From Psychrobacillus sp. FSL H8-0483 (lineage in GTDB: Bacteria; Bacillota; Bacilli; Bacillales_A; Planococcaceae), in NCBI RefSeq assembly GCF_038637725.1, contig NZ_CP152052.1, positions 541,501 to 605,500 of the forward strand: 64,000 nucleotides of DNA, written 5' to 3'. Both the position numbers and the translations under genes were made by a program. Shown here piece by piece: positions 1-64,000 of the stretch; the stretch's first letter is position 1, and every line of letters begins with the position of its first letter. The notes under the pieces were generated by a model. It did no database searches and was not told where the DNA came from. It saw only the letters and a list, made by a program, of their open reading frames with translations.

Positions 1-321
1 ATCACTTCAAAACAAATGTCCCAATTACTATATGTTGTCCGCTCTGAACCTTGGTTTAGCACATATAGTAAAAGCCTTCCGATCGCTGGATTATCCGATC
101 GATTCATTGGGGGAACACTTCGAAATCGATTAAAAATAGCTCCAGCAAAGGGTAATGTGATGGCGAAAACAGGTAGCTTAGAAAATATAAAATCGCTTGC
201 CGGCTATGCATATACGAAAAATGGAGAAACTTTAATTTTTACAGTCCTAACGGAAAAGAACAAAACAAGTACCATTCCAGTCATCGATCAAATTGCTATA
301 ACCATCACCAACCACAAGTAA
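1..321 (+). CDS. D-alanyl-D-alanine carboxypeptidase (PBP4/DacB type), C-terminal part
   Basis: The reading frame is open from base 1, so the gene begins before the window and only about 106 C-terminal residues are seen. The motif MAKTGSLENIKSLAGY carries the KTG triad of penicillin-binding proteins and matches the third active-site motif of S13 (PBP4/DacB) carboxypeptidases, which trim peptidoglycan stem peptides outside the membrane. The preceding LRNRLK and the following AYTKNGETLIFTVLTE strands fit the end of the transpeptidase fold, and a short tail follows. The SxxK and SxN motifs would lie upstream of the window. The family call is good; the exact subclass is an inference. Confidence 0.8.
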   Translation: MTSKQMSQLLYVVRSEPWFSTYSKSLPIAGLSDRFIGGTLRNRLKIAPAKGNVMAKTGSLENIKSLAGYAYTKNGETLIFTVLTEKNKTSTIPVIDQIAITITNHK

Positions 322-340
322 TGATAGAAGTGATATTACA

Positions 341-376
341 AAAGTGTTACAGGTGCCTGGCACCAGTAACACCTTT
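341..376. repeat. Dispersed palindrome with GGTGCCTGGCACC core, copy 1
   Basis: An imperfect inverted repeat of about 36 bases has arms around the core GGTGCCTGGCACC. The arms are AAAGTGTTACAGGTGCC and its near-complement. It lies between the carboxypeptidase stop and the TetR gene. A second, perfect copy lies at 3281-3315, so this pair brackets the tetR/MMPL locus. It could act as a weak terminator, but no clear T-run follows. A REP-like dispersed element is more likely. Confidence 0.7.
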
Positions 377-403
377 GTGATTTATAATATTTGTAGGAAT
401 TGT

Positions 404-434
404 TTAAGTATGAGTTGTCATGTACTATACTTAA
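404..434. promoter_or_regulatory. Inverted repeat upstream of the TetR gene, probable operator
   Basis: TTAAGTAT (404-411) and ATACTTAA (427-434) form a perfect 8-bp inverted repeat, 22 bases upstream of the TetR start. This position is typical for autoregulation of TetR-family genes. The arm sequence differs from the TGACA-N4-TGTCA sites before the transporter gene, so the regulator of this site is not certain. Confidence 0.45.
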
Positions 435-455
435 TGATGTAGTGAGGTGATGAAG

Positions 456-1031
456 ATGGCGCGCGAACGAAAATTTACAGATGAGCGTCTATTTCAAGTG
501 ACGAAACAACTGATTATTAGTGAGGGGTATGAAGCATTCACTTTTAGTAAATTAGCAGCTATCTTACAAGTATCCAGAGGCAGTATATATAAGTATTATG
601 AAAATAGAGATGAACTAATATCTGAGTTTCTTATGTTTGAGATGAATCGTTTTCTAACTGATTTTAATAGTCTTGAGAAAATAGGCGATTTCCAAACGCA
701 ATTTAATGTTTTAATAGATTTTATTTTTGAGCATAGTAACATATACGAAGTAGTAGAAATCATCAATCAAATTCCAGGGAATTCAACCAAAAGAGTAGAA
801 AATAACAAATCAAAGCTAAGTGAATATCATGTTGAAATGTATGAGCAGTTCCAAGGATTTATCGAGTTAGGTAGAAAAGAAAAAGTGATAAAAAGTTATT
901 TACCGACTAGTGTAATATTAGGAATGATTTTTCAAATAATTGCAATTCCCAATCATTACGGTATTCCTCAAACGGAATGGGTTACTTCAATAAAAGAAAT
1001 ATTAAGTCATGGAATGTTCGATAAAGAGTAA
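456..1031 (+). CDS. TetR family transcriptional regulator
   Basis: A 191-residue protein. The N-terminal helix-turn-helix spans about residues 5-50: FTDERLFQVTKQLI, then FTFSKLAAILQVSRGSIYKYY with the usual Tyr-Tyr end of the recognition helix. The rest is an all-helical ligand domain with no recognisable specificity. I chose ATG 456 because GAGGTG lies 6 bases before it; a GTG at 447 and an ATG at 450 are in frame but lack this spacing. It sits directly upstream of an MMPL-type transporter, the classic arrangement in which a TetR protein represses an efflux pump. Inverted repeats before both genes support this. Confidence 0.85.
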   Translation: MARERKFTDERLFQVTKQLIISEGYEAFTFSKLAAILQVSRGSIYKYYENRDELISEFLMFEMNRFLTDFNSLEKIGDFQTQFNVLIDFIFEHSNIYEVVEIINQIPGNSTKRVENNKSKLSEYHVEMYEQFQGFIELGRKEKVIKSYLPTSVILGMIFQIIAIPNHYGIPQTEWVTSIKEILSHGMFDKE

Positions 1032-1032
1032 A

Positions 1033-1105
1033 TGACATAACTGTCACGATTAAACATAATATGAATGACAGTTATCTTTTTTTAATCAAAGTGACAGTTG
1101 TGTCA
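1033..1105. promoter_or_regulatory. Twin palindromes TGACA-N4-TGTCA before the MMPL gene
   Basis: TGACATAACTGTCA (1033-1046) and TGACAGTTGTGTCA (1092-1105) are two copies of the same 14-bp palindrome, 59 bp apart centre to centre. A half site, TGACAGTTAT, lies between them at 1066-1075. That half site pairs with ATAACTGTCA at 1037-1046 to make a hairpin followed by a T-run, so the region could also terminate tetR transcripts. The sites lie between the tetR stop and the transporter start. They are the best candidate operators for the adjacent TetR protein. Confidence 0.55.
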
Positions 1106-1135
1106 CTATATATTTTTAAATGGGGAGTGGAATTT

Positions 1136-3229
1136 TTGAAGAAAATATTAGGTCGTGTAACAGATGTTGTTACAACTAGAAAAGGCATGTGGCTGACTGT
1201 AGGGTTTTGGGTAGTCCTAACAGTATTGCTAACTGTTTTTGCACCAGCGGCAAGTGAACATAAGGTATCGAGTGTTGCTTCTTTACCAGAGGATGCAAAA
1301 TCCGTTATAGCTCAAAAGAAAACGGATGAGAATTTTAAAGACGCAGAAAGCCTTCCAGGAATTCTCGTTTTGCAATCGAAAGAAGGAGAAATAGATATAG
1401 AAGCACTTGGAGTTGCTTTAAATAAAGTAAGTGCTGCAAATATTCAAGGGGTGAAAGAAGTAATCCCATTTAGCAGTATGCCTCCTCAAGCACTAGTTGG
1501 ATTTTTCTCGGAGGACAAAGAAACGGCAGTTATTCCATTAAGTTTTGTCACATCATTAGAAACGGCAGATTTAGAAATAGCTTTAGATGAAATAAAGAAA
1601 ATTATGTTAGATGAGACAGGTTCAACCGTTTATATGACTGGACCTGCCGGAATTGCAGTAGATACTACAAACTTATTTGAACGTGCGGACATTGTTTTAT
1701 TATTATCTACAGTCGGTATTATTTTAATTTTATTAATCCTAATCTATCGTTCTCCATTATTAGCACTAATTCCACTATTAGCAGCTGGGATTGTATATCA
1801 AGTTGTGAACCAGTTACTAGGGATTATGGGTGCTAATGGATTAGATTTAGCAAGTCAATCATTATCTATTATGTCCATTTTGTTATTTGCTGCGACGATT
1901 GATTACTCTCTTTTTGTATTCTCTCGCTATCGGGAGGAATTAAAGCATTATGAAAGTAAATTTGATGCCATGAAATGGGCAATGCGTGAAACAGGGATTC
2001 CTGTATTTTTTGCCGGTGGTACGGTGCTCGCAGCCATGCTAGTGTTATTCTTTGCGACATTTGGTGACTATAAAAACTTTGCACCAATATTCGGAACGAC
2101 AATGTTCGTTATTATGTTCGCTTCAGTAACATTCATACCAGCACTCTTTACGCTCTTCGGACGTAAGTCATTTTGGCCTCGTATCCCGAAATTTGGAGTA
2201 AAAGAAGTAAAATTGAACTCTTTATGGAGCAAAATTGGTTCATTTGTTGTGAGAAAGCCAATTGTTTCTGCACTTTCTATTTTAGTTATTTTAGTAATTT
2301 CTGCGTTAAATATGTCCAACATGAAATACGAGTTTGATACAATGAAATCTTTCCCAAGCGATATGCCTTCACGTGAAGGGTATGAAATCATTGAAGAAAA
2401 ATTTAAAAAAGGGGATCTTGCCCCAACAACGGTTTTATTTGAATCCGAAAGTGAAATTAACGAGGAAGCCCAGGCTAGTTTATTAGGGCAGCTAGCCAAG
2501 CAAGACTTAGTTAGCTCTGTTCGTCCAACGGGAGTTTCCGAAGATGGCAGTGCTGTTCAGTACCAATTAACTTTTGAAGAAAGTCCTTATTCAACCGAAT
2601 CAATGGACGCTTTAGAGAAAATGATTGAAGAAGCCGACAAAATAGTAAAAGAGAGCGATGTAGAAGGGGAGCTTTACTTTGCTGGGGAAACAGCCGTTCA
2701 AGTAGATGATCGATCCGTAAACGATCGTGATTTACTTGTCATTGTATTGCTGGAAACAATTCTTATTTTTATCTTGCTGATTGTGCTCACAAAATCGATT
2801 AAAATGCCAATTTATATGATGGGAACGATCTTATTATCTTTCTTAGCAGCACTAGGTCTTGGGATGTTCTTATCAAACCTATTCTTTGACATTGATACAA
2901 TTAGTAACCGAGTTCCACTTTACTCATTTGTGTTCCTAGTAGCACTCGGAATAGATTACAATATCATTTTGATCTCAAGATTCTTGGAAGAACGCGAAAA
3001 ACATTCCGTAAAAGAAGCAGTAAAAATAGCAGTTTCTCATACAGGAGGCGTGATTTCTTCCGCAGGTATTTTACTTGCAGCCACTTTCGCAGTTTTAATG
3101 ACGCAACCAATTCAATTACTGTTTGTATTTGGGTTCATCGTGGCAGTTGGAATTATCTTGGATACGTTCTTAATCCGCGGTATTTTACTACCATCGCTCA
3201 TTGTCTTGTTTGAAAAAGATAAAAAATAA
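1136..3229 (+). CDS. MMPL/RND family transporter (YdfJ/YdgH-like)
   Basis: About 697 residues. The protein has the duplicated MMPL layout: one N-terminal membrane helix, a large extracytoplasmic loop (about residues 40-185), a block of five or six helices, a sixth helix before a second large loop (about 400-535), and a final helix block. Motifs include DYSLFVFSRYREE and GIDYNIILISRFLEERE, the conserved Gly-Asp-Tyr signatures of the two halves. TTG 1136 is preferred because GGGGAGTGG precedes it. An upstream in-frame ATG at 1061 would place 25 residues over the operator region. Such proteins export lipids, peptides or drugs by proton motive force; the substrate is unknown. It is probably repressed by the preceding TetR protein. 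Confidence 0.85.
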   Translation: MKKILGRVTDVVTTRKGMWLTVGFWVVLTVLLTVFAPAASEHKVSSVASLPEDAKSVIAQKKTDENFKDAESLPGILVLQSKEGEIDIEALGVALNKVSAANIQGVKEVIPFSSMPPQALVGFFSEDKETAVIPLSFVTSLETADLEIALDEIKKIMLDETGSTVYMTGPAGIAVDTTNLFERADIVLLLSTVGIILILLILIYRSPLLALIPLLAAGIVYQVVNQLLGIMGANGLDLASQSLSIMSILLFAATIDYSLFVFSRYREELKHYESKFDAMKWAMRETGIPVFFAGGTVLAAMLVLFFATFGDYKNFAPIFGTTMFVIMFASVTFIPALFTLFGRKSFWPRIPKFGVKEVKLNSLWSKIGSFVVRKPIVSALSILVILVISALNMSNMKYEFDTMKSFPSDMPSREGYEIIEEKFKKGDLAPTTVLFESESEINEEAQASLLGQLAKQDLVSSVRPTGVSEDGSAVQYQLTFEESPYSTESMDALEKMIEEADKIVKESDVEGELYFAGETAVQVDDRSVNDRDLLVIVLLETILIFILLIVLTKSIKMPIYMMGTILLSFLAALGLGMFLSNLFFDIDTISNRVPLYSFVFLVALGIDYNIILISRFLEEREKHSVKEAVKIAVSHTGGVISSAGILLAATFAVLMTQPIQLLFVFGFIVAVGIILDTFLIRGILLPSLIVLFEKDKK

Positions 3230-3274
3230 AAAAACGCTTGGTCATTAGACATATTCTAATAACCAAGCGTTTTT
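3230..3274. terminator. Rho-independent terminator after the MMPL gene
   Basis: AAAACGCTTGGT pairs with ACCAAGCGTTTT around a loop of about 20 bases and a T-run follows. It starts at the MMPL stop codon. Confidence 0.85.
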
Positions 3275-3280
3275 ATTACA

Positions 3281-3315
3281 GGGATGTTACTGGTGCCTGG
3301 CACCAGTAACATCCC
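3281..3315. repeat. Dispersed palindrome with GGTGCCTGGCACC core, copy 2
   Basis: A perfect 17-bp inverted repeat with a single-base centre: GGGATGTTACTGGTGCC, T, then its exact complement. The 19-base centre is the same as in copy 1 at 341-376 apart from one base, while the outer arms differ but still pair. This suggests that the structure is conserved. It lies 6 bases after a separate terminator, so it is not needed to end the MMPL transcript. Confidence 0.75.
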
Positions 3316-3386
3316 TGCAATATTTTTAGAAGTGGATATGCTTAGGACGAATTGTTCAGACTACATAGTACGGAATTTGCGGGTAG

Positions 3387-4121
3387 TTATTTATTTTCAC
3401 TTAGACTCATCGTATGGACTTCTATAAGCTCTGAGATAGTAACAAATCTATACCCTTGCTTTTGAAGCTCTGGAAGAATCTCCTCAAGTGCTTGTACTGT
3501 TTGTGTTCGATCACCACCTGCATCATGGAATAGAACAATATCTCCTGGATTTGCTCCAGATAATACTTTAGATACAATTTTTTTTACTCCAGGAGTTTTC
3601 CAGTCTTCTGTATCCTGATGCCACGACCACATAATTACTTTATATCCATTATCAATAGCTGTATTAATAATGCGATCATTATAGCTACCACCTACAGGAC
3701 GATAAAATATTGGATAAGTACCGGTTATATCATGAATAATTTCATTCGTCTTTTTTAATTCTTCTTCAAGCTTACCTGGGGTGATCTTTAAAGGATGTGT
3801 ATACGTGTGGTTTGCTATTTCATGACCATCATGTGCCATTTGATAAATTAGATCTTGGTACTTTTCTGCACGCTCGCCAATAACAAAGAAGGTTGCTTTT
3901 GCATCATATTGTTCAAGTAAATCTAAAATTTGCGTGGTATATGTGATGTGGGGTCCATCATCAAAGGTGAGTGCAATGACTTTTTCATCTGTTTTAATAC
4001 CCCAAAGGACATAACCTTTCTTTTCATAATAGGGTCTCCCTTTGTCCATTGCTGAGGATGCATAAGCAATACAAAAAATGAAAATAATTAATATCAAAAC
4101 TTTAATTACTAAAGTCTTCAT
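3387..4121 (-). CDS. Polysaccharide deacetylase (NodB domain), membrane-anchored or secreted
   Basis: 244 residues. An N-terminal hydrophobic segment (residues 2-21) acts as signal or anchor. The NodB domain begins near residue 48: TFDDGP (52-57) provides the catalytic and metal-binding aspartates, HEIANHTYTHP (100-110) the two metal-ligand histidines, YRPVGGSYN the third motif and DIVLFHDAGG the fourth. The enzyme would remove acetyl groups from cell-wall polysaccharide (GlcNAc or MurNAc) outside the membrane. ATG 4121 is chosen because AGGTGG precedes it; an in-frame GTG at 4133 overlaps that ribosome site. It is a single gene convergent with the MMPL gene. It could be a PdaA/PdaB-type sporulation or a vegetative deacetylase; sequence alone does not decide. 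Confidence 0.88.
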   Translation of the reverse strand: MKTLVIKVLILIIFIFCIAYASSAMDKGRPYYEKKGYVLWGIKTDEKVIALTFDDGPHITYTTQILDLLEQYDAKATFFVIGERAEKYQDLIYQMAHDGHEIANHTYTHPLKITPGKLEEELKKTNEIIHDITGTYPIFYRPVGGSYNDRIINTAIDNGYKVIMWSWHQDTEDWKTPGVKKIVSKVLSGANPGDIVLFHDAGGDRTQTVQALEEILPELQKQGYRFVTISELIEVHTMSLSENK

Positions 4122-4311
4122 AAAAAAAACCACCTAGCCTTACTAATTTGGCAGAAGCTTGTTTTAGAGCTATTTTACCTTTCAAATTATTATTCACCGA
4201 AGCGTATGGAATTATACTGATGCTTTTATTACGAGATTTCCTTCTCCAACTTTACGCCATATTTCAGGGAACGATATAGGGTGAGTTGTAAAATCCAATA
4301 TAGAATAATAG

Positions 4312-4545
4312 GTGAGTTAATTTCAGAAATAGTACTTTGTCATAAAATACATTTATTACTTTGTTGATTGAAGCGACAGGTGGCGACTACATGGCTTAGC
4401 GGACCCCGTAGCGGCTTGTTGGAGCAAATCATGCATTCGCCACATCCATGTGGCAACGGATTCGTGACCAACAACCTGTTGCCCCGAGGAGGCCTGGCAG
4501 TTCGTCCGCGGAAAGCGAGCGGATTTTCGTCTATAACTACATTAT
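4312..4545. repeat. GC-rich dispersed repeat, family R, copy 1
   Basis: The 547-base gap between the deacetylase and the MarR gene is mostly this element. It starts with GTGAGTTAATTTCAGAAATA and TTTGTTGATTGAAGCG, sequences that recur at 45651-45720, and ends in a GC-rich block containing CGTCCGCGGAAAGCGAGCGG. The GC-rich block is far above the local base composition. Related copies are at 16767, 36217 and 45651. Short ORFs within it on both strands are not credible genes. Confidence 0.65.
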
Positions 4546-4595
4546 CGTTTAACATAGTCTAATAGAAAATTAGATAGACATCCCAAAGTATAAGT

Positions 4596-4640
4596 TTGAC
4601 AACAATAAAAATTAGTTTTATAATATCTTTAATTCAAGAT
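4596..4640 (+). promoter_or_regulatory. Sigma-A promoter with MhqR-like operator
   Basis: TTGACA (4596-4601), a 17-base spacer and TATAAT (4619-4624) form a consensus promoter. Immediately downstream, ATCTTTAATTCAAGAT (4625-4640) is a near-palindrome. It resembles the operator of the B. subtilis repressor MhqR, remembered as ATCTCGAATTCGAGAT. Its position over the transcription start fits repression of the following four-gene operon by its own first product. Confidence 0.7.
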
Positions 4641-4680
4641 AATTAAATTCAAGGTAAATTCACTACAAGGAGTTGCTAGG

Positions 4681-5103
4681 GTGAGTCAAAATTTATCATT
4701 AAAATTATTTGTAGTACTGACTAAATCATCAAAAGCAATTCAAGAACGCATGAAAAAAGATATTAATAACTATGGTATGTACAATTCTGAATTTGCAGTG
4801 TTAGAAGCTTTGTATAGTAAAGGAAAACAAACGGTTCGACAGATATCAGATGCGGTGCTTATTAATTCAGGATCCATCACCTATGTAATGGATAAATTAG
4901 AAGCAAAGGGTTTATTGGAACGAACGGATTGCATAGAAGACCGTCGAGTTGTTTATATCCAAATGACGGAAGAAGGAAAACAATTTATGGAGGAAACTTT
5001 TCCAAAGCATCAACAGGTAATTGAAAATGTCTTTCAAGATATTACAGATGATGAAAAGAAAGTATTAATAGAACTGTTAAAAAGAGTAGGAAAGAAGGAG
5101 TAA
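4681..5103 (+). CDS. MarR family repressor, MhqR-like
   Basis: 140 residues, GTG start behind AAGGAG. The winged helix-turn-helix spans about residues 35-100: EFAVLEALYSKG, VRQISDAVLINSGSITYVMDKLEAKGLLER, then the wing DRRVVYIQMTEEG. The protein heads an operon with a nitroreductase, a glyoxalase-fold dioxygenase and a flavin reductase. This matches the B. subtilis MhqR regulon (mhqNOP and azoR2), which detoxifies quinones and hydroquinones. The operator-like palindrome over the promoter supports autorepression. MhqR itself works without a known redox cysteine; the Cys in DCIEDRR (about residue 82) may or may not matter. Confidence 0.82.
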   Translation: MSQNLSLKLFVVLTKSSKAIQERMKKDINNYGMYNSEFAVLEALYSKGKQTVRQISDAVLINSGSITYVMDKLEAKGLLERTDCIEDRRVVYIQMTEEGKQFMEETFPKHQQVIENVFQDITDDEKKVLIELLKRVGKKE

Positions 5104-5106
5104 GTT

Positions 5107-5727
5107 TTGACAGAATTTCAAGAATTAATAAAAGAGCGACGTTCGGCATCTAATTTTTTGAAAGATAAACCAATTTCACAGAAAGAATTTAGTGAGATAT
5201 TTGAAATGGTGAAGCTTACCCCATCTGCATTTAACCTTCAGCATACTAAGTATATAGTAGTGACAGACCCTGAAGTAAAGGAACAGCTAAGAGCAGCTGC
5301 AAATGGGCAATATAAAGTACATTCCGCTTCGGCAGTTATTTTAGTTTTAGGTGATAAATTTGCTTATAAAAACTCAGCTGCTATTAATGAAGGATTACTG
5401 ATGCTAGGTATCGTCACCAAGCAAGAATATGATTTGATGGTAGAAGATACAGTTTCTTTATATGAAACAAGAGGAGAAAATTTTCAAAGAGACGAGGCCA
5501 TTCGAAATGCATCTCTTTCCGCAATGATGTTCATACTTGTAGCGAAAGAAAAAGGTTGGGACACTTGTCCAATGATTGGTTTTGACCCAGATAAAGTAAA
5601 GAAAGTATTAAAGATAAGTGATCAATATGAAATTGCACTCATGATTACCATGGGTAAAGAAAGAGTAGAAAGCAGAAAGCCTAGAGGTTACCGTAAACCA
5701 GTCAGTGAATTTGTATCATACGTATAA
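5107..5727 (+). CDS. Nitroreductase family protein, MhqN-like
   Basis: 206 residues, TTG start with AAGGAG across the preceding stop, only 3 bases after the MarR gene. The fold begins with ERRSASNFLKDKPIS (the Arg-Arg-Ser FMN-phosphate motif) and LTPSAFNLQHTKYIVV, and ends with KEKGWDTCPMIGFD and a C-terminal basic strand, as in FMN-dependent nitroreductases of about 200 residues. These enzymes reduce nitroaromatics or quinones with NAD(P)H. Position two of a MarR-headed operon corresponds to mhqN (ydfN) in B. subtilis. Substrate assignment is by context only. Confidence 0.83.
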   Translation: MTEFQELIKERRSASNFLKDKPISQKEFSEIFEMVKLTPSAFNLQHTKYIVVTDPEVKEQLRAAANGQYKVHSASAVILVLGDKFAYKNSAAINEGLLMLGIVTKQEYDLMVEDTVSLYETRGENFQRDEAIRNASLSAMMFILVAKEKGWDTCPMIGFDPDKVKKVLKISDQYEIALMITMGKERVESRKPRGYRKPVSEFVSYV

Positions 5728-5740
5728 GGAGAGGAAGTAC

Positions 5741-6676
5741 ATGAAAAAAACAGCAGGAATACATCATATTACAGCGATTGTTGGCCATCCACAGGAAAAC
5801 GTCGATTTTTACGCGGGAATTTTAGGTTTAAGATTAGTGAAGAAAACAATTAACTTCGATGATCCAGGAACCTACCATCTCTATTTTGGAGATCAAGGTG
5901 GTAAGCCAGGTACAATCATTACATTCTTTCCATGGGCTGAAGCATATCAAGGGAAAATCGGTGACGGTCAAGTTGGCGTGACTTCGTATGTTGTGCCAGT
6001 TGGTGCAATGTCATTTTGGGAAAAACGATTAGAGAGACTAGGAGTTAATTTTAATAAAGAAACTCGATTTGGTGAAACATATTTAACTTTTGAAGATACG
6101 CATGGACTACGATTAGAAATAGTGGAAAGAGAAGAAGGCGACCAAAACAATACGACATTCGGTGACATTACTCCAAAGGTTGCGATTAAAGGCTTCGGAG
6201 GGGCTACACTATTTTCCGCACAACCAGCTAAAACAGCGGAATTATTAGAAGAAGTAATGGGATTAGAAAAAATTGGTGAAGAAGGTGACTTAATCCGATT
6301 TAAATCATATGGGGATATCGGAAACGTCATTGATGTGAAAACAACTTCAAGTGGAAAAGGACAAATAGGTGTAGGAATGGTCCACCATATTGCATGGAGA
6401 GCAGAGGATGACGCTGATCAGTTGGAATGGCAACAATTCGTAGGACAAAATGGATATGGTGTAACACCTGTAAAGGATCGAAATTACTTTAATGCAATCT
6501 ACTTTAGAGAGCACGGAGAAATCTTATTTGAAATTGCAACGGATCCACCAGGATTTGCACATGATGAGTCACTTGAAACAATGGGTGAGAACTTAATGTT
6601 ACCACCTCAATATGAGCAGTACCGTGAACGATTAAATGATTCACTTATTCCGATTAAAGTAAGAAACTTTGACTAA
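5741..6676 (+). CDS. Ring-cleaving dioxygenase (VOC fold), MhqO-like
   Basis: 311 residues. Two vicinal-oxygen-chelate modules are visible. GIHHITAIVGHPQENVDFY opens the first, with His as metal ligand. GMVHHIAWRAEDD opens the second (about residue 208), and the metal Glu falls in EHGEILFEIATDPPGF. ATG 5741 follows AAGGAGAGG by 8 bases; a longer frame starting at 5705 would overlap the nitroreductase and lacks a ribosome site. Length and motifs match the MhqO/LinE-type hydroquinone dioxygenases. In the operon it would open the ring of reduced quinones made by the neighbouring reductases. Confidence is high for the family and moderate for the substrate. Confidence 0.85.
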   Translation: MKKTAGIHHITAIVGHPQENVDFYAGILGLRLVKKTINFDDPGTYHLYFGDQGGKPGTIITFFPWAEAYQGKIGDGQVGVTSYVVPVGAMSFWEKRLERLGVNFNKETRFGETYLTFEDTHGLRLEIVEREEGDQNNTTFGDITPKVAIKGFGGATLFSAQPAKTAELLEEVMGLEKIGEEGDLIRFKSYGDIGNVIDVKTTSSGKGQIGVGMVHHIAWRAEDDADQLEWQQFVGQNGYGVTPVKDRNYFNAIYFREHGEILFEIATDPPGFAHDESLETMGENLMLPPQYEQYRERLNDSLIPIKVRNFD

Positions 6677-6693
6677 CTAAAGGAGGAATACCT

Positions 6694-7302
6694 TTGCTTT
6701 CAATAGATCCGAAGAATAATACAGAACGAGAAAATTATAAATTGCTAACTGGGAATATAATACCTAGGCCAATTGCATTTGTGACAAGTGTTGCAGAAGA
6801 CGGAACGATAAATGGCGCTCCTTTTAGTTATTTTAATATTGTGTCGTCCAACCCTCCGATGATTTCACTCGCAATTCAGCGGAAGAATGGCGAACGAAAG
6901 GATACAACACGAAATATTTTAGGAAAACGTGAATTTGTTATCCACATTGTGGATGAAGAGAATGTGGAAAAGATTAATATTACGGCAGCACCACTGCCTT
7001 CTAATGAAAGTGAGATAGAACTAGCGGAACTTACACCTATTCCAAGTGAAGGTATTTCTGTGCCAGGTATTAAAGAAGCGAAAGTACGATTCGAATGTAA
7101 ACTAGAGCAAATTTTAGAATTGGGTGAAGGAGATTCAGTTGGAACGGATCTTATTATCGGGAAAATAGTTCGTTATCATATAGATGAGTCTATTTATGAA
7201 GAAGGAAGAATTAATCACGACTCCTTAAAGGCAGTAAGTCGCCTAGCAGGTTCTAATTATGCAAAAATAGGTGAAATATTTGCTATTGAAAGACCAGAAT
7301 AG
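6694..7302 (+). CDS. Flavin reductase family protein (FMN-binding split barrel)
   Basis: 202 residues, TTG start 8 bases after AAAGGAGG. The motif IIPRPIAFVTSVAEDGTING, then APFSYFNIVSSNPPMISLAI, is the FMN-binding signature of the flavin reductase/PrhL family. It closes the MarR-nitroreductase-dioxygenase operon with a 17-base gap. A plausible role is supply of reduced flavin, or direct reduction of quinone-type substrates. The B. subtilis mhqNOP operon instead has a small membrane protein (MhqP) at this position, so the operon composition differs here. Confidence 0.82.
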   Translation: MLSIDPKNNTERENYKLLTGNIIPRPIAFVTSVAEDGTINGAPFSYFNIVSSNPPMISLAIQRKNGERKDTTRNILGKREFVIHIVDEENVEKINITAAPLPSNESEIELAELTPIPSEGISVPGIKEAKVRFECKLEQILELGEGDSVGTDLIIGKIVRYHIDESIYEEGRINHDSLKAVSRLAGSNYAKIGEIFAIERPE

Positions 7303-7309
7303 GTTTAGA

Positions 7310-7495
7310 GAATGCACGATCATTTTAGCCAGCCGTATTTAATCAAAGACCAAGAGCTTTCTTTCCACAACTAGTATCGGGATTGCTATGTATCCAGTTG
7401 ACGGAGAAAGTTCAAAAGTATTAATGCTAAAAGCAAATAATGCGCTCTATAAAGCGAAAGAACAGCGTAATCATGTCGAATTTCATAGCAATTGA
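7310..7495 (+). pseudogene. Remnant of a GGDEF (diguanylate cyclase) gene, C-terminal end
   Basis: Translation just after the flavin reductase gives FSQPYLIKDQELSF in one frame. After a single-base frame change it continues as TTSIGIAMYPVDGE and NNALYKAKEQRNHVEF, ending at TGA 7493-7495. SIGIAMYP and ALYKAKEQ are hallmark C-terminal segments of GGDEF domains. No start, no GG(D/E)EF motif and no N-terminal part remain. This is a decayed 3' end, not a gene. A terminator at 7496-7546 probably belonged to it. Confidence 0.8.
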
Positions 7496-7546
7496 AAATC
7501 CCTAGTTGGCCGAATTTGTATTTATTTGGTCCACTAGGGTTTTTTA
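7496..7546 (+). terminator. Rho-independent terminator after the GGDEF remnant
   Basis: AAAATCCCTAGT pairs with ACTAGGG around a loop and is followed by TTTTTT. It now also serves the quinone-stress operon upstream. Confidence 0.75.
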
Positions 7547-7577
7547 ATTTCTCAAGGTTTTTATTGAAATCAATGTA

Positions 7578-7602
7578 ATTATATCGCATTATACGATATA
7601 AT
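7578..7602. promoter_or_regulatory. Inverted repeat over a -10 box, probable MarR operator
   Basis: ATTATATCG (7578-7586), 7 bases, then CGATATAAT (7594-7602) is a perfect 9-bp inverted repeat. Its right arm contains TATAAT, a likely -10 box, 24 bases before the MarR start at 7627. Binding there would block the promoter, as expected for autorepression. Confidence 0.55.
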
Positions 7603-7626
7603 ATAGTCGGTAAAGGAGAGTGCAAA

Positions 7627-8046
7627 ATGATGGAACAAATAACTAAATTAAATCATTATTGGACGGATATTTATTTTTATTTACATTATCCACATGAGGA
7701 TAAAATCTCGCATCAAGCAGTACGCATACTTCAGCTAATAGAAAAACAACCACAAGTTGGAGTGAATGAAGTGGCATCTTTTTTACATATATCTCCTAAC
7801 ACTGCATCCGAGCATGTGAAGAGATTGTTGGAGAAGAAGTATATCATCAAAGATAAGAATGCAGAAGATCAAAGGAAAGTGATTATATGTTTGACCGAAC
7901 TAGGAAAAAACATATTACATCGAAATACCAGTTTAGATGAAGATAAATTGCAAACTGTGCTAGAGAAGTTATCTGATTCTGAAAAGGTCATGATAGAAAA
8001 GGCTTTAGAAATATTAAGTGAGGGAGCGAAGAAATGTATGTATTAA
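7627..8046 (+). CDS. MarR family transcriptional regulator
   Basis: 139 residues, start ATG 7627 after AAAGGAGAG. The winged helix-turn-helix is at about residues 30-100: VRILQLIEKQPQVGVNEVAS, then ISPNTASEHVKRLLEKKYI, wing DQRKVIICLTELG. The stop overlaps the start of the DUF3147 gene by 13 bases, so the two are translationally coupled. The perfect inverted repeat over the -10 box suggests autorepression. No effector can be predicted. Confidence 0.83.
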   Translation: MMEQITKLNHYWTDIYFYLHYPHEDKISHQAVRILQLIEKQPQVGVNEVASFLHISPNTASEHVKRLLEKKYIIKDKNAEDQRKVIICLTELGKNILHRNTSLDEDKLQTVLEKLSDSEKVMIEKALEILSEGAKKCMY

Positions 8047-8381
8047 TCAAGGTAATGATATCCGCTATCATAATTGGAATTGTGACGGAAGTTTCAAGAC
8101 GATTTCCTTCGTATGGTGGGGTGATTGCTGCACTTCCTTTAGTTAGCTTGTTAAGTATCATTTGGTTATATGTGCAGGGTGAACAAACTGCAACGTTAAG
8201 TAAGTTTGCTTTAGGAGTACTGTGGGGGATTCCTGCTACAGCTGCAATGTTACTAATTTTTTATGTAGCTTTACAAAATTCAATGCATCTCTTTGTGTCA
8301 ATTGCTTTGGGATTTTGTGGATGGTTACTATTTTTATTTTTGCAAGATTTGACAGTTACATATGTAAGAAAAATATTTTAA
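8034..8381 (+). CDS. DUF3147 family membrane protein
   Basis: 115 residues, almost wholly hydrophobic, with four predicted membrane helices. The N-terminus contains IIIGIVTEVSRRFPSYGGVI and AALPLVSLLSIIWLYVQGE, characteristic of DUF3147 proteins of Firmicutes, which have no known function. It overlaps the MarR gene by 13 bases and is almost certainly its target and partner. A small-molecule transport or membrane-stress role is possible but unsupported. Confidence 0.8.
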   Translation: MYVLIKVMISAIIIGIVTEVSRRFPSYGGVIAALPLVSLLSIIWLYVQGEQTATLSKFALGVLWGIPATAAMLLIFYVALQNSMHLFVSIALGFCGWLLFLFLQDLTVTYVRKIF

Positions 8382-8538
8382 AGTACAAGGAAAGAAACGA
8401 TTGTACATATTTGCTAAAAGTCCTTAAAAACGGCTAATGGAAAGGATTATTCTAAACTATTGTTTCGTTTTTTAGAATATTTTGATATAATTTTGTGAAA
8501 CGGACGTAAGAAGCATCAAACTTGAAAGAAGTGTTAGT

Positions 8539-9171
8539 TTGACTTTATTTTTTACTTATTTAGTAGCAGGTTTAATAATTGCAATGCCTATAGGTGCAAT
8601 GACTGTTGAGATGACCAAGCAAGGGCTAAAGAATGGTTTTATGCATGGATGGGCGGTAGGATTAGGAGGTATGACAATTGATTTTTTCCTCATTATCGCT
8701 TTGTACTTGGGACTTGCTTCGGTTTTGTCGTTACCCATTATTCAAATCCCTATGTGGATTATAGGGGCCTTCTTCCTTGTGTTTCTAGGATATGATTCGA
8801 TCAAAAATGCAGATCATGATATTACATTAGCGGGAGAAAAACCAAACAAATCGTTTTTCAGCAGCTATCGAAATGGTCTACTTGTAGCCATTTCTCCAGG
8901 AAATCTGGTGTTTTGGATATCTGTTTTTGGAGCTGTTTTATCTGATTCATTTGATACAACACAACCAGAGAAATTTTTAGTAGTTGGAGCGGGAATTTTA
9001 GCTGGTATCTTACTGCATGATATTGGCTTGTTAGCAATTGTTGCAACCACTAGAAAAGTAATGAGTCGTACTATGATTAAATGGATTTCCACTGTTGCTG
9101 GCCTTATCTTGTTTGGGTTTGCAGGGTATTTTGTATTTGAATTTGTAGTAGACTTAATAGAAATATTTTAA
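8539..9171 (+). CDS. LysE family exporter
   Basis: 210 residues, TTG start behind GAAAGAAGTG. Six membrane helices are predicted. AGLIIAMPIGAMTVEM near the N-terminus is the LysE/RhtB signature region (a P-x-G motif in the first helix), and the central hydrophilic loop is followed by ISPGNLVFWISVFGAV, the second conserved motif with Pro-Gly-Asn. Members export amino acids such as lysine, arginine, threonine or homoserine lactones. The gene appears monocistronic, with a terminator at 9203. Substrate unknown. Confidence 0.83.
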   Translation: MTLFFTYLVAGLIIAMPIGAMTVEMTKQGLKNGFMHGWAVGLGGMTIDFFLIIALYLGLASVLSLPIIQIPMWIIGAFFLVFLGYDSIKNADHDITLAGEKPNKSFFSSYRNGLLVAISPGNLVFWISVFGAVLSDSFDTTQPEKFLVVGAGILAGILLHDIGLLAIVATTRKVMSRTMIKWISTVAGLILFGFAGYFVFEFVVDLIEIF

Positions 9172-9202
9172 CTTTAAGCAAAGGCGTAATTGATTATATA
9201 TT

Positions 9203-9232
9203 GGACTGGTGAAATATAACCAGTCCTTTATT
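9203..9232 (+). terminator. Rho-independent terminator after the LysE gene
   Basis: GGACTGGT pairs with ACCAGTCC around an 8-base loop, followed by TTTATT. Confidence 0.7.
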
Positions 9233-9269
9233 CATTTCGCAGGCCATTTGAAAGCTTATCTAATCGTTC

Positions 9270-9420
9270 CTAGTCTAATACAATTAACTTTTTCTGTTCT
9301 ATTAAAAGTATTTTGGCATCTGAGAGTTTTTGTATGATGCGTTTTAAATGCCGAGGAGTTGTACGGACAAGGGATGTAATCTCGTAACTAACGTTCGTCT
9401 GTATCTCTTTTCCAAAATCA
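9270..9420 (-). pseudogene. C-terminal remnant of a Crp/Fnr-like regulator
   Basis: On the minus strand the segment encodes NDFGKEIQTNVSYEITSLV, RTTPRHLKRIIQKLSD and KILLIEQKKLIVLD before a stop. This is the pattern of the helix-turn-helix and final strand of Crp/Fnr-type regulators. No cyclic-nucleotide-binding domain precedes it. Instead the sequence runs upstream into a fragment of another gene (9418-9555). It is best read as a gene ruin, although a 64-residue frame through the junction remains open. Confidence 0.6.
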
Positions 9421-9555
9421 TTTTGCTTGTACGCCCTTGAATGTAAGTCCTTTGTCCGTTTCATAAAATTCGACGCTATCTAATCCACCAAGGAAATCGA
9501 AGTGCCACCATTTACGACGAAATTCGCCATCAGTAACAGATAGAAGGCGCTGTTA
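9418..9555 (-). pseudogene. Internal fragment of a MetE-like (YxjG/YxjH) methionine synthase
   Basis: Minus-strand translation gives LLSVTDGEFRRKWWHFDFL, then GGLDSVEFYETDKGLTFKG, ending at TGA 9418-9420. TDGEFRR-WWH-DFL is characteristic of the N-terminal region of cobalamin-independent methionine synthase relatives (YxjG/YxjH family). Only about 45 residues remain; the start and the whole C-terminal barrel are gone. It lies beside metI-metC, so a third methionine-pathway gene may once have stood here. Confidence 0.65.
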
Positions 9556-9575
9556 GAGTTAAATTCTTTGTCATG

Positions 9576-10763
9576 TTAAATTCCAACTTTCTGTTTTTGT
9601 TCTGTAGCTGCTTGAAGTGCTTGCTCGAAATCTGCGATTAAATCATCTACATGTTCTACACCGACAGAGAATCGAAGAAGCCCATCTGTAATTCCTCGTT
9701 TTTCCCGTTCTTCCTGTGGCATTGCAGCATGGGACATTGTTGCAGGGTAAGAAAGAATAGATTCCACGCCCCCAAGGCTTACAGCGAATACTGGGATTTG
9801 TACATGGTCAACAAATGCTTTAGTTGTAGCTTTATCTGGTAGACGGAAGGAAAGCACTGCTCCAGAACTTGAAGATTGTTTTGCATGGATTTCATTTCCT
9901 GGATGAGTAGGTAATCCAGGATAAAAAACTTCTTCTACTAAAGGATGATTAACTAAATAGTCTACCATTTTCTTAGCAGATTCCGTTGATTTCTCGAAAC
10001 GAACACTAGTTGTTTTAATGCCTTGAATTAAAGAATACGAATCCTGTGCTCCCAAAATAGCACCGAAAGAGTTTTGGATAAATGCTAATCTTTTGCCTAA
10101 CGCTTCATCATTGGTAACAGCAAGTCCGGCAATAATATCACTATGACCGGATAGAAATTTTGTAGCACTATGTAATACTATATCTACGCCAAAATCTAAC
10201 GGCCGTTGGTAGAGCGGTGTCATAAATGTGTTGTCTAGAAATGTAAGACAATCATGTGCTTTTGCTAAATCAACCATACTAGAAATATCCGTAATCCCTA
10301 AGCGTGGGTTAGATGGGGTTTCTACATATATTAATTTTGTATTGGATCTAATTGCGTGTTTAACATCTTCTAAATTGGATAAATCCACAAATGTATGCTC
10401 AATACCGAAACGAGGCAATACTTCCGTGACAAATCGGAAAGTACCACCATATACATCTTCCGTGATGACGATATGATCTCCAGCTGATAACAACATAAAA
10501 GCAGAGGAGATAGCTGCAAGACCAGAAGCAAAGGCAAATCCTCTTGTACCACCTTCCAGTTCCGCAATTGTTTTTTCTAATGCATCTCTAGTAGGATTCC
10601 CGGATCGGCTATAGTCATAAGGACCAAAACTGTCGAAATTTTCTTGATGAAAAGTAGACGATAAGTAAATCGGTACATTCACTGCACCAGTTTTTTGTTC
10701 AAAATCTCCTCGTGTCGAAGCGGTTATTAGGCTAGTTTCTAAATGTTTATTAGGGCCCTTCAT
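9576..10763 (-). CDS. metC: Cystathionine beta-lyase
   Basis: 395 residues, PLP-dependent trans-sulfuration family. Motifs in order: YDYSRSGNPTRDALEK, FASGLAAISSAF (phosphate-binding turn), YVETPSNPRLGITDI, FLDNTFMTP and the Schiff-base lysine in HSATKFLSGH. The C-terminus has SLGGVESILSYPATMSH. The enzyme cleaves cystathionine to homocysteine. The ATG shares its A with the metI stop (TAATG), so the two are translationally coupled. Assignment as MetC rather than a second gamma-synthase rests on gene order, matching B. subtilis metI-metC, and on length near 390. The two proteins are clearly homologous. Confidence 0.88.
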   Translation of the reverse strand: MKGPNKHLETSLITASTRGDFEQKTGAVNVPIYLSSTFHQENFDSFGPYDYSRSGNPTRDALEKTIAELEGGTRGFAFASGLAAISSAFMLLSAGDHIVITEDVYGGTFRFVTEVLPRFGIEHTFVDLSNLEDVKHAIRSNTKLIYVETPSNPRLGITDISSMVDLAKAHDCLTFLDNTFMTPLYQRPLDFGVDIVLHSATKFLSGHSDIIAGLAVTNDEALGKRLAFIQNSFGAILGAQDSYSLIQGIKTTSVRFEKSTESAKKMVDYLVNHPLVEEVFYPGLPTHPGNEIHAKQSSSSGAVLSFRLPDKATTKAFVDHVQIPVFAVSLGGVESILSYPATMSHAAMPQEEREKRGITDGLLRFSVGVEHVDDLIADFEQALQAATEQKQKVGI

Positions 10764-11881
10764 TATATTTTCACTTCACTTTCTAGAGCTGTGAAAACTT
10801 GTTTCAAATCTGCGATTAAATCTTCTGCTTCCTCTACGCCAACCGAGAAGCGTAAAAGACTATTATCCACACCACGTGCATTACGTTCTTCTTCTGGAAT
10901 CTCCGCGTGCGTTTGAGTAGCTGGATATGTGATGAAGCTTTCAACTCCACCAAGACTTTCGGCGAAGACGATTAATTGAAGTCCTTCTAGGAATTGCCCA
11001 ACCCACTCACTTTTTTGTAAGCGGAAGGAAAGCATACCGCCTTTTCCGGGATAAAGAACATCTTTAACTACTGATTCATTTTGTAGGAATTTTACAATTT
11101 TTTTTGCATTTGCGTCATGTTGTTTCATTCGTAAGTGAAGTGTCTTTAACCCACGAATTAATAACCATGAATCAAATGGAGAAAGAACCGCACCAGCAGC
11201 GTTATGATTCGCTTGTAATTTTTCGCTTAGTTCCAAACCTTTTGTCACAACAAGGCCAGCAAGCACGTCGTTGTGTCCACCAATATATTTCGTACCACTA
11301 TGCATGACGATATGTGCACCTAGTTCAATAGGGCGTTGTAAGTAGGGGGTTAAAAATGTGTTATCCACAATGAGTAATAATTGCTGCTGCTTAGCTAATT
11401 TTGCATATTGAAGAATATCAATTTCCTGCATTAAGGGATTTGTAGGTGATTCAATAAAAATTGCTTTTGTATTTTTAGTAAGTAACGATTCCACTTCTTC
11501 TACGGATTCGAACTTTGCATATGTAGTATGAATATTGTAGGAATTTGCGTACTGATTAAACAAACGATACGTCCCGCCATAAAGGTCTTCTGGAGCGATT
11601 AATTCATCTCCAGAACGGAAGAGAGATAATACTAATTGAATGGCTGCCATACCGGAACTACAGGCGAAACCAGCATCTCCACCTTCCAGTTTTGCAATTC
11701 CTTCTTCTAAAATTGCTCGAGTAGGGTTTTTAGTACGTGTATAGTCATAGCCTGTAGACTGACCAAGTCCGTTATGTTTATATGCGGTGGATAAATAAAT
11801 CGGTGGATTAACTGCACCAGTCTTTGCATCACTGTGGTTACCTAATTGAACTAACTGTGTTTCTATACTCTTTTTAGTCAA
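10763..11881 (-). CDS. metI: Cystathionine gamma-synthase / O-acetylhomoserine thiolyase
   Basis: 372 residues, the length of B. subtilis MetI (about 373). Trans-sulfuration motifs: YDYTRTKNPTRAILEE, CSSGMAAIQLVL, IFIESPTNPLMQEIDI, LIVDNTFLTP, the PLP lysine in HSGTKYIGGHND, and SLGGVESFITYPATQTH. It forms cystathionine, or homocysteine directly, from acylated homoserine. It is first in the metI-metC operon. A SAM-I riboswitch lies upstream at 12278-12378, but about 340 bases separate its terminator from the start codon, and a 162-base inverted-repeat element occupies part of that gap. Confidence 0.88.
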   Translation of the reverse strand: MTKKSIETQLVQLGNHSDAKTGAVNPPIYLSTAYKHNGLGQSTGYDYTRTKNPTRAILEEGIAKLEGGDAGFACSSGMAAIQLVLSLFRSGDELIAPEDLYGGTYRLFNQYANSYNIHTTYAKFESVEEVESLLTKNTKAIFIESPTNPLMQEIDILQYAKLAKQQQLLLIVDNTFLTPYLQRPIELGAHIVMHSGTKYIGGHNDVLAGLVVTKGLELSEKLQANHNAAGAVLSPFDSWLLIRGLKTLHLRMKQHDANAKKIVKFLQNESVVKDVLYPGKGGMLSFRLQKSEWVGQFLEGLQLIVFAESLGGVESFITYPATQTHAEIPEEERNARGVDNSLLRFSVGVEEAEDLIADLKQVFTALESEVKI

Positions 11882-11998
11882 TGCTATTCATCCTCTACTA
11901 TTAAAATAAGAAATCGTAAGTGCCTATTACTGCTATGAGGCGACTACCCAGCCAGTGTAGCTACATTCTACAGAAACGAGTAACCACACGAGTATTAG

Positions 11999-12160
11999 GA
12001 GGGCACTGAAAAACTCATATTTGATGTAACGATGCTGTGTACTATAGGATTAAGCACGGCGGCGTGAGATTCCTGTGGGAAAGCGAACAGAGCTGTGCTA
12101 AATCCAATTAGCGGATATTTATTAGGAATTTTATTAGAACACCACTTTTTCAGTGCTCTC
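11999..12160. repeat. Inverted-repeat element (MITE-like) between the SAM riboswitch and metI
   Basis: GAGGGCACTGAAAAA at 11999 pairs with TTTTTCAGTGCTCTC ending at 12160 (one mismatch in 15), enclosing 162 bases. A second nested pair is GGATTAAGCAC (12047-12057) with GTGCTAAATCC (12095-12105). The centre holds GGCGTGAGATTCCTGTGGGA and AAGCGAACAG, which resemble the GC-rich dispersed repeats elsewhere in the window. It contains no ORF. Confidence 0.65.
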
Positions 12161-12220
12161 ATTAATAGGTGCTGGGGTCTGGATAGTTACTAGGTAGAAA
12201 AGCTATACTTTCGGACCAAC

Positions 12221-12252
12221 AAAAAGAGGATTCTCTAATAAGAAGAGAATCC
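12221..12252 (-). terminator. metI: Riboswitch-controlled terminator of metI
   Basis: Read on the minus strand, GGATTCTCT, a 7-base loop, then AGAGAATCC is followed by TCTTTTTG. It follows the SAM-I aptamer by about 25 bases. The bases GAGGA within it can alternatively pair with TCCTC just after the aptamer, as in the usual antiterminator arrangement. Confidence 0.85.
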
Positions 12253-12277
12253 CCAATAATATACTGAAGTTAGTCCT

Positions 12278-12378
12278 CTTATCTTCAAGACGGTTACCGT
12301 CTATTGGAATTAGCACCACACCTTATTGGCTGGTTGCTGAGACATCTTTGGGCCAATCCCTCCGTCTCTCTAGATAAG
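12278..12378 (-). promoter_or_regulatory. SAM-I (S-box) riboswitch aptamer upstream of metI-metC
   Basis: On the minus strand the region begins CTTATC with AGAGAG and CGGAGGGATTGGCCC, followed by AAGATGTCTCAGCAACC. These are the conserved S-box blocks. It closes with GATAAG, which pairs with the initial CTTATC as helix P1. An intrinsic terminator follows at 12252-12221. High SAM should end transcription before metI and metC. This is established knowledge for the family; the match here is unmistakable. Confidence 0.93.
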
Positions 12379-12684
12379 AAATAAATATTAAATTTTCTAA
12401 ATGTTAATTTAAATCAGTTTACCATGGTAAATATCCAAATACAAGTTGAAAATTTAAGACTTCATCTCAGATGAATAAGAGAAACCATTGCTTTCCAATT
12501 TTCTTTTTCCCTGCTTTCTTCTTGTTACCTTGGTAGTAATTAAGATTTCATCTGGAATTAGTATACCTATTAGTAGGAAAAATAATGCTTATCCAATTAT
12601 CTTAAAGTAGGCATATGTCCGTTACTTGAATTCCCCCAAGACATATAGATACATGGATAATACAAAAAAGGGGGTTAAAAGTAA

Positions 12685-13182
12685 ATGAATAAAGAGATGT
12701 TGCATTCTCTAGTTAATTCCACGATTAAAGTAGATAGAGGTGGTCCAGAATCCCGTGTCGGTAAGCTACTTGCAGCAGCAGAAGATCATATTACAGTGCT
12801 TACTGCGGAGGACGGGGTTATTTATTATTATACACATCACATTAAGAGTTTAACGATTAATGCAAAAAATGAGGTACAACTTGATCTTCAAGTTCCTGAG
12901 GATTTTGTGTTCATTCAAGCTAAAGACTATAGGAGTGTATTAAAAGGTTTACAATACAAATGGGTAAAAATTAATCGTGGTGGCCCAGAAACACTAGAGG
13001 GAATTATGGATGAAGTACATGACGATTTTATAACAATTGTTTCTAACGAAGAAGTTATTAGGATTTCTATGTTTCATATGCGTAACATCAGTTACGGGGT
13101 AAAAATTGAGAAATCCAAAGATGATGAAAATGCAAATAAAAATGATGAAAAAGCAAAAAAACAAGAGGGAAATAAAAAATAA
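12685..13182 (+). CDS. CotB-like spore coat protein, paralog 1
   Basis: 165 residues, ATG after a GGGGG ribosome site. The protein has two copies of a CotB repeat. The first is VDRGGPESRVGKLLA (about residues 12-26), followed by DHITVL, IYYYTHHIKSL. The second is INRGGPETLEGIMDE (about 94-108), followed by DFITIVSNEEVIRI and FHMRNIS. B. subtilis CotB, an outer spore coat protein, carries the same RGGPES-x-GKL and INRGGPEA-x-EG units. Here the SKR-rich phosphorylated tail of CotB is absent and a short Asp/Glu/Lys/Asn tail (about 140-165) ends the protein. It is first of four related genes at 12.7-16.4 kb. Expression late in the mother cell is expected by homology. Confidence 0.85.
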   Translation: MNKEMLHSLVNSTIKVDRGGPESRVGKLLAAAEDHITVLTAEDGVIYYYTHHIKSLTINAKNEVQLDLQVPEDFVFIQAKDYRSVLKGLQYKWVKINRGGPETLEGIMDEVHDDFITIVSNEEVIRISMFHMRNISYGVKIEKSKDDENANKNDEKAKKQEGNKK

Positions 13183-13206
13183 GAGCGAAAAAATAGATTT
13201 TTACTC

Positions 13207-13239
13207 ATTCGTCGTTTCTGCTAGTCAGAATCGGCGAAT
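13207..13239. repeat. Intergenic hairpin after CotB-like gene 1, duplicated after gene 2
   Basis: ATTCGTCGTTTCTG pairs with CAGAATCGGCGAAT around CTAGT (12 of 14 positions). A diverged copy lies at 14060-14090 after the next paralog, so the tandem gene duplication included the downstream spacer. No strong T-run follows. It may be a weak terminator or a processing site. Confidence 0.55.
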
Positions 13240-13358
13240 TCTAAACATAATAATTTCGAATTTCTTGGCCTATTATGCTTAAATGGGCTTTTATCCCTAC
13301 CTAGTTATCCCTTGATACATATAGATACTAGAATAATAAAAAAGGCGGTAGGGATATT

Positions 13359-14033
13359 ATGGATAACGATATGATGCTATTCTTCGTTAATGAAATAGTT
13401 AAAGTAGATAGGGGAGGTCCAGAATCCCGTGTCGGTAAGCTACTTGCAGTAGAAAAGGATTACATTACGTTGCTTACTAAAGAGGATGGAATTGTCTATT
13501 ATAATAGACACCACATCAAGAGTTTAACGCATAACACTAAAAATTTAGTAAAACTCGATATGGAGTTAGAGGATTTTGAGTTTATACAGGCTAAGGATTT
13601 TGCGAGTGTTTTAGAATGCTTAAGATATCGATGGGTAAAAATTAACCGCGGTGGACCTGAAATGCTAGAGGGTATAATGGATGAGGTTAATGAACATTTT
13701 GTAACCATTATATCGAACGAAGAAGTAGTTCGATTTTCGATGTTCCATATGCGTAACGTCAGTCATAAAGCAATAGTTGGAAACCAGAAGCAACATGAAA
13801 AAGAAATTTCCAAGAATCAAACAAATAAGAACGAAAAAGGAATAGAAGAAAAGACAAGTAATGATGAAAAAGTAAATATAGAAGAAAAGGTAAATAAGGA
13901 CGTAAAAATGAATCACGAGGAAATAATAAGTGGAGAAGAAAAACCGAATCACGAGGAAATAATAAGTAAAGAAGAAAAACCGAATCATGAGAAAAAAATA
14001 AATAAGTTGAGGGAAAAACTTAAGAAGCAATAA
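13359..14033 (+). CDS. CotB-like spore coat protein, paralog 2, with charged tail
   Basis: 224 residues. The first 145 align closely with paralog 1: VDRGGPESRVGKLLAV, INRGGPEMLEGIMDEV and FSMFHMRNVS are nearly unchanged. The C-terminal 80 residues are a low-complexity Lys/Glu/Asn tail with two near-identical units containing NHEEIIS-x-EEKP. The DNA there is also repetitive. CotB tails in B. subtilis are basic, Ser-rich and phosphorylated by CotH; this one is mixed-charge with few serines, so it probably differs in modification. The promoter region shares the sequence ACATATAGATAC with that of paralog 1, suggesting co-regulation. Confidence 0.83.
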   Translation: MDNDMMLFFVNEIVKVDRGGPESRVGKLLAVEKDYITLLTKEDGIVYYNRHHIKSLTHNTKNLVKLDMELEDFEFIQAKDFASVLECLRYRWVKINRGGPEMLEGIMDEVNEHFVTIISNEEVVRFSMFHMRNVSHKAIVGNQKQHEKEISKNQTNKNEKGIEEKTSNDEKVNIEEKVNKDVKMNHEEIISGEEKPNHEEIISKEEKPNHEKKINKLREKLKKQ

Positions 14034-14059
14034 ATGAAAATGAATAGCTAAAAGATGCG

Positions 14060-14090
14060 TTCGTCGCTTCTGCAGGTCAGAGCCGACGAA
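14060..14090. repeat. Intergenic hairpin after CotB-like gene 2
   Basis: TTCGTCG pairs perfectly with CGACGAA around a region containing TTCTGCAGGTCAGA. It is the counterpart of 13207-13239. The stem sequence differs, but pairing is kept. Confidence 0.5.
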
Positions 14091-14116
14091 TATTCTATGA
14101 AGGAGGCACTACCAAA

Positions 14117-15568
14117 TTGCAAGCTCAAAACTTGGAAAAAGTATTAGACGCCCTTAAAGGTATGAAAATTACCTTGTTTCTTAGTGAAAATCAATTGGTA
14201 GAAGGGATCTTGTTAAATTTTAAACAAGATCATATTATTTTTGAAGTAGGTAAAGACGTATATTATATAGCACTCAAACATATTCAGGCTATTTCAAAGA
14301 ACGCTAAAGACTATCATATTTATTCTAAAGTAGTTCCTTATCTGGACAGTAACTACTTCACAAATATATTAAAAGAAATGAAATACAACTGGGTCAACAT
14401 TAATAGTTTAAGTAATCGCGCATTAATAGGGGTGCTAACCAAAATATCCAAGGATTGTATTGTCTTAATAAATGATAAGGAAGTAACCTTTGTAAAAAAA
14501 TCAAATATATCTAGTATTTATAAAGTGATCAAACAGGAAGATACTGATCAAGAAGTAGACGAAAATCAAGAAAATCAGCAGGAGCCAATTGTTGATACAC
14601 CAATAGAAGTAACGAATGAAATAGAAGTGGACAAAAAGGTTGAAGTAACCTTTACGGAACAAATCTCTAAAAAAGTAAAAGAAGACGGAAATTTACCGGT
14701 TGATGAAGAGGTAATAATTGAAGAACACTACGAAGCCTTACAACTGGATGAACAAGTTTTACCTAGTGAAAATGAAGAACTTTTACTTGAAGTGAGCATG
14801 AAACAGGAAGTTGCTATTCAAGAGAAAGAAAATCATCAAGAGAAGTCAATTGTTGATACACATATAGAAGTAACTAATGAAAAAGAAATGACAAAAGAGG
14901 ATGTAGTTCCTCTTAGAGAGCAAATCTCTGGAAAATTAAAGGAAAACGAAGATTTAGAAGGTAATACAGGCCATACTTGCAAGGATCAATTTATCCCTAG
15001 TAGTTCCAACGACAATCACCCCCCAAAAAAATTCCTTCCAAACACATTTAATAGACACCTACATGGAAATAAAAATCAAAAAAAATCCGTTAAAGTAAAT
15101 CAATTTCTATTGCATGACAGAAATACTATTGAGATGAAACAACGTTTTTGTAAACATCTCATGCATAAAAAAAATACAACTAGTAAATTGGGGAAAGAGG
15201 AGAAAAATACATGTATTAAGGAAAAAACTGAGCCCATTAAATTAATTACACCTAAAATCCCAGTTAGAAAATTAAGTCCAATGGAAGAAAATGAAATGTT
15301 AGAGCAGCAGTATTATTCTTTAATGAATCATGCAGCCAGAATGTATGATCATTCACAAAGAACAAACAAAAACAAGGTTGGGAAAGTCCAAACGAATGTC
15401 TCTAGTACTAATCCAAACAATGAGCTTGCCAATAAACGCCATATAAATGTAATACAAGTATATTTACAAGAAGAGACAATGATAGAGAAGCAGTACTATG
15501 CTTTAATGAAATATACATTTAAGAAGTACCAAGAATTAAGAGCTGAAAGAAAAGTGAAAAGATCTTGA
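14117..15568 (+). CDS. Diverged CotB-like protein with long charged tail, paralog 3
   Basis: 483 residues, TTG start after AAGGAGG. The first 140 residues keep the layout of two beta-rich CotB repeats (VEGILLNFKQDHIIFEV, DVYYIALKHIQAIS; then YNWVNINSLSNRALIGVL), but the RGGPES motifs have decayed. A long acidic then basic hydrophilic region follows. It includes two similar units, IVDTPIEVTNEIEV and IVDTHIEVTNEKEM, in which the block IVDT-x-IEVTNE recurs. Near the C-terminus two copies of a helical motif occur: MLEQQYYSLMNHAARMY (about 392) and MIEKQYYALMKYTFKKY (about 456). I know no matching coat protein with this tail. It lies in line with the other paralogs. Confidence 0.7.
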   Translation: MQAQNLEKVLDALKGMKITLFLSENQLVEGILLNFKQDHIIFEVGKDVYYIALKHIQAISKNAKDYHIYSKVVPYLDSNYFTNILKEMKYNWVNINSLSNRALIGVLTKISKDCIVLINDKEVTFVKKSNISSIYKVIKQEDTDQEVDENQENQQEPIVDTPIEVTNEIEVDKKVEVTFTEQISKKVKEDGNLPVDEEVIIEEHYEALQLDEQVLPSENEELLLEVSMKQEVAIQEKENHQEKSIVDTHIEVTNEKEMTKEDVVPLREQISGKLKENEDLEGNTGHTCKDQFIPSSSNDNHPPKKFLPNTFNRHLHGNKNQKKSVKVNQFLLHDRNTIEMKQRFCKHLMHKKNTTSKLGKEEKNTCIKEKTEPIKLITPKIPVRKLSPMEENEMLEQQYYSLMNHAARMYDHSQRTNKNKVGKVQTNVSSTNPNNELANKRHINVIQVYLQEETMIEKQYYALMKYTFKKYQELRAERKVKRS

Positions 15569-15740
15569 TGCGAACAATTACAGTAATTCGTTGAAAGCAT
15601 CTGTAAATAAACGAAGCACTCCAAATGACTAATGGTGAGGCAATAGATTAGATTACTGGTACTTCCCCAATTAGTTACAGGGATAATTGGAGGCTTTAGC
15701 TATTAGTAATTTGGATAATAATTTAAAAGGAGAGGTAACC

Positions 15741-16418
15741 TTGAATAATATTATTCAAAGTCTTATAAAGGAAGTTGTTCGGGTAGAGGTTTCAGGGAAG
15801 AAACTAATTAATGGTACGGTTATTGACTCTGGTAGCGACGTAATTGTTCTATTTAACGGGATTAATTATGTGTATATTCCAGTAGACCATATACAACGTT
15901 TTGGAGTTTATGATGATAATGAAGAAGATATACAGGCTCCTTCAGAGTCTCCAAACATTACGGCATTAGAAAATGAAAAAGAGTTAACTTTTAGAGAGGT
16001 TCTTACACAAGCGCAAGGAATTTATGTTGAGATCTATGTAACAGATGGCCAGCCTCTTCACGGCTATATTATGAGTCTTATGAATGATTACTTTATATTC
16101 TATTCTCCTATTTATAAAACGATGTATATTTCTATAAAGCATCTAAAATGGCTTATTCCTTATTCTCAAAATGAAAGCCCATACGGCATGAACAACCAAA
16201 CTAACTTGGTACAATCGAATGGACAGTTATTAGCAAACACCTTTAAAGAACAAGTTGAAAAGTTTCAAAATTCAATCGTCGTGCTTAATATTGGCGGAGA
16301 TAAAAGTCATATCGGGAAAATAAATAATGTAGAAGAACAAATAGTTGAGATTAAAGGAGCAAGAACAAATTCTTATTATCTAAATCTGGATCATATTAAA
16401 ACTTTACACGAAGTGTAA
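15741..16418 (+). CDS. CotB-like protein, paralog 4 (three repeats)
   Basis: 225 residues if translation starts at TTG 15741, which has AAAAGGAGAGG 6 bases upstream. An earlier in-frame TTG at 15687 has only a weak site. Three copies of the CotB-like unit can be seen without the RGGPES signature: VRVEVSGKKLINGTVI with YVYIPVDHIQRF, VYVEIYVTDGQPLHGYIMS with MYISIKHLKWL, and VVLNIGGDKSHIGKI with SYYLNLDHIKTL. Each pairs a G-x-(I/V) strand with a YxxxxHIK segment, as in CotB. There is no charged tail. It is the last of the four-gene cluster. Confidence 0.65.
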   Translation: MNNIIQSLIKEVVRVEVSGKKLINGTVIDSGSDVIVLFNGINYVYIPVDHIQRFGVYDDNEEDIQAPSESPNITALENEKELTFREVLTQAQGIYVEIYVTDGQPLHGYIMSLMNDYFIFYSPIYKTMYISIKHLKWLIPYSQNESPYGMNNQTNLVQSNGQLLANTFKEQVEKFQNSIVVLNIGGDKSHIGKINNVEEQIVEIKGARTNSYYLNLDHIKTLHEV

Positions 16419-16689
16419 ACAAATTTGATAAAATTCCGCTCAGGATGCGATGGTTTTAGCGTGAACTGACAGTTCATCTAAGTTTAGCTATAGTTTATAA
16501 GAAGTGACCTACCATTTTGGCTGACGAGAAAATATCGACAGCCTATTTCCTTTGATTTGATTGACTAGCCCCAAATGAAAAAGAATGTTCGATTAGTTTG
16601 TCCATTTTATCCGATTAAAGAAAATAATACATAAAATGATTATTCATTCAGAAGCAAATGGGGCTGTCCAATAAGCCCATAAATTGAAG

Positions 16690-16728
16690 CAGGTGTAGAA
16701 AAACGAGTCTTTTTCTACACCTGTTTTT
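16690..16728 (+). terminator. Rho-independent terminator
   Basis: CAGGTGTAGAAAAA pairs with TTTTTCTACACCTG around a short loop and is followed by TTTTTT. It lies 270 bases after paralog 4, with no gene between. The 16419-16690 stretch shows nothing recognisable. Confidence 0.85.
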
Positions 16729-16766
16729 TGTATACTTTTTATTAAACTACTATTTTGTAGGCAATT

Positions 16767-16849
16767 GATTGTAGTGGAAGACGGCGACTCCAGCGGGAAT
16801 AGCAGATGTTTTCTGCACCGAAAGCGTCCGTCTGGAAAGGAAATCAATA
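16767..16849. repeat. GC-rich dispersed repeat, family R, copy 2 (short)
   Basis: GATTGTAGTGGAAGACGGCG, ACTCCAGCGGGA and CGAAAGCGTCCGTCTGGAAA, then GGAAATCAAT. The same blocks occur in the copies at 36217-36417 (reverse) and 45651-45840. The central part is deleted here. Confidence 0.65.
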
Positions 16850-17048
16850 CATTGGAAAAGGGACCATCTCTCAGTCACTATATGTTTTAGGGACAGCCGC
16901 TTTTTTGTCGTTTGCAAAATGTAAAATGCAGGTGAAATATTTATATTTATTCATAGCTAAGGACAGACATCTCGTTTCTTTACGATTTAAGCGAATATAC
17001 ATACAAGTAAACGGACAAACGATTATAAAGAGAGGAAATGGTATATGT

Positions 17049-18404
17049 ATGAGTTTACAGATTGGAATCGCCAGTTTGGTATTCCTAACGACTATGCTAA
17101 TTATATTTTGGAGGCCTAGAGGACTGAACGAAGCATGGCCTGCGGCAATTGGAGCAGTGATTATTTTACTAGCAGGGATTGTATCAAGAGCAGACATTAT
17201 GGACATCATCAGTAAAATTGGTGGGGCCTCTATAACGATTATGGCAACGATTGTCATGGCTGTAATATTAGAGAGTTTCGGATTTTTTAACTGGGCAGCT
17301 GCGAGGCTTGCAAATTTAGCGAAGGGTTCAGGCTATCGTCTTTATTGGTATATCCAGTTGCTATGTTTTTTAATGACTCTATTATTTAATAACGATGGGA
17401 GTATTTTAATAACTACCCCAATATTAATTCTGCTACTTAAAAACCTGCGACTAAAACCTCATCAACAAATTCCTTATTTGTTAAGTGGCGCACTAATTGC
17501 CACTGCTTCCAGTGCCCCAATTGGTGTAAGTAATATCGTTAACTTGATCGCACTAAATATCGTTCATATGTCCCTTTGGATGCATACAGCAATGATGTTT
17601 GTCCCCGCTACATTAGGTTTGTTGTTTATGTCTTACTTGATGTATATCGTAGTAAAGAAAAAACTGCCAAAAACATTGCCGGATTCAGCTATTGATATAG
17701 AAGAATCCTTTTTCACGCAAAATTTTCACCCTTTAAAAACGAAGATTTCTATAGAATCAAAACAGAAACGAACTAAATTTATGTTAAAGGTATTGCTGTT
17801 TGTCTTTATCATGCGTTGTCTACTTTTCGTTGCATCTTATATCAATGTCCCAATTGAAATCGTTGCAGTTCTTGGGTCAGTGGTCCTACTTTTATGGAGA
17901 TGGTACCATTTACGTACTAACCCAGTGGATATTTTGAAAAAGACGCCTTGGCACATTCTTATTTTTGCCTTCTCTATGTATGTGATTATATATGGCTTGA
18001 ATAATGTGGGACTTACGGCCTTGCTGGTACAATGGTTTGAACCAATCGTAAATCAAGGTTTATTCCAAGCTAGTTTTATCATGGGGGGATTAGTATCAGT
18101 ACTTTCTAACCTCTTTAATAATCACCCAGCACTAATGATTGGAACAATCACTTTAACCGAAATGGGGTTAGATCCAATCACATTGAAGACCATCTACCTT
18201 GCCAATATTATTGGTAGTGATATGGGTTCATTGCTGTTACCTATTGGGACCCTTGCTTCACTTATTTGGATGCATATTCTAAGGAAAAGTAAGATAAAAA
18301 TCACGTGGAAAGATTATTTAAGTGTAACGTTGATTGTCATACCAATAGCAACAATTGTAACGTTGACATTGTTATACTTTTGGGTGCAAATGGTATTTAC
18401 CTAA
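17049..18404 (+). CDS. ArsB/NhaD-type transporter (arsenite permease-like)
   Basis: 451 residues, about 11-12 membrane helices. The start at ATG 17049 follows AGAGGAAA; a long in-frame extension back to 16806 crosses a dispersed repeat and has no ribosome site. Motifs include FWRPRGLNEAWPAAIGAVI at the N-terminus, LLFNNDGSILITTPILILLL (the Ars[14 protein letters not shown] region), and ASSAPIGVSNIVNLIALNI. It resembles the ArsB-like protein at 57564-58862 throughout, but diverges in these motifs. No arsR, arsC or arsA gene is near. It may export arsenite or another anion; substrate uncertain. Confidence 0.75.
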   Translation: MSLQIGIASLVFLTTMLIIFWRPRGLNEAWPAAIGAVIILLAGIVSRADIMDIISKIGGASITIMATIVMAVILESFGFFNWAAARLANLAKGSGYRLYWYIQLLCFLMTLLFNNDGSILITTPILILLLKNLRLKPHQQIPYLLSGALIATASSAPIGVSNIVNLIALNIVHMSLWMHTAMMFVPATLGLLFMSYLMYIVVKKKLPKTLPDSAIDIEESFFTQNFHPLKTKISIESKQKRTKFMLKVLLFVFIMRCLLFVASYINVPIEIVAVLGSVVLLLWRWYHLRTNPVDILKKTPWHILIFAFSMYVIIYGLNNVGLTALLVQWFEPIVNQGLFQASFIMGGLVSVLSNLFNNHPALMIGTITLTEMGLDPITLKTIYLANIIGSDMGSLLLPIGTLASLIWMHILRKSKIKITWKDYLSVTLIVIPIATIVTLTLLYFWVQMVFT

Positions 18405-19173
18405 TAAACCACCTATTTACAAGATCCAAAATTGAGTGTATGGTTCCTTAATATTCCTTCGAAAAAGAATTATTTAAATACATGGGTAATGACGCAAGTT
18501 AAGAAGATTACTGTGTGAAGTTCACTTTATTAATTTAATGGGAATAATTAGTGTAGCAGGGAATCTTAAGGGTAAAATATTTCCTGCTATTATCTATTAG
18601 GAAAACTAATTCTTTTCCGGTTCAAGTTTATTAACGAAAAAAGAACCCATTTTAAAAACGTCTTATATCCTACTTGAAGAAACTAAAAAGATAGGATATT
18701 AAAGATGTAATTAAGATGGATCCATATGGTAATCATTACTTTAGAATATATTATTAAAAATTATCAACTTATATAGTTTCAACACTTCTGCATCTATTAG
18801 AATAGGGGCAAAGACCAGGGGGGATCCATATGTACGTCAGCTAAGTTCCTATGCCAACGTCCATAGAGCATATCTGTACAAGTTTATAAAAATTATATAA
18901 TGTATCTTTCATTTGAAAATATTTAATCGCATTGCTACCTACATATATACTCAAATTTTTAGAAAAGCAAAAGGAGCAGTCATGTAAACCATTTCTTTTT
19001 GTTTTGACTCTGTAAAAAAATAGTAAGAAAGGATTTTCTGTGTATTCTTATTTCCTGATTGTTCTTTGTATGTATATGATTATTTAATTGGAAATGATAC
19101 AACATAATTCGTTCTTCTATTAAATGTTTTATGTCTGCGTGAGGAAAAGCCTTTCCAACAACTTTATTAATAT
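18405..19173. other. Intergenic stretch without a supported gene
   Basis: About 770 AT-rich bases. At 18718-18756 a short frame reads MDPYGNHYFRIYY then stop, reminiscent of the last strand of VOC/glyoxalase domains (D-P-x-G-N). The sequence before it is broken by stops, so a decayed VOC gene is possible but weakly supported. A 73-residue minus-strand frame at 18980-19201 has no ribosome site or recognisable motif. Confidence 0.5.
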
Positions 19174-19209
19174 AAAAGGCATGTATAGAAAGACTGTACA
19201 TGCCTTTTT
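19174..19209 (+). terminator. Intrinsic terminator-like hairpin
   Basis: AAAAGGCATGTA pairs with TACATGCCTTTT around an 11-base loop and a T-run follows. No intact gene lies directly upstream on either strand, so it may be left over from a lost gene. Confidence 0.6.
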
Positions 19210-19292
19210 AGTAAGAGCTTGTTCTTACCAATTAGTATATGAAGGGAAGGATCTAGACTATAAACAAACCGCGGAATAAGGATAAATATAAA

Positions 19293-19319
19293 AAAAGAGG
19301 ATGTGAGTCATCCTCTTTC
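19293..19319. terminator. Terminator downstream of the AIM24-family gene
   Basis: AAAGAGGATG pairs with CATCCTCTTT with A- and T-runs on the flanks. It lies just after the minus-strand stop at 19332. Confidence 0.8.
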
Positions 19320-19331
19320 AAAATAAAAATA

Positions 19332-20129
19332 TTATTTCCCACCTAAAAGGTCAAATAGTCCACCAGCAATACTACCTTCTCCAGGAGATCCTCCGCCTAT
19401 AGTTTGTGGGGCAGCTGCGAACACACGACTTGCTAAACGGCTAAATGGTAGCGATTGAATCCATACAGTACCTGGTCCACGAAGAGTTGCGAAGAATAAC
19501 CCTTCCCCTCCAAATAATGCTGTTTTCACTCCTTTTACCATTTCGATATTGTAGTCTACATCTGAAGTCATCGCTACTAAACATCCAGTGTCCACTCGTA
19601 AAACCTCACCGGGTTGTAACTCTTTTTTATGAATAGTTCCACCTGCATGAACAAAAGCAAGGCCGTCTCCTTCAAGCTTTTGCATAATAAACCCTTCTCC
19701 ACCAAAAAATCCAGTGCCTAACTTACGTTGAAATTCAATTCCAACTGAAACACCTTTAGCAGCCGCTAAAAATGCATCTTTTTGACAAATAATTTTTCCG
19801 CGATATTCGCTTAGATCCATAGGAATTATTTTGCCTGGATATGGAGATGCAAAATAAACATGCTTCTTCCCGTTACCAGTATTTGTAAACGTAGTCATGA
19901 ATAAACTTTCCCCTGTTATCATACGTTTACCTGCACCCATTAATTTTCCCATTATGCCGCTACCGCCAGATTTGGAGCCATCACCAAAAATAGTTTCCAT
20001 ATCAATACCGTCTTCCATCATCATTAAGCTTCCTGCTTCAGCAACTACGGTTTCTTGTGGATCTAGTTCAATTTCTACAAATTGCATATCGTCTCCGTAT
20101 AATTTGTAATCTATTTCATGATTGTTCAT
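19332..20129 (-). CDS. AIM24 / TIGR00266 family protein
   Basis: 265 residues, ATG after TAGGAGG. The sequence is a chain of beta strands rich in Gly: [80 protein letters not shown] and [15 protein letters not shown]. This is the double-psi or tryptophan-RNA-binding-like barrel seen in AIM24/TIGR00266 proteins, including the typical MMMEDGI motif. A Gly-rich tail ([13 protein letters not shown]) ends it. Bacterial members have no settled function. It is a monocistronic gene divergent from the lysine-degradation operon. Confidence 0.85.
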
Positions 20130-20286
20130 TTTTACTTTCCTCCTAAATGTTTAATTAACTATTAATACGAAAAGCGAAGTGAAAAGTTTCACATATAAAT
20201 TTGTAAGATTTTAAAGGAATTCAAGCGCATGTATAGAATGTATTATTATGACGGAATTTTCAAACAAATGGAAAAGAGGTTAGAAA

Positions 20287-21765
20287 ATGAATTTAACTAA
20301 TTTTATTGATGGAAAGTGGCAAAACGACGAAGAGGCAACATACACAGGTGTTTATAATCCAGCGAACGGAGAACAGTTAGCAGAAGTTAGAATGTCCACA
20401 AAAGAGGATGTGGATCTAGCGGTTGCAGCAGCTGTTAAAGCACAAAAAAAATGGGCGTTAGTTCCAGCTCCTAAGCGAGCGGATTATTTATATGAAATTG
20501 GCAGACTAATGAGAGAGAAGAAGGAACATCTTGCACAAGTTCTTACAAAAGAAATGGGAAAGGTCATTGAAGAAGGTCGTGGAGAGGTGCAAGAAGGGAT
20601 AGATATGGCATTTTACATGGCAGGAGAGGGACGACGACTGTTCGGTGAAACGACTCCTTCTGAGCTTGCAGATAAATTTGCAATGAGTGTTCGCGCACCG
20701 ATAGGAGTAGTTGGACTCATTACTCCATGGAATTTCCCAGTGGCGATTGCTACATGGAAATCGTTTCCGGCAATCGTAGCAGGAAATGCATTTATTTGGA
20801 AACCAGCAACTGAAACGCCAATGATGGCATTTGAAATGGCGAAGATTTTTGAGGAGGCTGGGCTACCGGCAGGTGTTGCAAATATTGTATTTGGTTCCGG
20901 ATCAGAAGTAGGTACTGCCATGATAGAGCACCCAGAAGTGAAAGTTATTTCATTTACAGGTTCGACCGAAACAGGTAGTAAAGTAGCAGAGCTCGGAGGA
21001 AAACATTTAAAGAAAGTGTCACTTGAAATGGGTGGGAAAAACGCAGTTATTGTAATGGATGATGCAGACTTACCTCTTGCAGTGGAAGGTATATTGTGGA
21101 GCGCATTTGGGACAGCAGGTCAGCGCTGTACGGCATGTAGTCGTGTCATTGTGCATAAAGATGTAAAGAAGGATTTAGAAGAAATGCTTCTTGCACAAAT
21201 GGAGAAGCTCACGATTGGAGACGGGTTAGATGAATCGGTTAAAATCGGACCTGTTATTAATAAACAAGCATTAGAAAAGATTCACTCCTACACACTGATT
21301 GGAAAAGAAGAAGGAGCCAAACTTCTAACTGGTGGAAATATATTAGAAGAGGGGGATTTAGCAAACGGAAATTATTATGCACCCACTCTATTCACGGATG
21401 TCACACCACAGATGAGAATTGCACAAGAAGAAATATTTGGTCCAGTTGTATCTCTAATTGAAGTAGGTTCTCTAGAAGAAGCAATTGAAGTTAATAACGG
21501 AGTGAAATTTGGACTTTCTAGTTCGATTTTTTCGCGAGATGTAAATAAGATCTTCCGAGCACAGCGGGACCTAGATACTGGTATTGTCTATGTGAATGCT
21601 GGTACTACAGGAGCTGAAATCCACTTGCCATTTGGAGGAACAAAAGGAACGGGGAATGGACACCGAGATTCAGGAGTAGCAGCGCTCGATGTATATACAG
21701 AGTGGAAAAGTATTTACGTAGACTTTAGCGGGAAATTACAACGTGCACAAATAGATACAAAATAA
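20287..21765 (+). CDS. Aldehyde dehydrogenase, probably 2-aminoadipate-6-semialdehyde dehydrogenase
   Basis: 492 residues, the standard length for NAD(P)-dependent ALDHs. Motifs: [18 protein letters not shown] (catalytic Asn), [19 protein letters not shown] (cofactor loop), [11 protein letters not shown] (general-base Glu, about residue 247), and [15 protein letters not shown] with the nucleophile Cys at about residue 281. [13 protein letters not shown] follows. It is the first gene of an operon with a saccharopine-dehydrogenase-fold protein resembling lysine 6-dehydrogenase and an acyl-CoA dehydrogenase. The expected reaction is oxidation of allysine to 2-aminoadipate. The enzyme class is sure; the substrate is inferred from context. 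Confidence 0.85.
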
Positions 21766-21781
21766 TAGGGGGGATACCAAC

Positions 21782-23098
21782 ATGAAAGTAGCAGTATTAG
21801 GTGCAGGATTAATGGGGAAAGAAGCAGCTCGAGATTTAATATTAAGTCCTAATGTAGAAAAGGTTTTATTATGCGATTTAGATGTTGGACAAGCAAATAT
21901 GTTTAAAGAAAAAATGCAAAATGCAAAGATTGAAGTTTTAAGATTAGATGCAAATGATGATGAAAATATACTTCAGATAATGAGAAAAGTGGATGTTGTG
22001 ATTAATGCATTATTTTATTCCTTCAATGAAAAGGTTGCGCGTCTAGCGGTAGAGGCTGGGGTGCATTCCATTGATCTAGGGGGCCATATTGGTGGCGCGA
22101 CAGATGCAGTTCTCGCACTTAATGATAAGGCGAAAGAAAGAGGAATTACACTTATTCCAGATTTAGGAGTAGCACCTGGAATGATTAATATTTTAGCGGG
22201 TTACGGTGCAAGTAAGCTGGACGAACTAACAAGCATTCGTTTATTCGTTGGTGGAATTCCAATAGAGCCTGAAGGAGTATTCAAATACAATATCGTTTTT
22301 TCGCTAGAAGGGGTGTTTGATCATTATACAGATCCTTCCCATGTCATCCGAAATGGTCAGTTACAAGAAGTGGAGTCACTGACGGAAGTAGAACCTATCT
22401 ACTTTGACAATTACGGAGAGTTAGAGGCTTTTCATACAGCTGGAGGTACGTCTACACTATCTAAATCATTTTCACATGTTGAAACACTCGAATACAAAAC
22501 AATACGCTATAAAGGGCATGCGGATAAATTTAAATTGCTCGTGGATTTAGGTTTAACGAATAAAAACAAAGTTGTTAAGGCAGAAGGAATATTTGTAAAA
22601 GTACGAGACGTATTAAAAGAGGTACTTACTCCACAATTGTTACTTGGTGATAAAGAAGATGCAGTTCTGCTTCGAGTAATCGTGGCAGGGAAAAAGGATG
22701 GAGCAAGCACCACATATACGTATGAATTGGCAACAAAAAAAGATCCATTTTCTGGAGTTACAGCGATGGCTCGAGCAACAGCTAATACTATTTCAGTAGT
22801 TGCACAAATGATTGGAAATGGTGTTATTAGTAGTCGTGGTGTTTTTGCTCCTGAGCTCATCGTCCCTGGAGATCTATATATTAAAGAAATGGCTGCAAGA
22901 GGAGTTTTAATAAAAGAAAGTATTAAAATAAAAGAGAATGATGAATTAAAAGAAATTGATATAAAAGAAAGTATTGAAATAAAAGAGAGTGATGAAATAA
23001 AAGAAAGTATTGAAATAAGTGAAAGTGATGAACAAAAAGAAATTGAAGAAATAAAAGAAATTGAAAAAATAAAAGAAACTGTAGCAAGAGGTGAGTAA
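21782..23098 (+). CDS. Lysine 6-dehydrogenase-like protein with repetitive charged tail
   Basis: 438 residues, ATG after GGGGGG. The N-terminal Rossmann motif is [17 protein letters not shown]. Motifs of saccharopine-dehydrogenase-fold enzymes follow: [52 protein letters not shown] and RLFVGGIP. It resembles lysine 6-dehydrogenase of Geobacillus (about 385 residues), which converts lysine to allysine. The last 60 residues (from about 377) are an added low-complexity tail of Ile-Lys-Glu-Ser/Asp-Glu units that I would not expect in the family. The stop is 2 bases before the acyl-CoA dehydrogenase start, and the ribosome site for that gene lies at the end of this one. Confidence 0.78.
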
Positions 23099-23100
23099 AG

Positions 23101-24294
23101 ATGAATTTTGAATTCTCAGAGGAACAAGTGCTTCTCCGCAAAACAGTTCGGCAGTTTGTAGATAATGAAATTATCCCAAATATTGCTGAATGGGAGCAAC
23201 AAGGAGCATTTGATCCAGCGATATGGAAACAACTAGCGGATCTTGGATTAATGGGAGTTTGCGTGCCAGAGAAGTATGGCGGAAGTGGCATGGACTACAA
23301 TTCACTTGCCATTGTATGCGAAGAATTAGAACGGGGAGATACTGCTTTTCGAACGGCAGTTTCCGTTCATACTGGACTAAATTCGATGACATTAATGCAG
23401 TGGGCCACAGAAGAGCAGAAGCAAAAATATTTAATTTCTCAAGCAAAAGGAGAAAAAATTGGAGCTTTTGGATTAACCGAACCAGGGGCGGGATCAGACG
23501 TTGCTGCGATGTCCACAACAGCAGTACTCGATGACGAAGACTATGTTATTAATGGACAAAAAACATGGATATCTTTATGTGACGCTGCTGATCACTTTAT
23601 TGTTTTTGCTTATACTGATAAGTCCAAGAAGCATCATGGAATCAGTGCTTTTATCGTGGAGCGGACGTTTGAGGGCTTCTCTTCTAAAGCAATTAAAGGT
23701 AAATACGGTATTAAATCAGGAAATACAGGCGAGATATTCTTTGAAAATATGCGAGTACCTAAAGAAAATCTTCTTGGAAAAGAAGGAGATGGCTTTAAAA
23801 TCGCTATGTCTGCACTAGATAATGGACGGTTTACGGTAGCAGCAGGAGCAGCAGGTCTTTCGCTAGCATGCTTAGAAGCAAGCGTAAAATATTGCCATGA
23901 ACGAGAAACGTTTGGTAAAGAAATTGGCAAACATCAGTTAGTGCAGCAAATGATTGCGAAAATGGAAGCAGGTCTTCAAATGAGTCGCTTACTCGTTTAT
24001 CGTGTAGGTGAATTAAAAAATAAAGGCGTTCGCAATACACGAGAAACATCACTTGCGAAGTGGCAAGCATGTGATTTTGCAAACAAAGCTGCAGATGATG
24101 CAGTCCAAATTCATGGTGCCTATGGCTATTCAGATGATTATCCAGTGGCAAGATATTTGCGAAATTCTAAAGCACCAGTTATATATGAAGGAACGCGAGA
24201 AATTCATACGATTATGCAAGCCGAATATGTACTTGGCTACCGAGTGGATAAAACGCTCTCTCATATGTTACCTAAATGGCCATTTGAAGAGTAA
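23101..24294 (+). CDS. Acyl-CoA dehydrogenase, possibly glutaryl-CoA dehydrogenase
   Basis: 397 residues. Family signatures: GAFGLTEPGAGSDVAAMSTT, YVINGQKTWISL, MSALDNGRFTVAAGAAGLS, FGKEIGKHQLVQQMIAKM, and near the end QIHGAYGYSDDYPVARYLRN. The catalytic Glu is in YEGTREIHT at about residue 363. It follows the lysine dehydrogenase homolog by 2 bases and is third in the operon. In lysine breakdown through 2-aminoadipate and glutaryl-CoA, such an enzyme would form crotonyl-CoA. Substrate choice cannot be read from sequence, and short-chain acyl-CoA remains an alternative. A terminator follows at 24298. Confidence 0.85.
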   Translation: MNFEFSEEQVLLRKTVRQFVDNEIIPNIAEWEQQGAFDPAIWKQLADLGLMGVCVPEKYGGSGMDYNSLAIVCEELERGDTAFRTAVSVHTGLNSMTLMQWATEEQKQKYLISQAKGEKIGAFGLTEPGAGSDVAAMSTTAVLDDEDYVINGQKTWISLCDAADHFIVFAYTDKSKKHHGISAFIVERTFEGFSSKAIKGKYGIKSGNTGEIFFENMRVPKENLLGKEGDGFKIAMSALDNGRFTVAAGAAGLSLACLEASVKYCHERETFGKEIGKHQLVQQMIAKMEAGLQMSRLLVYRVGELKNKGVRNTRETSLAKWQACDFANKAADDAVQIHGAYGYSDDYPVARYLRNSKAPVIYEGTREIHTIMQAEYVLGYRVDKTLSHMLPKWPFEE

Positions 24295-24297
24295 TTG

Positions 24298-24340
24298 AAA
24301 AAGGTTTTCTTGAGTAAAGACTCGGGAAAACCTTTTTTAT
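24298..24340 (+). terminator. Terminator of the lysine-degradation operon
   Basis: AAAAAGGTTTTC pairs with GAAAACCTTTTTT, with a second short stem GAGT/ACTC in the loop. It follows the stop codon directly. Confidence 0.85.
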
Positions 24341-24521
24341 TTGTAAAATGAGCTTTTTTTATTCATGTGAATTTTTTAGCTGTTTCCTGTTAAGATATCA
24401 GATCTCTAGTATTGCTAAATAGTTTGTACATATTTTTTCTAATTTTATATAATACCTAGTGAAACCTATTGGATAATTTTGAGTCTAATGGTATAACAAT
24501 GTAATAGAGAGGGTGTTTTAA

Positions 24522-26681
24522 ATGAAAAAGTGGATTATTTCAATTATTGCGTTATGTCTACTAATTGCGGTGGGTATGTTTTATTCTACGAAACAATCGG
24601 TAAATGCGCATAACGTAGTATTGTCTAACCAAGTATTTAATGCAACATTTTCTTCAGCAATAAGTAATGCTGACTGGGAAAAAGGAGATATATATGTAAA
24701 GAATCAGCAAGGAAAGAAAATTGATGTAGATTACGAACTATCTGACAATGGAAAGTACATCGAAATTCCGGGATTAAGCGAAGGAACGTATACAATGTTT
24801 ATGAAAAAAAAGTATGGAATGGGAAAAACGAGAGTTCAATTCAATGTATTTGAAGACATTCAACCAGTGAATTCCAGAGCAGAGTTAACTGCTTATTTTG
24901 ATTTAGTAAAAAAGGTACAAGGAAATGGGAAGGAAGATTTAGTAACTACAGAAACGGAAGAATCATCCGTTTTAAGTGTAGAAGCTAAAGACTCCTCCAG
25001 TTCTCGAGGTGGGGATTATTCTACTACAAATAATCAGGTTGAAGGGGTAGATGAGGCCGATATGGTCAAAACAAACGGTTCTCATATATTCTCTATAAGT
25101 GAAAATAATGTGGTAATCGTAAATGTGAAAGATTCAGTAAACATGAAAGAAGAAGCAAAAATTAGATTTACAAATGATTTTTATCCTAATCAACTATTAT
25201 TATCGGATAAAACATTAATGGTTATTGGTCAAAAAAATAATATACCTCTTGTAATAGAAGAGGATAATACAGAAGAAACGGAATCAAAAAGTACAAAAGA
25301 AATGAAGAAAATAGACCAACCAATAGATTCAATGACGACAGTGTATTTCTATGATATTTCCAATCCAAAACATCCTCAACTACTAAGAGAAATTGCGACA
25401 GAGGGGTATATGGTTGGTGCGCGTTTGACGGATAACGTACTCTATTACGTAACATCTGTTTATCCAAGATACTCGATTATGGAAGGAAATGAAGATGTAG
25501 AGCTTCGTCCATATACACATGATTCTAGTAGGTATTTGTTACCGAAGCCTCTGAGCTATTCAAATATCTCTATTTTACCGAGTACTTTAGTAGCCAATTA
25601 TAGTGTCATTACAGCTATTGACGTAGAAAATTTGTTGGAAAATAAAGTGATAACGAAAGCATATTTAGGCGGAAGTGAACAACTATACATGTCACAAGAC
25701 AACTTATATTTAACTTCTACTTATTATGATTCATCTAACACGAATCAAAATGCCCGGGAAATGATTTGGAATCCAGGTAAAATGGATACAGAAGTATTTA
25801 AATTTGCTCTGAATAATACGTCTGTAGAATTCGTAGGATCAAGTCGTTTAAGTGGAACGATACTAAATCAGTTTTCAATGGATGAACATGATGGATATTT
25901 CCGAGTAGTAACGACGAAAGGTAACCGATGGGATGAAAATGAGGTTTCAGAAAACAATTTGTTTATATTAGATAAAAAAATGAAACAAGTTGGATCCTTA
26001 ACAGGTTTAGCGAAAGACGAAAGAATTTATTCCGCGAGATTTATGGGAGATAAAGCATATATGGTGACATTCAAGGAAACAGATCCGCTATTTGTAATTG
26101 ATGTCGCAACTCCATCAGCACCAAAAGTATTGGGAGAATTAAAAATTCCTGGGTTTAGCAACTATTTACATCCATTAGATGAAACCCACTTAATAGGATT
26201 TGGCTATGAAACAAAAGTAGTTCCACAAGAAGGAAGTAAAGAACCACTTATCATGACAGAAGGAATGAAAATATCTTTATTTGATGTAACGGATCTTGCA
26301 AACCCGAAAGAATTGGACACAGAAATAATAGGTGAACAAGGAACTTATTCAGCGATTCAACATGATCACCGTGCACTGTTCCAACATCGGGATAAAAATT
26401 TATACGGCTTTCCACTTTCGATATATGGGAAAGAAGAAGGGCAAGAATATAATCAATTTAAACAAGATGGTGCATTAATATATGAAATAACACCCGAAAA
26501 AGGAATTGTTCTAAAAGGGGATTTATTAAAACCAGAAAATCCAGCTCAGCTTTACGAGGACTGGGAAGAAATGATTCAACGTATACTGTATGTAGAAGAC
26601 TCTTTATATACAATTGCAATGAAAGAGATTAAAAGGTACAACCTGAACACATATGAAGAAATTGGAAAACTAGCATATTAG
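24522..26681 (+). CDS. Secreted protein with beta-propeller domain (PF09826 type)
   Basis: 719 residues, ATG after AGAGAGGG. Residues 1-29 are a signal peptide or anchor (Lys-rich start, IISIIALCLLIAVGMFY). A first beta domain (about 30-110) has the SbsA/bacterial Ig-like pattern VFNATFSSAIS and IPGLSEGTYTMFM. The propeller starts at about residue 170 with NQVEGVDEADMVKTNGSHIF, the diagnostic motif of the family. It continues to the end with blade motifs such as VYFYDISNPKHPQLLREI and ISLFDVTDLANPKELDTE. Function unknown; it is expected to be surface-associated. Monocistronic with its own terminator. Confidence 0.85.
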   Translation: MKKWIISIIALCLLIAVGMFYSTKQSVNAHNVVLSNQVFNATFSSAISNADWEKGDIYVKNQQGKKIDVDYELSDNGKYIEIPGLSEGTYTMFMKKKYGMGKTRVQFNVFEDIQPVNSRAELTAYFDLVKKVQGNGKEDLVTTETEESSVLSVEAKDSSSSRGGDYSTTNNQVEGVDEADMVKTNGSHIFSISENNVVIVNVKDSVNMKEEAKIRFTNDFYPNQLLLSDKTLMVIGQKNNIPLVIEEDNTEETESKSTKEMKKIDQPIDSMTTVYFYDISNPKHPQLLREIATEGYMVGARLTDNVLYYVTSVYPRYSIMEGNEDVELRPYTHDSSRYLLPKPLSYSNISILPSTLVANYSVITAIDVENLLENKVITKAYLGGSEQLYMSQDNLYLTSTYYDSSNTNQNAREMIWNPGKMDTEVFKFALNNTSVEFVGSSRLSGTILNQFSMDEHDGYFRVVTTKGNRWDENEVSENNLFILDKKMKQVGSLTGLAKDERIYSARFMGDKAYMVTFKETDPLFVIDVATPSAPKVLGELKIPGFSNYLHPLDETHLIGFGYETKVVPQEGSKEPLIMTEGMKISLFDVTDLANPKELDTEIIGEQGTYSAIQHDHRALFQHRDKNLYGFPLSIYGKEEGQEYNQFKQDGALIYEITPEKGIVLKGDLLKPENPAQLYEDWEEMIQRILYVEDSLYTIAMKEIKRYNLNTYEEIGKLAY

Positions 26682-26685
26682 ATGA

Positions 26686-26718
26686 GAAAGTGACTGTAAA
26701 GGTCACTTTCTTTATTTT
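26686..26718 (+). terminator. Rho-independent terminator
   Basis: GAAAGTGAC pairs with GTCACTTTC around a 7-base loop and TTTATTTT follows. Confidence 0.8.
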
Positions 26719-26913
26719 GGGGAAATAATAAAATGATAACTTCAAATTGCAAATGTAAGTTAAACGTGTGAACACGACTATTTTACTTATCTAATACATA
26801 CATATTTCATTAGATGAACGAGAGGAATTTGTGATAAAGTTTAGTCTGGATTGTATTTACGTGCAACGTTCGATAAGATTACTTTACATGGTAGAAGGAA
26901 GGTGTTTCGATTG

Positions 26914-27654
26914 ATGCCAGACTATGAATTAGCTGTAGAATGCTGTTTAATGGCAGGTCGTTTAATGATGGAAAGTGGAGCGGAGACGTATCGAGCAGAA
27001 GATACGATGGACCGTATGGCGATCTCTCAGCAGTTAACCCAATCGCAAAGTTTTGTTACACCAACTGGAATTATTTTTAGTGGAAACAAAAATCTACCTA
27101 CTCGGTTAGTTAGGATAAATAAAAGGACTACTGACTTAGAAAAGATTGCGCTTGTAAATGGGGTTTCCAGAAAATTAGCAAGTGCAGAAATTAGACTAGA
27201 AGAAGCATATGAAGAACTAAAAAAAATTGATGAAGAGCATAAAACATATCCCTTTTGGATTAAAATAATTGCTGCCTCCATAGCATCAGGAGCGTTTTTG
27301 TTGTTATTTGGAGCCCCTTTGTTTGATGTTCCTTCAGCTATGATCGCGGGCGGTGTTGGATACTCCGTTGCTGAGATGTTAGAAGAGAAAACAAGAGTTA
27401 AGTTCTTTGCGGAGTTCCTAGCAGCTTTAGTTATAAGTGTGATGGCTACTTTTTCCGTAGCATATGGATTAGGGTATGAAATAGATAAGATAATTATTGG
27501 TTCCGTTATGCCTCTTGTTCCTGGATTACTCATAACGAATGCAGTACGTGATCTAATGGCAGGTCATTTTGTATCGGGTTTGTCAAAGGGAGCTGAAGCG
27601 TTTCTTACAGCCTTTGCGATTGGCGCAGGAGTAGCGCTCGTACTATCACTGTAA
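26914..27654 (+). CDS. Threonine/serine exporter ThrE-type, N-terminal subunit (YjjP-like)
   Basis: About 246 residues. A hydrophilic N-terminal part contains CCLMAGRLMMESGAETYRAE and TPTGIIFSGN, the DUF1212 signature; five membrane helices follow from residue 110. The end carries GSVMPLVPGLLITNAVRDLM, with the conserved Pro-Gly. GAAGGAAGGTG precedes ATG 26914 and a TTG at 26911; either could be used. The next gene, 12 bases on, encodes the complementary C-terminal-type subunit. Full-length ThrE of Corynebacterium exports threonine and serine; Bacillales split it in two. Confidence 0.83.
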   Translation: MPDYELAVECCLMAGRLMMESGAETYRAEDTMDRMAISQQLTQSQSFVTPTGIIFSGNKNLPTRLVRINKRTTDLEKIALVNGVSRKLASAEIRLEEAYEELKKIDEEHKTYPFWIKIIAASIASGAFLLLFGAPLFDVPSAMIAGGVGYSVAEMLEEKTRVKFFAEFLAALVISVMATFSVAYGLGYEIDKIIIGSVMPLVPGLLITNAVRDLMAGHFVSGLSKGAEAFLTAFAIGAGVALVLSL

Positions 27655-27666
27655 GGAGGAATTAAC

Positions 27667-28116
27667 ATGACATATTTATTGCAAGGAATACTAAGCTTTA
27701 TTGCTGCTTCGGCATTTGGAGTAATATTTAACGCACCGAAAAAGTCCCTCTTTTACTGTGGGCTTGTAGGGATGACCGGATGGCTAGTTTATTCTTTTGT
27801 AAACCATTTAAATAATGACCAAGTGATTGCTTCCTTTGCTGGTTCATTTTCTGTTGCATTTGTTGCGCATTTAATGGCTAAAAAGTTTAAAATGCCAATG
27901 ATTATTTTTAGTGTAGCAGGAATTATCCCTCTAGTCCCAGGAGGCTCAGCGTATAATGCAATGCGCAATGTGGTGGAAAAAGACTATGGAGTAGCCGTAG
28001 AATATGCAGCACTAGCATTAATGATTTCGGGGTCAATTGCAATGGGATTAGTTTTTGCAGAAATTATTACACAAATTTGGGTAAAAGTTATAGGAAAATT
28101 AAAATTAAAACCGTGA
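27667..28116 (+). CDS. Threonine/serine exporter ThrE-type, C-terminal subunit (YjjB-like)
   Basis: 149 residues with four predicted helices, ATG after AAGGAGG. KSLFYCGLVGMTGWLVYSFV and FSVAGIIPLVPGGSAYNAMR match the DUF3815/YjjB family. The Pro-Gly-Gly motif echoes the N-terminal partner. The two genes form a two-cistron operon that ends in a terminator at 28108-28147. Confidence 0.83.
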   Translation: MTYLLQGILSFIAASAFGVIFNAPKKSLFYCGLVGMTGWLVYSFVNHLNNDQVIASFAGSFSVAFVAHLMAKKFKMPMIIFSVAGIIPLVPGGSAYNAMRNVVEKDYGVAVEYAALALMISGSIAMGLVFAEIITQIWVKVIGKLKLKP

Positions 28117-28147
28117 GAAAAAGGAAATCCTTTACTCACGGTTTTTT
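28108..28147 (+). terminator. Terminator of the split ThrE operon
   Basis: AAACCGTGAG pairs with CTCACGGTTT around a short loop and TTTTT follows. The stem begins over the last codons. Confidence 0.85.
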
Positions 28148-28218
28148 TAGCTAAAGGATAAGTAAGAATTTATTCTCTCGTTATCCAAAATAGTACTAAC
28201 CTGTTGACTAAAGTTGTA

Positions 28219-28403
28219 AGAGGGCGATGGATGGACAAAAAGCCACAAGATTACCGAAAAAGTGAGAGGAGGATCGTGACGCTAGTCACGATTCTCCTCT
28301 CTTTAAAATTGCTCGGTAATGATGCAGCTAAAGTCCATTCCAAAGCAATCCGGAAATGTCTGCAAACAGGTATTGCACTTAAAGGGCACTTGCGCTTTTC
28401 TTA
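28219..28403. repeat. Structured intergenic element, copy A
   Basis: Nested inverted repeats define the element. GGATGGAC (28229-28236) pairs with GTCCATTCC (28333-28341). ATTACCGA (28250-28257) pairs with TCGGTAAT (28313-28320). A central 17-bp hairpin is built from GAGAGGAGGATCGTGAC (28264-28280) and its complement (28285-28301), with loop GCTA. The 3' part reads GGTATTGCACTTAAAGGGCA then TTGCGCTTTTCTTA. Copies B (36655) and C (37249) keep the same order of paired blocks with different bases in the stems. The element ends in the stop codon of the EAL gene (28401-28403, minus strand). Confidence 0.7.
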
Positions 28404-30419
28404 GTTAAGTTTAAGCAGCATTTCCACTTCTTTAGCTGATATGGGCTGACTAATATAATAGCCTTGGACAGAGTCACAGCCCATTTGGGTTAATAAATCA
28501 TACTGTTCTTTCGTTTCTACTCCTTCTGCAACTACTCCGACGTTTAGAGATTGTCCGAAATAGATTAAACCTTGTACGAGTTTTTGCAGTTTTTCCTGTT
28601 GAGTAATGGAACTTACAAACGATTTATCAATTTTTAACTTTTTAATAGGAAGAAGCTGCAAATATCTTAGCGAGGCATAGCCTGTTCCGAAATCATCCAA
28701 AATGAAAACTATTCCTTCTTCCTTAAGCGTTTGCATTTGTTGAATGATTGATTTCTCTGCTTCTGCTTCCAAAGCAAACTTTTCCGTAAATTCAATTTGT
28801 ATTAATTCAGGTGAGCAATTATACTTTTTCAAAACTTTTCGAATGGTTTTTACCATGTTTTTATCTCGAAATTCTCGAATGGAAGAGTTAAAACTTACTT
28901 TTACTGGGATACCTTGTTGCTGCCAAATAGCGGCTTGCTCACAGGACTTCTCAAGAATAAAAGTACCGATATCATTAATTAAACCAGTCTCTTCTGCAAT
29001 TGGTATTAACTCATCAGGAGGAACAACACCAAGGACATCATCTTCCCAACGTACAAGCGCTTCTACAGCAGTAATTTTGCCTATCGCCAGATCTCGTTGT
29101 GGTAAATACATAACATGCAAATCATTATGATTAAGTGCTACTAGTAATCTTTTTTCGATTTGAATTCTTCGAGTGAGCTTGTAGTGGTCTGATTGGGAAA
29201 GACTCGAAATCATTCCTCCACCTTCTAGTTTTACTTTTTGGATAGTAGAATTGGTTGCTTTTAATAAATGTAAGTAAGATTGTTGATCTTCAGGGAATCT
29301 TGTAATGGCTCCACTAACTGTGATAGGAATAACTCTACTGTCTAGATAGATAGGATTTTGTTTTAAAAAGTTCACAAATCCCTGTATATACCAATCACTT
29401 AAAGGTGTAATGAGTGCAAAATCATCTCCATCCGCTCGAGCTATAATGGAATCTTCGAAATAGATCTTCAATCTTTTAGTAAACTCGATCAACAAAAGAG
29501 ATTTCGTTTGATCGTTAAAGATATCTTTTAAGGTATAGAATTGATCGATACTAATAAAAACAAAAGAAAAATGTTTGTTATCTTCAATATATTCCGTGAC
29601 AACTTCTTCTAAACGATGTCTACTCATTAATCCTGTTTCCGTATCTACATAAGCTATTTGCTCAAGTCTAGATTGTAATAATTTTTTTTCTGTAATTTCT
29701 TCTTCCAATAACAAATAGTAAAGCGTATTATTTTCAGTATCGGTAATCGGTATTGCAAGTATGTTCACCCAATAGTTAAGACCATCTTTTGTCATTTTTT
29801 CGACAGTACCCTGGAACTTGTTTCCTTTTTGGATAGTATGGATAATTTCATCTGCAATGCTAATATGATCAGGTGTATTAGGGAAGAGTTGCCAAAATGA
29901 TTTTCCTAATATACGTTTAGGTGTCCAGTTACTTTTCTTTAGAAACGATTCATTGGCATGAATAATAAGTCCTTCATTGTCTAAATAAAGGACCATAAAA
30001 GAATCCGATAATCCTTTTTTCAGGAGCTGTAATTCTAAAAATGAATAATCTTGATTTTGAATTGTATTGGACTCTATTTGAAATAAAACATAAGATTTAT
30101 CGTCTATGGAGAAAGATTTTGCAATGAGAGAAGTCTTAGTAGTTTCTCTATCTTTAGAATAAATAACAACTGGATTCAAACGAACGGGATCTACATTTTG
30201 TACTATTGTTTCCCATTTGGCGGATAGGTGTCCATTAGTATACTCATTAAATATCGGTAACTTTAACCCTTTTAAATCATCAAAGTGATAGCCAAATTGT
30301 TTTTCTGCCTCACTACTCCACCATATAATATGACCATCTATATCTGTTATAAAGGTAGGATAAGGTAAATGTTTTAACACAGTGTTACTTAAATCTATTA
30401 ATTCTTCATTTAGATACAT
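28401..30419 (-). CDS. PAS-PAS-GGDEF-EAL protein, predicted c-di-GMP phosphodiesterase
   Basis: 672 residues. ATG 30419 has GGAGG 8 bases upstream; an in-frame ATG at 30434 overlaps that site. Two PAS domains (about 10-120 and 125-240) include WWSSEAEKQFGYHFDDLKG and ILGKSFWQLFPNTPDH. The GGDEF domain (about 255-410) has ARADGDDFAL, so the signature is DGDDF instead of GGDEF and cyclase activity is doubtful. The EAL domain (about 425-670) keeps catalytic blocks: VEALVRWEDD, SFNSSIREF, IEFTEK, ILDDFGTGYASL, LKIDKSFV, VAEGVET and QGYYISQP. It should hydrolyse c-di-GMP in the cytosol; no membrane helices are seen. Confidence 0.88.
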   Translation of the reverse strand: MYLNEELIDLSNTVLKHLPYPTFITDIDGHIIWWSSEAEKQFGYHFDDLKGLKLPIFNEYTNGHLSAKWETIVQNVDPVRLNPVVIYSKDRETTKTSLIAKSFSIDDKSYVLFQIESNTIQNQDYSFLELQLLKKGLSDSFMVLYLDNEGLIIHANESFLKKSNWTPKRILGKSFWQLFPNTPDHISIADEIIHTIQKGNKFQGTVEKMTKDGLNYWVNILAIPITDTENNTLYYLLLEEEITEKKLLQSRLEQIAYVDTETGLMSRHRLEEVVTEYIEDNKHFSFVFISIDQFYTLKDIFNDQTKSLLLIEFTKRLKIYFEDSIIARADGDDFALITPLSDWYIQGFVNFLKQNPIYLDSRVIPITVSGAITRFPEDQQSYLHLLKATNSTIQKVKLEGGGMISSLSQSDHYKLTRRIQIEKRLLVALNHNDLHVMYLPQRDLAIGKITAVEALVRWEDDVLGVVPPDELIPIAEETGLINDIGTFILEKSCEQAAIWQQQGIPVKVSFNSSIREFRDKNMVKTIRKVLKKYNCSPELIQIEFTEKFALEAEAEKSIIQQMQTLKEEGIVFILDDFGTGYASLRYLQLLPIKKLKIDKSFVSSITQQEKLQKLVQGLIYFGQSLNVGVVAEGVETKEQYDLLTQMGCDSVQGYYISQPISAKEVEMLLKLN

Positions 30420-30553
30420 ATTCACGGCCTCCATATAATTAACTATTATTAATTATATAGAATTTAGTGAAAATAGTCATTAGTCTAGAACAATATATTC
30501 ATGCGCATTTGTTTTATAGGCTAAAATACCTTGTATATTTATATGGAAAGCGC

Positions 30554-30645
30554 TGTTATATCTTACTGTTGTTTTTAGCATATAATTTGCGGCAGACTCC
30601 CGCGGAAAGCAAGCGGATTCTACCAAATAACAACAATGTAATTTA
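30554..30645. repeat. Inverted-repeat element, family M (TGTTATAT), copy 1
   Basis: The left end TGTTATATCTTACTGTTGTT and the right end AATAACAACAATGTAATTTA are imperfect inverted repeats. The GC-rich centre contains GACTCCCGCGGAAAGCAAGC. Related copies are at 43860-43966 and 57341-57475. No ORF; it looks like a MITE. Confidence 0.65.
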
Positions 30646-30675
30646 CTATTGAAAAAAGAGAAAAAGGTGATGTAA

Positions 30676-31590
30676 ATGGAGCGTTGGAAAGGCATACTAC
30701 TTATTATAGTGGGTTCTATGATGTGGGGTGCAACAGGTCCGATGATGGAGTGGGTATTAAACAATAGTAATTTGTCTATTTCTTACTTCCTTACTATTCG
30801 ACTAATTGCTGCTGGAATATGTATATTAGTCTTTTTGAAGTTACAGAGAAAACAAATCTTTGCAATATGGAAAGAAACTATTTGGCTGAAGCAACTACTT
30901 ATTTTTGGTGTGTTTGGAATGCTCGGTGTCCAATATACGTTCGTAGCAGCAATTGAGGAAAGTAATGCATCAATTGCAACCTTACTTCAATTCTTAGGAC
31001 CTATCTATATCATTTTATTTGTTTCATGGAAAAATAAAATGTACCCCCCTAAATATCAAATAATTGGTATTATTGGAACGCTAGTTGGATTGTTTTTATT
31101 ACTAACCAATGCAAAGTTGGATCAACTATTAATAAGTAACGAAGCATTAATTTGGGGGTTAGCTGTAGGTGTTACGTTTTCTATTTATACGGTGTATCCA
31201 GCACGACTCATGAAAGAATGGGGAGTGCTAGTCGTTGTAGGGTGGGGAATGTTAATAGGAGGAGTAACACTTGCAATTATTTCAGGATCATGGCGTTCGA
31301 ATGAGTGGGATCAACTTGTACATTACCCAATAAATATAATGGTGTTATGCATTATTATTGTAGGTACTATTGCTTTTGTTCTCTTCTTATCGAGTATGAA
31401 ATACATAACAGCAGTAGAAACTAGTATCTTATCAAGTGTAGAGCCATTAACAGCTATGATTATATCGGTCATTTGGTTTGGTCAAATACTTGGAGCTTGG
31501 CAGTACATAGGAGTAATAGTAATGCTTTTATTTGTCACATGGCTAACCGTTGCAGGAGAAATAAAATGGGAATTTAAAAGGAGAAAATGA
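30676..31590 (+). CDS. EamA/RhaT family (DMT) transporter
   Basis: 304 residues with ten hydrophobic helices in two EamA repeats. GSMMWGATGPMMEWVLNNSN opens repeat one. AIEESNASIATLLQFLGPIY is the conserved helix-4 motif, and ITAVETSILSSVEPLTAMI the matching motif in repeat two. The start ATG 30676 follows AAAAAGGTGATG. It exports a small metabolite or amino acid; substrate unknown. Monocistronic, between a family M repeat and the ABC exporter operon. Confidence 0.85.
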   Translation: MERWKGILLIIVGSMMWGATGPMMEWVLNNSNLSISYFLTIRLIAAGICILVFLKLQRKQIFAIWKETIWLKQLLIFGVFGMLGVQYTFVAAIEESNASIATLLQFLGPIYIILFVSWKNKMYPPKYQIIGIIGTLVGLFLLLTNAKLDQLLISNEALIWGLAVGVTFSIYTVYPARLMKEWGVLVVVGWGMLIGGVTLAIISGSWRSNEWDQLVHYPINIMVLCIIIVGTIAFVLFLSSMKYITAVETSILSSVEPLTAMIISVIWFGQILGAWQYIGVIVMLLFVTWLTVAGEIKWEFKRRK

Positions 31591-31697
31591 CTTTAATAAT
31601 GAAGCAACCTTTTTCTATATCTTAATAGAAGAATATGGCATAATAGGTTTTACAGAGGATTAATTCGAGTGACGAAGAATCTAGGGGTGTTGTAATT

Positions 31698-33434
31698 GTG
31701 AAAACTGTATTATCTTATTTATCGCCTTATAAGTGGCTGGTTGTTACTGCATTATTGTTTATGCTAATCGAACTTTCTGTGGAACTTGTTCAACCATTAT
31801 TAATAGCAATAATTATTGATGATGGTATTCTAGCAGGTGACCAGCAAACGATTATTTTTTGGGGAAGTATCATGCTTCTACTTTCGGTTATTGCTTTTTT
31901 TGCCGGAATCATAAACACATTTATCGCCTCTCACACGGTGCAGAGCTATGGATTTGACATACGCCAAGCACTATTTAGAAAGGTTCAATCGTTTACAATG
32001 GCCACTTTTCTAAAGTTTCCTTCATCGAGCCTAATTACACGACTAACAACGGATGTAACAATTACACAAAACGTCATATTTATGGGGCTTCGAATAATGC
32101 TTCGTTCTCCTTTAGTAGTCGTTGGAAGTATCATCATGTCCTTTTTTGTACATCCTTATTTAGCTATGTTTCTTGTAATCGGCACACCATTTTTAGTTAT
32201 TTTCCTGTATGCGATGAGTCGCAAAGGTTTAACCCTTTTTGGGAAAGTACAAAAAAGTGTAGACCAAGTTACCCGTAAAATTCAAGAAAATCTCCAAGCA
32301 GTTCGTTTAATAAAAGCCTATTTGCGTGGCAATTTTGAATCAACTCGATTTGCTACAGTTGCAGATACACTGAAAATGGATAATGTGAAGGCATTCCGCA
32401 TTATGGAGTTAATATTACCTGTTCTTTTATTTGTGATGAATGTGAGTTTAATGGCTGTTCTTTGGTTTGGAGCAAAAGAGATTCAAACTGGGGGAGCGCA
32501 GATGGGAGAACTTGTCGCGATAGTCAATTACGCCATGCGTATGACAGGTGCTTTTTCCATGTTCGCCTTCATCATCATATTTTTCTCAAGAGCAAAAGCT
32601 TCAGCTGAACGTATGGAAGAAGTATTAATCGAAGAAGAAGGAATAGAAGACTTTAGCTCAGACTTAAAGGAAGCTATTCCTGGAATAGGTGAAATTGAAT
32701 TTCAACATGTTTCTTTTCATTATCCTACGACAGATGCTCCCGTTTTGAAGAATGTATCCTTCACGGTTAAGCCTGGTTCTAAACTTGCGATTATGGGAGC
32801 GACAGGTTCTGGAAAGTCTACATTATTGAACTTAATTCCACGTTTTTTTGATGCAACAGAAGGTGAGATTTTCATCGATGGGGTTGAAGTGAAGGATTGG
32901 TCTTTAAAGGAATTAAGACAAGTAATTGGGTTAGTTCCCCAGCAATCGATTCTCTTTACAGGAAGCATTGAAGAAAATTTAGGTTGGGGTGACTCAACTG
33001 CAACGGAAGAATTACTGAAAGAGGCTGCTAAACAAGCGCAAATTCACAATTCTATTGAGCAATTTCCAGATCAATATGATACAAGAGTTGGTCAAAAAGG
33101 AGTCAATTTATCTGGTGGGCAAAAGCAAAGACTCTCTATTGCGCGTGCATTAGTGAGAAAACCAGAGATTTTACTGTTAGATGATAGTACAAGTGCGCTA
33201 GATGTGTCGACGGAAAATGCATTATGGGAAGCCTTAGAACAAGAAAAAGCAACAATGCTGGTCATTACACAAAAAATTAGAACTGCTAAAGGGGCCGATC
33301 AAATTCTTCTATTAGAAGAAGGCGAAGTTTCGGCATATGGTACGCACGAACAACTGATGGAAAGCTCCTCTTTATATAGAGAAATTGCAGAATCACAGCA
33401 GGAGGGAGACGAGTATGATGAAATTCATTCGTAA
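31698..33434 (+). CDS. Heterodimeric ABC exporter, subunit with degenerate ATPase site (YheI/LmrC-like)
   Basis: 578 residues, GTG start. Six transmembrane helices fill residues 1-310 and the nucleotide-binding domain follows. Walker A is MGATGSGKSTLL and the signature is LSGGQKQR. Walker B is LLLDDSTSALD, with Asp in place of the catalytic Glu, and the H-loop reads VITQKIRTA, with Gln in place of His. This pattern marks the subunit that supplies the degenerate ATP site in YheI/YheH, BmrC/BmrD and LmrC/LmrD multidrug exporters. The next gene overlaps by 20 bases and carries the intact catalytic residues. Role: export of drugs or peptides. Confidence 0.88.
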   Translation: MKTVLSYLSPYKWLVVTALLFMLIELSVELVQPLLIAIIIDDGILAGDQQTIIFWGSIMLLLSVIAFFAGIINTFIASHTVQSYGFDIRQALFRKVQSFTMATFLKFPSSSLITRLTTDVTITQNVIFMGLRIMLRSPLVVVGSIIMSFFVHPYLAMFLVIGTPFLVIFLYAMSRKGLTLFGKVQKSVDQVTRKIQENLQAVRLIKAYLRGNFESTRFATVADTLKMDNVKAFRIMELILPVLLFVMNVSLMAVLWFGAKEIQTGGAQMGELVAIVNYAMRMTGAFSMFAFIIIFFSRAKASAERMEEVLIEEEGIEDFSSDLKEAIPGIGEIEFQHVSFHYPTTDAPVLKNVSFTVKPGSKLAIMGATGSGKSTLLNLIPRFFDATEGEIFIDGVEVKDWSLKELRQVIGLVPQQSILFTGSIEENLGWGDSTATEELLKEAAKQAQIHNSIEQFPDQYDTRVGQKGVNLSGGQKQRLSIARALVRKPEILLLDDSTSALDVSTENALWEALEQEKATMLVITQKIRTAKGADQILLLEEGEVSAYGTHEQLMESSSLYREIAESQQEGDEYDEIHS

Positions 33435-35238
33435 ACCTTTTGGATATGAACCTGTTATTACAAAGGAAGATTTGAAGAAGGATAATAATAAGAAAGTGGA
33501 GAAAGCTTCTGACTGGAGAAGCGTTCTTAGTCGAATTTGGAAGCTAGTAGATGAACAGCGTTTTTTATTAATTGTTGTACTGCTCTTAGTTGTAGTCAGT
33601 TCTGCTTTAGCGCTACTAGGACCTTATATAATCGGTATTATTATAGACCAATATATTTCGAAAAGTATTTTTGCAGGATTAGTAAATATGATTGGTATAT
33701 TGATCATTGTGTATGTCTTTTTATCGGTCACAATGTATTTACAAAATTATTGGATGATTGGTATTTCACAGCAAACAATATACAGACTACGGACTGGTTT
33801 ATTTGATCATCTTCAAAAACTTCCAGTAACCTTTTTTGATAAACGACAGCACGGAGAACTAATGAGTCGAATGACAAATGATATTGAAAATGTCAGTCAA
33901 ACATTGAATACCTCCTTTATACAAGTATTTTCAAGTATCCTAACATTAGTTGGAACGACGGGCGTGATGCTTCTATTAAGTCCGCTATTAACAGCTATTA
34001 CGCTTATTATTGTACCTTTCATGTATTTTGGAATGCGCTGGATTACGAGACGTACCTCTAAACTGTTTAAAGAGCAGCAGCAGGCAGTTGGAGCATTAAA
34101 TGGGATGATTGAAGAGACGATTTCTGGTCAACGAATCGTCAAAGCATTCTCGCAGGAAAGTCGTATGCTAGAAGAGTTTTCAGTAAAAAGTGAACGCTTG
34201 AAAACAACAGGATTCTGGGCATTAACGTACTCAGGCTTTATTCCAAAAGTAATGAATCTATTAAATAATATAAGCTTTACGTTGGTAGCTGCTGCCGGTG
34301 GTATATTAGCATATTATGATCAAGTAACAATTGGAGAAATCGTGATCTTCACAGAGTATGCCCGTCAGTTCACTCGCCCTCTAAATGATTTAGCAAATCA
34401 ATTTAATACGGTCCTTTCTGCAATTGCAGGGGCTGAGCGTGTGTTTGCAATTATCGATGAACCTGCAGAATTAGATCAAGCAGAAGAAAATAAAGACTAT
34501 AAACTGAAAGGAAATGTGACGTTTGAGGATGTAACATTTCGGTACAATAGAGACGATGAAAGCCCGACGATCGAGCAAGTCTCTTTCCATGTAGGAGCAG
34601 GGAAAACTGCTGCTTTAGTTGGAGCAACTGGTGCAGGGAAAACAACCATCATGCAGTTACTTTCGCGCTTTTATGAAGTAAATGAAGGAACAATTTTAAT
34701 AGATGATATTCCTATGGAAAAGTTGCCAAGGCAAACTTTACGCAGCCAAACAGCATTTGTATTACAAGATCCATTTCTGTTTGAAATGACTGTGAAAGAA
34801 AATATTCGATACGGAAAATTAAATGCAACAGATGAAGAAGTATTACATGCTGCCAAAGAAGCAAATGCACATGAATTCATCATGAAGTTACCTAATGGAT
34901 ATGATACGACTTTAACAGCAGATGGTGGAGAAATTAGCCAAGGACAAAAGCAATTATTATCGATTGCTCGAGCGCTTGTAGCTGATCCTGCCATACTGTT
35001 ATTAGATGAAGCGACATCTAGTATTGATACAGTAACTGAACTAAAAATACAAGAAGCACTGGAACGTTTAATGGAAGGTCGCACTAGTTTCGTTATTGCT
35101 CATCGATTAAATACTGTACGTAAAGCGGATTTAGTATTTGTTATGGAAAGTGGAAAACTAGTAGAATCGGGATCGCAAGAAGAGTTATTACAAAAGCAAG
35201 GGCGATATTACAGCATGCTTACAAATTCAAAAATATAA
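33415..35238 (+). CDS. Heterodimeric ABC exporter, catalytic subunit (YheH/LmrD-like)
   Basis: 607 residues. ATG 33415 follows GGAGGGAGAC. A long N-terminal cytosolic stretch (MMKFIRKPFGYEPVITKEDL) precedes six membrane helices, as in YheH. The ATPase domain has Walker A GATGAGKTTIMQLL, signature ISQGQKQLLSIAR (Gln for the first Gly), an intact Walker B LLLDEATSSID and H-loop IAHRLNT. The non-canonical signature here faces the degenerate Walker site of the partner, while the partner's canonical LSGGQ faces this intact site. It overlaps the first subunit by 20 bases, ensuring co-translation. Confidence 0.88.
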   Translation: MMKFIRKPFGYEPVITKEDLKKDNNKKVEKASDWRSVLSRIWKLVDEQRFLLIVVLLLVVVSSALALLGPYIIGIIIDQYISKSIFAGLVNMIGILIIVYVFLSVTMYLQNYWMIGISQQTIYRLRTGLFDHLQKLPVTFFDKRQHGELMSRMTNDIENVSQTLNTSFIQVFSSILTLVGTTGVMLLLSPLLTAITLIIVPFMYFGMRWITRRTSKLFKEQQQAVGALNGMIEETISGQRIVKAFSQESRMLEEFSVKSERLKTTGFWALTYSGFIPKVMNLLNNISFTLVAAAGGILAYYDQVTIGEIVIFTEYARQFTRPLNDLANQFNTVLSAIAGAERVFAIIDEPAELDQAEENKDYKLKGNVTFEDVTFRYNRDDESPTIEQVSFHVGAGKTAALVGATGAGKTTIMQLLSRFYEVNEGTILIDDIPMEKLPRQTLRSQTAFVLQDPFLFEMTVKENIRYGKLNATDEEVLHAAKEANAHEFIMKLPNGYDTTLTADGGEISQGQKQLLSIARALVADPAILLLDEATSSIDTVTELKIQEALERLMEGRTSFVIAHRLNTVRKADLVFVMESGKLVESGSQEELLQKQGRYYSMLTNSKI

Positions 35239-35248
35239 GGAGGAAAGT

Positions 35249-36115
35249 ATGGACATATCTATTATGACAGTGTCGATTCCGGTAGATACCGATACTTTGA
35301 AAGAAATACAAGAGTTAATTCATTGTGCGTTTATAGAAGATCAAGTAGATTACGCTGCATTATTAAGTGTTGATGAGCTATCCGATTCTTTTCTAAAGGG
35401 ATTTTGTGTATTGGCTTACGATGATGACACGGATAAATTAGTGGGTGTAATATCTGCCATAGATCGAATAGCAACATTAGATTTTGAGTGGAGTGCAGTT
35501 GTTTTACCAAATGTGCGAAGACAAGGCATCGGGGAGCAACTAATAAAGGAGCTTACAAGAAATCTAGACCTTAGGGGAGCAATGGAAGATATAGCGTTGG
35601 TACCAAAAGCTTCGAAAGCGGGACAACAATTAATAAGCAAATTTGGATATGTTCATGACTTCTCGGAAAGAACGATGGCAGCGGACGCAGTAGAAAGTGA
35701 AATGATCAGTGAAATCGAAATTACCCCATATTCATCAGAAGAATTGGAGCTAATTGAAGTGTTAGCAAGTGCATTTGGAGATACGGAGGAAGAAGCAAGA
35801 GAGCTTATCGCATTTAATACGCAAACTCCCAATCGTAAAATGATGCTTGCTTTAATTAATAAGGAAGTAGTAGGAACTGTTTCGATTGTGGAAGAAACCG
35901 AGAAACTATGGGTTACGGGCCTTGCAGTGCATGAAAAAGCACGTGGGAGAGGAATAGCAACTAGTATATTAAATTGGTCTAAAAATGAAGCTCATCGTTT
36001 GGGAAAGGCAGAAGTGTTGCTAGATGTGGAAACAGACAACGAAGATGCAATTTCTGTTTATAAAAAAGTAGGGTTTAAAACAATCAACTTCACACATTTC
36101 TATCGAAAAGGATGA
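35249..36115 (+). CDS. Tandem GNAT acetyltransferase
   Basis: 288 residues, ATG after AAGGAGG, 10 bases after the ABC exporter. Two GNAT domains are visible: residues 1-145, with VVLPNVRRQGIGEQLIKELT as acetyl-CoA loop, and 150-288, with LAVHEKARGRGIATSILNW and ENDNEDAISVYKKVGF-like residues VETDNEDAISVYKKVGF. Acceptor unknown. Its place in the exporter operon suggests a role in modifying or resisting the same toxic compound, but this is only guilt by association. The terminator begins inside its last codons. Confidence 0.82.
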   Translation: MDISIMTVSIPVDTDTLKEIQELIHCAFIEDQVDYAALLSVDELSDSFLKGFCVLAYDDDTDKLVGVISAIDRIATLDFEWSAVVLPNVRRQGIGEQLIKELTRNLDLRGAMEDIALVPKASKAGQQLISKFGYVHDFSERTMAADAVESEMISEIEITPYSSEELELIEVLASAFGDTEEEARELIAFNTQTPNRKMMLALINKEVVGTVSIVEETEKLWVTGLAVHEKARGRGIATSILNWSKNEAHRLGKAEVLLDVETDNEDAISVYKKVGFKTINFTHFYRKG

Positions 36116-36136
36116 CCCACTGGGTCATCCTTTTTT
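36106..36136 (+). terminator. Terminator of the ABC exporter/GNAT operon
   Basis: AAAGGATGACCCA pairs with TGGGTCATCCTTT and is followed by TTT. The left arm overlaps the GNAT stop codon. Confidence 0.88.
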
Positions 36137-36216
36137 GAAGAATAAGAAAGTATTTAATTTTTCGTTCCATAAATCCAGTGTTTCAGATATTTTGGAGAAA
36201 AAGATCGATTCAATAC

Positions 36217-36417
36217 TACTGTTGATTTCCGTTGCAGGCGGACGCTTTCCGCGGGGTGAGCGATGAGCCATCACCTAAAAAGTGAGAAATGTGATATTCC
36301 CACAGAGTGTTTAAAAAGGAACGAAGGCTAAGTGCGCCACCTCATGTGGCAACGCCTTCGTGACCAACATCCTGTTGGCCTCCGCTGGAGTCGCCGCCTT
36401 CCACTACAATCAAGTAA
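36217..36417. repeat. GC-rich dispersed repeat, family R, copy 3 (reverse orientation)
   Basis: It starts TTGATTTCCGTTGCAGGCGG with ACGCTTTCCGCGGGGTGAGC and ends with CTCCGCTGGAGTCGCCGCCT and CCACTACAATCAA. These are the reverse complements of the ends of the copies at 45651 and 16767. The middle contains CTCATGTGGCAACGCCTTCG and a run similar to part of the copy at 4312. No gene. Confidence 0.7.
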
Positions 36418-36654
36418 ATGTTTTCAAATCAATCATAAAAGAAAGGACAACTAAAAGATAAGAAAGTATATAGTTTTTGAGTGCATAAAGTCACTGGTAC
36501 TTTGACCGATAGGAAAATGCAGTGGATTGTATACAAGGTAAGGTAGAGGGGATGGACCTGTTAGCTAGCAAGAATCTTTAAGAAGAGCATTTCTGCTAAT
36601 TTTCTTCTACTGGTAAAAGAGTATATGACCAAAAAATAGTTAGCATCTATTGTA
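36418..36654. other. Intergenic stretch without a supported gene
   Basis: AT-rich sequence between a family R repeat and structured element B. No ORF with a ribosome site and no clear structure is seen. Minus-strand frames crossing into element B read through its GC-rich stems and are not credible. Confidence 0.5.
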
Positions 36655-37055
36655 TAGAGGAGCACTAGAGCAACCGAAATTGCATCTTCGGAGGCCCGCA
36701 CGATGCGGGTCAGGCAGTCGTTGCGAAATGTTCTTTTATTTTGCGACGAGCTTTGCGCAGGAGCACCACGAAGTCGCGAACTTAGACTGTCCTCCTCTGA
36801 AGCTTTATGAGCTGGAAAGCATCTTTTCACTAATTATCCAAAAAATTTTTAACCTTATTCGTACTGTTAAAGGAGGGCGACGGACAGACAAACTCGATAT
36901 GATTACCGAGAAAAGAGAGGCTGGTCGTGACATCTGTCACGACCAGCCTCGCTTAAAAATCAATCGGTAATGATATAGCAATAAGTCTGTCCAAAGACCT
37001 CCGAAAACTATACAAAACAGGTTTTGTACTTAGAGAGCGCTTACGCTTTTCTTAA
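36655..37055. repeat. Structured intergenic element, copy B
   Basis: The core is GGACAGAC (36882-36889) pairing with GTCTGTCC (36985-36992). Inside it, ATTACCGA (36902-36909) pairs with TCGGTAAT (36964-36971). In the centre is a perfect 15-bp hairpin, GAGGCTGGTCGTGAC (36917-36931) with its complement (36936-36950), loop ATCT. An upstream hairpin, CCGAA-ATTGCATC-TTCGG, lies within 36670-36695 and has a counterpart in copy C. The 3' end AGAGCGCTTACGCTTTTCTT matches copy A. The insert between the upstream hairpin and the core (about 115 bases longer than in C) holds TTTTGCGACGAGCTTTGCGC and GGAGCA, which recur at 63811-63837. Confidence 0.7.
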
Positions 37056-37232
37056 AAGAAAGTATATGAAATTAGACTACTGCGAACCTAGTGTTCATGG
37101 TGTTTTGAAGAGTATTTCTCGCTAATTCTATCGCTTTCTATCAGGCGTTCCTTGCTTATTTTTGCAAAGCGGCAATATGGGGATGCTATATAGAAAAGGG
37201 ACACTTCCTTCCAATCGAAAAGGTGGAAATAC

Positions 37233-37495
37233 GATAGAGAAGGACTGAGCAGCCAAAATTGCATCTTTGGCTGCTTACTGTAGGGCCTATTCTTTCATTT
37301 CCAAAAGCTTTGGCACTACTATTACAAGTAGCTATGGAGAGTGACGGACGAACGACTACCACATGATCATCGAAAAAATGAGGAGGGATGTGACTTTGTC
37401 GCATCTATTTCGTATCAAGAAATCCAGGTAATGGTGTAGAACTCGTTCAGTTCCCCGCACTTTAAAAGCACCTATACATAGAGTGCCTAGTGTGT
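37233..37495. repeat. Structured intergenic element, copy C (degenerate)
   Basis: GCAGCCAAA-ATTGCATC-TTTGGCTGC (37249-37274) is a perfect 9-bp hairpin with the same loop as in copy B. GACGGACGAACGAC (from 37343) can pair partly with TCGTTCAGTTCC. The central hairpin is GATGTGAC/GTCGCATC around TTT. ATCATCGA and AGGTAATGG stand where ATTACCGA and TCGGTAAT occur in A and B. The order of blocks is the same; pairing is weaker than in A and B. Confidence 0.5.
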
Positions 37496-37647
37496 TATCA
37501 CTGCAATTTACTGGGTACTTTTGGTTAATCACGTGTGATAATAAGAATCACATTTACAAAGACTAAACATAACACACCTATTATTTTCATAAACTTGTTA
37601 TAGGATGAATGGTGAAGAGATTGTTCAATCGAAAAGGAGAGATACTA

Positions 37648-37815
37648 TTGGGTTTAAACGAACGCAATGTAACAATGAAAGTTTCGAATAAACGGTTGAA
37701 TGCTATACGATTCACTTATGTGAGACAAAAAGTACGCACTAGTTTGCAATGGTTTTTATTGAAAAAAGCGCGTCCACCAAAGAAGAAGTATATCCCGATT
37801 CCACCAAGAGAATAG
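37648..37815 (+). CDS. Small basic protein, 55 residues, unknown
   Basis: The TTG start at 37648 has AAAAGGAGAG at good spacing. A longer in-frame ATG/GTG region from 37609 lacks a site and would include the ribosome site in coding sequence. The product is rich in Lys and Arg: MKVSNKRLNAIRFTYVRQKV, RTSLQWFLLKKARPPKKKY, end IPIPPRE. There is no membrane helix or known motif. Length and charge recall nucleic-acid-binding peptides, but I do not recognise the family. ATTCAGCA/TGCTGAAT at 37824-37851 can form a hairpin after the stop. It sits alone between repeats and the GDPD gene. Confidence 0.5.
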   Translation: MGLNERNVTMKVSNKRLNAIRFTYVRQKVRTSLQWFLLKKARPPKKKYIPIPPRE

Positions 37816-38052
37816 CTAACTTTATTCAGCAGGGTTTAACCAATGCTGAATCGGGGATTTCTAGTTAAGACCCCCAAAAGAACTTTTGCGGCAATACGTG
37901 AGTGAACAAATTCCTGTTGACTCAAATACACCGAGGGAAATTTTGAATCATACGTCATTTCCCTTATGGAGATGGCGTTTTTATTATTTTCTAACTGTGT
38001 ATAATAGAGAATATATAAAGAAATGAAGAATAAATTGATGGGAGGCCTTCAT

Positions 38053-38778
38053 TTGAAAGTTTATGCACACAGAGGTTCGTCTGGGACGCATCCGGAAAAT
38101 ACAATAGCTGCATTTAGAGCTGCAGCAGTGCTTCCTGTATATGGTGTAGAGTTTGATGTTCATATGACGAAGGATGGGGAGCTTGTAGTCATTCATGATG
38201 AATCCATTGATCGCACATCAAATGGAAAAGGTTTTATTAAGGATATGACGCTTGCAGAACTAAAACACTATGATGTTGGTAAAGGCTTTTCTCCTAAATT
38301 TAAAGGAGAAACAATTCCTACTCTAAGAGAAGTATTATATGTATTTAAAGATACGCATCATCATCTTAATATTGAGTTAAAATCAGATATTTTTCCTTAT
38401 GATGGAATGGAGCAGAAAGTTTTACAAATGCTGAAGGATTACAGATTAGAGGAACGTGTTGTTATTTCTTCTTTCAATCATGAAATGGTTAGAAACTTTA
38501 AAAAAATAGCTCCTCAAATCGAAACGGCTATCTTGTTTGTGGAAGTAATGATTGCCCCACATGAATACGCAAAAGTTGTAGGAGCAGACGCAGTGCATGC
38601 ATTTTTTCCAACAGTTCTTCGTCCAATGGGACAAGAGGTAGTTGCTAGTGGAAGAAAGGTCCGTGTATTCACGGTAAACGAGGAACTCTATGCAGATACG
38701 CTGAAAGAAATAGGCGTAGATGCAATTTTCACAGATTATCCAGAGAAAATGTACCGTCATTTGAATATATTAAATTAA
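38053..38778 (+). CDS. Glycerophosphodiester phosphodiesterase
   Basis: 241 residues; TTG 38053 follows GGGAGG, and earlier in-frame ATGs lack a site. Motifs of the GDPD barrel: YAHRGSSGTHPENTIAAF (catalytic His and Arg), YGVEFDVHMTKDGELVVIHDESIDRT (metal-binding Glu and Asp, second His), LNIELKSD, VISSFNH and VFTVNEE near the C-terminus with IFTDYPEKM. It has no signal peptide, so it is cytosolic, hydrolysing glycerophosphodiesters to glycerol-3-phosphate. A promoter-like TATAAT lies at about 38000. Monocistronic with a terminator at 38802-38861. Confidence 0.88.
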   Translation: MKVYAHRGSSGTHPENTIAAFRAAAVLPVYGVEFDVHMTKDGELVVIHDESIDRTSNGKGFIKDMTLAELKHYDVGKGFSPKFKGETIPTLREVLYVFKDTHHHLNIELKSDIFPYDGMEQKVLQMLKDYRLEERVVISSFNHEMVRNFKKIAPQIETAILFVEVMIAPHEYAKVVGADAVHAFFPTVLRPMGQEVVASGRKVRVFTVNEELYADTLKEIGVDAIFTDYPEKMYRHLNILN

Positions 38779-38801
38779 TTTCCATAGTTCGCTACATTAA
38801 T

Positions 38802-38861
38802 AAAAAGAGGATGTCCCATTAGTCAGAATTCAAACGACTGATGAGACATCCTTATTTTTTT
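38802..38861 (+). terminator. Terminator after the GDPD gene
   Basis: AAGAGGATGTC and CATTAGTC pair with GACTGATG and GACATCCTT, and a T-run follows. It lies between convergent genes and may act in both directions. Confidence 0.8.
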
Positions 38862-38900
38862 CAAACTATAGGGAGAATAGAGTGTTCTCCAACTAACTCT

Positions 38901-39908
38901 TCATTTTTTCATCAATAAATACATAAAATACGGTGCTCCTATCAAAGCAACCATTACTCCTGCAGGAATGCCATTTGGTTCGATTACATTTCGACCAATC
39001 GTATCTGCAAATAGTAAAAGCCAACCACCGATTAAAATCGCAACAGGTAAAAACAATTGATATCTAGGACCGACTAATGATTTCGCAATATGCGGCGCCA
39101 TCAATCCTATAAATGCAATCCCACCTGTAACCGAAACCGCAGAAGCTGCAAGTGCTACTGCAGCAAGTAATAGAACAATTCTTTCCTTCTCAATCGATAC
39201 CCCAACACCTACCGCAACTGGTTCACTTAATCCGAGTAAATTTAACTTATTTGCTTTGTAAAAAATAAATGGGATAAGAACAATTAGCCATGGTAGTAGG
39301 GCTAAAACAAATGGCCAATCAGCCCCCCAAATATTACCTGCTAACCATTTAGAGATAAAATCAACTTTTTGGCGTTCAGCTGATGAGATAATAACAATCA
39401 TTAATCCAGACAAAGCCATTGAAAATCCTATCCCTACAAGAACTAATCGTACTGGCTGTAAACCTACTTTTCGATTGTATGAAAGTAGGTAAATAAAGAA
39501 TGCCGTAAGTAAAGCCCCGATAAATGCCACGAAAGGAAGCATATATACGAAAGATTCCGGTTGAATAGGGAAAAATAAGAAAAACAATGAAATTGCTACA
39601 CCAGCACCAGAGTTTATACCGATAATACCTGGATCAGCCAAATCATTCCGCGTAATCCCCTGTAAAATTGCACCAGACAATGCGAGTGCCATTCCAGCAA
39701 GGAGTGTAATAACAATACGCGGTAAACGAACGGAAAACAATACAAATTCTTCTTTAAACGTACCATGTCCTAGGAGAGTAGGTAAAAGACGATCAAAAGA
39801 CAAAGAAGAGTAACCAATGCCAGCGCTAATAATGGCAGTGGCTAGAACTAGGAAAGATAATATGACAACAATCAATCGTTGTTTGCGAATGAGCTTTTTT
39901 TGAATCAT
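38901..39908 (-). CDS. Iron-siderophore ABC permease (FecCD family), second subunit
   Basis: 335 residues, about nine to ten membrane helices. FecCD motifs: FSVRLPRIVITLLAGMALAL near the N-terminus, GAILQGITRNDLADPGIIGI, and the cytosolic EAA-like region VTGGIAFIGLMAPHIAKSLV with GPRYQLFLP. The C-terminus has IGGWLLLFADTIGRNVIEPN and GIPAGVMVALIGAPYFMYLL. The start overlaps the stop of the first permease gene by 4 bases. It forms a heterodimeric permease with that protein for uptake of an iron siderophore. Confidence 0.88.
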   Translation of the reverse strand: MIQKKLIRKQRLIVVILSFLVLATAIISAGIGYSSLSFDRLLPTLLGHGTFKEEFVLFSVRLPRIVITLLAGMALALSGAILQGITRNDLADPGIIGINSGAGVAISLFFLFFPIQPESFVYMLPFVAFIGALLTAFFIYLLSYNRKVGLQPVRLVLVGIGFSMALSGLMIVIISSAERQKVDFISKWLAGNIWGADWPFVLALLPWLIVLIPFIFYKANKLNLLGLSEPVAVGVGVSIEKERIVLLLAAVALAASAVSVTGGIAFIGLMAPHIAKSLVGPRYQLFLPVAILIGGWLLLFADTIGRNVIEPNGIPAGVMVALIGAPYFMYLLMKK

Positions 39909-40903
39909 TGGAATGCGCCTCCTCCTTTACGAACAATGAGTAGGAAGAAAGGTAACCCCATTATTGCAATTATTGCTGCAACAGGCGTTTCATAAGGAAT
40001 GTTAATCGTTCTTCCGAGTGTGTCGGCAACTAGCATAAGAATAGCCCCAACAATGACAGACATAGGAATGATAAAACGATAATCAGTTCCAACAATCGCC
40101 CGAACGATATGAGGTACCATTAACCCAACAAATGCCATATTACCTACAAGTGCTACGGACGCTCCAGCTAGTAATATTACGACGAAAAACAAAATTAATT
40201 TGATTTGAACAGTTTTCTGACCTAATCCAACGGCAACTTCTTCGTTTAGACTTAAAATGGTTAACTGTCTTGAAAGTAAGAGAGATATTAAAATACCAAT
40301 ACTAATAAAAGGAATTATAATATTCAGTTGGCTCCAATTCGTTCCAATTAGACCTCCTGCAGTCCACATGGAGATGTCTTTTGAAACTTTGAAATAAATC
40401 CCAACTCCATCTGCGACTGCATATAAAAACGCAGAAACTGCCGCACCAGCAAGCACAATTCGTAAAGGAGAAAATCCTCCTTTTTTTATTGCACCAATAC
40501 TAAATACCATAATGGCACCTACTGCAGCACCAATAAAGCAGGCAATTGTGATTCCTAAATAGTTAGTAGTAGGAAGTAATGCTAGTGTTATCGCTAGTGC
40601 AGCATTCGCTCCTGAGGTAAGCCCTAGTAGTCCAGGGTCAGCAAGAGGATTCCGAGTAATACCTTGCATAATAGCTCCTGAAACAGCAAGCGCAGCTCCA
40701 ACAACGATAGCTCCAACTTCTCTAGGAAAACGAATTTCACGAAGTAAATTTATCTGATCACTTTTCAAATTAGAAAATAAAGCATTCCACACATCTTGAA
40801 TGGAGGTTTCCGCTGCTCCAAAAACCATAGCAACGATAAACATAGCAAAAAGTAAAGATAATCCGATTATGAACTTTATACTAAAAAGAATAGAAGATTT
40901 CAT
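39905..40903 (-). CDS. Iron-siderophore ABC permease (FecCD family), first subunit
   Basis: 332 residues from ATG 40903, which has AAAGGA upstream. A longer frame to 40966 would run into the binding-protein stop. Motifs: IRFPREVGAIVVGAALAVSG, QGITRNPLADPGLLGLTSGA, and VGNMAFVGLMVPHIVRAIVG. It is third in the operon after the ATPase and the lipoprotein. Confidence 0.88.
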   Translation of the reverse strand: MKSSILFSIKFIIGLSLLFAMFIVAMVFGAAETSIQDVWNALFSNLKSDQINLLREIRFPREVGAIVVGAALAVSGAIMQGITRNPLADPGLLGLTSGANAALAITLALLPTTNYLGITIACFIGAAVGAIMVFSIGAIKKGGFSPLRIVLAGAAVSAFLYAVADGVGIYFKVSKDISMWTAGGLIGTNWSQLNIIIPFISIGILISLLLSRQLTILSLNEEVAVGLGQKTVQIKLILFFVVILLAGASVALVGNMAFVGLMVPHIVRAIVGTDYRFIIPMSVIVGAILMLVADTLGRTINIPYETPVAAIIAIMGLPFFLLIVRKGGGAFQ

Positions 40904-40965
40904 CGTTCGTTTCCTTTCTATAATAAAGAAGGGAGGAATCCAAGACTCGAATTCCTCCTCGACCA

Positions 40966-41898
40966 TTATTTACTGTTTAAAAAGTGTTCTTTGAAGAATT
41001 CAAGCTGATAATCTAATGTAAGTGGATCGTTGAAGTAAAATTCTTCCATTGGAGCTTCAAAAACTCGATTATTTTTTACAGCGGGAATATTTTTATAAGT
41101 TTCTGTTTCTTGGAATGAGTTGTCTGTAGCTGCTGATTTACTTAAAATTACATAATCTCCTGCAAATTCAGGAAGTACTTCTAACGACAATGCATAATAT
41201 CCAGGAGCTAAAGCCGTTTCTTCTACTTTTTTAGGCATTTTTAAGCCCATTGCTTGATAAAGAATTTCCGTTCCACGACCCCAGTTATTACCATATACAT
41301 ATAATTGTTTGTCAAAGTTTTCGATTACCGATACGGTAGCATCTTCACCAATAGCAGCTTTAATTTCTTCTCCAGCAGCCTTTGTGCGTTTTTCAAAGTC
41401 ATTAATCCAATCTTGAGCTTCTTTTTCTTTATTTAGTAGTTTTCCAATCTCTAATTGTTGTGTTAAATAATCTACTTTACCATAAGTAAATGTTACAGTA
41501 GGTGCGATTTCTTTTAACTTATCTAAATTTTGTGCTGTAGAAAGTCCAATTATTAAGTCTGGATCAAGTTCAATAATTTTCTCTAAGTTTTCATCAGATA
41601 CTTCTTCCACATCTTTTAAAAAGCTATCATATCGTGGGTTTTTTTTAGACCAAGAATCCACCCCAACCAAATTAACACCAAGGGCAGCAACGTTACCTGC
41701 AAATGAGGATACAACAACTACACGTTGTGGATCAGCAGGGACTTCAATCGGGCCTTCTTCTGACTGATAAGTAATAGTAGTAGACTCTTCTTTTTTATCG
41801 TTAGATGTAGTGTTTGTTTTCGTTTCAGTGGATTCGTTATTACATGCAGTTAATACTAGTACAAATAAAAATAACATTGGTAGTAAAAGCTTTTTCAT
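40966..41898 (-). CDS. Siderophore-binding lipoprotein of an ABC importer
   Basis: 310 residues. The lipobox LTAC places the lipid-modified Cys at residue 19, followed by a Ser/Thr/Asn-rich linker. The class III binding-protein fold begins near residue 48: EVPADPQRVVVVSSFAGNVA, with LGVNLVGVDSW, then IELDPDLIIGLS and a C-terminal lobe with YVYGNNWGRGTEILYQAMGL. FhuD/FepB-type proteins deliver ferric siderophores to FecCD permeases. It follows the ATPase gene by 3 bases. Ligand unknown; the sequence is not diagnostic for hydroxamate or catecholate. Confidence 0.87.
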   Translation of the reverse strand: MKKLLLPMLFLFVLVLTACNNESTETKTNTTSNDKKEESTTITYQSEEGPIEVPADPQRVVVVSSFAGNVAALGVNLVGVDSWSKKNPRYDSFLKDVEEVSDENLEKIIELDPDLIIGLSTAQNLDKLKEIAPTVTFTYGKVDYLTQQLEIGKLLNKEKEAQDWINDFEKRTKAAGEEIKAAIGEDATVSVIENFDKQLYVYGNNWGRGTEILYQAMGLKMPKKVEETALAPGYYALSLEVLPEFAGDYVILSKSAATDNSFQETETYKNIPAVKNNRVFEAPMEEFYFNDPLTLDYQLEFFKEHFLNSK

Positions 41899-41901
41899 TT
41901 T

Positions 41902-42693
41902 TTATTCTCCCTTAAGTAAATTATATGTAGTACACATTGGTTTATTTGTTCTTGGATCCAATCCAATTTCAGCATCTATTTGGAAGACATCTCGTAATAC
42001 ATCTTGTGTAATAACTTCCTCACAGGTACCTGCTTTCACAATTTGTCCAGCCTTAAGAGCAATAATATAGTCAGCAAAGCGGGCTGCTTGATTGAGATCA
42101 TGTAAAACCATAACAATCGTGCGTTTTTCTTCTCGATTGAGTTTTTGTAGAAGTTCGAGCACTTCTAATTGATGAGCCATATCTAAATAAGTAGTTGGTT
42201 CATCTAAAAAAATGATCTCTGTTTCTTGGGCAAGAGCCATTGCAATCCAAACACGCTGGCGTTGTCCTCCTGATAGTGAATCTACAGGATAGTATTTGAA
42301 ATCAAGTGTTCCGGTTACTTCGAGAGCCCACTCAATCATTTCATAATCTTTTGTCGTGAGACGTCCAAAACCAGTTTGATAAGGAAAACGTCCATAAGAA
42401 ACAAGCTCACCAACTGTAAGACCTGCTGCACTCTCTGGTGTTTGTGGCAAGATTGCCATTTTTTTTGCAAGTTGTTTCGTATTTTGTTTTGTAACACTCT
42501 TCCCATCTAATAAGATGGAGCCAGACTGATGAGAAATTATTCGAGTAATAGCTTTTAAAAGAGTAGATTTTCCACATCCGTTCGGGCCAATAATGGTTGT
42601 AATCTGTTGATCAGGTATTTGAACAGATAGTTCTTTCACTATTAAACGTTCTCCGTAACCAATAGATAAATCATCTGTGCATAAGCGAACCAT
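41902..42693 (-). CDS. Iron-siderophore ABC transporter ATP-binding protein
   Basis: 263 residues. Walker A IGPNGCGKSTLLKAI, Q-loop ILPQTPE, signature SLSGGQRQRVWIAMALAQE, Walker B IIFLDEPTTYLDMAHQ and H-loop VLHDLNQAARFAD match the FhuC/FepC group. It is the first gene of the four-gene import operon, directly downstream of a Fur box, and is followed by the binding protein and both permeases. Confidence 0.9.
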   Translation of the reverse strand: MVRLCTDDLSIGYGERLIVKELSVQIPDQQITTIIGPNGCGKSTLLKAITRIISHQSGSILLDGKSVTKQNTKQLAKKMAILPQTPESAAGLTVGELVSYGRFPYQTGFGRLTTKDYEMIEWALEVTGTLDFKYYPVDSLSGGQRQRVWIAMALAQETEIIFLDEPTTYLDMAHQLEVLELLQKLNREEKRTIVMVLHDLNQAARFADYIIALKAGQIVKAGTCEEVITQDVLRDVFQIDAEIGLDPRTNKPMCTTYNLLKGE

Positions 42694-42728
42694 GTTGAAC
42701 CTCCAAACTTTATTATTGCATTAATAAG

Positions 42729-42748
42729 TGATAACGATTATCATTATC
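42729..42748. promoter_or_regulatory. Fur box shared by the siderophore operon and the divergent reductase
   Basis: GATAACGATTATCATTATC (42730-42748) matches 17 of 19 positions of the classical consensus GATAATGATAATCATTATC. It lies between two divergent starts (42693 minus, 42812 plus), so ferric uptake repressor could control both. Confidence 0.87.
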
Positions 42749-42811
42749 GCATAAGTAACTATATTTTAATAAAAGATTAATGTCAATATATATATTTTAG
42801 GAGACTAAAAA

Positions 42812-43855
42812 ATGAATGAAATAATGGACGTAACGATTATTGGCGGAGGACCAGCTGGATTATATGCAGCTTTCTATAGCGGATTACGGGAATTGAAAAC
42901 AAAAATTATTGAGTTTCAACCTCACTTAGGCGGAAAAATACATGTATATCCAGAGAAAATGATTTGGGATGTTGGAGGGCAACCGCCTATTTCAGGGGAG
43001 CGATTAATTGGTCAGTTAGTACAACAAGGATTAACTTTTGATCCAGAGGTAGTGTTAAATGAGAAAGTCGAGTCTGTTACAAGAGATGATCAGCAAATTT
43101 TCTGCTTGAAAACCGCATCTGGACAAATGCATTTTTCCAAAACGATTATTCTTGCAATTGGTGGGGGAATTCTGAATCCATTGAAGCTTAATATTGAAGG
43201 TGCAGAGCGTTTTGAATTAAGTAACTTAAATTACACCGTGAAATCTATTCAACGATTTAAGGATAAAACGGTTATTATTTCAGGTGGAGGAAATGCTGCG
43301 ATTGACTGGGCAAATGAGCTGGAACCTATTGCTAAAAAAGTGTACGTCACATATCGAAAAGATGCATTAAATGGTCATGAAGCGCAAGTGACGCAGTTGT
43401 TAGATAGTTCTGCCACATGTTTTTTTAATACATCTATTTCCAAATTAATTGCTTCTAAGAGCCATGATAAAATTGAGAGAGTTGCCTTAACAAATCATGA
43501 AACTGGGGAAGTGTCCTTTTTAAAAATAGATGAAGTCATTATTAATCACGGATATGAAAGAGACGCAGAGCTTCTGAGTAATAGTACGGTCCAAATCGCC
43601 ACTAAAGATGATTATTATGTGGACGGTACGTGCTTGAGTGAGTCATCAGTGGCAGGTATTTATGCGGCGGGTGATATTTTGGCTCATCCTGGTAAGCTGC
43701 ATCTGATAGCAGGAACATTTCAAGATGCTGCAAATGCAGTAAACAAAGCAAAACAATTTATTCAACCAGATGCAAGTGAAATAGCAATGGTTTCTTCCCA
43801 TAATGAAATCTTTAAAGAAAGAAACAAAAAAATGATAAAAGAACTTATAAAATAA
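42812..43855 (+). CDS. Ferredoxin/flavodoxin-NADP reductase (YumC/YcgT-like)
   Basis: 347 residues, ATG after AGGAGA. FAD-binding motif VTIIGGGPAGLYAAFYSGLR, with LGGKIHVYPEK and DVGGQPPISGERL typical of the thioredoxin-reductase-like FNR group. The NADP site is VIISGGGNAAIDWANEL, and the second FAD motif is GIYAAGDILAHPGKLHLIAG. There is no CxxC pair, which separates it from thioredoxin reductase. B. subtilis has two such enzymes, and its YcgT is in the Fur regulon. The Fur box shared with the divergent siderophore operon suggests that this is the iron-starvation form, perhaps supplying electrons to reduce imported ferric siderophore. Confidence 0.85.
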   Translation: MNEIMDVTIIGGGPAGLYAAFYSGLRELKTKIIEFQPHLGGKIHVYPEKMIWDVGGQPPISGERLIGQLVQQGLTFDPEVVLNEKVESVTRDDQQIFCLKTASGQMHFSKTIILAIGGGILNPLKLNIEGAERFELSNLNYTVKSIQRFKDKTVIISGGGNAAIDWANELEPIAKKVYVTYRKDALNGHEAQVTQLLDSSATCFFNTSISKLIASKSHDKIERVALTNHETGEVSFLKIDEVIINHGYERDAELLSNSTVQIATKDDYYVDGTCLSESSVAGIYAAGDILAHPGKLHLIAGTFQDAANAVNKAKQFIQPDASEIAMVSSHNEIFKERNKKMIKELIK

Positions 43856-43859
43856 GCGA

Positions 43860-43966
43860 TGTTATATTTTACTGTTGTTTCTTAGCATATAATTTGCGGA
43901 AAAATCCGCCCAGAGTCCCGCGAATAGCAAGCAGATTCTACGAAATAACAACAATATAATTTAACA
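43860..43966. repeat. Inverted-repeat element, family M, copy 2
   Basis: Left end TGTTATATTTTACTGTTGTT and right end AATAACAACAATATAATTTA-ACA form terminal inverted repeats around a GC-rich centre. The left 40 bases are nearly the same as those at 30554 and 57341. It begins at the last base before the intergenic region, only 5 bases after the reductase stop. Confidence 0.7.
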
Positions 43967-43978
43967 GAGCCGTAAAAT

Positions 43979-44009
43979 GAGAAAAGCTGAGCAATTCGCT
44001 CAGCTTTTT
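43979..44009. terminator. Bidirectional terminator between convergent genes
   Basis: AAAAGCTGAG pairs with CTCAGCTTTT around CAATTCG and a T-run follows on the plus strand, with an A-run on the other side. Confidence 0.85.
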
Positions 44010-45032
44010 TTACCATTTAGCTTTATGCTCTTCAATACATCCGAGTAGCTGTTGAATATGAAGTGTTGGCCCATTTTCTAACTGAATGTTCCCGTTGTAA
44101 TACCCCATCATTTGATGGACTTCTGAGGTCACAAGTTTTGCATCCGTTTTGGCAATACGATGGAAGAAGGGGGTGAAGGTTAAGTTCACGTCCTTTGAAA
44201 ATTTAGTTTTTATTTTCCAAGGCTGCATAAAATCATTTGTATTATAAGTAAACAATAAGTCCTCATGAATTTTTGTTAGTTTGCCGTCTACAATAATGGC
44301 ATTCTCAGTCATACCCGTACCATCTGTCCATTTGCCACCAAAGTTTAATCCAATTCTCCTAGATCCTACCCGCTGAGAAGCAAACCCCCAATTCCATGTA
44401 GCTTTACGTGGCCAAACCCCTCTACCGTAATCGAGTACAGAGAAATTATCCTCTGCTTGGAAAGTGTAGCGAGCATCTCCTACTTTTACAAATCCAGTAG
44501 TAGGTAATAAATGATGCTTCGCTGTAAATTGAAATTGAGTGCGGTTCCAAGGGATTACAACATTCAACGATTCATCTTCTGGTGGATGCGAAATATGTAA
44601 GTCCGCATGTAATAGGTCGCCATCAAAGTCAGGTATTGTCACGGTCATATGTGTTTCATTTTGAATATATAAAAGTTGAATAGACATTTCTTTTGAATGA
44701 AACTGAATGCTCTCTAATACGTTGGAAGCCATTTTTATTTTATTCCCTAAGGGAATCGTAATCGTTTTTTCTACATATCTCTGCGTTTCATAATTTAAAA
44801 AGTATACATAACAAACAGCTGCAAAATCTAAATGACTAATTGTTGCAGAAAAGAGGATTTCATCTCCAAATACACACCAGTAATTCCACTTTTTCTTCCG
44901 CATATAGTGACCTTTCAAGTTACTTTGGATGAGTGGTTTTTTTGCATATCCAATCGCTTTTGGATTCAAATTTCCTTTTTCATCACATAGCAAAGTCGCT
45001 ACTGTAATTTCTTTCTCTGCATGCTGCCGCAT
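44010..45032 (-). CDS. DUF2804 domain-containing protein
   Basis: 340 residues. Recognisable DUF2804 segments are LCDEKGNLNPKAIGYAKKPL, KKWNYWCVFGDEILFSATIS, DYGRGVWPRKATWNWGFAS and GLNFGGKWTDGTGMTENAII. The protein is beta-rich with no signal peptide or membrane helix. The family is widespread and has no settled function; its fold resembles lipocalin-like hydroxyneurosporene synthase relatives, which I state as recollection. The start lies 116 bases from the divergent amidase gene. Confidence 0.83.
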   Translation of the reverse strand: MRQHAEKEITVATLLCDEKGNLNPKAIGYAKKPLIQSNLKGHYMRKKKWNYWCVFGDEILFSATISHLDFAAVCYVYFLNYETQRYVEKTITIPLGNKIKMASNVLESIQFHSKEMSIQLLYIQNETHMTVTIPDFDGDLLHADLHISHPPEDESLNVVIPWNRTQFQFTAKHHLLPTTGFVKVGDARYTFQAEDNFSVLDYGRGVWPRKATWNWGFASQRVGSRRIGLNFGGKWTDGTGMTENAIIVDGKLTKIHEDLLFTYNTNDFMQPWKIKTKFSKDVNLTFTPFFHRIAKTDAKLVTSEVHQMMGYYNGNIQLENGPTLHIQQLLGCIEEHKAKW

Positions 45033-45148
45033 TAGCCATCTTCCTTTCTTTAAAGTAGAATTCTTCGATGTAAAATTATTTTATTTAGATTAATACTAGC
45101 ATATTATTTCACGCAAAACATATAAACAAAATAGAAGGAGGTGGAAAA

Positions 45149-45640
45149 TTGGCAACAACGTATAACCGAGAAGCTGCGGTAGCCTATGCACAAAAATGGT
45201 GGAATAGCAATAATCCGAAGTTTCCTGTATTTGATGACGATTGTACAAATTATATTTCTCAATGTTTGTTTGCAGGTGGTGCTCCTATGCGAGGTCAACC
45301 TAATAGAATGAAGGGGTGGTGGTTAGGGAATAATACGTGGAGCCTTAGCTGGAGCACTCCTCATTCATTACGGTGGTACTTTGCAGGTTCCACAATTGGA
45401 TTACAAGGAACGCAGGTAGACTCGCCAACTAAACTTCTTTTAGGAGATCTTATTTTTTATGATTTTGAAGGAGATGGGAGATACGATCATTCTACAATTG
45501 TAACAAGTATTCAAGATGGCATGCCCTATGTAAACGCACACACAAACAATAGTAAAGATAGGTTTTGGAATTATATGGACTCCTATGCACATACACCAAA
45601 TACGAAGTATGTATTTATCCATGTTAAGGATCATTTTTAA
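45149..45640 (+). CDS. Amidase-domain protein (Amidase_6, PF12671)
   Basis: 163 residues, TTG start after GAAGGAGGTGG. YNREAAVAYAQKWWNSNNPK, then DDDCTNYISQCLFAGG with the putative nucleophile Cys at about residue 32, DLIFYDFEGDGRYDHSTIVT with the catalytic His, and PYVNAHTNNSKDRFWNYM. This is the typical Bacillales single-domain amidase of about 160 residues, a papain-like fold thought to act on peptide or wall bonds. No signal peptide is visible, as is usual for this short form, so export or a mother-cell role is uncertain. Confidence 0.85.
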   Translation: MATTYNREAAVAYAQKWWNSNNPKFPVFDDDCTNYISQCLFAGGAPMRGQPNRMKGWWLGNNTWSLSWSTPHSLRWYFAGSTIGLQGTQVDSPTKLLLGDLIFYDFEGDGRYDHSTIVTSIQDGMPYVNAHTNNSKDRFWNYMDSYAHTPNTKYVFIHVKDHF

Positions 45641-45650
45641 TGGGAAATAA

Positions 45651-45840
45651 GTGAGTTAATTTCATAAATAGCACTTTGTTATTAAAATACGAACATTTAT
45701 CACTTTGTTGATTGAAACGGCAGGCGGCGACTCCAGCGGGATGAGTGAGACAGATAAGCCATCACAAACGACGCGTAAGCGGCGTTGATGGCTTATCGCT
45801 CACCCCGCGGAAAGCGTCCGCCTATAGCGGAAATCAACTA
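45651..45840. repeat. GC-rich dispersed repeat, family R, copy 4 (most complete)
   Basis: It opens with GTGAGTTAATTTCATAAATA and TTTGTTGATTGAAACGGCAG, as in the copy at 4312. Then come GCGGCGACTCCAGCGGGATG, an internal inverted repeat (ATAAGCCATCA with TGATGGCTTAT), and CACCCCGCGGAAAGCGTCCG. It ends CGGAAATCAAC. The two ends TTGATTG and GGAAATCAAC are roughly inverted. Confidence 0.75.
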
Positions 45841-45914
45841 TTTTTAGTTTCCTTTAGTATTGTTCGTGTTTTTTCATGTAATTTGGAATTATGAAATTGA
45901 TTCAAGCGAAAAAC

Positions 45915-45953
45915 AAAAAGGGTAACTAAAAATTTTCTTAGTTACCCTTTTTC
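45915..45953. terminator. Terminator between convergent genes
   Basis: AAAAGGGTAACTAA pairs with TTAGTTACCCTTTT around an 8-base loop, with A- and T-runs on the outer sides. Confidence 0.85.
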
Positions 45954-46005
45954 AATAGAAAAGAAAGTATAAACATTTCTACATAGTAGCTTGCATTTGT
46001 CTCAT

Positions 46006-46857
46006 TTATGGCAAGTACCAAAGGACTGCAATTGTTTCTTCCCCTGCATGAACTGCTAAAGAGGTGCTAATTTCTCCAATAACTAATTCGACATTAGGTG
46101 CTTGAAGTAAAATAGCTTCTTTCAAACTTTCTGCTTGTTCTAGAGCATTCGCATGCATAATGTATACTGTTTTTGTTTCTTCTTGTTGTACGGATTCAAC
46201 AACTTTATTAATTAAATACTGTATTGCCTTTTTATAAGACCTTACTTTATCAAGCTCTTGTAGTTCGCCTTTATTATTAATTTGAATAATTGGCTTGATT
46301 TTCAATAAACTACCTAAGTAAAACTGTGCACTACTTAATCTTCCGCCTTTATAAAGCTGCGTTAAGTTGCCAATTAGAATGAAATTTCGAAATTTAGTTG
46401 CTTCTGTTCTTAACTGAGCTGCAATTTCTTCAAATGATAAGCCTTGCTCTTGCAAATGGAGTCCTTTTACAACTAGTCCTGTTATGCCAGCTGATAAAGA
46501 AAGGGAATCGACACATTCTACTTGTACTTGAGCTATCTGAGCACCGCTTTGTGAAGAAGATATCGTTCCACTTAAACTATTAGAAACATGGACAGCAATA
46601 ATAGATTCGTATTCCGTACTAAGCTTCGTATAAAGCTCCGCAAATTCACCAGCAGATGGTTGAGAAGTTTTGACTGAATCAGAACCATTTCGAATACGAT
46701 CATAAAGCTGTTCAGGAGTTAGGTCAACGCCATCAACAAACTGCTCATGACCAAAGTGAATATTAAGGGGAATGACATAAACATCCGGATGATTTTTTAA
46801 AAGGGTATTTACATATGCACTACTATCTACTACCCAAGCAATTTTTTTCATAATCAT
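46006..46857 (-). CDS. DegV family fatty-acid-binding protein
   Basis: About 283 residues. The N-terminal DegV signature is IAWVVDSSAYV, followed by VIPLNIHFGHEQFVDGVDL, VKTSQPSAGEFAELY, HVSNSLSGTISSSQSGA and the C-terminal lobe with YKGGRLSSAQFYLGSLLKIK and PIIQINNKGEL. DegV (FakB-like) proteins bind fatty acids and can present them to the kinase FakA for phosphorylation. ATG 46857 has TAGGA 8 bases upstream; ATG 46851 is possible. Next on the same strand upstream is a PlsY-like acyltransferase, which uses acyl phosphate, the product of such kinases; the pairing is suggestive. Confidence 0.85.
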   Translation of the reverse strand: MIMKKIAWVVDSSAYVNTLLKNHPDVYVIPLNIHFGHEQFVDGVDLTPEQLYDRIRNGSDSVKTSQPSAGEFAELYTKLSTEYESIIAVHVSNSLSGTISSSQSGAQIAQVQVECVDSLSLSAGITGLVVKGLHLQEQGLSFEEIAAQLRTEATKFRNFILIGNLTQLYKGGRLSSAQFYLGSLLKIKPIIQINNKGELQELDKVRSYKKAIQYLINKVVESVQQEETKTVYIMHANALEQAESLKEAILLQAPNVELVIGEISTSLAVHAGEETIAVLWYLP

Positions 46858-46958
46858 TCTGAACATCCTATCTAATTTATTATTTAATTTATAATAATTA
46901 TAGCATAGTAGTGTTTCATTTTATTCCTCAAATGTTATGGAATGGATAATAGTTATCG

Positions 46959-47525
46959 TTATTTTTTCCACCAACGTTCATCCCAAGATTCAACTATATC
47001 AAATCGATGGCGAATGAGAATAATGATAACAGCAAGTGAAAGAGGCCATGCACTCCAAAAAGTAGGAATTACCCAACATAAAATAGCGTATGCACTAAAC
47101 GCGATAATCATACTTAAGGTAGCACTTCTTAATATAGCAATGAAAAAGATGAAAATAGCCGCCATAATCCCAAATAACGATGGATTAAAGAGAAGTGCGA
47201 CCCCAACAAAAGTAGCAATTCCTTTTCCACCTTTCCATTTTAACCAAAAAGGATACAAGTGCCCTACAATAACCCAAAATCCACCAGTTGCAATAATTAC
47301 AGCGGGAAAACTATAATAAAAGCCAATGAATAGAACGAAAACTCCTTTTAGTGCATCACCTAAAAAGGTTAATAAAAACGCAGATTTTCCAAGGACAGCG
47401 CCCGCGTTTCTAGCACCTAAATTTCCACTGCGCATTTTACGTAAGTCTGTTTTTTTCCATTTGCCAATCCACCAAGCGGTTAGGAAAGTGCCAATAAAGT
47501 AACTAAAAAACCAGTATAGAAGCAT
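46959..47525 (-). CDS. Glycerol-3-phosphate acyltransferase, PlsY family
   Basis: 188 residues from ATG 47525, preceded by TTGGAGGTGATCG. Five membrane helices. PlsY motifs: MRSGNLGARNAGAVLGK (the SGNxGAxN motif, with Arg in place of the usual Thr), GHLYPFWLKWKGGKGIATFV (GGKG motif) and a C-terminal RHRFDIVESWDERWW. PlsY transfers acyl from acyl phosphate to glycerol-3-phosphate, the first step of phospholipid synthesis. Whether this is the main copy or a paralog cannot be told; the motif deviation fits a second copy. Confidence 0.82.
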   Translation of the reverse strand: MLLYWFFSYFIGTFLTAWWIGKWKKTDLRKMRSGNLGARNAGAVLGKSAFLLTFLGDALKGVFVLFIGFYYSFPAVIIATGGFWVIVGHLYPFWLKWKGGKGIATFVGVALLFNPSLFGIMAAIFIFFIAILRSATLSMIIAFSAYAILCWVIPTFWSAWPLSLAVIIILIRHRFDIVESWDERWWKK

Positions 47526-47976
47526 TCGATCACCTCCAAATATGTGTATGAATAATAAGCGAGTTAACACAACTTGAACCATATATTTATTATTTGCTTC
47601 TTGTAAAGCGCATCCAGTTGAATGGCAGTTGTGATAAATGGAGAAGCTAAAATTGGCACAAGAATGTTTTACTGGTAAGATAACCTAGATACCTAGTAAT
47701 AGTATTAATTATTCTTTACATAATATATGTATTAATTTTAGCATGTAATCGAAAACGGCATGCAGCTTTAGTTAATTTTTCAACAAATATTTTTCTTATG
47801 CTACTACGGAAAGTCATAAGTTTATTAAGAACCACTTGTATCAAGCATTCTATGCATCCAAGGGTAATGGAAAAAACCAGGTTACTTATTGTGAAGGTTG
47901 TCCCTCTTTTAATGTACGGAATAAATTGGTATGATGTTAGTAATTATGAATGAAGAAAAAAGGGAGTTATCATAAC
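47526..47976. other. Intergenic stretch without a supported gene
   Basis: About 450 AT-rich bases between divergent genes. No ORF with a ribosome site, repeat or hairpin of note was seen. Promoters for both neighbours should lie here, but I could not place them with confidence. Confidence 0.5.
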
Positions 47977-48549
47977 ATGATAGAGCAATCATTAACTGTT
48001 CGCGACGCAATTATTCAAAGAAGATCGATTAAAGCATTTAATGGCCAACCAGTGGAAAGAGAATTATTACTGTCCATTATGGAAGATTCTTTCTGGGCTG
48101 CCAATCATCAATTAAGAGAGCCTTGGCGTTTTGTTATCGCTTGTGGAAAAGAAAATTCAGAATTGCATGAGCTATTGAGAGAATTCGCACTGCCCAAATG
48201 GAGAGAATTATCTGAAGATGACCTAGAGAAGCAAATGAAGAAATTTACGAATCCTGGCGGGTACATATTTGTCATTGTGCCAGAGGATCCGCGTCAAAAA
48301 GAACGCTTAGAGGACTTTGGAGCAGCAAGTATGCTTATCCAAAACATCCAGTTACTTGCCTGGGATCGTGGGATTGGATCATGCTGGAAAACACCTGCAT
48401 TTTTAGATAATCCTAAATTCCGTGAAGCTCTTGGTGTACAACAAGGAGAACGTATTATTAGTATGCTTCAAGTTGGTTATTTTGATGAAATGCCAAAACC
48501 AAAACCTCGTAAAAGTGTCGAGCAACTAGTGACTATATTTGGAGAATAA
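47977..48549 (+). CDS. Nitroreductase family protein
   Basis: 190 residues; ATG 47977 follows AAGGGAG by 10 bases, and an in-frame ATG 27 bases earlier has no site. VRDAIIQRRSIKAFNGQPVE gives the FMN-phosphate Arg-Arg-Ser motif, WAANHQLREPWRFVI the second segment, and FGAASMLIQNIQLLAWDRGI with GSCWKTPAFLDNPKFRE the C-terminal half. It differs from the MhqN-like enzyme at 5107 and resembles the YdjA/YfhC group. Substrate unknown. Monocistronic. Confidence 0.85.
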   Translation: MIEQSLTVRDAIIQRRSIKAFNGQPVERELLLSIMEDSFWAANHQLREPWRFVIACGKENSELHELLREFALPKWRELSEDDLEKQMKKFTNPGGYIFVIVPEDPRQKERLEDFGAASMLIQNIQLLAWDRGIGSCWKTPAFLDNPKFREALGVQQGERIISMLQVGYFDEMPKPKPRKSVEQLVTIFGE

Positions 48550-48558
48550 GAATAAGTA

Positions 48559-48592
48559 AGTGGCTATCTCTTGGAGAGATAGCCACTTTTTA
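48559..48592 (+). terminator. Terminator after the nitroreductase
   Basis: AGTGGCTATCTC pairs with GAGATAGCCACT around TTGGA, followed by TTTT. Confidence 0.88.
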
Positions 48593-48606
48593 TGATAAAT
48601 TCTATT

Positions 48607-48760
48607 GAGATTATTTTCTTTTATTAGTTATAAAATGGCTTAGCGAGACCAATTCATAGAGAATCGCAACCAACTTACTCCTAACCGAGATCAAAAACTA
48701 CTGAAACGAGACCAATTTCCTTACGACCGAGACCAATTCTCATAGTATAGAGATAAATCA
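48607..48760. repeat. Array of five units with 21-bp period (GAGACCAATT), array 1
   Basis: The hexamer GAGACC or a variant begins at 48645, 48666 (GCAACC), 48687 (GAGATC), 48708 and 48729, exactly 21 bases apart. The usual unit core is CCGAGACCAATT with variable bases between. The left flank AGATTATTTTCTTTTATTAG and AAATGGCTTAGCGA recurs in reverse complement beside array 2 (52485-52525). No ORF is present. Confidence 0.8.
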
Positions 48761-48784
48761 ATGGTAGATAGCCCTAGTAGTACA

Positions 48785-48823
48785 TAAAAAAACACATGGA
48801 TTGTATGAATACCCATGTGTTTT
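48785..48823 (-). terminator. Terminator of the M20 dipeptidase gene
   Basis: AAAACACATGG pairs with CCATGTGTTTT around a 12-base loop, with an A-run on the plus strand, giving a T-run in the minus-strand transcript. Confidence 0.8.
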
Positions 48824-48830
48824 AGTTACA

Positions 48831-50228
48831 TTATTTTTTTAAGTCTTCCTTAGAAAGTTCGGCAAGTTCATAGTAGTAATCGCCGATTACACGCAATCCT
48901 TGATCAAAGTTTTCTAAGTGGAAATGCTCGTTAGGTGCATGGAAGTTTTCTGTAGATAATCCGAAGCCCATTAACACTACCGGCAATCCAAGGATCTCAT
49001 CAAATGCTGCAACGATTGGAATAGATCCGCCACCGCGCGTATATGCAGTTGGTACATTATATACTTTTTCATAGCTACGACCAGCTGCTTGAATAGCAGG
49101 GTGGTCAAATGGTGTGATGAACGGTTTTCCTTTATCGAATTCAGTTAAAGTTACCGTGACGCCAACTGGTTTATTCTTTTCGATATGTGCTCTTAGTTTA
49201 GCGACAATTTCATCTGGGTCTTGGTCTGGTACTAAACGACAAGTGATTTTTGCTCCGGCTTCACTTGGTAAAACAGTTTTAATACCTTCTCCAGAGAATC
49301 CTCCGAATACACCATTAATTTCTAAAGTTGGGCGGACCCAAGTGCGTTCTAAATGTGTATAGCCTTTTTCACCGAATAGTTCGTCCACGCCGACTTCTTT
49401 TTTCAACTCTTCCTCATCAAAACCAAGTGCAGCGTATGCTTGCTTCTCTTCTTCTAATAAAGGGCGGACATTGTCATAGAATCCTTCTACTTCAATCGTA
49501 CCCTCTGCATCGCGGAAAGAATCTAAAATGGAAACGAGTGCATGAATCGAGTTTTGAACCCCTCCACCATAAAGACCAGAGTGAAGGTCACCTTTTGCAC
49601 CTTTTACATCAATTTGTACGCCGCAAAGGCCACGTAAGCCGTAGCAAACTGCTGGTTGGCCAGGACCTTGCATACCTGTATCCGAAATGATGATAACATC
49701 TGCTGCAAGTTTTTCTTTATTATTTTCAATATATTCTTCTAAATTAGGACTGCCTACTTCTTCTTCGCCTTCAATTAAAAGCTTCACATTAACAGGTAGG
49801 GACCCCCCTGTTTGAAGAAGAGCTTCTATAGCTTTCACATGCATAAATACTTGCCCTTTGTCATCACTAGCACCACGAGCATATAATTTATTATCGCGAA
49901 CTTGTGGTTCAAAAGGTTCTGTTTCCCAAAGGTTTAACGGATCCACTGGTTGAACGTCATAATGTCCGTAAATAAGCATGGTTGGTTTGCCCTCAGCATG
50001 AAGCCAGTCAGCATATACAACAGGGTGGCCGCTAGTTTTATCCACCATTACGTTTTCTAAACCAGCTCTTGTTAAGGATTCAGCTAACCATTGTGCGCCT
50101 TTTTGCATATCATCTTTATGTTCAGATAAAGATGAAATACTTGGGATGCGAAGAAACTGTTTTAATTCTTCTAGATGTTCTTCTCTTTTTTCTGTGAAGT
50201 ATTTGTCTAATGTAGGTAATTGGCCCAC
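48831..50228 (-). CDS. M20 family dipeptidase
   Basis: 465 residues, GTG start behind AGAGGG. Zinc-binding motifs of the M20 fold: MLIYGHYDVQPVDPLNLWE (first His and Asp), YARGASDDKGQVFMHVKA (bridging Asp), LIEGEEEVGSPNLEEYI (catalytic Glu), and near the end FGLSTENFHAPNEHFHLENF with the last His. The lid domain has KGDLHSGLYGGGVQNS. Length and motifs fit the cytosolic nonspecific dipeptidase group (CNDP-like), not PepV. It would cleave dipeptides in the cytosol. Monocistronic. Confidence 0.88.
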   Translation of the reverse strand: MGQLPTLDKYFTEKREEHLEELKQFLRIPSISSLSEHKDDMQKGAQWLAESLTRAGLENVMVDKTSGHPVVYADWLHAEGKPTMLIYGHYDVQPVDPLNLWETEPFEPQVRDNKLYARGASDDKGQVFMHVKAIEALLQTGGSLPVNVKLLIEGEEEVGSPNLEEYIENNKEKLAADVIIISDTGMQGPGQPAVCYGLRGLCGVQIDVKGAKGDLHSGLYGGGVQNSIHALVSILDSFRDAEGTIEVEGFYDNVRPLLEEEKQAYAALGFDEEELKKEVGVDELFGEKGYTHLERTWVRPTLEINGVFGGFSGEGIKTVLPSEAGAKITCRLVPDQDPDEIVAKLRAHIEKNKPVGVTVTLTEFDKGKPFITPFDHPAIQAAGRSYEKVYNVPTAYTRGGGSIPIVAAFDEILGLPVVLMGFGLSTENFHAPNEHFHLENFDQGLRVIGDYYYELAELSKEDLKK

Positions 50229-50358
50229 TAGGATCCCTCTTTTCTAATAATTTCGTGTTTGGAAATAGTATAGCATAAGTTTTATGACAACTAAAATCAC
50301 AGTATGCTATAGTTATAAGAAGAGATATTGCACGAATTTATTTTAGGAGGATACAAAA

Positions 50359-51624
50359 TTGTACATAGAATTTGTACTTTTAGCCGTTTCTGTACTCGCT
50401 TCGTTTTTCTTATCGGGTAGTGAAACTGCATTAATGACAGTAAATAGGACGAAGGTTCAGCTAAGAGCGGAGCAAGGGGACAAAGCTGCTGAAAAATTAC
50501 TTGCTCAGCTAGTGAAGCCGGACCGAATGATTATAACCATATTGGTAGGGAATACGATTGCAAATATTACAATGACTTTACTAGTAATATTAATTGCAGA
50601 GCATTACAAATGGCATATTGGCTTGTCCGTTGTCATATTAGCAGCTTTTATTATTTTATTTTGCGAAGTTTTGCCGAAAACAATTTCCGCAACATTTTCA
50701 GAAAGAATTGTCTATTTAGTAGCACCACTTGTTCGTTTGCTTATTGGAATTATGCGTCCATTAACATTTTTCATCGCTGGATTAACGAATATGCTTATTC
50801 GAGTTGGCTCGAAGGGTGCTGTAAAAGAAACAATGATTACGAAAGAAGAGCTTCTTTCTATGGTAGATCTTGCTTCCACGGATGGTACATTTGAAGATGA
50901 GGAATCAGAGCGTATTAAAGGTATTCTCGACTTCCCAAACAAAGATGTATCGGACGTTTTATCAACACATCGTACAGAAGTTGTTGGTATTCCAGTAGAT
51001 GCTACGTATGAAGAAGTGCGGGATACCATTCTCGAGCATTTTTACACAAGGTATCCAGTGTATGACGATAGTCTGGATACGATTGTCGGGATGTTTTATT
51101 CGAAGAAATTAATCGAATGGTCCATGACTCCAACGTTTAAATTAGAAACAATTATTGATAAAGATCCATTGTTTGTTGTTCAAACACTAAGTGTGGAGAA
51201 AGTCTTTAAACTAATGCTTACGCACAAAAAACATATGGCCATTGTGTTAGATGAATACGGTGGAACACTTGGGATTGTGACGCATGAAGATTTAATCGAG
51301 GAAATGATTGGGCAAGAAATTGAAGATGAAACAGATGACAATGAAGAAATATTAGTGCATGAAATGACGGAAATTCGCTTAATTTGCGCAGGTCGTTTAG
51401 AAATTGAAGAAGTCAACCAATTGTTTAATATATCTATTATTAATGAAAATGAAACAATCGGTGGATTTGTCTTAGAACAGCTAGGGCACGTTCCAGAAGA
51501 AAATGAGCAGTTCACTTACGAGAACCTATTGATCGAAGTAAATGAAATGGATCGTAGTCGAATTGTAAAATTGACGATTACGAAAAACGAAGAACGTATT
51601 AATAACGAAGCGCAAGAGGAGTAA
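50359..51624 (+). CDS. Hemolysin-family CNNM/CorC protein (DUF21-CBS-CorC_HlyC)
   Basis: 421 residues, TTG start after AGGAGG. The DUF21 membrane domain (1-135) has FFLSGSETALMTVNRTKVQL and ILFCEVLPKTISATFSERIV, typical of CNNM transporters. A CBS pair follows (about 195-320), with RTEVVGIPVDATYEEV and HMAIVLDEYGGTLGIVTHED. The CorC_HlyC domain ends the protein, with ENETIGGFVLEQLGHVPEEN. Bacterial members are linked to magnesium efflux; older annotations as hemolysins are misleading. Monocistronic; the terminator overlaps the stop. Confidence 0.87.
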   Translation: MYIEFVLLAVSVLASFFLSGSETALMTVNRTKVQLRAEQGDKAAEKLLAQLVKPDRMIITILVGNTIANITMTLLVILIAEHYKWHIGLSVVILAAFIILFCEVLPKTISATFSERIVYLVAPLVRLLIGIMRPLTFFIAGLTNMLIRVGSKGAVKETMITKEELLSMVDLASTDGTFEDEESERIKGILDFPNKDVSDVLSTHRTEVVGIPVDATYEEVRDTILEHFYTRYPVYDDSLDTIVGMFYSKKLIEWSMTPTFKLETIIDKDPLFVVQTLSVEKVFKLMLTHKKHMAIVLDEYGGTLGIVTHEDLIEEMIGQEIEDETDDNEEILVHEMTEIRLICAGRLEIEEVNQLFNISIINENETIGGFVLEQLGHVPEENEQFTYENLLIEVNEMDRSRIVKLTITKNEERINNEAQEE

Positions 51625-51644
51625 TACTTCCTCTTGCGTTTTTT
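51611..51644 (+). terminator. Terminator of the CNNM/CorC gene
   Basis: CGCAAGAGGA pairs with TCCTCTTGCG around GTAATACT; TTTTTT follows. The left arm is the end of the coding sequence. Confidence 0.9.
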
Positions 51645-51749
51645 CTTTCTTACACGTTTGTAATTTTTCTGAAAGAGAATACGATAGAGGGTAAGGTTTA
51701 GGTTTGGCATTATAGAAATATAAAGTTTAGCCGACCGGGGGAATAAAAC

Positions 51750-52298
51750 ATGCAAGTTAAAATTGAAGATATTTATGAAGAGTATAATCGATATATATAT
51801 TACTTATGTTTAAAGCTAACTAAAAATCAAGTAGAAGCAGAAGACTTAATGCAAGAGGTATGGATGAAAGTGGTACGATATGAATCCTATATGAAAGAGG
51901 TTGAACATGTAAAAGCATGGTTAACAACAATTTGTATGAATACATTTCGTGATCGATACCGTAAACAAGTAAGACGTAGTAAGTATGTGGCGCATCAACC
52001 AGAGCAATTGGATGTTTCTTTATTGGATTTAATTGCTGCAGATGTGTTAACTGTAGAAGAGCAACTAGAGAAAGAAGATGTAGGTGAAATTATTCGCTCG
52101 AAAGTTGCGGAATTAGATGGCATTTATCAAAAGACAGTGATGTATTTCTATGTTCACCAATATTCATTAGTGGAAATTGCCGAAGTGATGAAAGTTTCCA
52201 TTGGGACAGTGAAATCAAGATTATTCAGAGCAAAACAACGCTTAAAGGAATTAATTATGAATGATGAGCTAGCAATGGATTCCTTAATTTTAGTGTAA
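51750..52298 (+). CDS. ECF-type RNA polymerase sigma factor
   Basis: 182 residues, ATG after GGGGG. Region 2 spans about 5-75: EEYNRYIYYLCLKLTKNQVE, DLMQEVWMKV, and HVKAWLTTICMNTFRDRYRK. Region 4 spans about 120-170: LDGIYQKTVMYFYVHQYSLV and EIAEVMKVSIGTVKSRLFRA, the helix-turn-helix that binds -35. There is no region 1 or 3, so it is group IV. No anti-sigma gene follows; the next gene is on the other strand after a terminator and a repeat array. Its control and targets are unknown. Confidence 0.87.
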   Translation: MQVKIEDIYEEYNRYIYYLCLKLTKNQVEAEDLMQEVWMKVVRYESYMKEVEHVKAWLTTICMNTFRDRYRKQVRRSKYVAHQPEQLDVSLLDLIAADVLTVEEQLEKEDVGEIIRSKVAELDGIYQKTVMYFYVHQYSLVEIAEVMKVSIGTVKSRLFRAKQRLKELIMNDELAMDSLILV

Positions 52299-52299
52299 A

Positions 52300-52343
52300 A
52301 AGAAAGAGTTAACCAACAAATAATTGTTGGATGGCTCTTTTTT
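52300..52343 (+). terminator. Terminator after the sigma factor gene
   Basis: AAAGAG with CCAACA pairs with TGTTGG and CTCTTT across internal bulges, and TTTTT follows. Confidence 0.8.
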
Positions 52344-52363
52344 ATTTTGGGCGTAAAGTCAGC

Positions 52364-52610
52364 ATTCACTCAAAGAGCCAACTCTTTACTTTGAGAAATG
52401 GTCTCGGTTTAGGGCAAATAGGTTGCGGTTTACAGGGAATTGGTCTCTGTTCGAAGACGATTGGTCTCGGTTACTGATGAATTGGTATCGTTAAGCCATT
52501 TCGTAACTAATAAAAGAAAATAATTACAGTGAGTAGAGCATACTCTCAAAGAGGCAACTCTTTACTTTGAGAGATGGTCTCGGTTCGAAGACGTTTGGTC
52601 TCGTTCAGGA
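52364..52610. repeat. Array with 21-bp period (GGTCTCGGTT), array 2, with duplicated flank
   Basis: GGTCTC or a variant begins at 52400, 52421 (GGTTGC), 52442, 52463 and 52484 (GGTATC), again exactly 21 bases apart, then once more as a pair at 52576 and 52597. The leader CAACTCTTTACTTTGAGA is present before both blocks (about 52378 and 52554), so the leader and first unit are duplicated 176 bases apart. The sequence after unit five is the reverse complement of the left flank of array 1. The two arrays are inverted copies of one element family. Confidence 0.8.
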
Positions 52611-52619
52611 ATTTATAAT

Positions 52620-52655
52620 AAAAAAAAGCCCCTCGCAACTGAGCAGGGGGCTGAC
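52620..52655 (-). terminator. Terminator of the ABC-F gene
   Basis: On the minus strand AGCCCCCTGC and GAGGGGCTT pair around TCAGTTGC and are followed by TTTTTTT. Confidence 0.85.
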
Positions 52656-52662
52656 ATACGTC

Positions 52663-54228
52663 TTATTCAATTACTTCTTTTCCAGTAGAGAACCATTCTT
52701 CTACATTCCATACTTTTGTTACTAAGCCTTCATAGAATTCAGGCTCATGACTTACAAGTACGATCGTGCCTTTGAATTCTTTCATCGCACGTTTTAACTC
52801 TTCTTTTGCATGTATATCTAAGTGGTTAGTCGGTTCATCAAAGATTAACCAGTTACTTTCTTCCATCATTAATTTACATAGGCGTACTTTAGCTTGCTCA
52901 CCACCACTTAAACTAGAAAGTGGACGGGAGATATGCTCACTTTTCAAACCAGTACGAGCTAATGCACCACGAACCTGGTTTTGCTCCATGCTTGGGTATG
53001 TTTCCCAAATCGATTCGATTGGTGTGATATTTCCTGCTTTTACTTCTTGTTCAAAGTAAGAAGGGTATAAGAAATCCCCACGTATTACTTTTCCGCCAAG
53101 TGGAGGAATTTTACCAAGCATCGTTTTAAGTAATGTTGATTTACCAATACCATTCATCCCAACAAGTGCAATTTTTTCACCGCGTTCGATAGTAAATGTT
53201 AATGGTGGAAGCAATGCTTTATCATAACCGATTTCTAAATGGTCTGCTTCTACAACGTAGCGACCTGAGCTTCGAGATTCCTTGAAGCTAAATTCAGGTT
53301 TCGCTGCTGTTTCAGGGCGATCAATGCGTTCGATTCGGTCTAGTTGTTTTTGACGAGATTTTGCTCGTCCAGTCGTAGAATATCGTGCTTTATTTTTGGC
53401 AATAAAGTCTTCTTGCTTTTTAATAAAGTCTTGTTGCTTTTCATATGCATCGATATGCTGTCTTTTATTTAACTCGGCAAGCTCTAAAAACTTATCATAT
53501 GATGCTGTATAGCGAGTTAATTTAGAGAATTCTAGGTGGAAGATAACATCTACAATTCCATTCATAAATTCTGTATCATGCGAGATTAATAAAAATGCAT
53601 GTGGATAGTTTTTCAGATAGTTAGATAGCCAGTTTACATGCTCTTCGTCTAAATAGTTAGTAGGCTCATCTAGTAACAGAACTTTGGGCTTTTCTAATAA
53701 TAGTTTTGCTAGAAGAACTTTTGTACGTTGTCCTCCTGAAAGTGCTTCTACGGGACGATCTAAACCGATTGCATCTAGCCCAAGACCACGCGCAACCTCT
53801 TCCACTTTCATATCAAGCGAATAAAAGTCACCAGCATCTAACGTATCTTGAATATCAGCCATTTGCTCCAGTAATACTTCTAATTCTTCCGGAGTTGCAT
53901 CGGCCATTTTTGCAATAATATCATTTAATTCTGCCTCTTTTTTATAAAGAGGTAAAAATGCATCTCGAAGCGTATCAAACATCGAGCGTCCTTGCTGCAG
54001 ACGAGTATGCTGATCTAAATATCCATAATGTGTTCCAGGTAGCCATTCTACACGACCTTCATCATAAATAATCTCACCAGTTAGAATGTTCATCAATGTC
54101 GATTTACCAACACCATTTGCTCCTACAAGTCCAACATGCTCCCCCTCAACTAAGCGGAAAGAAACCTCTTTAAAAAGCGTACGATCTCCGAATGTGTGTC
54201 CCAAATTTTCTACGTTTAATAAGCTCAT
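52663..54228 (-). CDS. ABC-F family ATPase (YkpA/YbiT-like)
   Basis: 521 residues, two ATPase domains without membrane helices. First: Walker A GLVGANGVGKSTLMNIL, signature ALSGGQRTKVLLAKLL and Walker B VLLLDEPTNYLDEEHV. Second: Walker A ALVGMNGIGKSTLLKTML, signature SLSGGEQAKVRLCKLM and Walker B WLIFDEPTNHLDIHAKE. The linker of about 80 residues is rich in charged and Gln residues (KQQDFIKKQEDFIAKNKARY). ABC-F proteins act on ribosomes; some give antibiotic protection. The linker is of the housekeeping YbiT/YkpA type rather than the long Vga/Lsa antibiotic-resistance type, but I cannot exclude resistance. Confidence 0.87.
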   Translation of the reverse strand: MSLLNVENLGHTFGDRTLFKEVSFRLVEGEHVGLVGANGVGKSTLMNILTGEIIYDEGRVEWLPGTHYGYLDQHTRLQQGRSMFDTLRDAFLPLYKKEAELNDIIAKMADATPEELEVLLEQMADIQDTLDAGDFYSLDMKVEEVARGLGLDAIGLDRPVEALSGGQRTKVLLAKLLLEKPKVLLLDEPTNYLDEEHVNWLSNYLKNYPHAFLLISHDTEFMNGIVDVIFHLEFSKLTRYTASYDKFLELAELNKRQHIDAYEKQQDFIKKQEDFIAKNKARYSTTGRAKSRQKQLDRIERIDRPETAAKPEFSFKESRSSGRYVVEADHLEIGYDKALLPPLTFTIERGEKIALVGMNGIGKSTLLKTMLGKIPPLGGKVIRGDFLYPSYFEQEVKAGNITPIESIWETYPSMEQNQVRGALARTGLKSEHISRPLSSLSGGEQAKVRLCKLMMEESNWLIFDEPTNHLDIHAKEELKRAMKEFKGTIVLVSHEPEFYEGLVTKVWNVEEWFSTGKEVIE

Positions 54229-54261
54229 CTATTATTTCCTCCAAAAAGAAAGCTCTACGGC

Positions 54262-54447
54262 TTATATTAATTCCGCGAGCTGTTTGTTTAGTTCTGCAAG
54301 GGCTTCTTCCATTTTGGCTAGTCTACGTTCAGCATTTTCTACTTGAGTGGGATGGCCATTGGATTCAAGTTTTTCCATGTCATCTTGTAATCGAATATAG
54401 TCCATTTTTAACTCAGCAATTTCCGCTTGTAGCTGTTGTTTTGTCAT
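54262..54447 (-). CDS. SE1832-family small coiled-coil protein
   Basis: 61 residues, ATG after GAAGGTGAAC. The whole protein is a charged helix with heptad pattern: MTKQQLQAEIAELKMDYIRL, then NGHPTQVENAERRLAKMEEA and LAELNKQLAEL. The central PTQVENAERRLAKMEEALA fits the SE1832 family known from staphylococci and Bacillales, with no assigned function. It lies 33 bases upstream of the ABC-F gene on the same strand and may be co-transcribed. Confidence 0.75.
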   Translation of the reverse strand: MTKQQLQAEIAELKMDYIRLQDDMEKLESNGHPTQVENAERRLAKMEEALAELNKQLAELI

Positions 54448-54495
54448 GAATGTTCACCTTCAGCTTTTTGCATTCATTGTAGCATAAAATCTTTC

Positions 54496-55506
54496 CTAGT
54501 GTGCGATTTCTTCTTCCTCTTTTTTATTCGCTATCGTTTGTTCGATAAGTTCTACTACTGTAGAAAGATTAGAGCTAAAGTCGAAGTGTTTTTGTTTATG
54601 CTTATAAGCATTTCTTCGATTTTCATGTAAAATAATCTCCATTACGGCATTTTGTAAGTATGATTGTTTAATTTTTCTCCCTAACCCTAGATTGGCAAAG
54701 CCATTCATCTCCGTTGCAAATGCGTAGTTAACTTCTTCCTCGTGTGCACAAAGAATAATGCAAGGAATTTGAAGTTGTACAATTAGGAAGGGCATATAAG
54801 TTCCGGAAGTAATGACGATATCACTAGTAGGGATAATAGATTCAGGTTCACCCGTTGAAATAACTTGAATGGATTTACGAGTAAGTGCAAATCTTTTAAG
54901 CTCGTTTATATCATGTTTGTAGTGTTCATCTACTAAAACACTAATACGCAAAGGTATATGCAATTGTACGAGATGTCTCAAAGTTCGGTAAGTTAAATTT
55001 TCTGGGTCTTCATGTGGGTAGAATACAACGATATGCGGTGTATCATGTGACGTGTGATTATTTGTAAATACAATTTTATGAGCTGGAATATATCCGATAG
55101 TATCGTATATATAATGCTCTTTTGAAAGATCTTTTGGATTTTCATATAATGTTTGGAAAACAAGATCGGCTAACATTCCGCCATCTCCATGATCGTCGAA
55201 ATGGATCAGCGGACAATTGATTGTTTTTAAGCGACGAATTAAATCTTTTTCCGAATTACCGCTATCATGAATAATACAATTCGGGTTAAATAATTTTATT
55301 TCTTCTAGTAAATGTGCATTATTTCTAAATAAAGTTGGTTTGATTTGTTCTTTTTCTAAATATTGAATGAGGCTTGTATTTGAGCTGGGCACAAAAATTT
55401 TGTATTCTTCCATTTTCAACGCTGGGAGAAGCGTTTTTGCTCGGGCGGCAGGATATAGTCCACGATGTGGAAATGTGTTTAATAGATAGGCTATTTTCAA
55501 TTTCAT
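54496..55506 (-). CDS. PseG/SpsG-like GT-B fold protein
   Basis: 336 residues from ATG 55506, which follows AAAGGAAG; ATG 55509 is adjacent. The N-terminal half has FPHRGLYPAARAKTLLPALK, PNCIIHDSGNSEKDLIRRLK and CPLIHFDDHGDGGMLADLVF, which resembles the nucleotide-sugar hydrolase PseG/SpsG (VvDsY... and FDD motifs). The C-terminal half has STGEPESIIPTSDIVITSG and FANLGLGRKIKQ, similar to the nucleotide-binding side of GT-B enzymes. There are no other sialic- or pseudaminic-acid or spore-polysaccharide genes beside it. An origin from a spsG-type spore coat polysaccharide protein is plausible. Function is not certain. Confidence 0.6.
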   Translation of the reverse strand: MKLKIAYLLNTFPHRGLYPAARAKTLLPALKMEEYKIFVPSSNTSLIQYLEKEQIKPTLFRNNAHLLEEIKLFNPNCIIHDSGNSEKDLIRRLKTINCPLIHFDDHGDGGMLADLVFQTLYENPKDLSKEHYIYDTIGYIPAHKIVFTNNHTSHDTPHIVVFYPHEDPENLTYRTLRHLVQLHIPLRISVLVDEHYKHDINELKRFALTRKSIQVISTGEPESIIPTSDIVITSGTYMPFLIVQLQIPCIILCAHEEEVNYAFATEMNGFANLGLGRKIKQSYLQNAVMEIILHENRRNAYKHKQKHFDFSSNLSTVVELIEQTIANKKEEEEIAH

Positions 55507-55747
55507 CATCTTCCTTTCCAAAGATATCTTTTTATTGTATGGAAACGGACAGGTGTATATGACAATAGGAAAATTGGCATTTGACCTCGAGCTGACGGAA
55601 CCTAGTTACTAGACAGTAACTTTATAGAAGAGTTGTATTATCTTATTCTTTAACAAAAGTGGTAGGAGGAGACTAAGAGGAATGCCGTTTAAGTTCGAGA
55701 CATTCGTTACAATTACAATTATTTTCTACGATTAGGGAGGCATGGAT

Positions 55748-56521
55748 ATGGTAAGGCGAACTGCGATAGTAGTTGGTGCAACAGGATTTACAGGGCAGTA
55801 TTTAGTGAAACAATTATGTGAAAGTGAAGAGTACGCAGCTATATCGGTTATTGCGAGAAGAGATATTACATATACGCATAAAAAACTAGATGTGAAAATA
55901 AGAGATTTCGATAAGTTAGAAGAGAACGATTTAGAAATTGCGGATGATTTATTCTGCTGTTTAGGAACGACCATGAAAAAAGCAAAAACGAAAGAAAACT
56001 TTGAAAAAGTCGATTTAGAATATCCTCTACAAATAGCTTCCTTAGCTAAAAAACGTGGGATTCCCAATTTTCATGTCATTTCAGCAGTCGGTTCGAATGA
56101 AAATTCACCTTTTTTCTATAGCCGTGTAAAAGGAAGAATGGAGCAGGAGCTTATCGCGTTAAAGCTACCTTATTTATCTATATTCCGTCCCTCCCTATTA
56201 ACAGGAAATCGAGGGGAATTTCGATTGGCGGAACGACTATCAGAAGGCGTTTTTAAGTTAATAAATCCTATTTTAGTAGGCCCATTCAAAAGAATGCGCT
56301 CGATGGAGGGAAAACAACTTGCATTTGCCATGTATCATTATGCGGTCCATGGAAGGAAAAATAAACTCAATCTGTATAAATCGATAGATATTTTAAATGT
56401 AAAACCGAGTGTTGTAAACGAGGAGATACCGATTCCAAGAGAAGAGCTATTTAATTGGGAGAAACGGAAAGATATTTTTGTAGACAAAGATAAAAAAAGC
56501 GATAAAGATGAAGTGTCCTAA
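55748..56521 (+). CDS. NAD(P)-binding oxidoreductase (HTATIP2/CC3-like)
   Basis: 257 residues from ATG 55748, 7 bases after GGGAGG; ATG 55742 is too close to that site. The Rossmann motif is VVGATGFTGQYLVKQL. DDLFCCLGTTMKKAKTKENF, then FHVISAVGSNENSPFFYSRV with the Tyr-x-x-x-Lys-like YSRVKGRMEQELIAL, and LSIFRPSLLTGNRGEFRLAE are typical of the atypical SDR group related to HTATIP2 and YraN-like proteins. Substrate unknown. Monocistronic. Confidence 0.8.
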   Translation: MVRRTAIVVGATGFTGQYLVKQLCESEEYAAISVIARRDITYTHKKLDVKIRDFDKLEENDLEIADDLFCCLGTTMKKAKTKENFEKVDLEYPLQIASLAKKRGIPNFHVISAVGSNENSPFFYSRVKGRMEQELIALKLPYLSIFRPSLLTGNRGEFRLAERLSEGVFKLINPILVGPFKRMRSMEGKQLAFAMYHYAVHGRKNKLNLYKSIDILNVKPSVVNEEIPIPREELFNWEKRKDIFVDKDKKSDKDEVS

Positions 56522-56711
56522 CAATTGCCGTTACTGATATAGATGCATATAATGCATTAATCTGTTTATATATTTTTCAAGGACGAGATGGACATTAATG
56601 AGTAGTAAATTTCTCAGCCTTAAGGATGAACTTTGTCAAACAGACATTTTTTTTCTTAAATATAGCTGCTTTTTTGATACAATAAGGAACGGATAAAGGA
56701 GGTTCTGTTAG

Positions 56712-57275
56712 ATGAAAATTTTACTTGTAGACGGAACAATTATCGGCACAAAAACAGGTGTCATATTAGAAAAAGTGAAAGACTATATAGAAGAAATTAA
56801 TAAAGAGCATACTTTGGAAATAATTAAGCTTGCTAATTATGAGCATCAATTTGTAGATGGCCGACCATTTCAACAATATAATGATGATATGAAATTGCTC
56901 GTGAGTAAGTTCGATCAAGCAGATGGCTTTATTATTGCGACGCCAATCTTCCAAGGATCTATTCCTGGTGTATTAAAAAACACGTTCGACTTTTTACATC
57001 CTAAATCAATGCGATACAAACCAGTGTCCATCGTTGCAAATGGTGGAACATATCAGCATCACCTAGTAATCGAAAATCAGCTGAAACCTATTTTAGACTA
57101 CTTCAGATGCCTAGTGACACCAAACTATGTGTACACACATTCTAGCCATTTCGATCAAAATAATATAATAGTAGACGAAGACGTACATAATCGTCTTCGA
57201 GAATTAGCACGTGTCTTTGTACAATACGCAGAAATGAGCAAAACGCTTAGCAAAGAACCGATCGATACGCACTAA
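56712..57275 (+). CDS. NAD(P)H-dependent FMN reductase
   Basis: 187 residues, ATG after AAAGGAGG. The flavodoxin-like fold has KILLVDGTIIGTKTGVIL, FDQADGFIIATPIFQGSIPG and VLKNTFDFLHPKSMRYKPVS, the FMN-binding loop of the NADPH-dependent FMN reductase (SsuE/AzoR-like) family, and VSIVANGGTYQHHLVIENQL. It reduces FMN or quinone and azo compounds with NAD(P)H. Monocistronic with a strong terminator. Confidence 0.85.
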   Translation: MKILLVDGTIIGTKTGVILEKVKDYIEEINKEHTLEIIKLANYEHQFVDGRPFQQYNDDMKLLVSKFDQADGFIIATPIFQGSIPGVLKNTFDFLHPKSMRYKPVSIVANGGTYQHHLVIENQLKPILDYFRCLVTPNYVYTHSSHFDQNNIIVDEDVHNRLRELARVFVQYAEMSKTLSKEPIDTH

Positions 57276-57285
57276 TTATTTAATA

Positions 57286-57323
57286 GAAGGATGTCCCCAT
57301 AAAATGTGGAGACATCCTTTTTT
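57286..57323 (+). terminator. Terminator after the FMN reductase gene
   Basis: AAGGATGTCCCC pairs with GGAGACATCCTT around a short loop and TTTT follows. Confidence 0.85.
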
Positions 57324-57340
57324 CTTTATTTAAAAGGCGC

Positions 57341-57475
57341 TGTTATATTTTACTGTTGTTTTTTAGCATAGAATCTGCGCAGACTCCTGCAGGAAAGCCG
57401 GAAGTCTTGGCACAACCTAGTAACAAGAAAGTCGAAGTAACAAATATCCAGAATAACAACCGAGATCAATTTACT
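57341..57475. repeat. Inverted-repeat element, family M, copy 3 (degenerate)
   Basis: Left end TGTTATATTTTACTGTTGTT with TTAGCATAGAATCTGCGC, right end AATAACAACCGAGATCAATT. The left end is almost the same as in copies at 30554 and 43860; the centre is longer and diverged. Confidence 0.6.
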
Positions 57476-57563
57476 CCAATTCACAAATAGCACAGTTTAC
57501 GGAATAATTAATTCCCTATATAGTAGTAGTATTTGAGAATTCGTTTGTGTTGGAGGGCTTCAC

Positions 57564-58862
57564 TTGGTTTCTACTGTATTAGCAATCGTAATATTCGTTA
57601 TCACACTTGCACTTGTTATTTTACAGCCGAGAAATTTATCGATCGGGTGGTCAGCGTGTGGGGGAGCGGTCATTGCACTATTAGTTGGGGTAGTTGATTT
57701 TCAAGATGTGCTCGATGTAACGAGCATAGTGTGGAATGCAACTCTCGCGTTTATTGGAATCATTATTATTTCCCTAATTTTAGATGAAATTGGATTGTTC
57801 GAATGGTCCGCACTTCATGTGGCGCGCGCTGCAAAAGGCAATGGTGTTCGCATGTTTATCTATGTATCGATTTTAGGAGCAATGGTGGCAGCATTGTTTG
57901 CCAATGATGGCGCAGCACTCATTTTGACGCCAATTGTACTTGCGATGGTTCGTAATTTGAATTTCAGTGAAAAAATGGTGTTTCCGTTTATCATGGCGAG
58001 TGGTTTTATTGCGGATACAACTTCGCTGCCATTCATCGTTAGTAACTTGGTAAATATCGTATCAGCCGATTTTTTTGAAATTGGATTTGTCGAGTACGCT
58101 TCACGAATGATTGTGCCAAATCTTTTTTCATTAGTTGCAAGTATTCTCGTGTTGTTTTTATTTTTCCGTAAAAGTATTCCGAAAAAATATGATACCGCAA
58201 ATTTAAAACGTCCAATGGATGCCATAAAGGACATGAAATTGTTCAAGCTTTCTTGGTTCGTGTTAGGTCTTTTACTCGTGGGATACTTCTCCAGTGAATT
58301 TATCGGTATACCTGTATCGTTTGTCGTGGGCATTATCGCGTTATTCTTTTTACGGATGACAAGAGATAGTCCGACTATTCAATCGGCAAAGATTGTGAAA
58401 GGTGCCCCTTGGAATATTGTGTTTTTCTCTATTGGAATGTATGTAGTAGTATACGGTCTTCAAAATGTGGGACTTACATCTGTTTTGGCTGATATTATTC
58501 AAGCTGCGTCGGATCGTGGACTGTTCGTAGGGACAATCTCTATGGGCTTTATCGCAGCCATCCTATCTTCTGTCATGAACAACTTGCCGACTGTGATGAT
58601 TGATGCACTTGCCATAGCGGAGACAACTACAACAGGGGCGATGCGTGAAGCATTAATTTATGCGAATGTCATCGGATCTGATTTAGGACCGAAAATTACA
58701 CCAATTGGTTCTCTTGCAACATTATTGTGGTTGCATGTCTTATCCCATAAAGGGGTCAAAGTGTCGTGGGGGACTTACTTTAAAGTAGGGATAGTATTGA
58801 CGATCCCGACGTTATTCATCACGTTAGTTGGTCTGTATGTTTGGTTGTTAATTATTTCGTAA
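57564..58862 (+). CDS. arsB: Arsenite efflux permease ArsB
   Basis: 432 residues, the usual ArsB length, with about 12 helices; TTG start after GGAGGGC. Motifs strongly match Ars[101 protein letters not shown]. It exports arsenite or antimonite using the membrane potential. No arsR or arsC gene lies beside it, so regulation is not evident. It resembles the weaker ArsB-like protein at 17049. Confidence 0.87.
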
Positions 58863-58991
58863 TAAATAGTTGATTTTCAAATGTAAGCTTTGCGAAAGAA
58901 CGTATTTTATTCGAGAGGAAGCCGTTGTTATACGAGAGCTACCGGCATCGCAACGAGAGCGCTCATCTCAAAAAAGGGTAATCACAACATC

Positions 58992-59043
58992 AAAAAAAGA
59001 GTGACGCTAAAGCCGTAATAAACGGTTTTAGCGTCACTCTTTT
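58992..59043. terminator. Bidirectional terminator between arsB and topB
   Basis: AAAAGAGTGACGCTAAA pairs with TTTAGCGTCACTCTTTT; an inner stem CCGT/ACGG extends it. It ends immediately before the topB stop. Confidence 0.9.
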
Positions 59044-59044
59044 A

Positions 59045-61237
59045 TTATTCCAAATTCAACTTCTTCAGAGCTTCTGCTAATGCGTTATTCATAGGCTCTT
59101 CTTCTTGATCTTGTTTTTTTAGATATTTTTGAACATCGCGTTTATCTGCTTTTCCGCCAGAATCCGTTTTACGTCGTTTGTTGAAGGCGGATAGTTTTTC
59201 ACGATATCCACATTTACAAGTGAAAATTTGTCCTTCTCCTTCACCACGAAGCTCTAGCTTTTTCTTACATTGCGGACAGCGAGCGTTTGTCACTCTTGCG
59301 ACATTTTTACGGTGACCACATTCACGGTCTTGGCATACGAGCATTTTCCCTTTTTTGCCGTTCACTTCAAGCATCGGCTTGCCGCAATCAGGACAGCTTT
59401 TCGTTGAAATATTATCATGTTTAAATTTCTTATCACTGTTTTTTACATCATGGACGATTGTTTTTGTATAAGTTTTCATTTCGTTAATAAACACATTTTT
59501 GTTCAGCTTGCCTTTTGCAATTGCTTCTAGTTTTTGCTCCCATTCCGCAGTAAGAGCAGGGGTCTTCAAATCTGCCGGAACTAAATCAAGCAACTGTTTC
59601 CCTTTGGATGTCAGGTAAATGTCTTTCCCTTTCTTCTCCATAAGGAATGAATTAAAGAGCTTCTCAATAATGTCTGCTCTTGTAGCAACTGTACCTAAGC
59701 CACCCGTTTTATCAAGTGTTTTGGCTAATTCTTTATCTTGTGTACCCATGTATTTTGCTGGGCTTTCCATTGCTGTAAGTAAAGTACCTTCATTGAATCT
59801 GGCAGGTGCTTTTGTTTGACCCGAAGTTTCTGTCACTAATCTAATAGATAATTTATCGCCTTTTGTAATACGAGGAAGTATTTGTTCCTTCATATCTTCC
59901 GCGTTTTCGTCCTCTTCAAAACGATTTTCATATACTTCCTTCCAACCGGATGAAAGAATTGTTTTACCCTTGGCTACAAAAGTTTCCGTTCCAATAGAAG
60001 CCTTCACTGTAATTTGCTCATATTCAAATGGAGGGAACAATACTGCTAAAAATCGTTTGATAACTAAATCATAAACTTTGCGTTCTTTATCATTGAAGTT
60101 TGCTTGATTAACAATTTCTTCTGTTGGAATGATTGCGTGATGATCGGAAACTTTACTATCATCTACAAAGGATTTAGTTACTTTAATAGGCTTTTGTAAT
60201 ACTTTATTCGCAAGCTGTCTGTACTGACCAATTCCACAGGCTTTTAAGCGCTCTGGAAGTGTTTCTACAATATCGCTTGAAATGTATCTGGAATCTGTAC
60301 GAGGATAGGTTAAAACCTTGTGTTGCTCATACAATTTTTGCATAATGCTAAGTGTTTCTTTAGCGGAGTAGCCAAATATTTTATTTGCATCCCGTTGTAA
60401 TTCCGTTAAATCGTAAAGCTGTGGAGCGAAGCTTTTCTTTTGTTTTTTATCAACATCTACAATTGTGCCTTGTTTTTTATCTACATTTGCAAGTAGCTGT
60501 TGGACTTTTTCTTTAGAGAAAGTTCTAGAATCGTTTGTTTGGCCGTCAATCCATGTTAGTTTTAAATTTTGGTCCGTATGTGCTTCTAATCCGTAATACG
60601 TTTTTGGTTTAAAATTACGTATTTCATCTTCTCTTTGCGCAATAATAGCAACAGTAGGGGTCTGCACACGCCCACATGACAGCTGAGCATTAAATTTACT
60701 AGTAAGTGCTCTTGTTGCATTTAATCCGATATACCAGTCTGCTTCAGAACGTGCAACTGCTGCATGATATAGGTTTTCATAAGCCTTACCTGGTTTTAAA
60801 TTTTGAAAGCCTTCCTTAATCGCTTTGTCTGTAATAGAGGAAATCCAAAGACGTTTTACTGGCTTATTTACCTTTGCTTTTTCAATAATCCATCTAGCAA
60901 CTAATTCACCTTCACGGCCTGCGTCAGTTGCGATGATAATGTCACTCACATCCGTGCGCAGTAACTGACTTTTGACAGCGTTATATTGCTTACTCGTTTG
61001 CTTAATCACAACAAGCTTTAAGTCATTTGGAAGCATTGGTAAATCATCTAGATTCCAGGTTTTATACTTTGTATCATATACTTCAGGATCAGCTAGTGTA
61101 ACAAGATGTCCTAGTGCCCATGTGACAATAAATTTGTCACCTTCTAAAAAGCCATTCCCTTTTTTATGACAATTTAATACTCGTGCGATATCACGAGCTA
61201 CGGAAGGTTTTTCTGCAATTACTACACTTTTCTTCAT
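59045..61237 (-). CDS. topB: DNA topoisomerase III
   Basis: 730 residues. The TOPRIM domain starts the protein with VVIAEKPSVARDIARVLNCH and has IIATDAGREGELVARWIIEK (acidic residues for Mg). The catalytic Tyr lies in VLTYPRTDSRYISSDIVE. Other blocks: LSCGRVQTPTVAIIAQRE, DHHAIIPTEE, GLGTVATRADIIEKLFNSF. The C-terminus has two Cys-rich zinc segments, SCPDCGKPMLEVNGKKGKML with CQDRECGH, and ARCPQCKKKLELRGEGEGQI with CKCGY. It is a type IA enzyme that decatenates DNA. The length matches Bacillus TopB (about 727). Confidence 0.93.
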   Translation of the reverse strand: MKKSVVIAEKPSVARDIARVLNCHKKGNGFLEGDKFIVTWALGHLVTLADPEVYDTKYKTWNLDDLPMLPNDLKLVVIKQTSKQYNAVKSQLLRTDVSDIIIATDAGREGELVARWIIEKAKVNKPVKRLWISSITDKAIKEGFQNLKPGKAYENLYHAAVARSEADWYIGLNATRALTSKFNAQLSCGRVQTPTVAIIAQREDEIRNFKPKTYYGLEAHTDQNLKLTWIDGQTNDSRTFSKEKVQQLLANVDKKQGTIVDVDKKQKKSFAPQLYDLTELQRDANKIFGYSAKETLSIMQKLYEQHKVLTYPRTDSRYISSDIVETLPERLKACGIGQYRQLANKVLQKPIKVTKSFVDDSKVSDHHAIIPTEEIVNQANFNDKERKVYDLVIKRFLAVLFPPFEYEQITVKASIGTETFVAKGKTILSSGWKEVYENRFEEDENAEDMKEQILPRITKGDKLSIRLVTETSGQTKAPARFNEGTLLTAMESPAKYMGTQDKELAKTLDKTGGLGTVATRADIIEKLFNSFLMEKKGKDIYLTSKGKQLLDLVPADLKTPALTAEWEQKLEAIAKGKLNKNVFINEMKTYTKTIVHDVKNSDKKFKHDNISTKSCPDCGKPMLEVNGKKGKMLVCQDRECGHRKNVARVTNARCPQCKKKLELRGEGEGQIFTCKCGYREKLSAFNKRRKTDSGGKADKRDVQKYLKKQDQEEEPMNNALAEALKKLNLE

Positions 61238-61324
61238 GTTAAAACATCCTTTCCACGGAAACCATTGAGATTAAATATAGCATAAATCGTAGTGTTTTGT
61301 AGAAAGACATGTAGCCAAATTAAA

Positions 61325-61371
61325 AAGAAAGCTGCCCGACCATCGGATATAAACGAGGGTGTGGCAGCCTT
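61325..61371 (-). terminator. Probable terminator of the VOC gene
   Basis: On the minus strand AAGGCTGCC pairs with GGGCAGCTTT around a long loop, followed by CTTTTT. The stem is of moderate strength. Confidence 0.6.
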
Positions 61372-61374
61372 GCA

Positions 61375-62322
61375 TTACTTGGTTACAATATGAAGGGTAT
61401 TTCCAGAAGGATCTTGAACGATAATAGAATCTTCTTTTTCATCAAAAGGAAACTCCAAACGTTTCAGTTGTAACTTTGCTTCATCTAATTCCTCTTGTGT
61501 AAAAATAATCGTGAATTTCTTTAATCCTCTCGAGTTAGATGGAGGTGCAGGGAGACCGGTGCCAGCCCACGTGTTCAATGCAATGTGGTGATGGTAGCTG
61601 TCTTTTGATAAAAACAAGCTTCCATTTCCTTTGGATGTAATATCAAAACCGAGCCCGTCTACGTAAAATTGTTCGGTTATTTCAAGTTCAGAGGCTTGCA
61701 AATGCATATGACCAACACGTGTGTCCTCCGGAAGTCCCATCCATGAAGGGGATGCTTCTTCGACCAATTTCTCGAAATCAATCGGGTTAGTACCACCTAC
61801 ATATCCGCCATCCTTGTCTCGTTCCCAACTAGTAGGAGGGAGATCAGCGTAAATTTCCACTCCATTTCCGTCCGGATCAGCTAAATACAGTGCGTCGCTA
61901 TACTGATGATTTGCTGCTCCTTGCATCGGATACTTGGTTTCAGACAAATGAAGAAGCATAGTCCCTAAACTGGCATGGTCCGGCATCAGAATAGCGAAAT
62001 GATAGAGACCAGTTGTTCCTAAAGGTCTTTCCACTGTGTCTTCAACTTCTTCTAACACTAGCAAAGGGGTATGTCCATCAGCAGTTAGCGTAACTTTACT
62101 TTGCTCTTCCGTTAAAATATCAAAGCCGATTACTTGTTGATAAAATGCAGAGATTTTATCAAGATCAGAAACAATCAGGTGTACTCCTTCCAATCTAGAA
62201 GGAGAGTCAGTGTTATATGTTTCATAGGTTGTAACATTCTTTTTAAACAGGAAAAAAAGTGAGATGAGCACCACCACTAAGACGATACCAACGATAATAA
62301 TTCGTTTGTTTTTCATTTGCAT
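61375..62322 (-). CDS. Membrane-anchored VOC-family protein (CatE-like dioxygenase fold)
   Basis: 315 residues. Residues 7-26 are a single membrane helix (IIIVGIVLVVVLISLFFLF), followed by a short linker. Two VOC modules follow. Module one: LEGVHLIVSDLDKISAFYQQ, then GLYHFAILMPDHA and DPDGNGVEIYADLP. Module two: RVGHMHLQASELEITEQFYV, YHHHIALNTWAG and DPSGNTLHIVTK. The His and Glu ligands of catechol-2,3-dioxygenase-like (CatE, YwbC-type) proteins appear to be kept. The N-terminal anchor is not usual for the soluble CatE group and would place the domain outside the cell. It is divergent from a BlaI-type repressor and has a perfect palindrome at its promoter. Confidence 0.82.
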   Translation of the reverse strand: MQMKNKRIIIVGIVLVVVLISLFFLFKKNVTTYETYNTDSPSRLEGVHLIVSDLDKISAFYQQVIGFDILTEEQSKVTLTADGHTPLLVLEEVEDTVERPLGTTGLYHFAILMPDHASLGTMLLHLSETKYPMQGAANHQYSDALYLADPDGNGVEIYADLPPTSWERDKDGGYVGGTNPIDFEKLVEEASPSWMGLPEDTRVGHMHLQASELEITEQFYVDGLGFDITSKGNGSLFLSKDSYHHHIALNTWAGTGLPAPPSNSRGLKKFTIIFTQEELDEAKLQLKRLEFPFDEKEDSIIVQDPSGNTLHIVTK

Positions 62323-62344
62323 AAATCTCCTTTTTCATATAAAC

Positions 62345-62360
62345 TACACTACGTAGTGTA
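62345..62360. promoter_or_regulatory. Perfect palindrome TACACTACGTAGTGTA, probable BlaI-type operator
   Basis: A 16-bp perfect palindrome lies 23 bases upstream of the VOC start on the minus strand, where the transcription start should be. A related site is at 63769-63783. BlaI/MecI/CopY repressors bind TACA/TGTA-type palindromes, and the repressor gene starts 126 bases away. Confidence 0.65.
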
Positions 62361-62433
62361 ACAGGAGATGCAAGAAAATACAGCTATAAGATTTTAAAAA
62401 ATGTTTATTTCATCATTTTTCGATTAACAAATC

Positions 62434-62474
62434 TTGACTGGAAAAGTTACTCACACTACAATGAGTAATGTGAG
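62434..62474 (+). promoter_or_regulatory. Promoter and interleaved operators of the BlaI-type gene
   Basis: TTGACT (62434-62439), 17 bases, TACAAT (62457-62462) form a sigma-A promoter. Two perfect inverted repeats overlap it: TTACTCA (62447-62453) with TGAGTAA (62462-62468), and CTCACA (62450-62455) with TGTGAG (62469-62474). The site also contains ACACTACA as in the other two palindromes. Binding here would block the repressor's own promoter. Confidence 0.65.
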
Positions 62475-62485
62475 GTGATTAAACC

Positions 62486-62899
62486 ATGTTGATTCGAAAA
62501 TTTAAAATAAACGAAAGTGGATTGAATCGCTTTTTCGGACCACTTGAAGCAAAGATTATGGATATCTTATGGAACGATGTGGAAATGACCATAAAAGATG
62601 TTCAGCAAGTCCTTGACCTGGAAAAAGTGACGAATTTTAACACAGTTATGACCGTCATGAACCGATTAGTCGAAAAGGGAATTCTTCAAAAGAGGGTAGA
62701 AGGTAGATCCTCCCTTTATAAACCAGTTCAATCTAGAGCTGAGTTTTTGAGTGCGCAGTCAAAAGAAATGACAAATGAATTGATGGATGAATTCGGAAAC
62801 GTTGTTGTCAGCCATATGTTAGATGCGCTTGAAGACGTGGATGATGATCTTGTCGCAAAACTCGAGCAAAAAATAAAAGAATTGAAAAAGGATATGTAG
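62486..62899 (+). CDS. BlaI/MecI/CopY family repressor
   Basis: 137 residues, ATG after GTGAGGTGATTAAACC. The winged helix-turn-helix spans residues 10-75: FFGPLEAKIMDILWNDVEMT, IKDVQQVLDLEKVTNFNTVM, TVMNRLVEKGILQKRVEGRS and SLYKPVQSRAEF. The C-terminal dimerisation helix follows. In BlaI and MecI a protease of the BlaR1 type triggers cleavage; here the next gene encodes an M56 peptidase. Target operators are visible at 62345, 62447 and 63769. Confidence 0.88.
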   Translation: MLIRKFKINESGLNRFFGPLEAKIMDILWNDVEMTIKDVQQVLDLEKVTNFNTVMTVMNRLVEKGILQKRVEGRSSLYKPVQSRAEFLSAQSKEMTNELMDEFGNVVVSHMLDALEDVDDDLVAKLEQKIKELKKDM

Positions 62900-62902
62900 C
62901 AT

Positions 62903-63751
62903 ATGACAAAACGTCAATCATCGCTAATGTTTATTGTTTCTCTTGTCATTTCAGGAACAATTTTTCTACAGATGGCTTTATACGTCATCTCCATGTTGGC
63001 AGGCTGGAACGTCAAATTTAACATCGTTGAAGTTTGTCATAGTACGCTAAAAGCATTCGGTTTGTCATCCCTAGAATATGTTCTAGATGCGCTAGTCATC
63101 TATACGCTACTATTTTCACTATGGAAACTGGTATCTCAATTGATTTATGCTACACGAATGAAAAAACGATTTCAGCAATATAAAGAGAAAGTGCTGACAA
63201 TCGAAATGAATGAGACATATGAGAGTAAAAATGAGGATTTTTTAGTCATTTCCTATCCTGGAACATTTGCGATAACTATGGGCTTTATTCATCCTAAAAT
63301 CATCGTAACAACTGGTTTGATAAGCCTATTAACGGAAGATGAATTAAATGCGGTCATAGCGCACGAGAACTATCATAAAGTAAATCGGGATCCATTAAAA
63401 ATCTTTTTGTTATCACTTTTTTCTTCTACGTTGGGCTATATTCCCATTCTGAAGTGGTTTAACCAAAAATATAGAATCATTCAGGAAGTGTTAGCAGACG
63501 AATTTGCAATTGAAAAACAAGAGACATCTGTGAATTTAGGCAGTGCACTTTTGAAAATGTTAAAAGTAGGAAAGTTAGAAAAAATGCCTTTTGCTTATGC
63601 CTCATTTGCGGATACATCCGTAAATTATCGGATTGAATATATGTTAAACCCATTGACGGATGTTCAGTGGAAGATTCCATTGAAAGACGCATTTTTGTCG
63701 TTCGCAATTTTTATCTTAATTTGTATCTTTTTTATTTACGCGCTAGCGTAA
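62903..63751 (+). CDS. M56 family metallopeptidase (BlaR1-like, no sensor domain)
   Basis: 282 residues, 3 bases after the repressor stop. Four membrane helices: two or three before residue 85, one at about 168-185 and one at the C-terminus (about 262-280). The zinc site is AHENYHK at about residues 152-158 (HExxH), with EVLADEFAIE about 38 residues on as the further ligand region. BlaR1 and MecR1 have an extra 250-residue penicillin-binding sensor; this protein ends at the last helix, so the signal must be sensed differently. It should cleave or trigger loss of the adjacent BlaI-type repressor. Confidence 0.87.
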   Translation: MTKRQSSLMFIVSLVISGTIFLQMALYVISMLAGWNVKFNIVEVCHSTLKAFGLSSLEYVLDALVIYTLLFSLWKLVSQLIYATRMKKRFQQYKEKVLTIEMNETYESKNEDFLVISYPGTFAITMGFIHPKIIVTTGLISLLTEDELNAVIAHENYHKVNRDPLKIFLLSLFSSTLGYIPILKWFNQKYRIIQEVLADEFAIEKQETSVNLGSALLKMLKVGKLEKMPFAYASFADTSVNYRIEYMLNPLTDVQWKIPLKDAFLSFAIFILICIFFIYALA

Positions 63752-63768
63752 ATTTTTTATTCCATTAC

Positions 63769-63783
63769 ACTACATAATGTAGT
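63769..63783. promoter_or_regulatory. Palindrome ACTACATAATGTAGT, probable BlaI-type operator
   Basis: Seven-base perfect arms around a single A. With its flank it reads ACACTACATAATGT, matching 12 of 14 bases of the site at 62345-62360 (ACACTACGTAGTGT). It lies after the M56 gene and about 185 bases before the next start, with a repeat element between. Confidence 0.6.
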
Positions 63784-63789
63784 TGAAGC

Positions 63790-63950
63790 TTTATTCAGCA
63801 GATATTTTTTTGCGACGAGTTTACGCAGGAGCAGTACAAAGCCTGCTGAATAAAGTTGTAGCCTCCGGCGGATGTACAGATTTTGTAAAGGAGTTTATCC
63901 GGCAAGCGGGATACAAAATCTGAGCACAAATTCGCCAAGGTAAATATGAT
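63790..63950. repeat. Composite inverted-repeat element before the last gene
   Basis: CTTTATTCAGCAG pairs with CTGCTGAATAAAG, enclosing TTTTTTTGCGACGAGTTTAC and GCAGGAGCA; this inner block recurs in element B at about 36738-36764. The second half has CCTCCGGCGGATG and CAGATTTTGTA, which pairs with TACAAAATCTG; GGCGGAT and ATTCGCC flank these arms. The GC-rich base composition is unlike the neighbours. No ORF. Confidence 0.65.
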
Positions 63951-63966
63951 AATAGGAGTGTTTTAT

Positions 63967-64000
63967 TTGTCTAAGAAAATATTTTGGATAATCGGTATTG
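63967..64000 (+). CDS. Start of a gene running off the window
   Basis: TTG 63967 lies about 10 bases after AGGAG and opens MSKKIFWIIGI, which looks like the start of a signal peptide or membrane helix. Only 11 codons are visible, so no function can be assigned. The BlaI-type operator at 63769 may control it. Confidence 0.5.
   Translation, partial: MSKKIFWIIGI

Follow-up and report, generated by a model that had tools for sequence, protein, structure and literature searches.

Three copies of a folded repeat, here called family S, are located in the window, a 64,000-nucleotide stretch of the genome of Psychrobacillus sp. FSL H8-0483 (Table 1). Element A stands behind a ThrE-type gene, and its last three nucleotides (28401-28403) double as the stop codon (TAA, minus strand) of a convergent GGDEF/EAL gene at 28401-30434; elements B and C follow a GNAT gene. 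At two orthologous sites (L142 and L144), a plain terminator occupies the position of insertion A.

Table 1. Coordinates of elements A, B and C, their parts and their insertion sites
Feature	Position	Strand	Remarks
Intrinsic terminator of upstream ThrE-type gene	28107..28148	+	Stem 28107-28145, T-run 28142-28148; target of insertion A
Element A	28152..28403	+	5'-truncated copy, at most about 3 nt from T-run; 3' end CGCTTTTCTTA
A outer helix P3	28229..28341	+	28229-28236 with 28333-28341; one bulge
A helix P5	28250..28320	+	ATTACCGA 28250-28257 with TCGGTAAT 28313-28320
A central hairpin P6	28264..28301	+	17-nt arms, 94% complementary, 4-nt loop
A 3' terminator-like hairpin and T-run	28381..28403	+	RNA folding, inspection
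Intrinsic terminator and T-run of upstream GNAT gene	36106..36136	+	Target of insertion B
Element B	36137..37055	+	Full-length unit with two nested repeats
B conserved 5' leader	36139..36160	+	AGAATAAGAAAGTATTTAATTT; leader matches include G000:C1:577639
B nested palindromic repeat	36222..36402	+	Bacillaceae-1 match 36312-36378; limits by eye
B hairpin CCGAA-ATTGCATC-TTCGG	36674..36691	+	Second nested repeat interrupts just 3'
B second nested repeat	36692..36802	-	Bacillaceae-1 match 36695-36801
B core	36834..37055	+	P3 36882-36889/36985-36992; P5 36902-36909/36964-36971; P6 36913-36954
B core 3' end	up to 37055	+	Hairpin, then CGCTTTTCTTA
Element C	37056..37453 (about)	+	Divergent copy, in tandem directly behind B; leader-like AAAAGAAAGTATATG
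C hairpin	37248-37275	+	Loop ATTGCATC

The first-pass annotation had drawn A (28219-28403) and B too narrowly. A starts at about 28152, right after the T-run of the upstream gene's terminator, and B at about 36137, the latter carrying two nested repeats that both match the Rfam family Bacillaceae-1. The outer arms reported for A (GGATGGAC/GTCCATTCC) do pair, with the correction of a one-base bulge, and the central hairpins of A and B share the inner CGTGAC as described, but not that alone, GAGAGG being present at the base of both. A fixed order of parts in three copies holds far beyond chance for A and B, but not for C, which is divergent and belongs to another subfamily; instead of the arms and order ascribed to it, C has ATCATCGA/..AGGTAAT, and the tail CGCTTTTCTTA is missing. 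Its membership in S is nevertheless given by the family profile (51.5 bits, 1.1e-14).

None of 200 shuffles folds as well as A (z = -6.6) or B (z = -9.5), whereas C folds hardly better than chance (z -1.7), with 11 of 200 shuffles matching it. The arms of the B central hairpin, as delimited by an inverted-repeat search, are 20 nt long and 95% complementary. The right junction of the second nested repeat of B is common to six copies in the genome and both junctions to four, which indicates that the insert-bearing S copy multiplied. A sigma-70 promoter scan of A and B gave no candidate on the plus strand. The 3' hairpins of A and B were recognized by RNA folding and inspection; a simple terminator scan applies strict loop and T-run rules and for that reason missed both these and the two host terminators. 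We also considered a coding element and find it unlikely: the halves are protein-like in some frames, but the pairing is conserved and the sole open reading frame (ORF) of at least 100 aa within B (106 aa) has no Pfam match and encodes no intron-type reverse transcriptase.

Copies and structure of family S

Instead of the three copies reported at first, the 4.14 Mb genome yielded 56 copies or fragments, in a list that is not exhaustive. They derive from loci around BLAST hits, with weaker overlapping matches, mostly opposite-strand palindrome echoes, dropped, and further S units at leader sites (e.g., L172, L173 and L175) lie outside the 56. The S family model matches all 19 Psychrobacillus genomes searched and three genomes of a sister genus, in per-genome counts that run to 27 at most and may include opposite-strand echoes of one site. 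In agreement with the earlier remark that no named RNA family has this layout, A, B and C fall below the curated threshold of every Rfam family, and no prior description of S was found in the literature searched, which is a weak test of absence. S is dispersed in the genome, with a covarying stem structure, a fixed 3' end and, when full-length, a fixed 5' leader, and it apparently represents a large and hitherto undescribed repeat family, folded and non-coding, of the soil-dwelling genus Psychrobacillus.

Many S copies are degenerate or truncated, and the element is often undetected at the orthologous sites of relatives. A query with 12 sites left nine sites and 60 orthologous stretches for analysis, with orthology defined by the downstream gene end; 48 of these stretches contain no detectable element, meaning no profile match at E 0.01. 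Remnants are visible by eye in some of the stretches scored as empty (L101). At site 2720711 an element is also present in five of ten relatives, as an old insertion or a hot spot.

Covariation had been proposed at the first pass as the check on the fold, and the aligned copies covary strongly: an alignment of 62 copies (one of the 63 listed was left out) contains 204 double-changed cells compared with 55.5 in shuffles. A second alignment omitted seven outliers and eleven near-identical rows of the 62. RNAalifold on the MAFFT alignment recovered the central hairpin only. The outer helices were scored with the structure named from the B sequence, so that the test favours that structure, a bias partly offset by slid controls. 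Template-switch correction during replication can also keep perfect palindromes and could account for some of the compensatory changes seen in the central hairpin.

In 15 copies of the youngest subfamily, stems have changed as fast as loops (46 of 1346 positions, 3.4%, vs 44 of 1394, 3.2%; p = 0.75). Where one partner of a pair has changed, the pair is mostly broken (24 mismatches vs 14 GU and one Watson-Crick). The structure is therefore conserved between lineages and not at each site, so that the initially suggested selection on a folded RNA is not supported as acting at each site. Conservation between subfamilies fits a requirement for spreading. GU and AC stem mismatches (115 vs 93) are not decisive for a sense-strand RNA and leave no clear RNA-strand signature in the copies.

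Orientation, target and ends

All 56 copies follow the direction of replication, with the 29 of the first half all on the plus strand and the 27 of the second all on the minus strand (GC skew in sampled loci +0.079 and -0.074, respectively), which makes the S strand the lagging-strand template. Two-arc fits of the listed copies in two other genomes placed 24 of 25 (G008) and 18 of 19 (G004) in the same manner; of 1000 label shuffles, none and five, respectively, did as well.

A T-run, usually that of an intrinsic terminator, lies at most 20 nt upstream of 20 of the 23 leaders, compared with 21% of random 20-mers. These leaders remain from 28 matches (a reversed-pattern control gave two) after removal of five, of which L177 and L187 are the internal second motif of B-type units and L179, L180 and L183 have three mismatches, run against the orientation rule and do not stand behind a T-run. 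Full-length S units follow immediately on an intrinsic terminator, which belongs either to a host gene or to an S copy already in place. Several leaderless copies are likewise joined to terminator T-runs. By reading, 14 of 21 young B-type copies, including the truncated ones at 2382743, 2609886, 2627586 and 2720711, have a T-run no more than about 11 nt from their start, and the other seven do not; in a second species, 8 of 20 copies start at a T-run.

The ends are unequally retained. A recognizable leader is missing in 30 of the 44 copies with a 3' end, although leaders also diverge, and the 3' end is missing in 12 of 56 cores (some of them halves of one broken copy), so that loss is not purely 5'. 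The leader (TAAGAA...) and the 3' end (...TTCTTA) form weakly inverted ends, for which no clean duplication was scored. The GCTTTTTTAATTGG found at the 3' end of the filled site 3227979 recurs at site L158, which has no element. A convergent ORF lies downstream of 31 of 56 copies, often ending a few nucleotides from the element. Four features, namely the replication orientation, the T-run or terminator target, the terminator-like 3' end and the lack of stem constraint at each site, point to S as a mobile element.

Candidate enzymes and mode of spread

RVT_1 scores over the cut-off in 15 of the 19 carrier genomes and is absent or below it in G001, G002, G016 and G018, which have 12, at least 27, 20 and 5 S matches, respectively. 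Genomes without RVT_1 have weaker best S scores (p = 0.02), a comparison confounded by phylogeny and model training. With the intron protein of the strain itself as query, no match was obtained in G001, G003, G008, G016 and G018, and strict dependence on the resident group II intron was rejected since several carriers have no match to this protein. No partner gene common to all carriers was found, and none of the eight reverse-transcriptase loci examined has an S copy within flanks of about 1.5 kb. The intron 5' end is readable at five of these loci, and in each case a stem with a T-rich tail precedes the intron. We take the resident group II introns to be class C; Rfam assigns them group II D1-D4 types.

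The reading we put first, at a little short of an even chance, is that A, B and C represent a non-autonomous mobile repeat family spreading via RNA, for which a group IIC intron-type reverse transcriptase is the likeliest enzyme because the resident group II introns have their target in common with S. We infer the transcription and reverse transcription of S as well as its enzyme. The S transcript would carry a U-run at its end, produced by its own terminator. Where a replication fork meets a target terminator, the hairpin formed in the lagging-strand template would leave a nascent strand ending in a complementary A-run. This strand might serve as a primer from which the S RNA would be reverse transcribed, starting at its 3' end, most probably by a group IIC intron-type enzyme acting in trans. 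Incomplete copying would yield 5'-truncated copies joined to the T-run, and each new copy would bring a terminator that may serve as the next target, giving tandem arrays; the folded core may be the handle for an RNA-protein complex. With a 3' end that is fixed, a 5' end that varies and terminators as targets, S looks more like a retroelement than like a RAYT or IS200 element, though short of proof.

We consider unlikely the alternative of HUH (Y1) single-strand DNA transposition in the style of IS200/IS605 or REP-RAYT, by which S, single-stranded in the lagging-strand template and with hairpins close to its ends, would be cut and joined 3' of a T-rich target. Such an enzyme would suit the complete bias to this template, the T-rich target and an S 3' end made of a hairpin and a short single-strand tail, and RAYT-like Y1 genes occur in 18 of the 19 Psychrobacillus genomes. 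However, S is present within about 1.5-2 kb at none of eight distinct Y1 loci, four of which carry a different perfect palindrome (TACAAGAGTGTTACTGGTGCCTGGCACCAG...) that is likely the RAYT partner, and this speaks against the recognition by a RAYT or IS200-type transposase suggested at first. Moreover, the draft genome G086 (25 S matches) and G002 (at least 27) have no PF01797, no clear hairpin is seen by eye near the left end of S, and 5'-truncated copies at T-runs would be unexpected.

A DNA MITE, derived by deletion from a cut-and-paste IS and having short inverted ends (5' TAAGAATAAGAAAG, 3' CTTTTCTTA), perhaps a TA or TTA duplication and a long palindromic interior, appears improbable. 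Its weakly inverted ends are retained in the internally deleted copies L171 and L176, TTA or TA occurs at both ends of many copies, and the B. cereus group has MITE-like repeats bcr1-bcr3, as described in the part of PMC3446304 used here. The target rule, however, matches that of the resident group II introns instead. To our knowledge, cut-and-paste MITEs normally show neither complete replication-orientation bias nor terminator targeting nor copies with a fixed 3' and a variable 5' end.

More doubtful still is a host-useful RNA or DNA element selected at each site, such as a small RNA, a 3' UTR element or a bidirectional terminator between convergent genes. The covariation, the terminator-like 3' hairpin and the convergent ORF downstream of 31 copies would agree with such a role, but the 15 young copies change equally in paired and unpaired positions with mostly broken pairs, the element is undetected in most orthologous stretches of the nine sites, and many copies are degenerate or truncated. 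That S is a highly degenerate group II intron relic and not a separate element is close to refuted: its target and orientation equal those of the resident introns and truncation is common in group II introns (PMC4424553, in the part used here), but 28100-37600 gives no Rfam group II domain with E up to 10, in contrast to two genuine introns of the genus, which this library detects at 46-141 bits, the 5' end of S is AGAATAAG and not GTGCG, and B has no ORF matching Pfam.

Comparison with known systems

In the sections of PMC4424553 drawn on here, group IIC introns are described as inserting directly behind intrinsic terminators in the same orientation, and introns without endonuclease as taking their primer from a replication-fork strand. 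S resembles group IIC introns in its position directly 3' of a terminator T-run on the same strand (20 of 23 leaders) and in its common truncated copies, but differs in having a terminator-like 3' hairpin and no GTGCG start, Rfam group II domain or reverse transcriptase. The bcr repeats of the B. cereus group, as far as the excerpts of PMC2267715 and PMC3446304 describe them, are dispersed, structured, intergenic, MITE-like and 150-200 nt long. Like bcr1 and other bcr repeats, S is a dispersed structured intergenic repeat in a genus of Bacilli; compared by description only, it differs from bcr1 in that these excerpts contain no account of terminator targeting or replication-locked orientation. 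REP/BIME sequences with RAYT are likewise palindromic dispersed repeats, and RAYT-like genes are present here, but S is 5-15 times longer with other ends, and of the eight Y1 loci examined four carry another palindrome and none carries S. Bacillaceae-1 RNA (RF01690) shares intergenic regions with S and is nested inside S units, although it is a separate sequence family without a match to S.

Even without an RNA step, S connects transcription termination and fork direction to insertion by a rule that can be measured, and filled and empty sites for testing it occur naturally in the 19 genomes. DNA transposases are the usual explanation of bacterial repeats. Eukaryotic SINEs and other retroposons driven by LINEs are non-autonomous and have a structured RNA, a fixed 3' end, 5' truncation and conservation in the source lineage without constraint on each copy. 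S may share these traits with SINEs, its movement through RNA being putative, and differs in being bacterial and standing behind terminators. We tentatively consider, with less confidence than spread via RNA as such, that S may be a bacterial SINE: a short structured non-coding RNA with its own terminator, copied at forks by the group IIC-type reverse transcriptase of another element, with terminator T-runs as both target and primer and tandem chains as a result. If S indeed parasitises retroelement machinery, prokaryotes would have a counterpart of SINEs, one with a simple target rule, the terminator T-run on the lagging-strand template, and S would illustrate a way for structured RNAs to spread through a bacterial chromosome.

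Elements A, B and C belong to a mobile repeat family

Elements A and B, recognized as folded in the first-pass annotation, are real structures that fold as RNA far better than shuffled sequence (z-scores of -6.6 and -9.5, respectively), and C is a divergent relative lying in tandem directly behind B. The three are related, as that annotation had proposed; rather than copies of a single functional RNA, they are members of a large mobile family with an unusual insertion rule, here named S. An Rfam scan assigned no family to A, B or C, consistent with the initial view that no named RNA family has this layout; its above-threshold matches were two Bacillaceae-1 repeats nested within B. The right junction of the downstream repeat is common to six S copies of this genome, four of which have both junctions. 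Because of this nesting and these common junctions, the Bacillaceae-1 "sRNA" looks like a mobile repeat here.

Features of the window and parts of a full S unit
Feature	Location	Strand	Remark
Palindromes related to the TACAAGAGTGTTACTGGTGCCTGGCACCAGTAACACTCTTGTA type	335-381; 3275-3311
SAM riboswitch	12276-12380	-	90.7 bits
Element A	~28152-28403	+
Element B	36137-37055	+
Bacillaceae-1 repeats in B	36222-36402; 36692-36802	opposite orientations
Element C	37056-37453	+
C-type stretch of C	37333-37453		3' part ending ...GTGTGTTATCA
S leader	5' end of full unit		AGAATAAGAAAGTATATAAT
S middle part	between leader and core		hairpin, loop mostly ATTGCATC (by eye)
S core	after middle part		folded
S 3' end			terminator-like hairpin ending CGCTTTTCTTA

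In the source genome (G000), a single contig of 4,136,829 bases of which the window covers G000:C1:541501-605500, BLAST and profile searches recovered 56 copies or fragments of S, a list that is not exhaustive and includes some halves of one broken copy. A covariance model trained on 44 copies matched all 19 genomes of the genus, taken as Psychrobacillus, with 5 to at least 27 matches each (counts that may include opposite-strand echoes). S was matched in 22 of the 121 genomes searched, namely these 19 and three of one sister genus, and one S site was found in Cytobacillus citreus. The motif also occurs on a scaffold of Psychrobacillus soli NHI-2. BLAST gave no match to A in a plasmid collection or to B in a phage collection.

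A full unit without nested inserts spans approximately 550-630 nt. By eye, the middle hairpin has a nearly invariant loop on a varying stem (CCGAA/TTCGG, CCAAA/TTTGG, GTCCGAA/TTCGGAC), and the 3' end keeps its hairpin and T-run through changes of sequence (GCGC-TT-GCGC in the source genome, CCGGGC/GCCCGG elsewhere). At L047, L051, L154 and several of L215-L234 in related genomes, the 3' hairpin is swapped for this unrelated type with the T-run end kept. The divergent C-type subfamily has at least one further copy in the source genome (L021, 71-198), which has the same different 3' part as C. At G000:C1:1140708-1141907, an S leader (L162) and an S core (L030) lie about 1 kb apart, with apparent opposite-strand genes between them (by eye, an HTH regulator and an ORF resembling a membrane protein), as if this unit had carried or acquired cargo.

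Insertion target, strand and covariation of S

S is mobile and usually inserts behind terminator T-runs. Leader searches gave 28 matches, 23 of which are unit starts by reading; all 23 are co-oriented, and a T-run lies within 20 nt upstream of 20 of them, compared with 21% of random 20-mers. The sequence preceding the T-run is usually a stem. Several leaderless copies also lie at or within about 11 nt of a T-run, including A (28148/28152) and those at 2382743, 2609886, 2627586 and 2720711. Among young B-type copies (the youngest subfamily), 14 of 21 start at a T-run and seven do not (by reading), and 8 of 20 do so by eye in a second species, G007. Tandem arrays form where the T-run of one unit is followed by the start of the next (B to C; L163-L165). 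For nine insertion sites of the source genome, an element was detected in 12 of 60 orthologous stretches and in none of the other 48. Some empty sites show a plain terminator with a convergent gene close behind it (L142, L144, L110, L112, L158), and the filled site at 3227979 has at its 3' end the same terminator T-run and flank, GCTTTTTTAATTGG, as L158.

The strand of S follows replication. All 29 copies within 0-2.07 Mb lie on the + strand and all 27 in the rest of the genome on the - strand. GC skew at sampled loci switches between these halves (+0.079 and -0.074), so replication is taken to start near position 0, which would make the S strand the lagging-strand template. This orientation is not accounted for by gene direction: of 55 copies for which an upstream ORF (at least 90 aa) was called, 15 have that ORF on the opposite strand (10 of 55 at a 110-aa limit). 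In other long-contig genomes, a two-arc fit accommodated 24/25 listed copies in G008, 18/19 in G004, 13/14 in G011 and 5/5 in G003; it was reached by 0, 5, 397 and 497 of 1000 label shuffles, respectively, so the test is informative only for the first two. The orientation rule is strong, with exceptions outside the source genome.

The compensatory changes noted at first sight were borne out in 62 aligned copies, with helices taken from B. These helices paired in 87.0% of cells (79.2% shuffled), 204 cells had both partners changed (55.5 on average after shuffling; 0/500 shuffles as high) and 27 pairs had a double change (22.0 shuffled; 6/500 as high). The covariation score was 0.275 versus 0.040-0.078 for slid partners. 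The central hairpin gives the strongest covariation, and the outer arms show it too; only one double-changed cell falls in the ATTACCGA/TCGGTAAT helix.

Possible routes of spread

We tentatively favor RNA-mediated spread of S. A transcript of S would end at its own hairpin (CGCUUUUCUU); a nascent strand stalled at a target hairpin would end in an A-run complementary to the U-run of the RNA, and a reverse transcriptase could extend it, partial extension leaving 5'-truncated copies. Primed extension that is at times incomplete would jointly explain T-run sharing, truncation and tandem growth. Against this model, loss of the two ends is only moderately asymmetric: of the 44 copies that have a 3' end, 30 have no recognizable leader, and the 3' end is missing from 12 of 56 cores. 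A simple promoter scan found no + strand promoter in A or B.

The reverse-transcriptase Pfam domain RVT_1 is above cut-off in 15 of the 19 genus genomes, and best S scores are weaker in the four others (p = 0.02, confounded by relatedness), a suggestive link. The intron protein of the source genome has matches, mostly distant, in 14 of the 19 genomes searched and none in five S carriers. A group II intron-type reverse transcriptase is a candidate partner. One genome (G011) has 18 RVT_1 matches, several near-identical, which points to a recent burst of group II introns. Two adjoining weak reverse-transcriptase-like ORFs at G000:C1:1334376-1336559 (open frames of 422 and 402 aa) may belong to a paired-RT defence system or to an unrelated retroelement.

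The main rival, single-strand DNA transposition, is less likely. RAYT-like genes occur in 18 of the 19 genus genomes; S copies lie at none of eight distinct loci of the HUH transposase domain Y1 (PF01797), nor at any of the eight reverse-transcriptase loci examined, and a sister-genus genome (G086) has no PF01797 match despite 25 S matches. A perfect 43-bp palindrome of the TACAAGAGTGTTACTGGTGCCTGGCACCAGTAACACTCTTGTA type is present at four of the eight Y1 loci (L084 (= L096), L085, L094, L097). Less likely still is that S is a DNA MITE.

That S serves the host at each site is more doubtful again. The fold has covaried across the family, and 15 young B-type copies deviate from consensus equally at paired (46/1346) and unpaired (44/1394) positions (p = 0.75), their single changes within pairs comprising 24 mismatches, 14 GU and one Watson-Crick. 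There is no measurable per-copy constraint on the fold. Since paired and unpaired positions change equally and most changes break pairs, the structure is kept in spreading lineages, not in each resident copy, as expected of a mobile element that needs its fold to move.

Comparison with group II introns

The intron 5' end was readable at five of eight reverse-transcriptase loci (one in the source genome, one from another family), and each of the five introns, like S, begins right after a stem and its T-rich tail. Both scanned introns (L086 and L089) are group II introns by Rfam, and class C by reading only. Group IIC introns are described as inserting at intrinsic terminators, and endonuclease-lacking introns as taking a primer from a replication-fork strand (PMC4424553); RmInt1 is described as reverse-splicing into the lagging-strand template (PMC8914252). 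Target and orientation are common to these introns and S, whereas their ribozyme parts have no counterpart in S, and a group II relic is a highly improbable origin. Dispersed structured repeats are a known kind of bacterial element; terminator targeting combined with replication-locked orientation and retroelement-like ends is, as far as the literature searched shows, undescribed.
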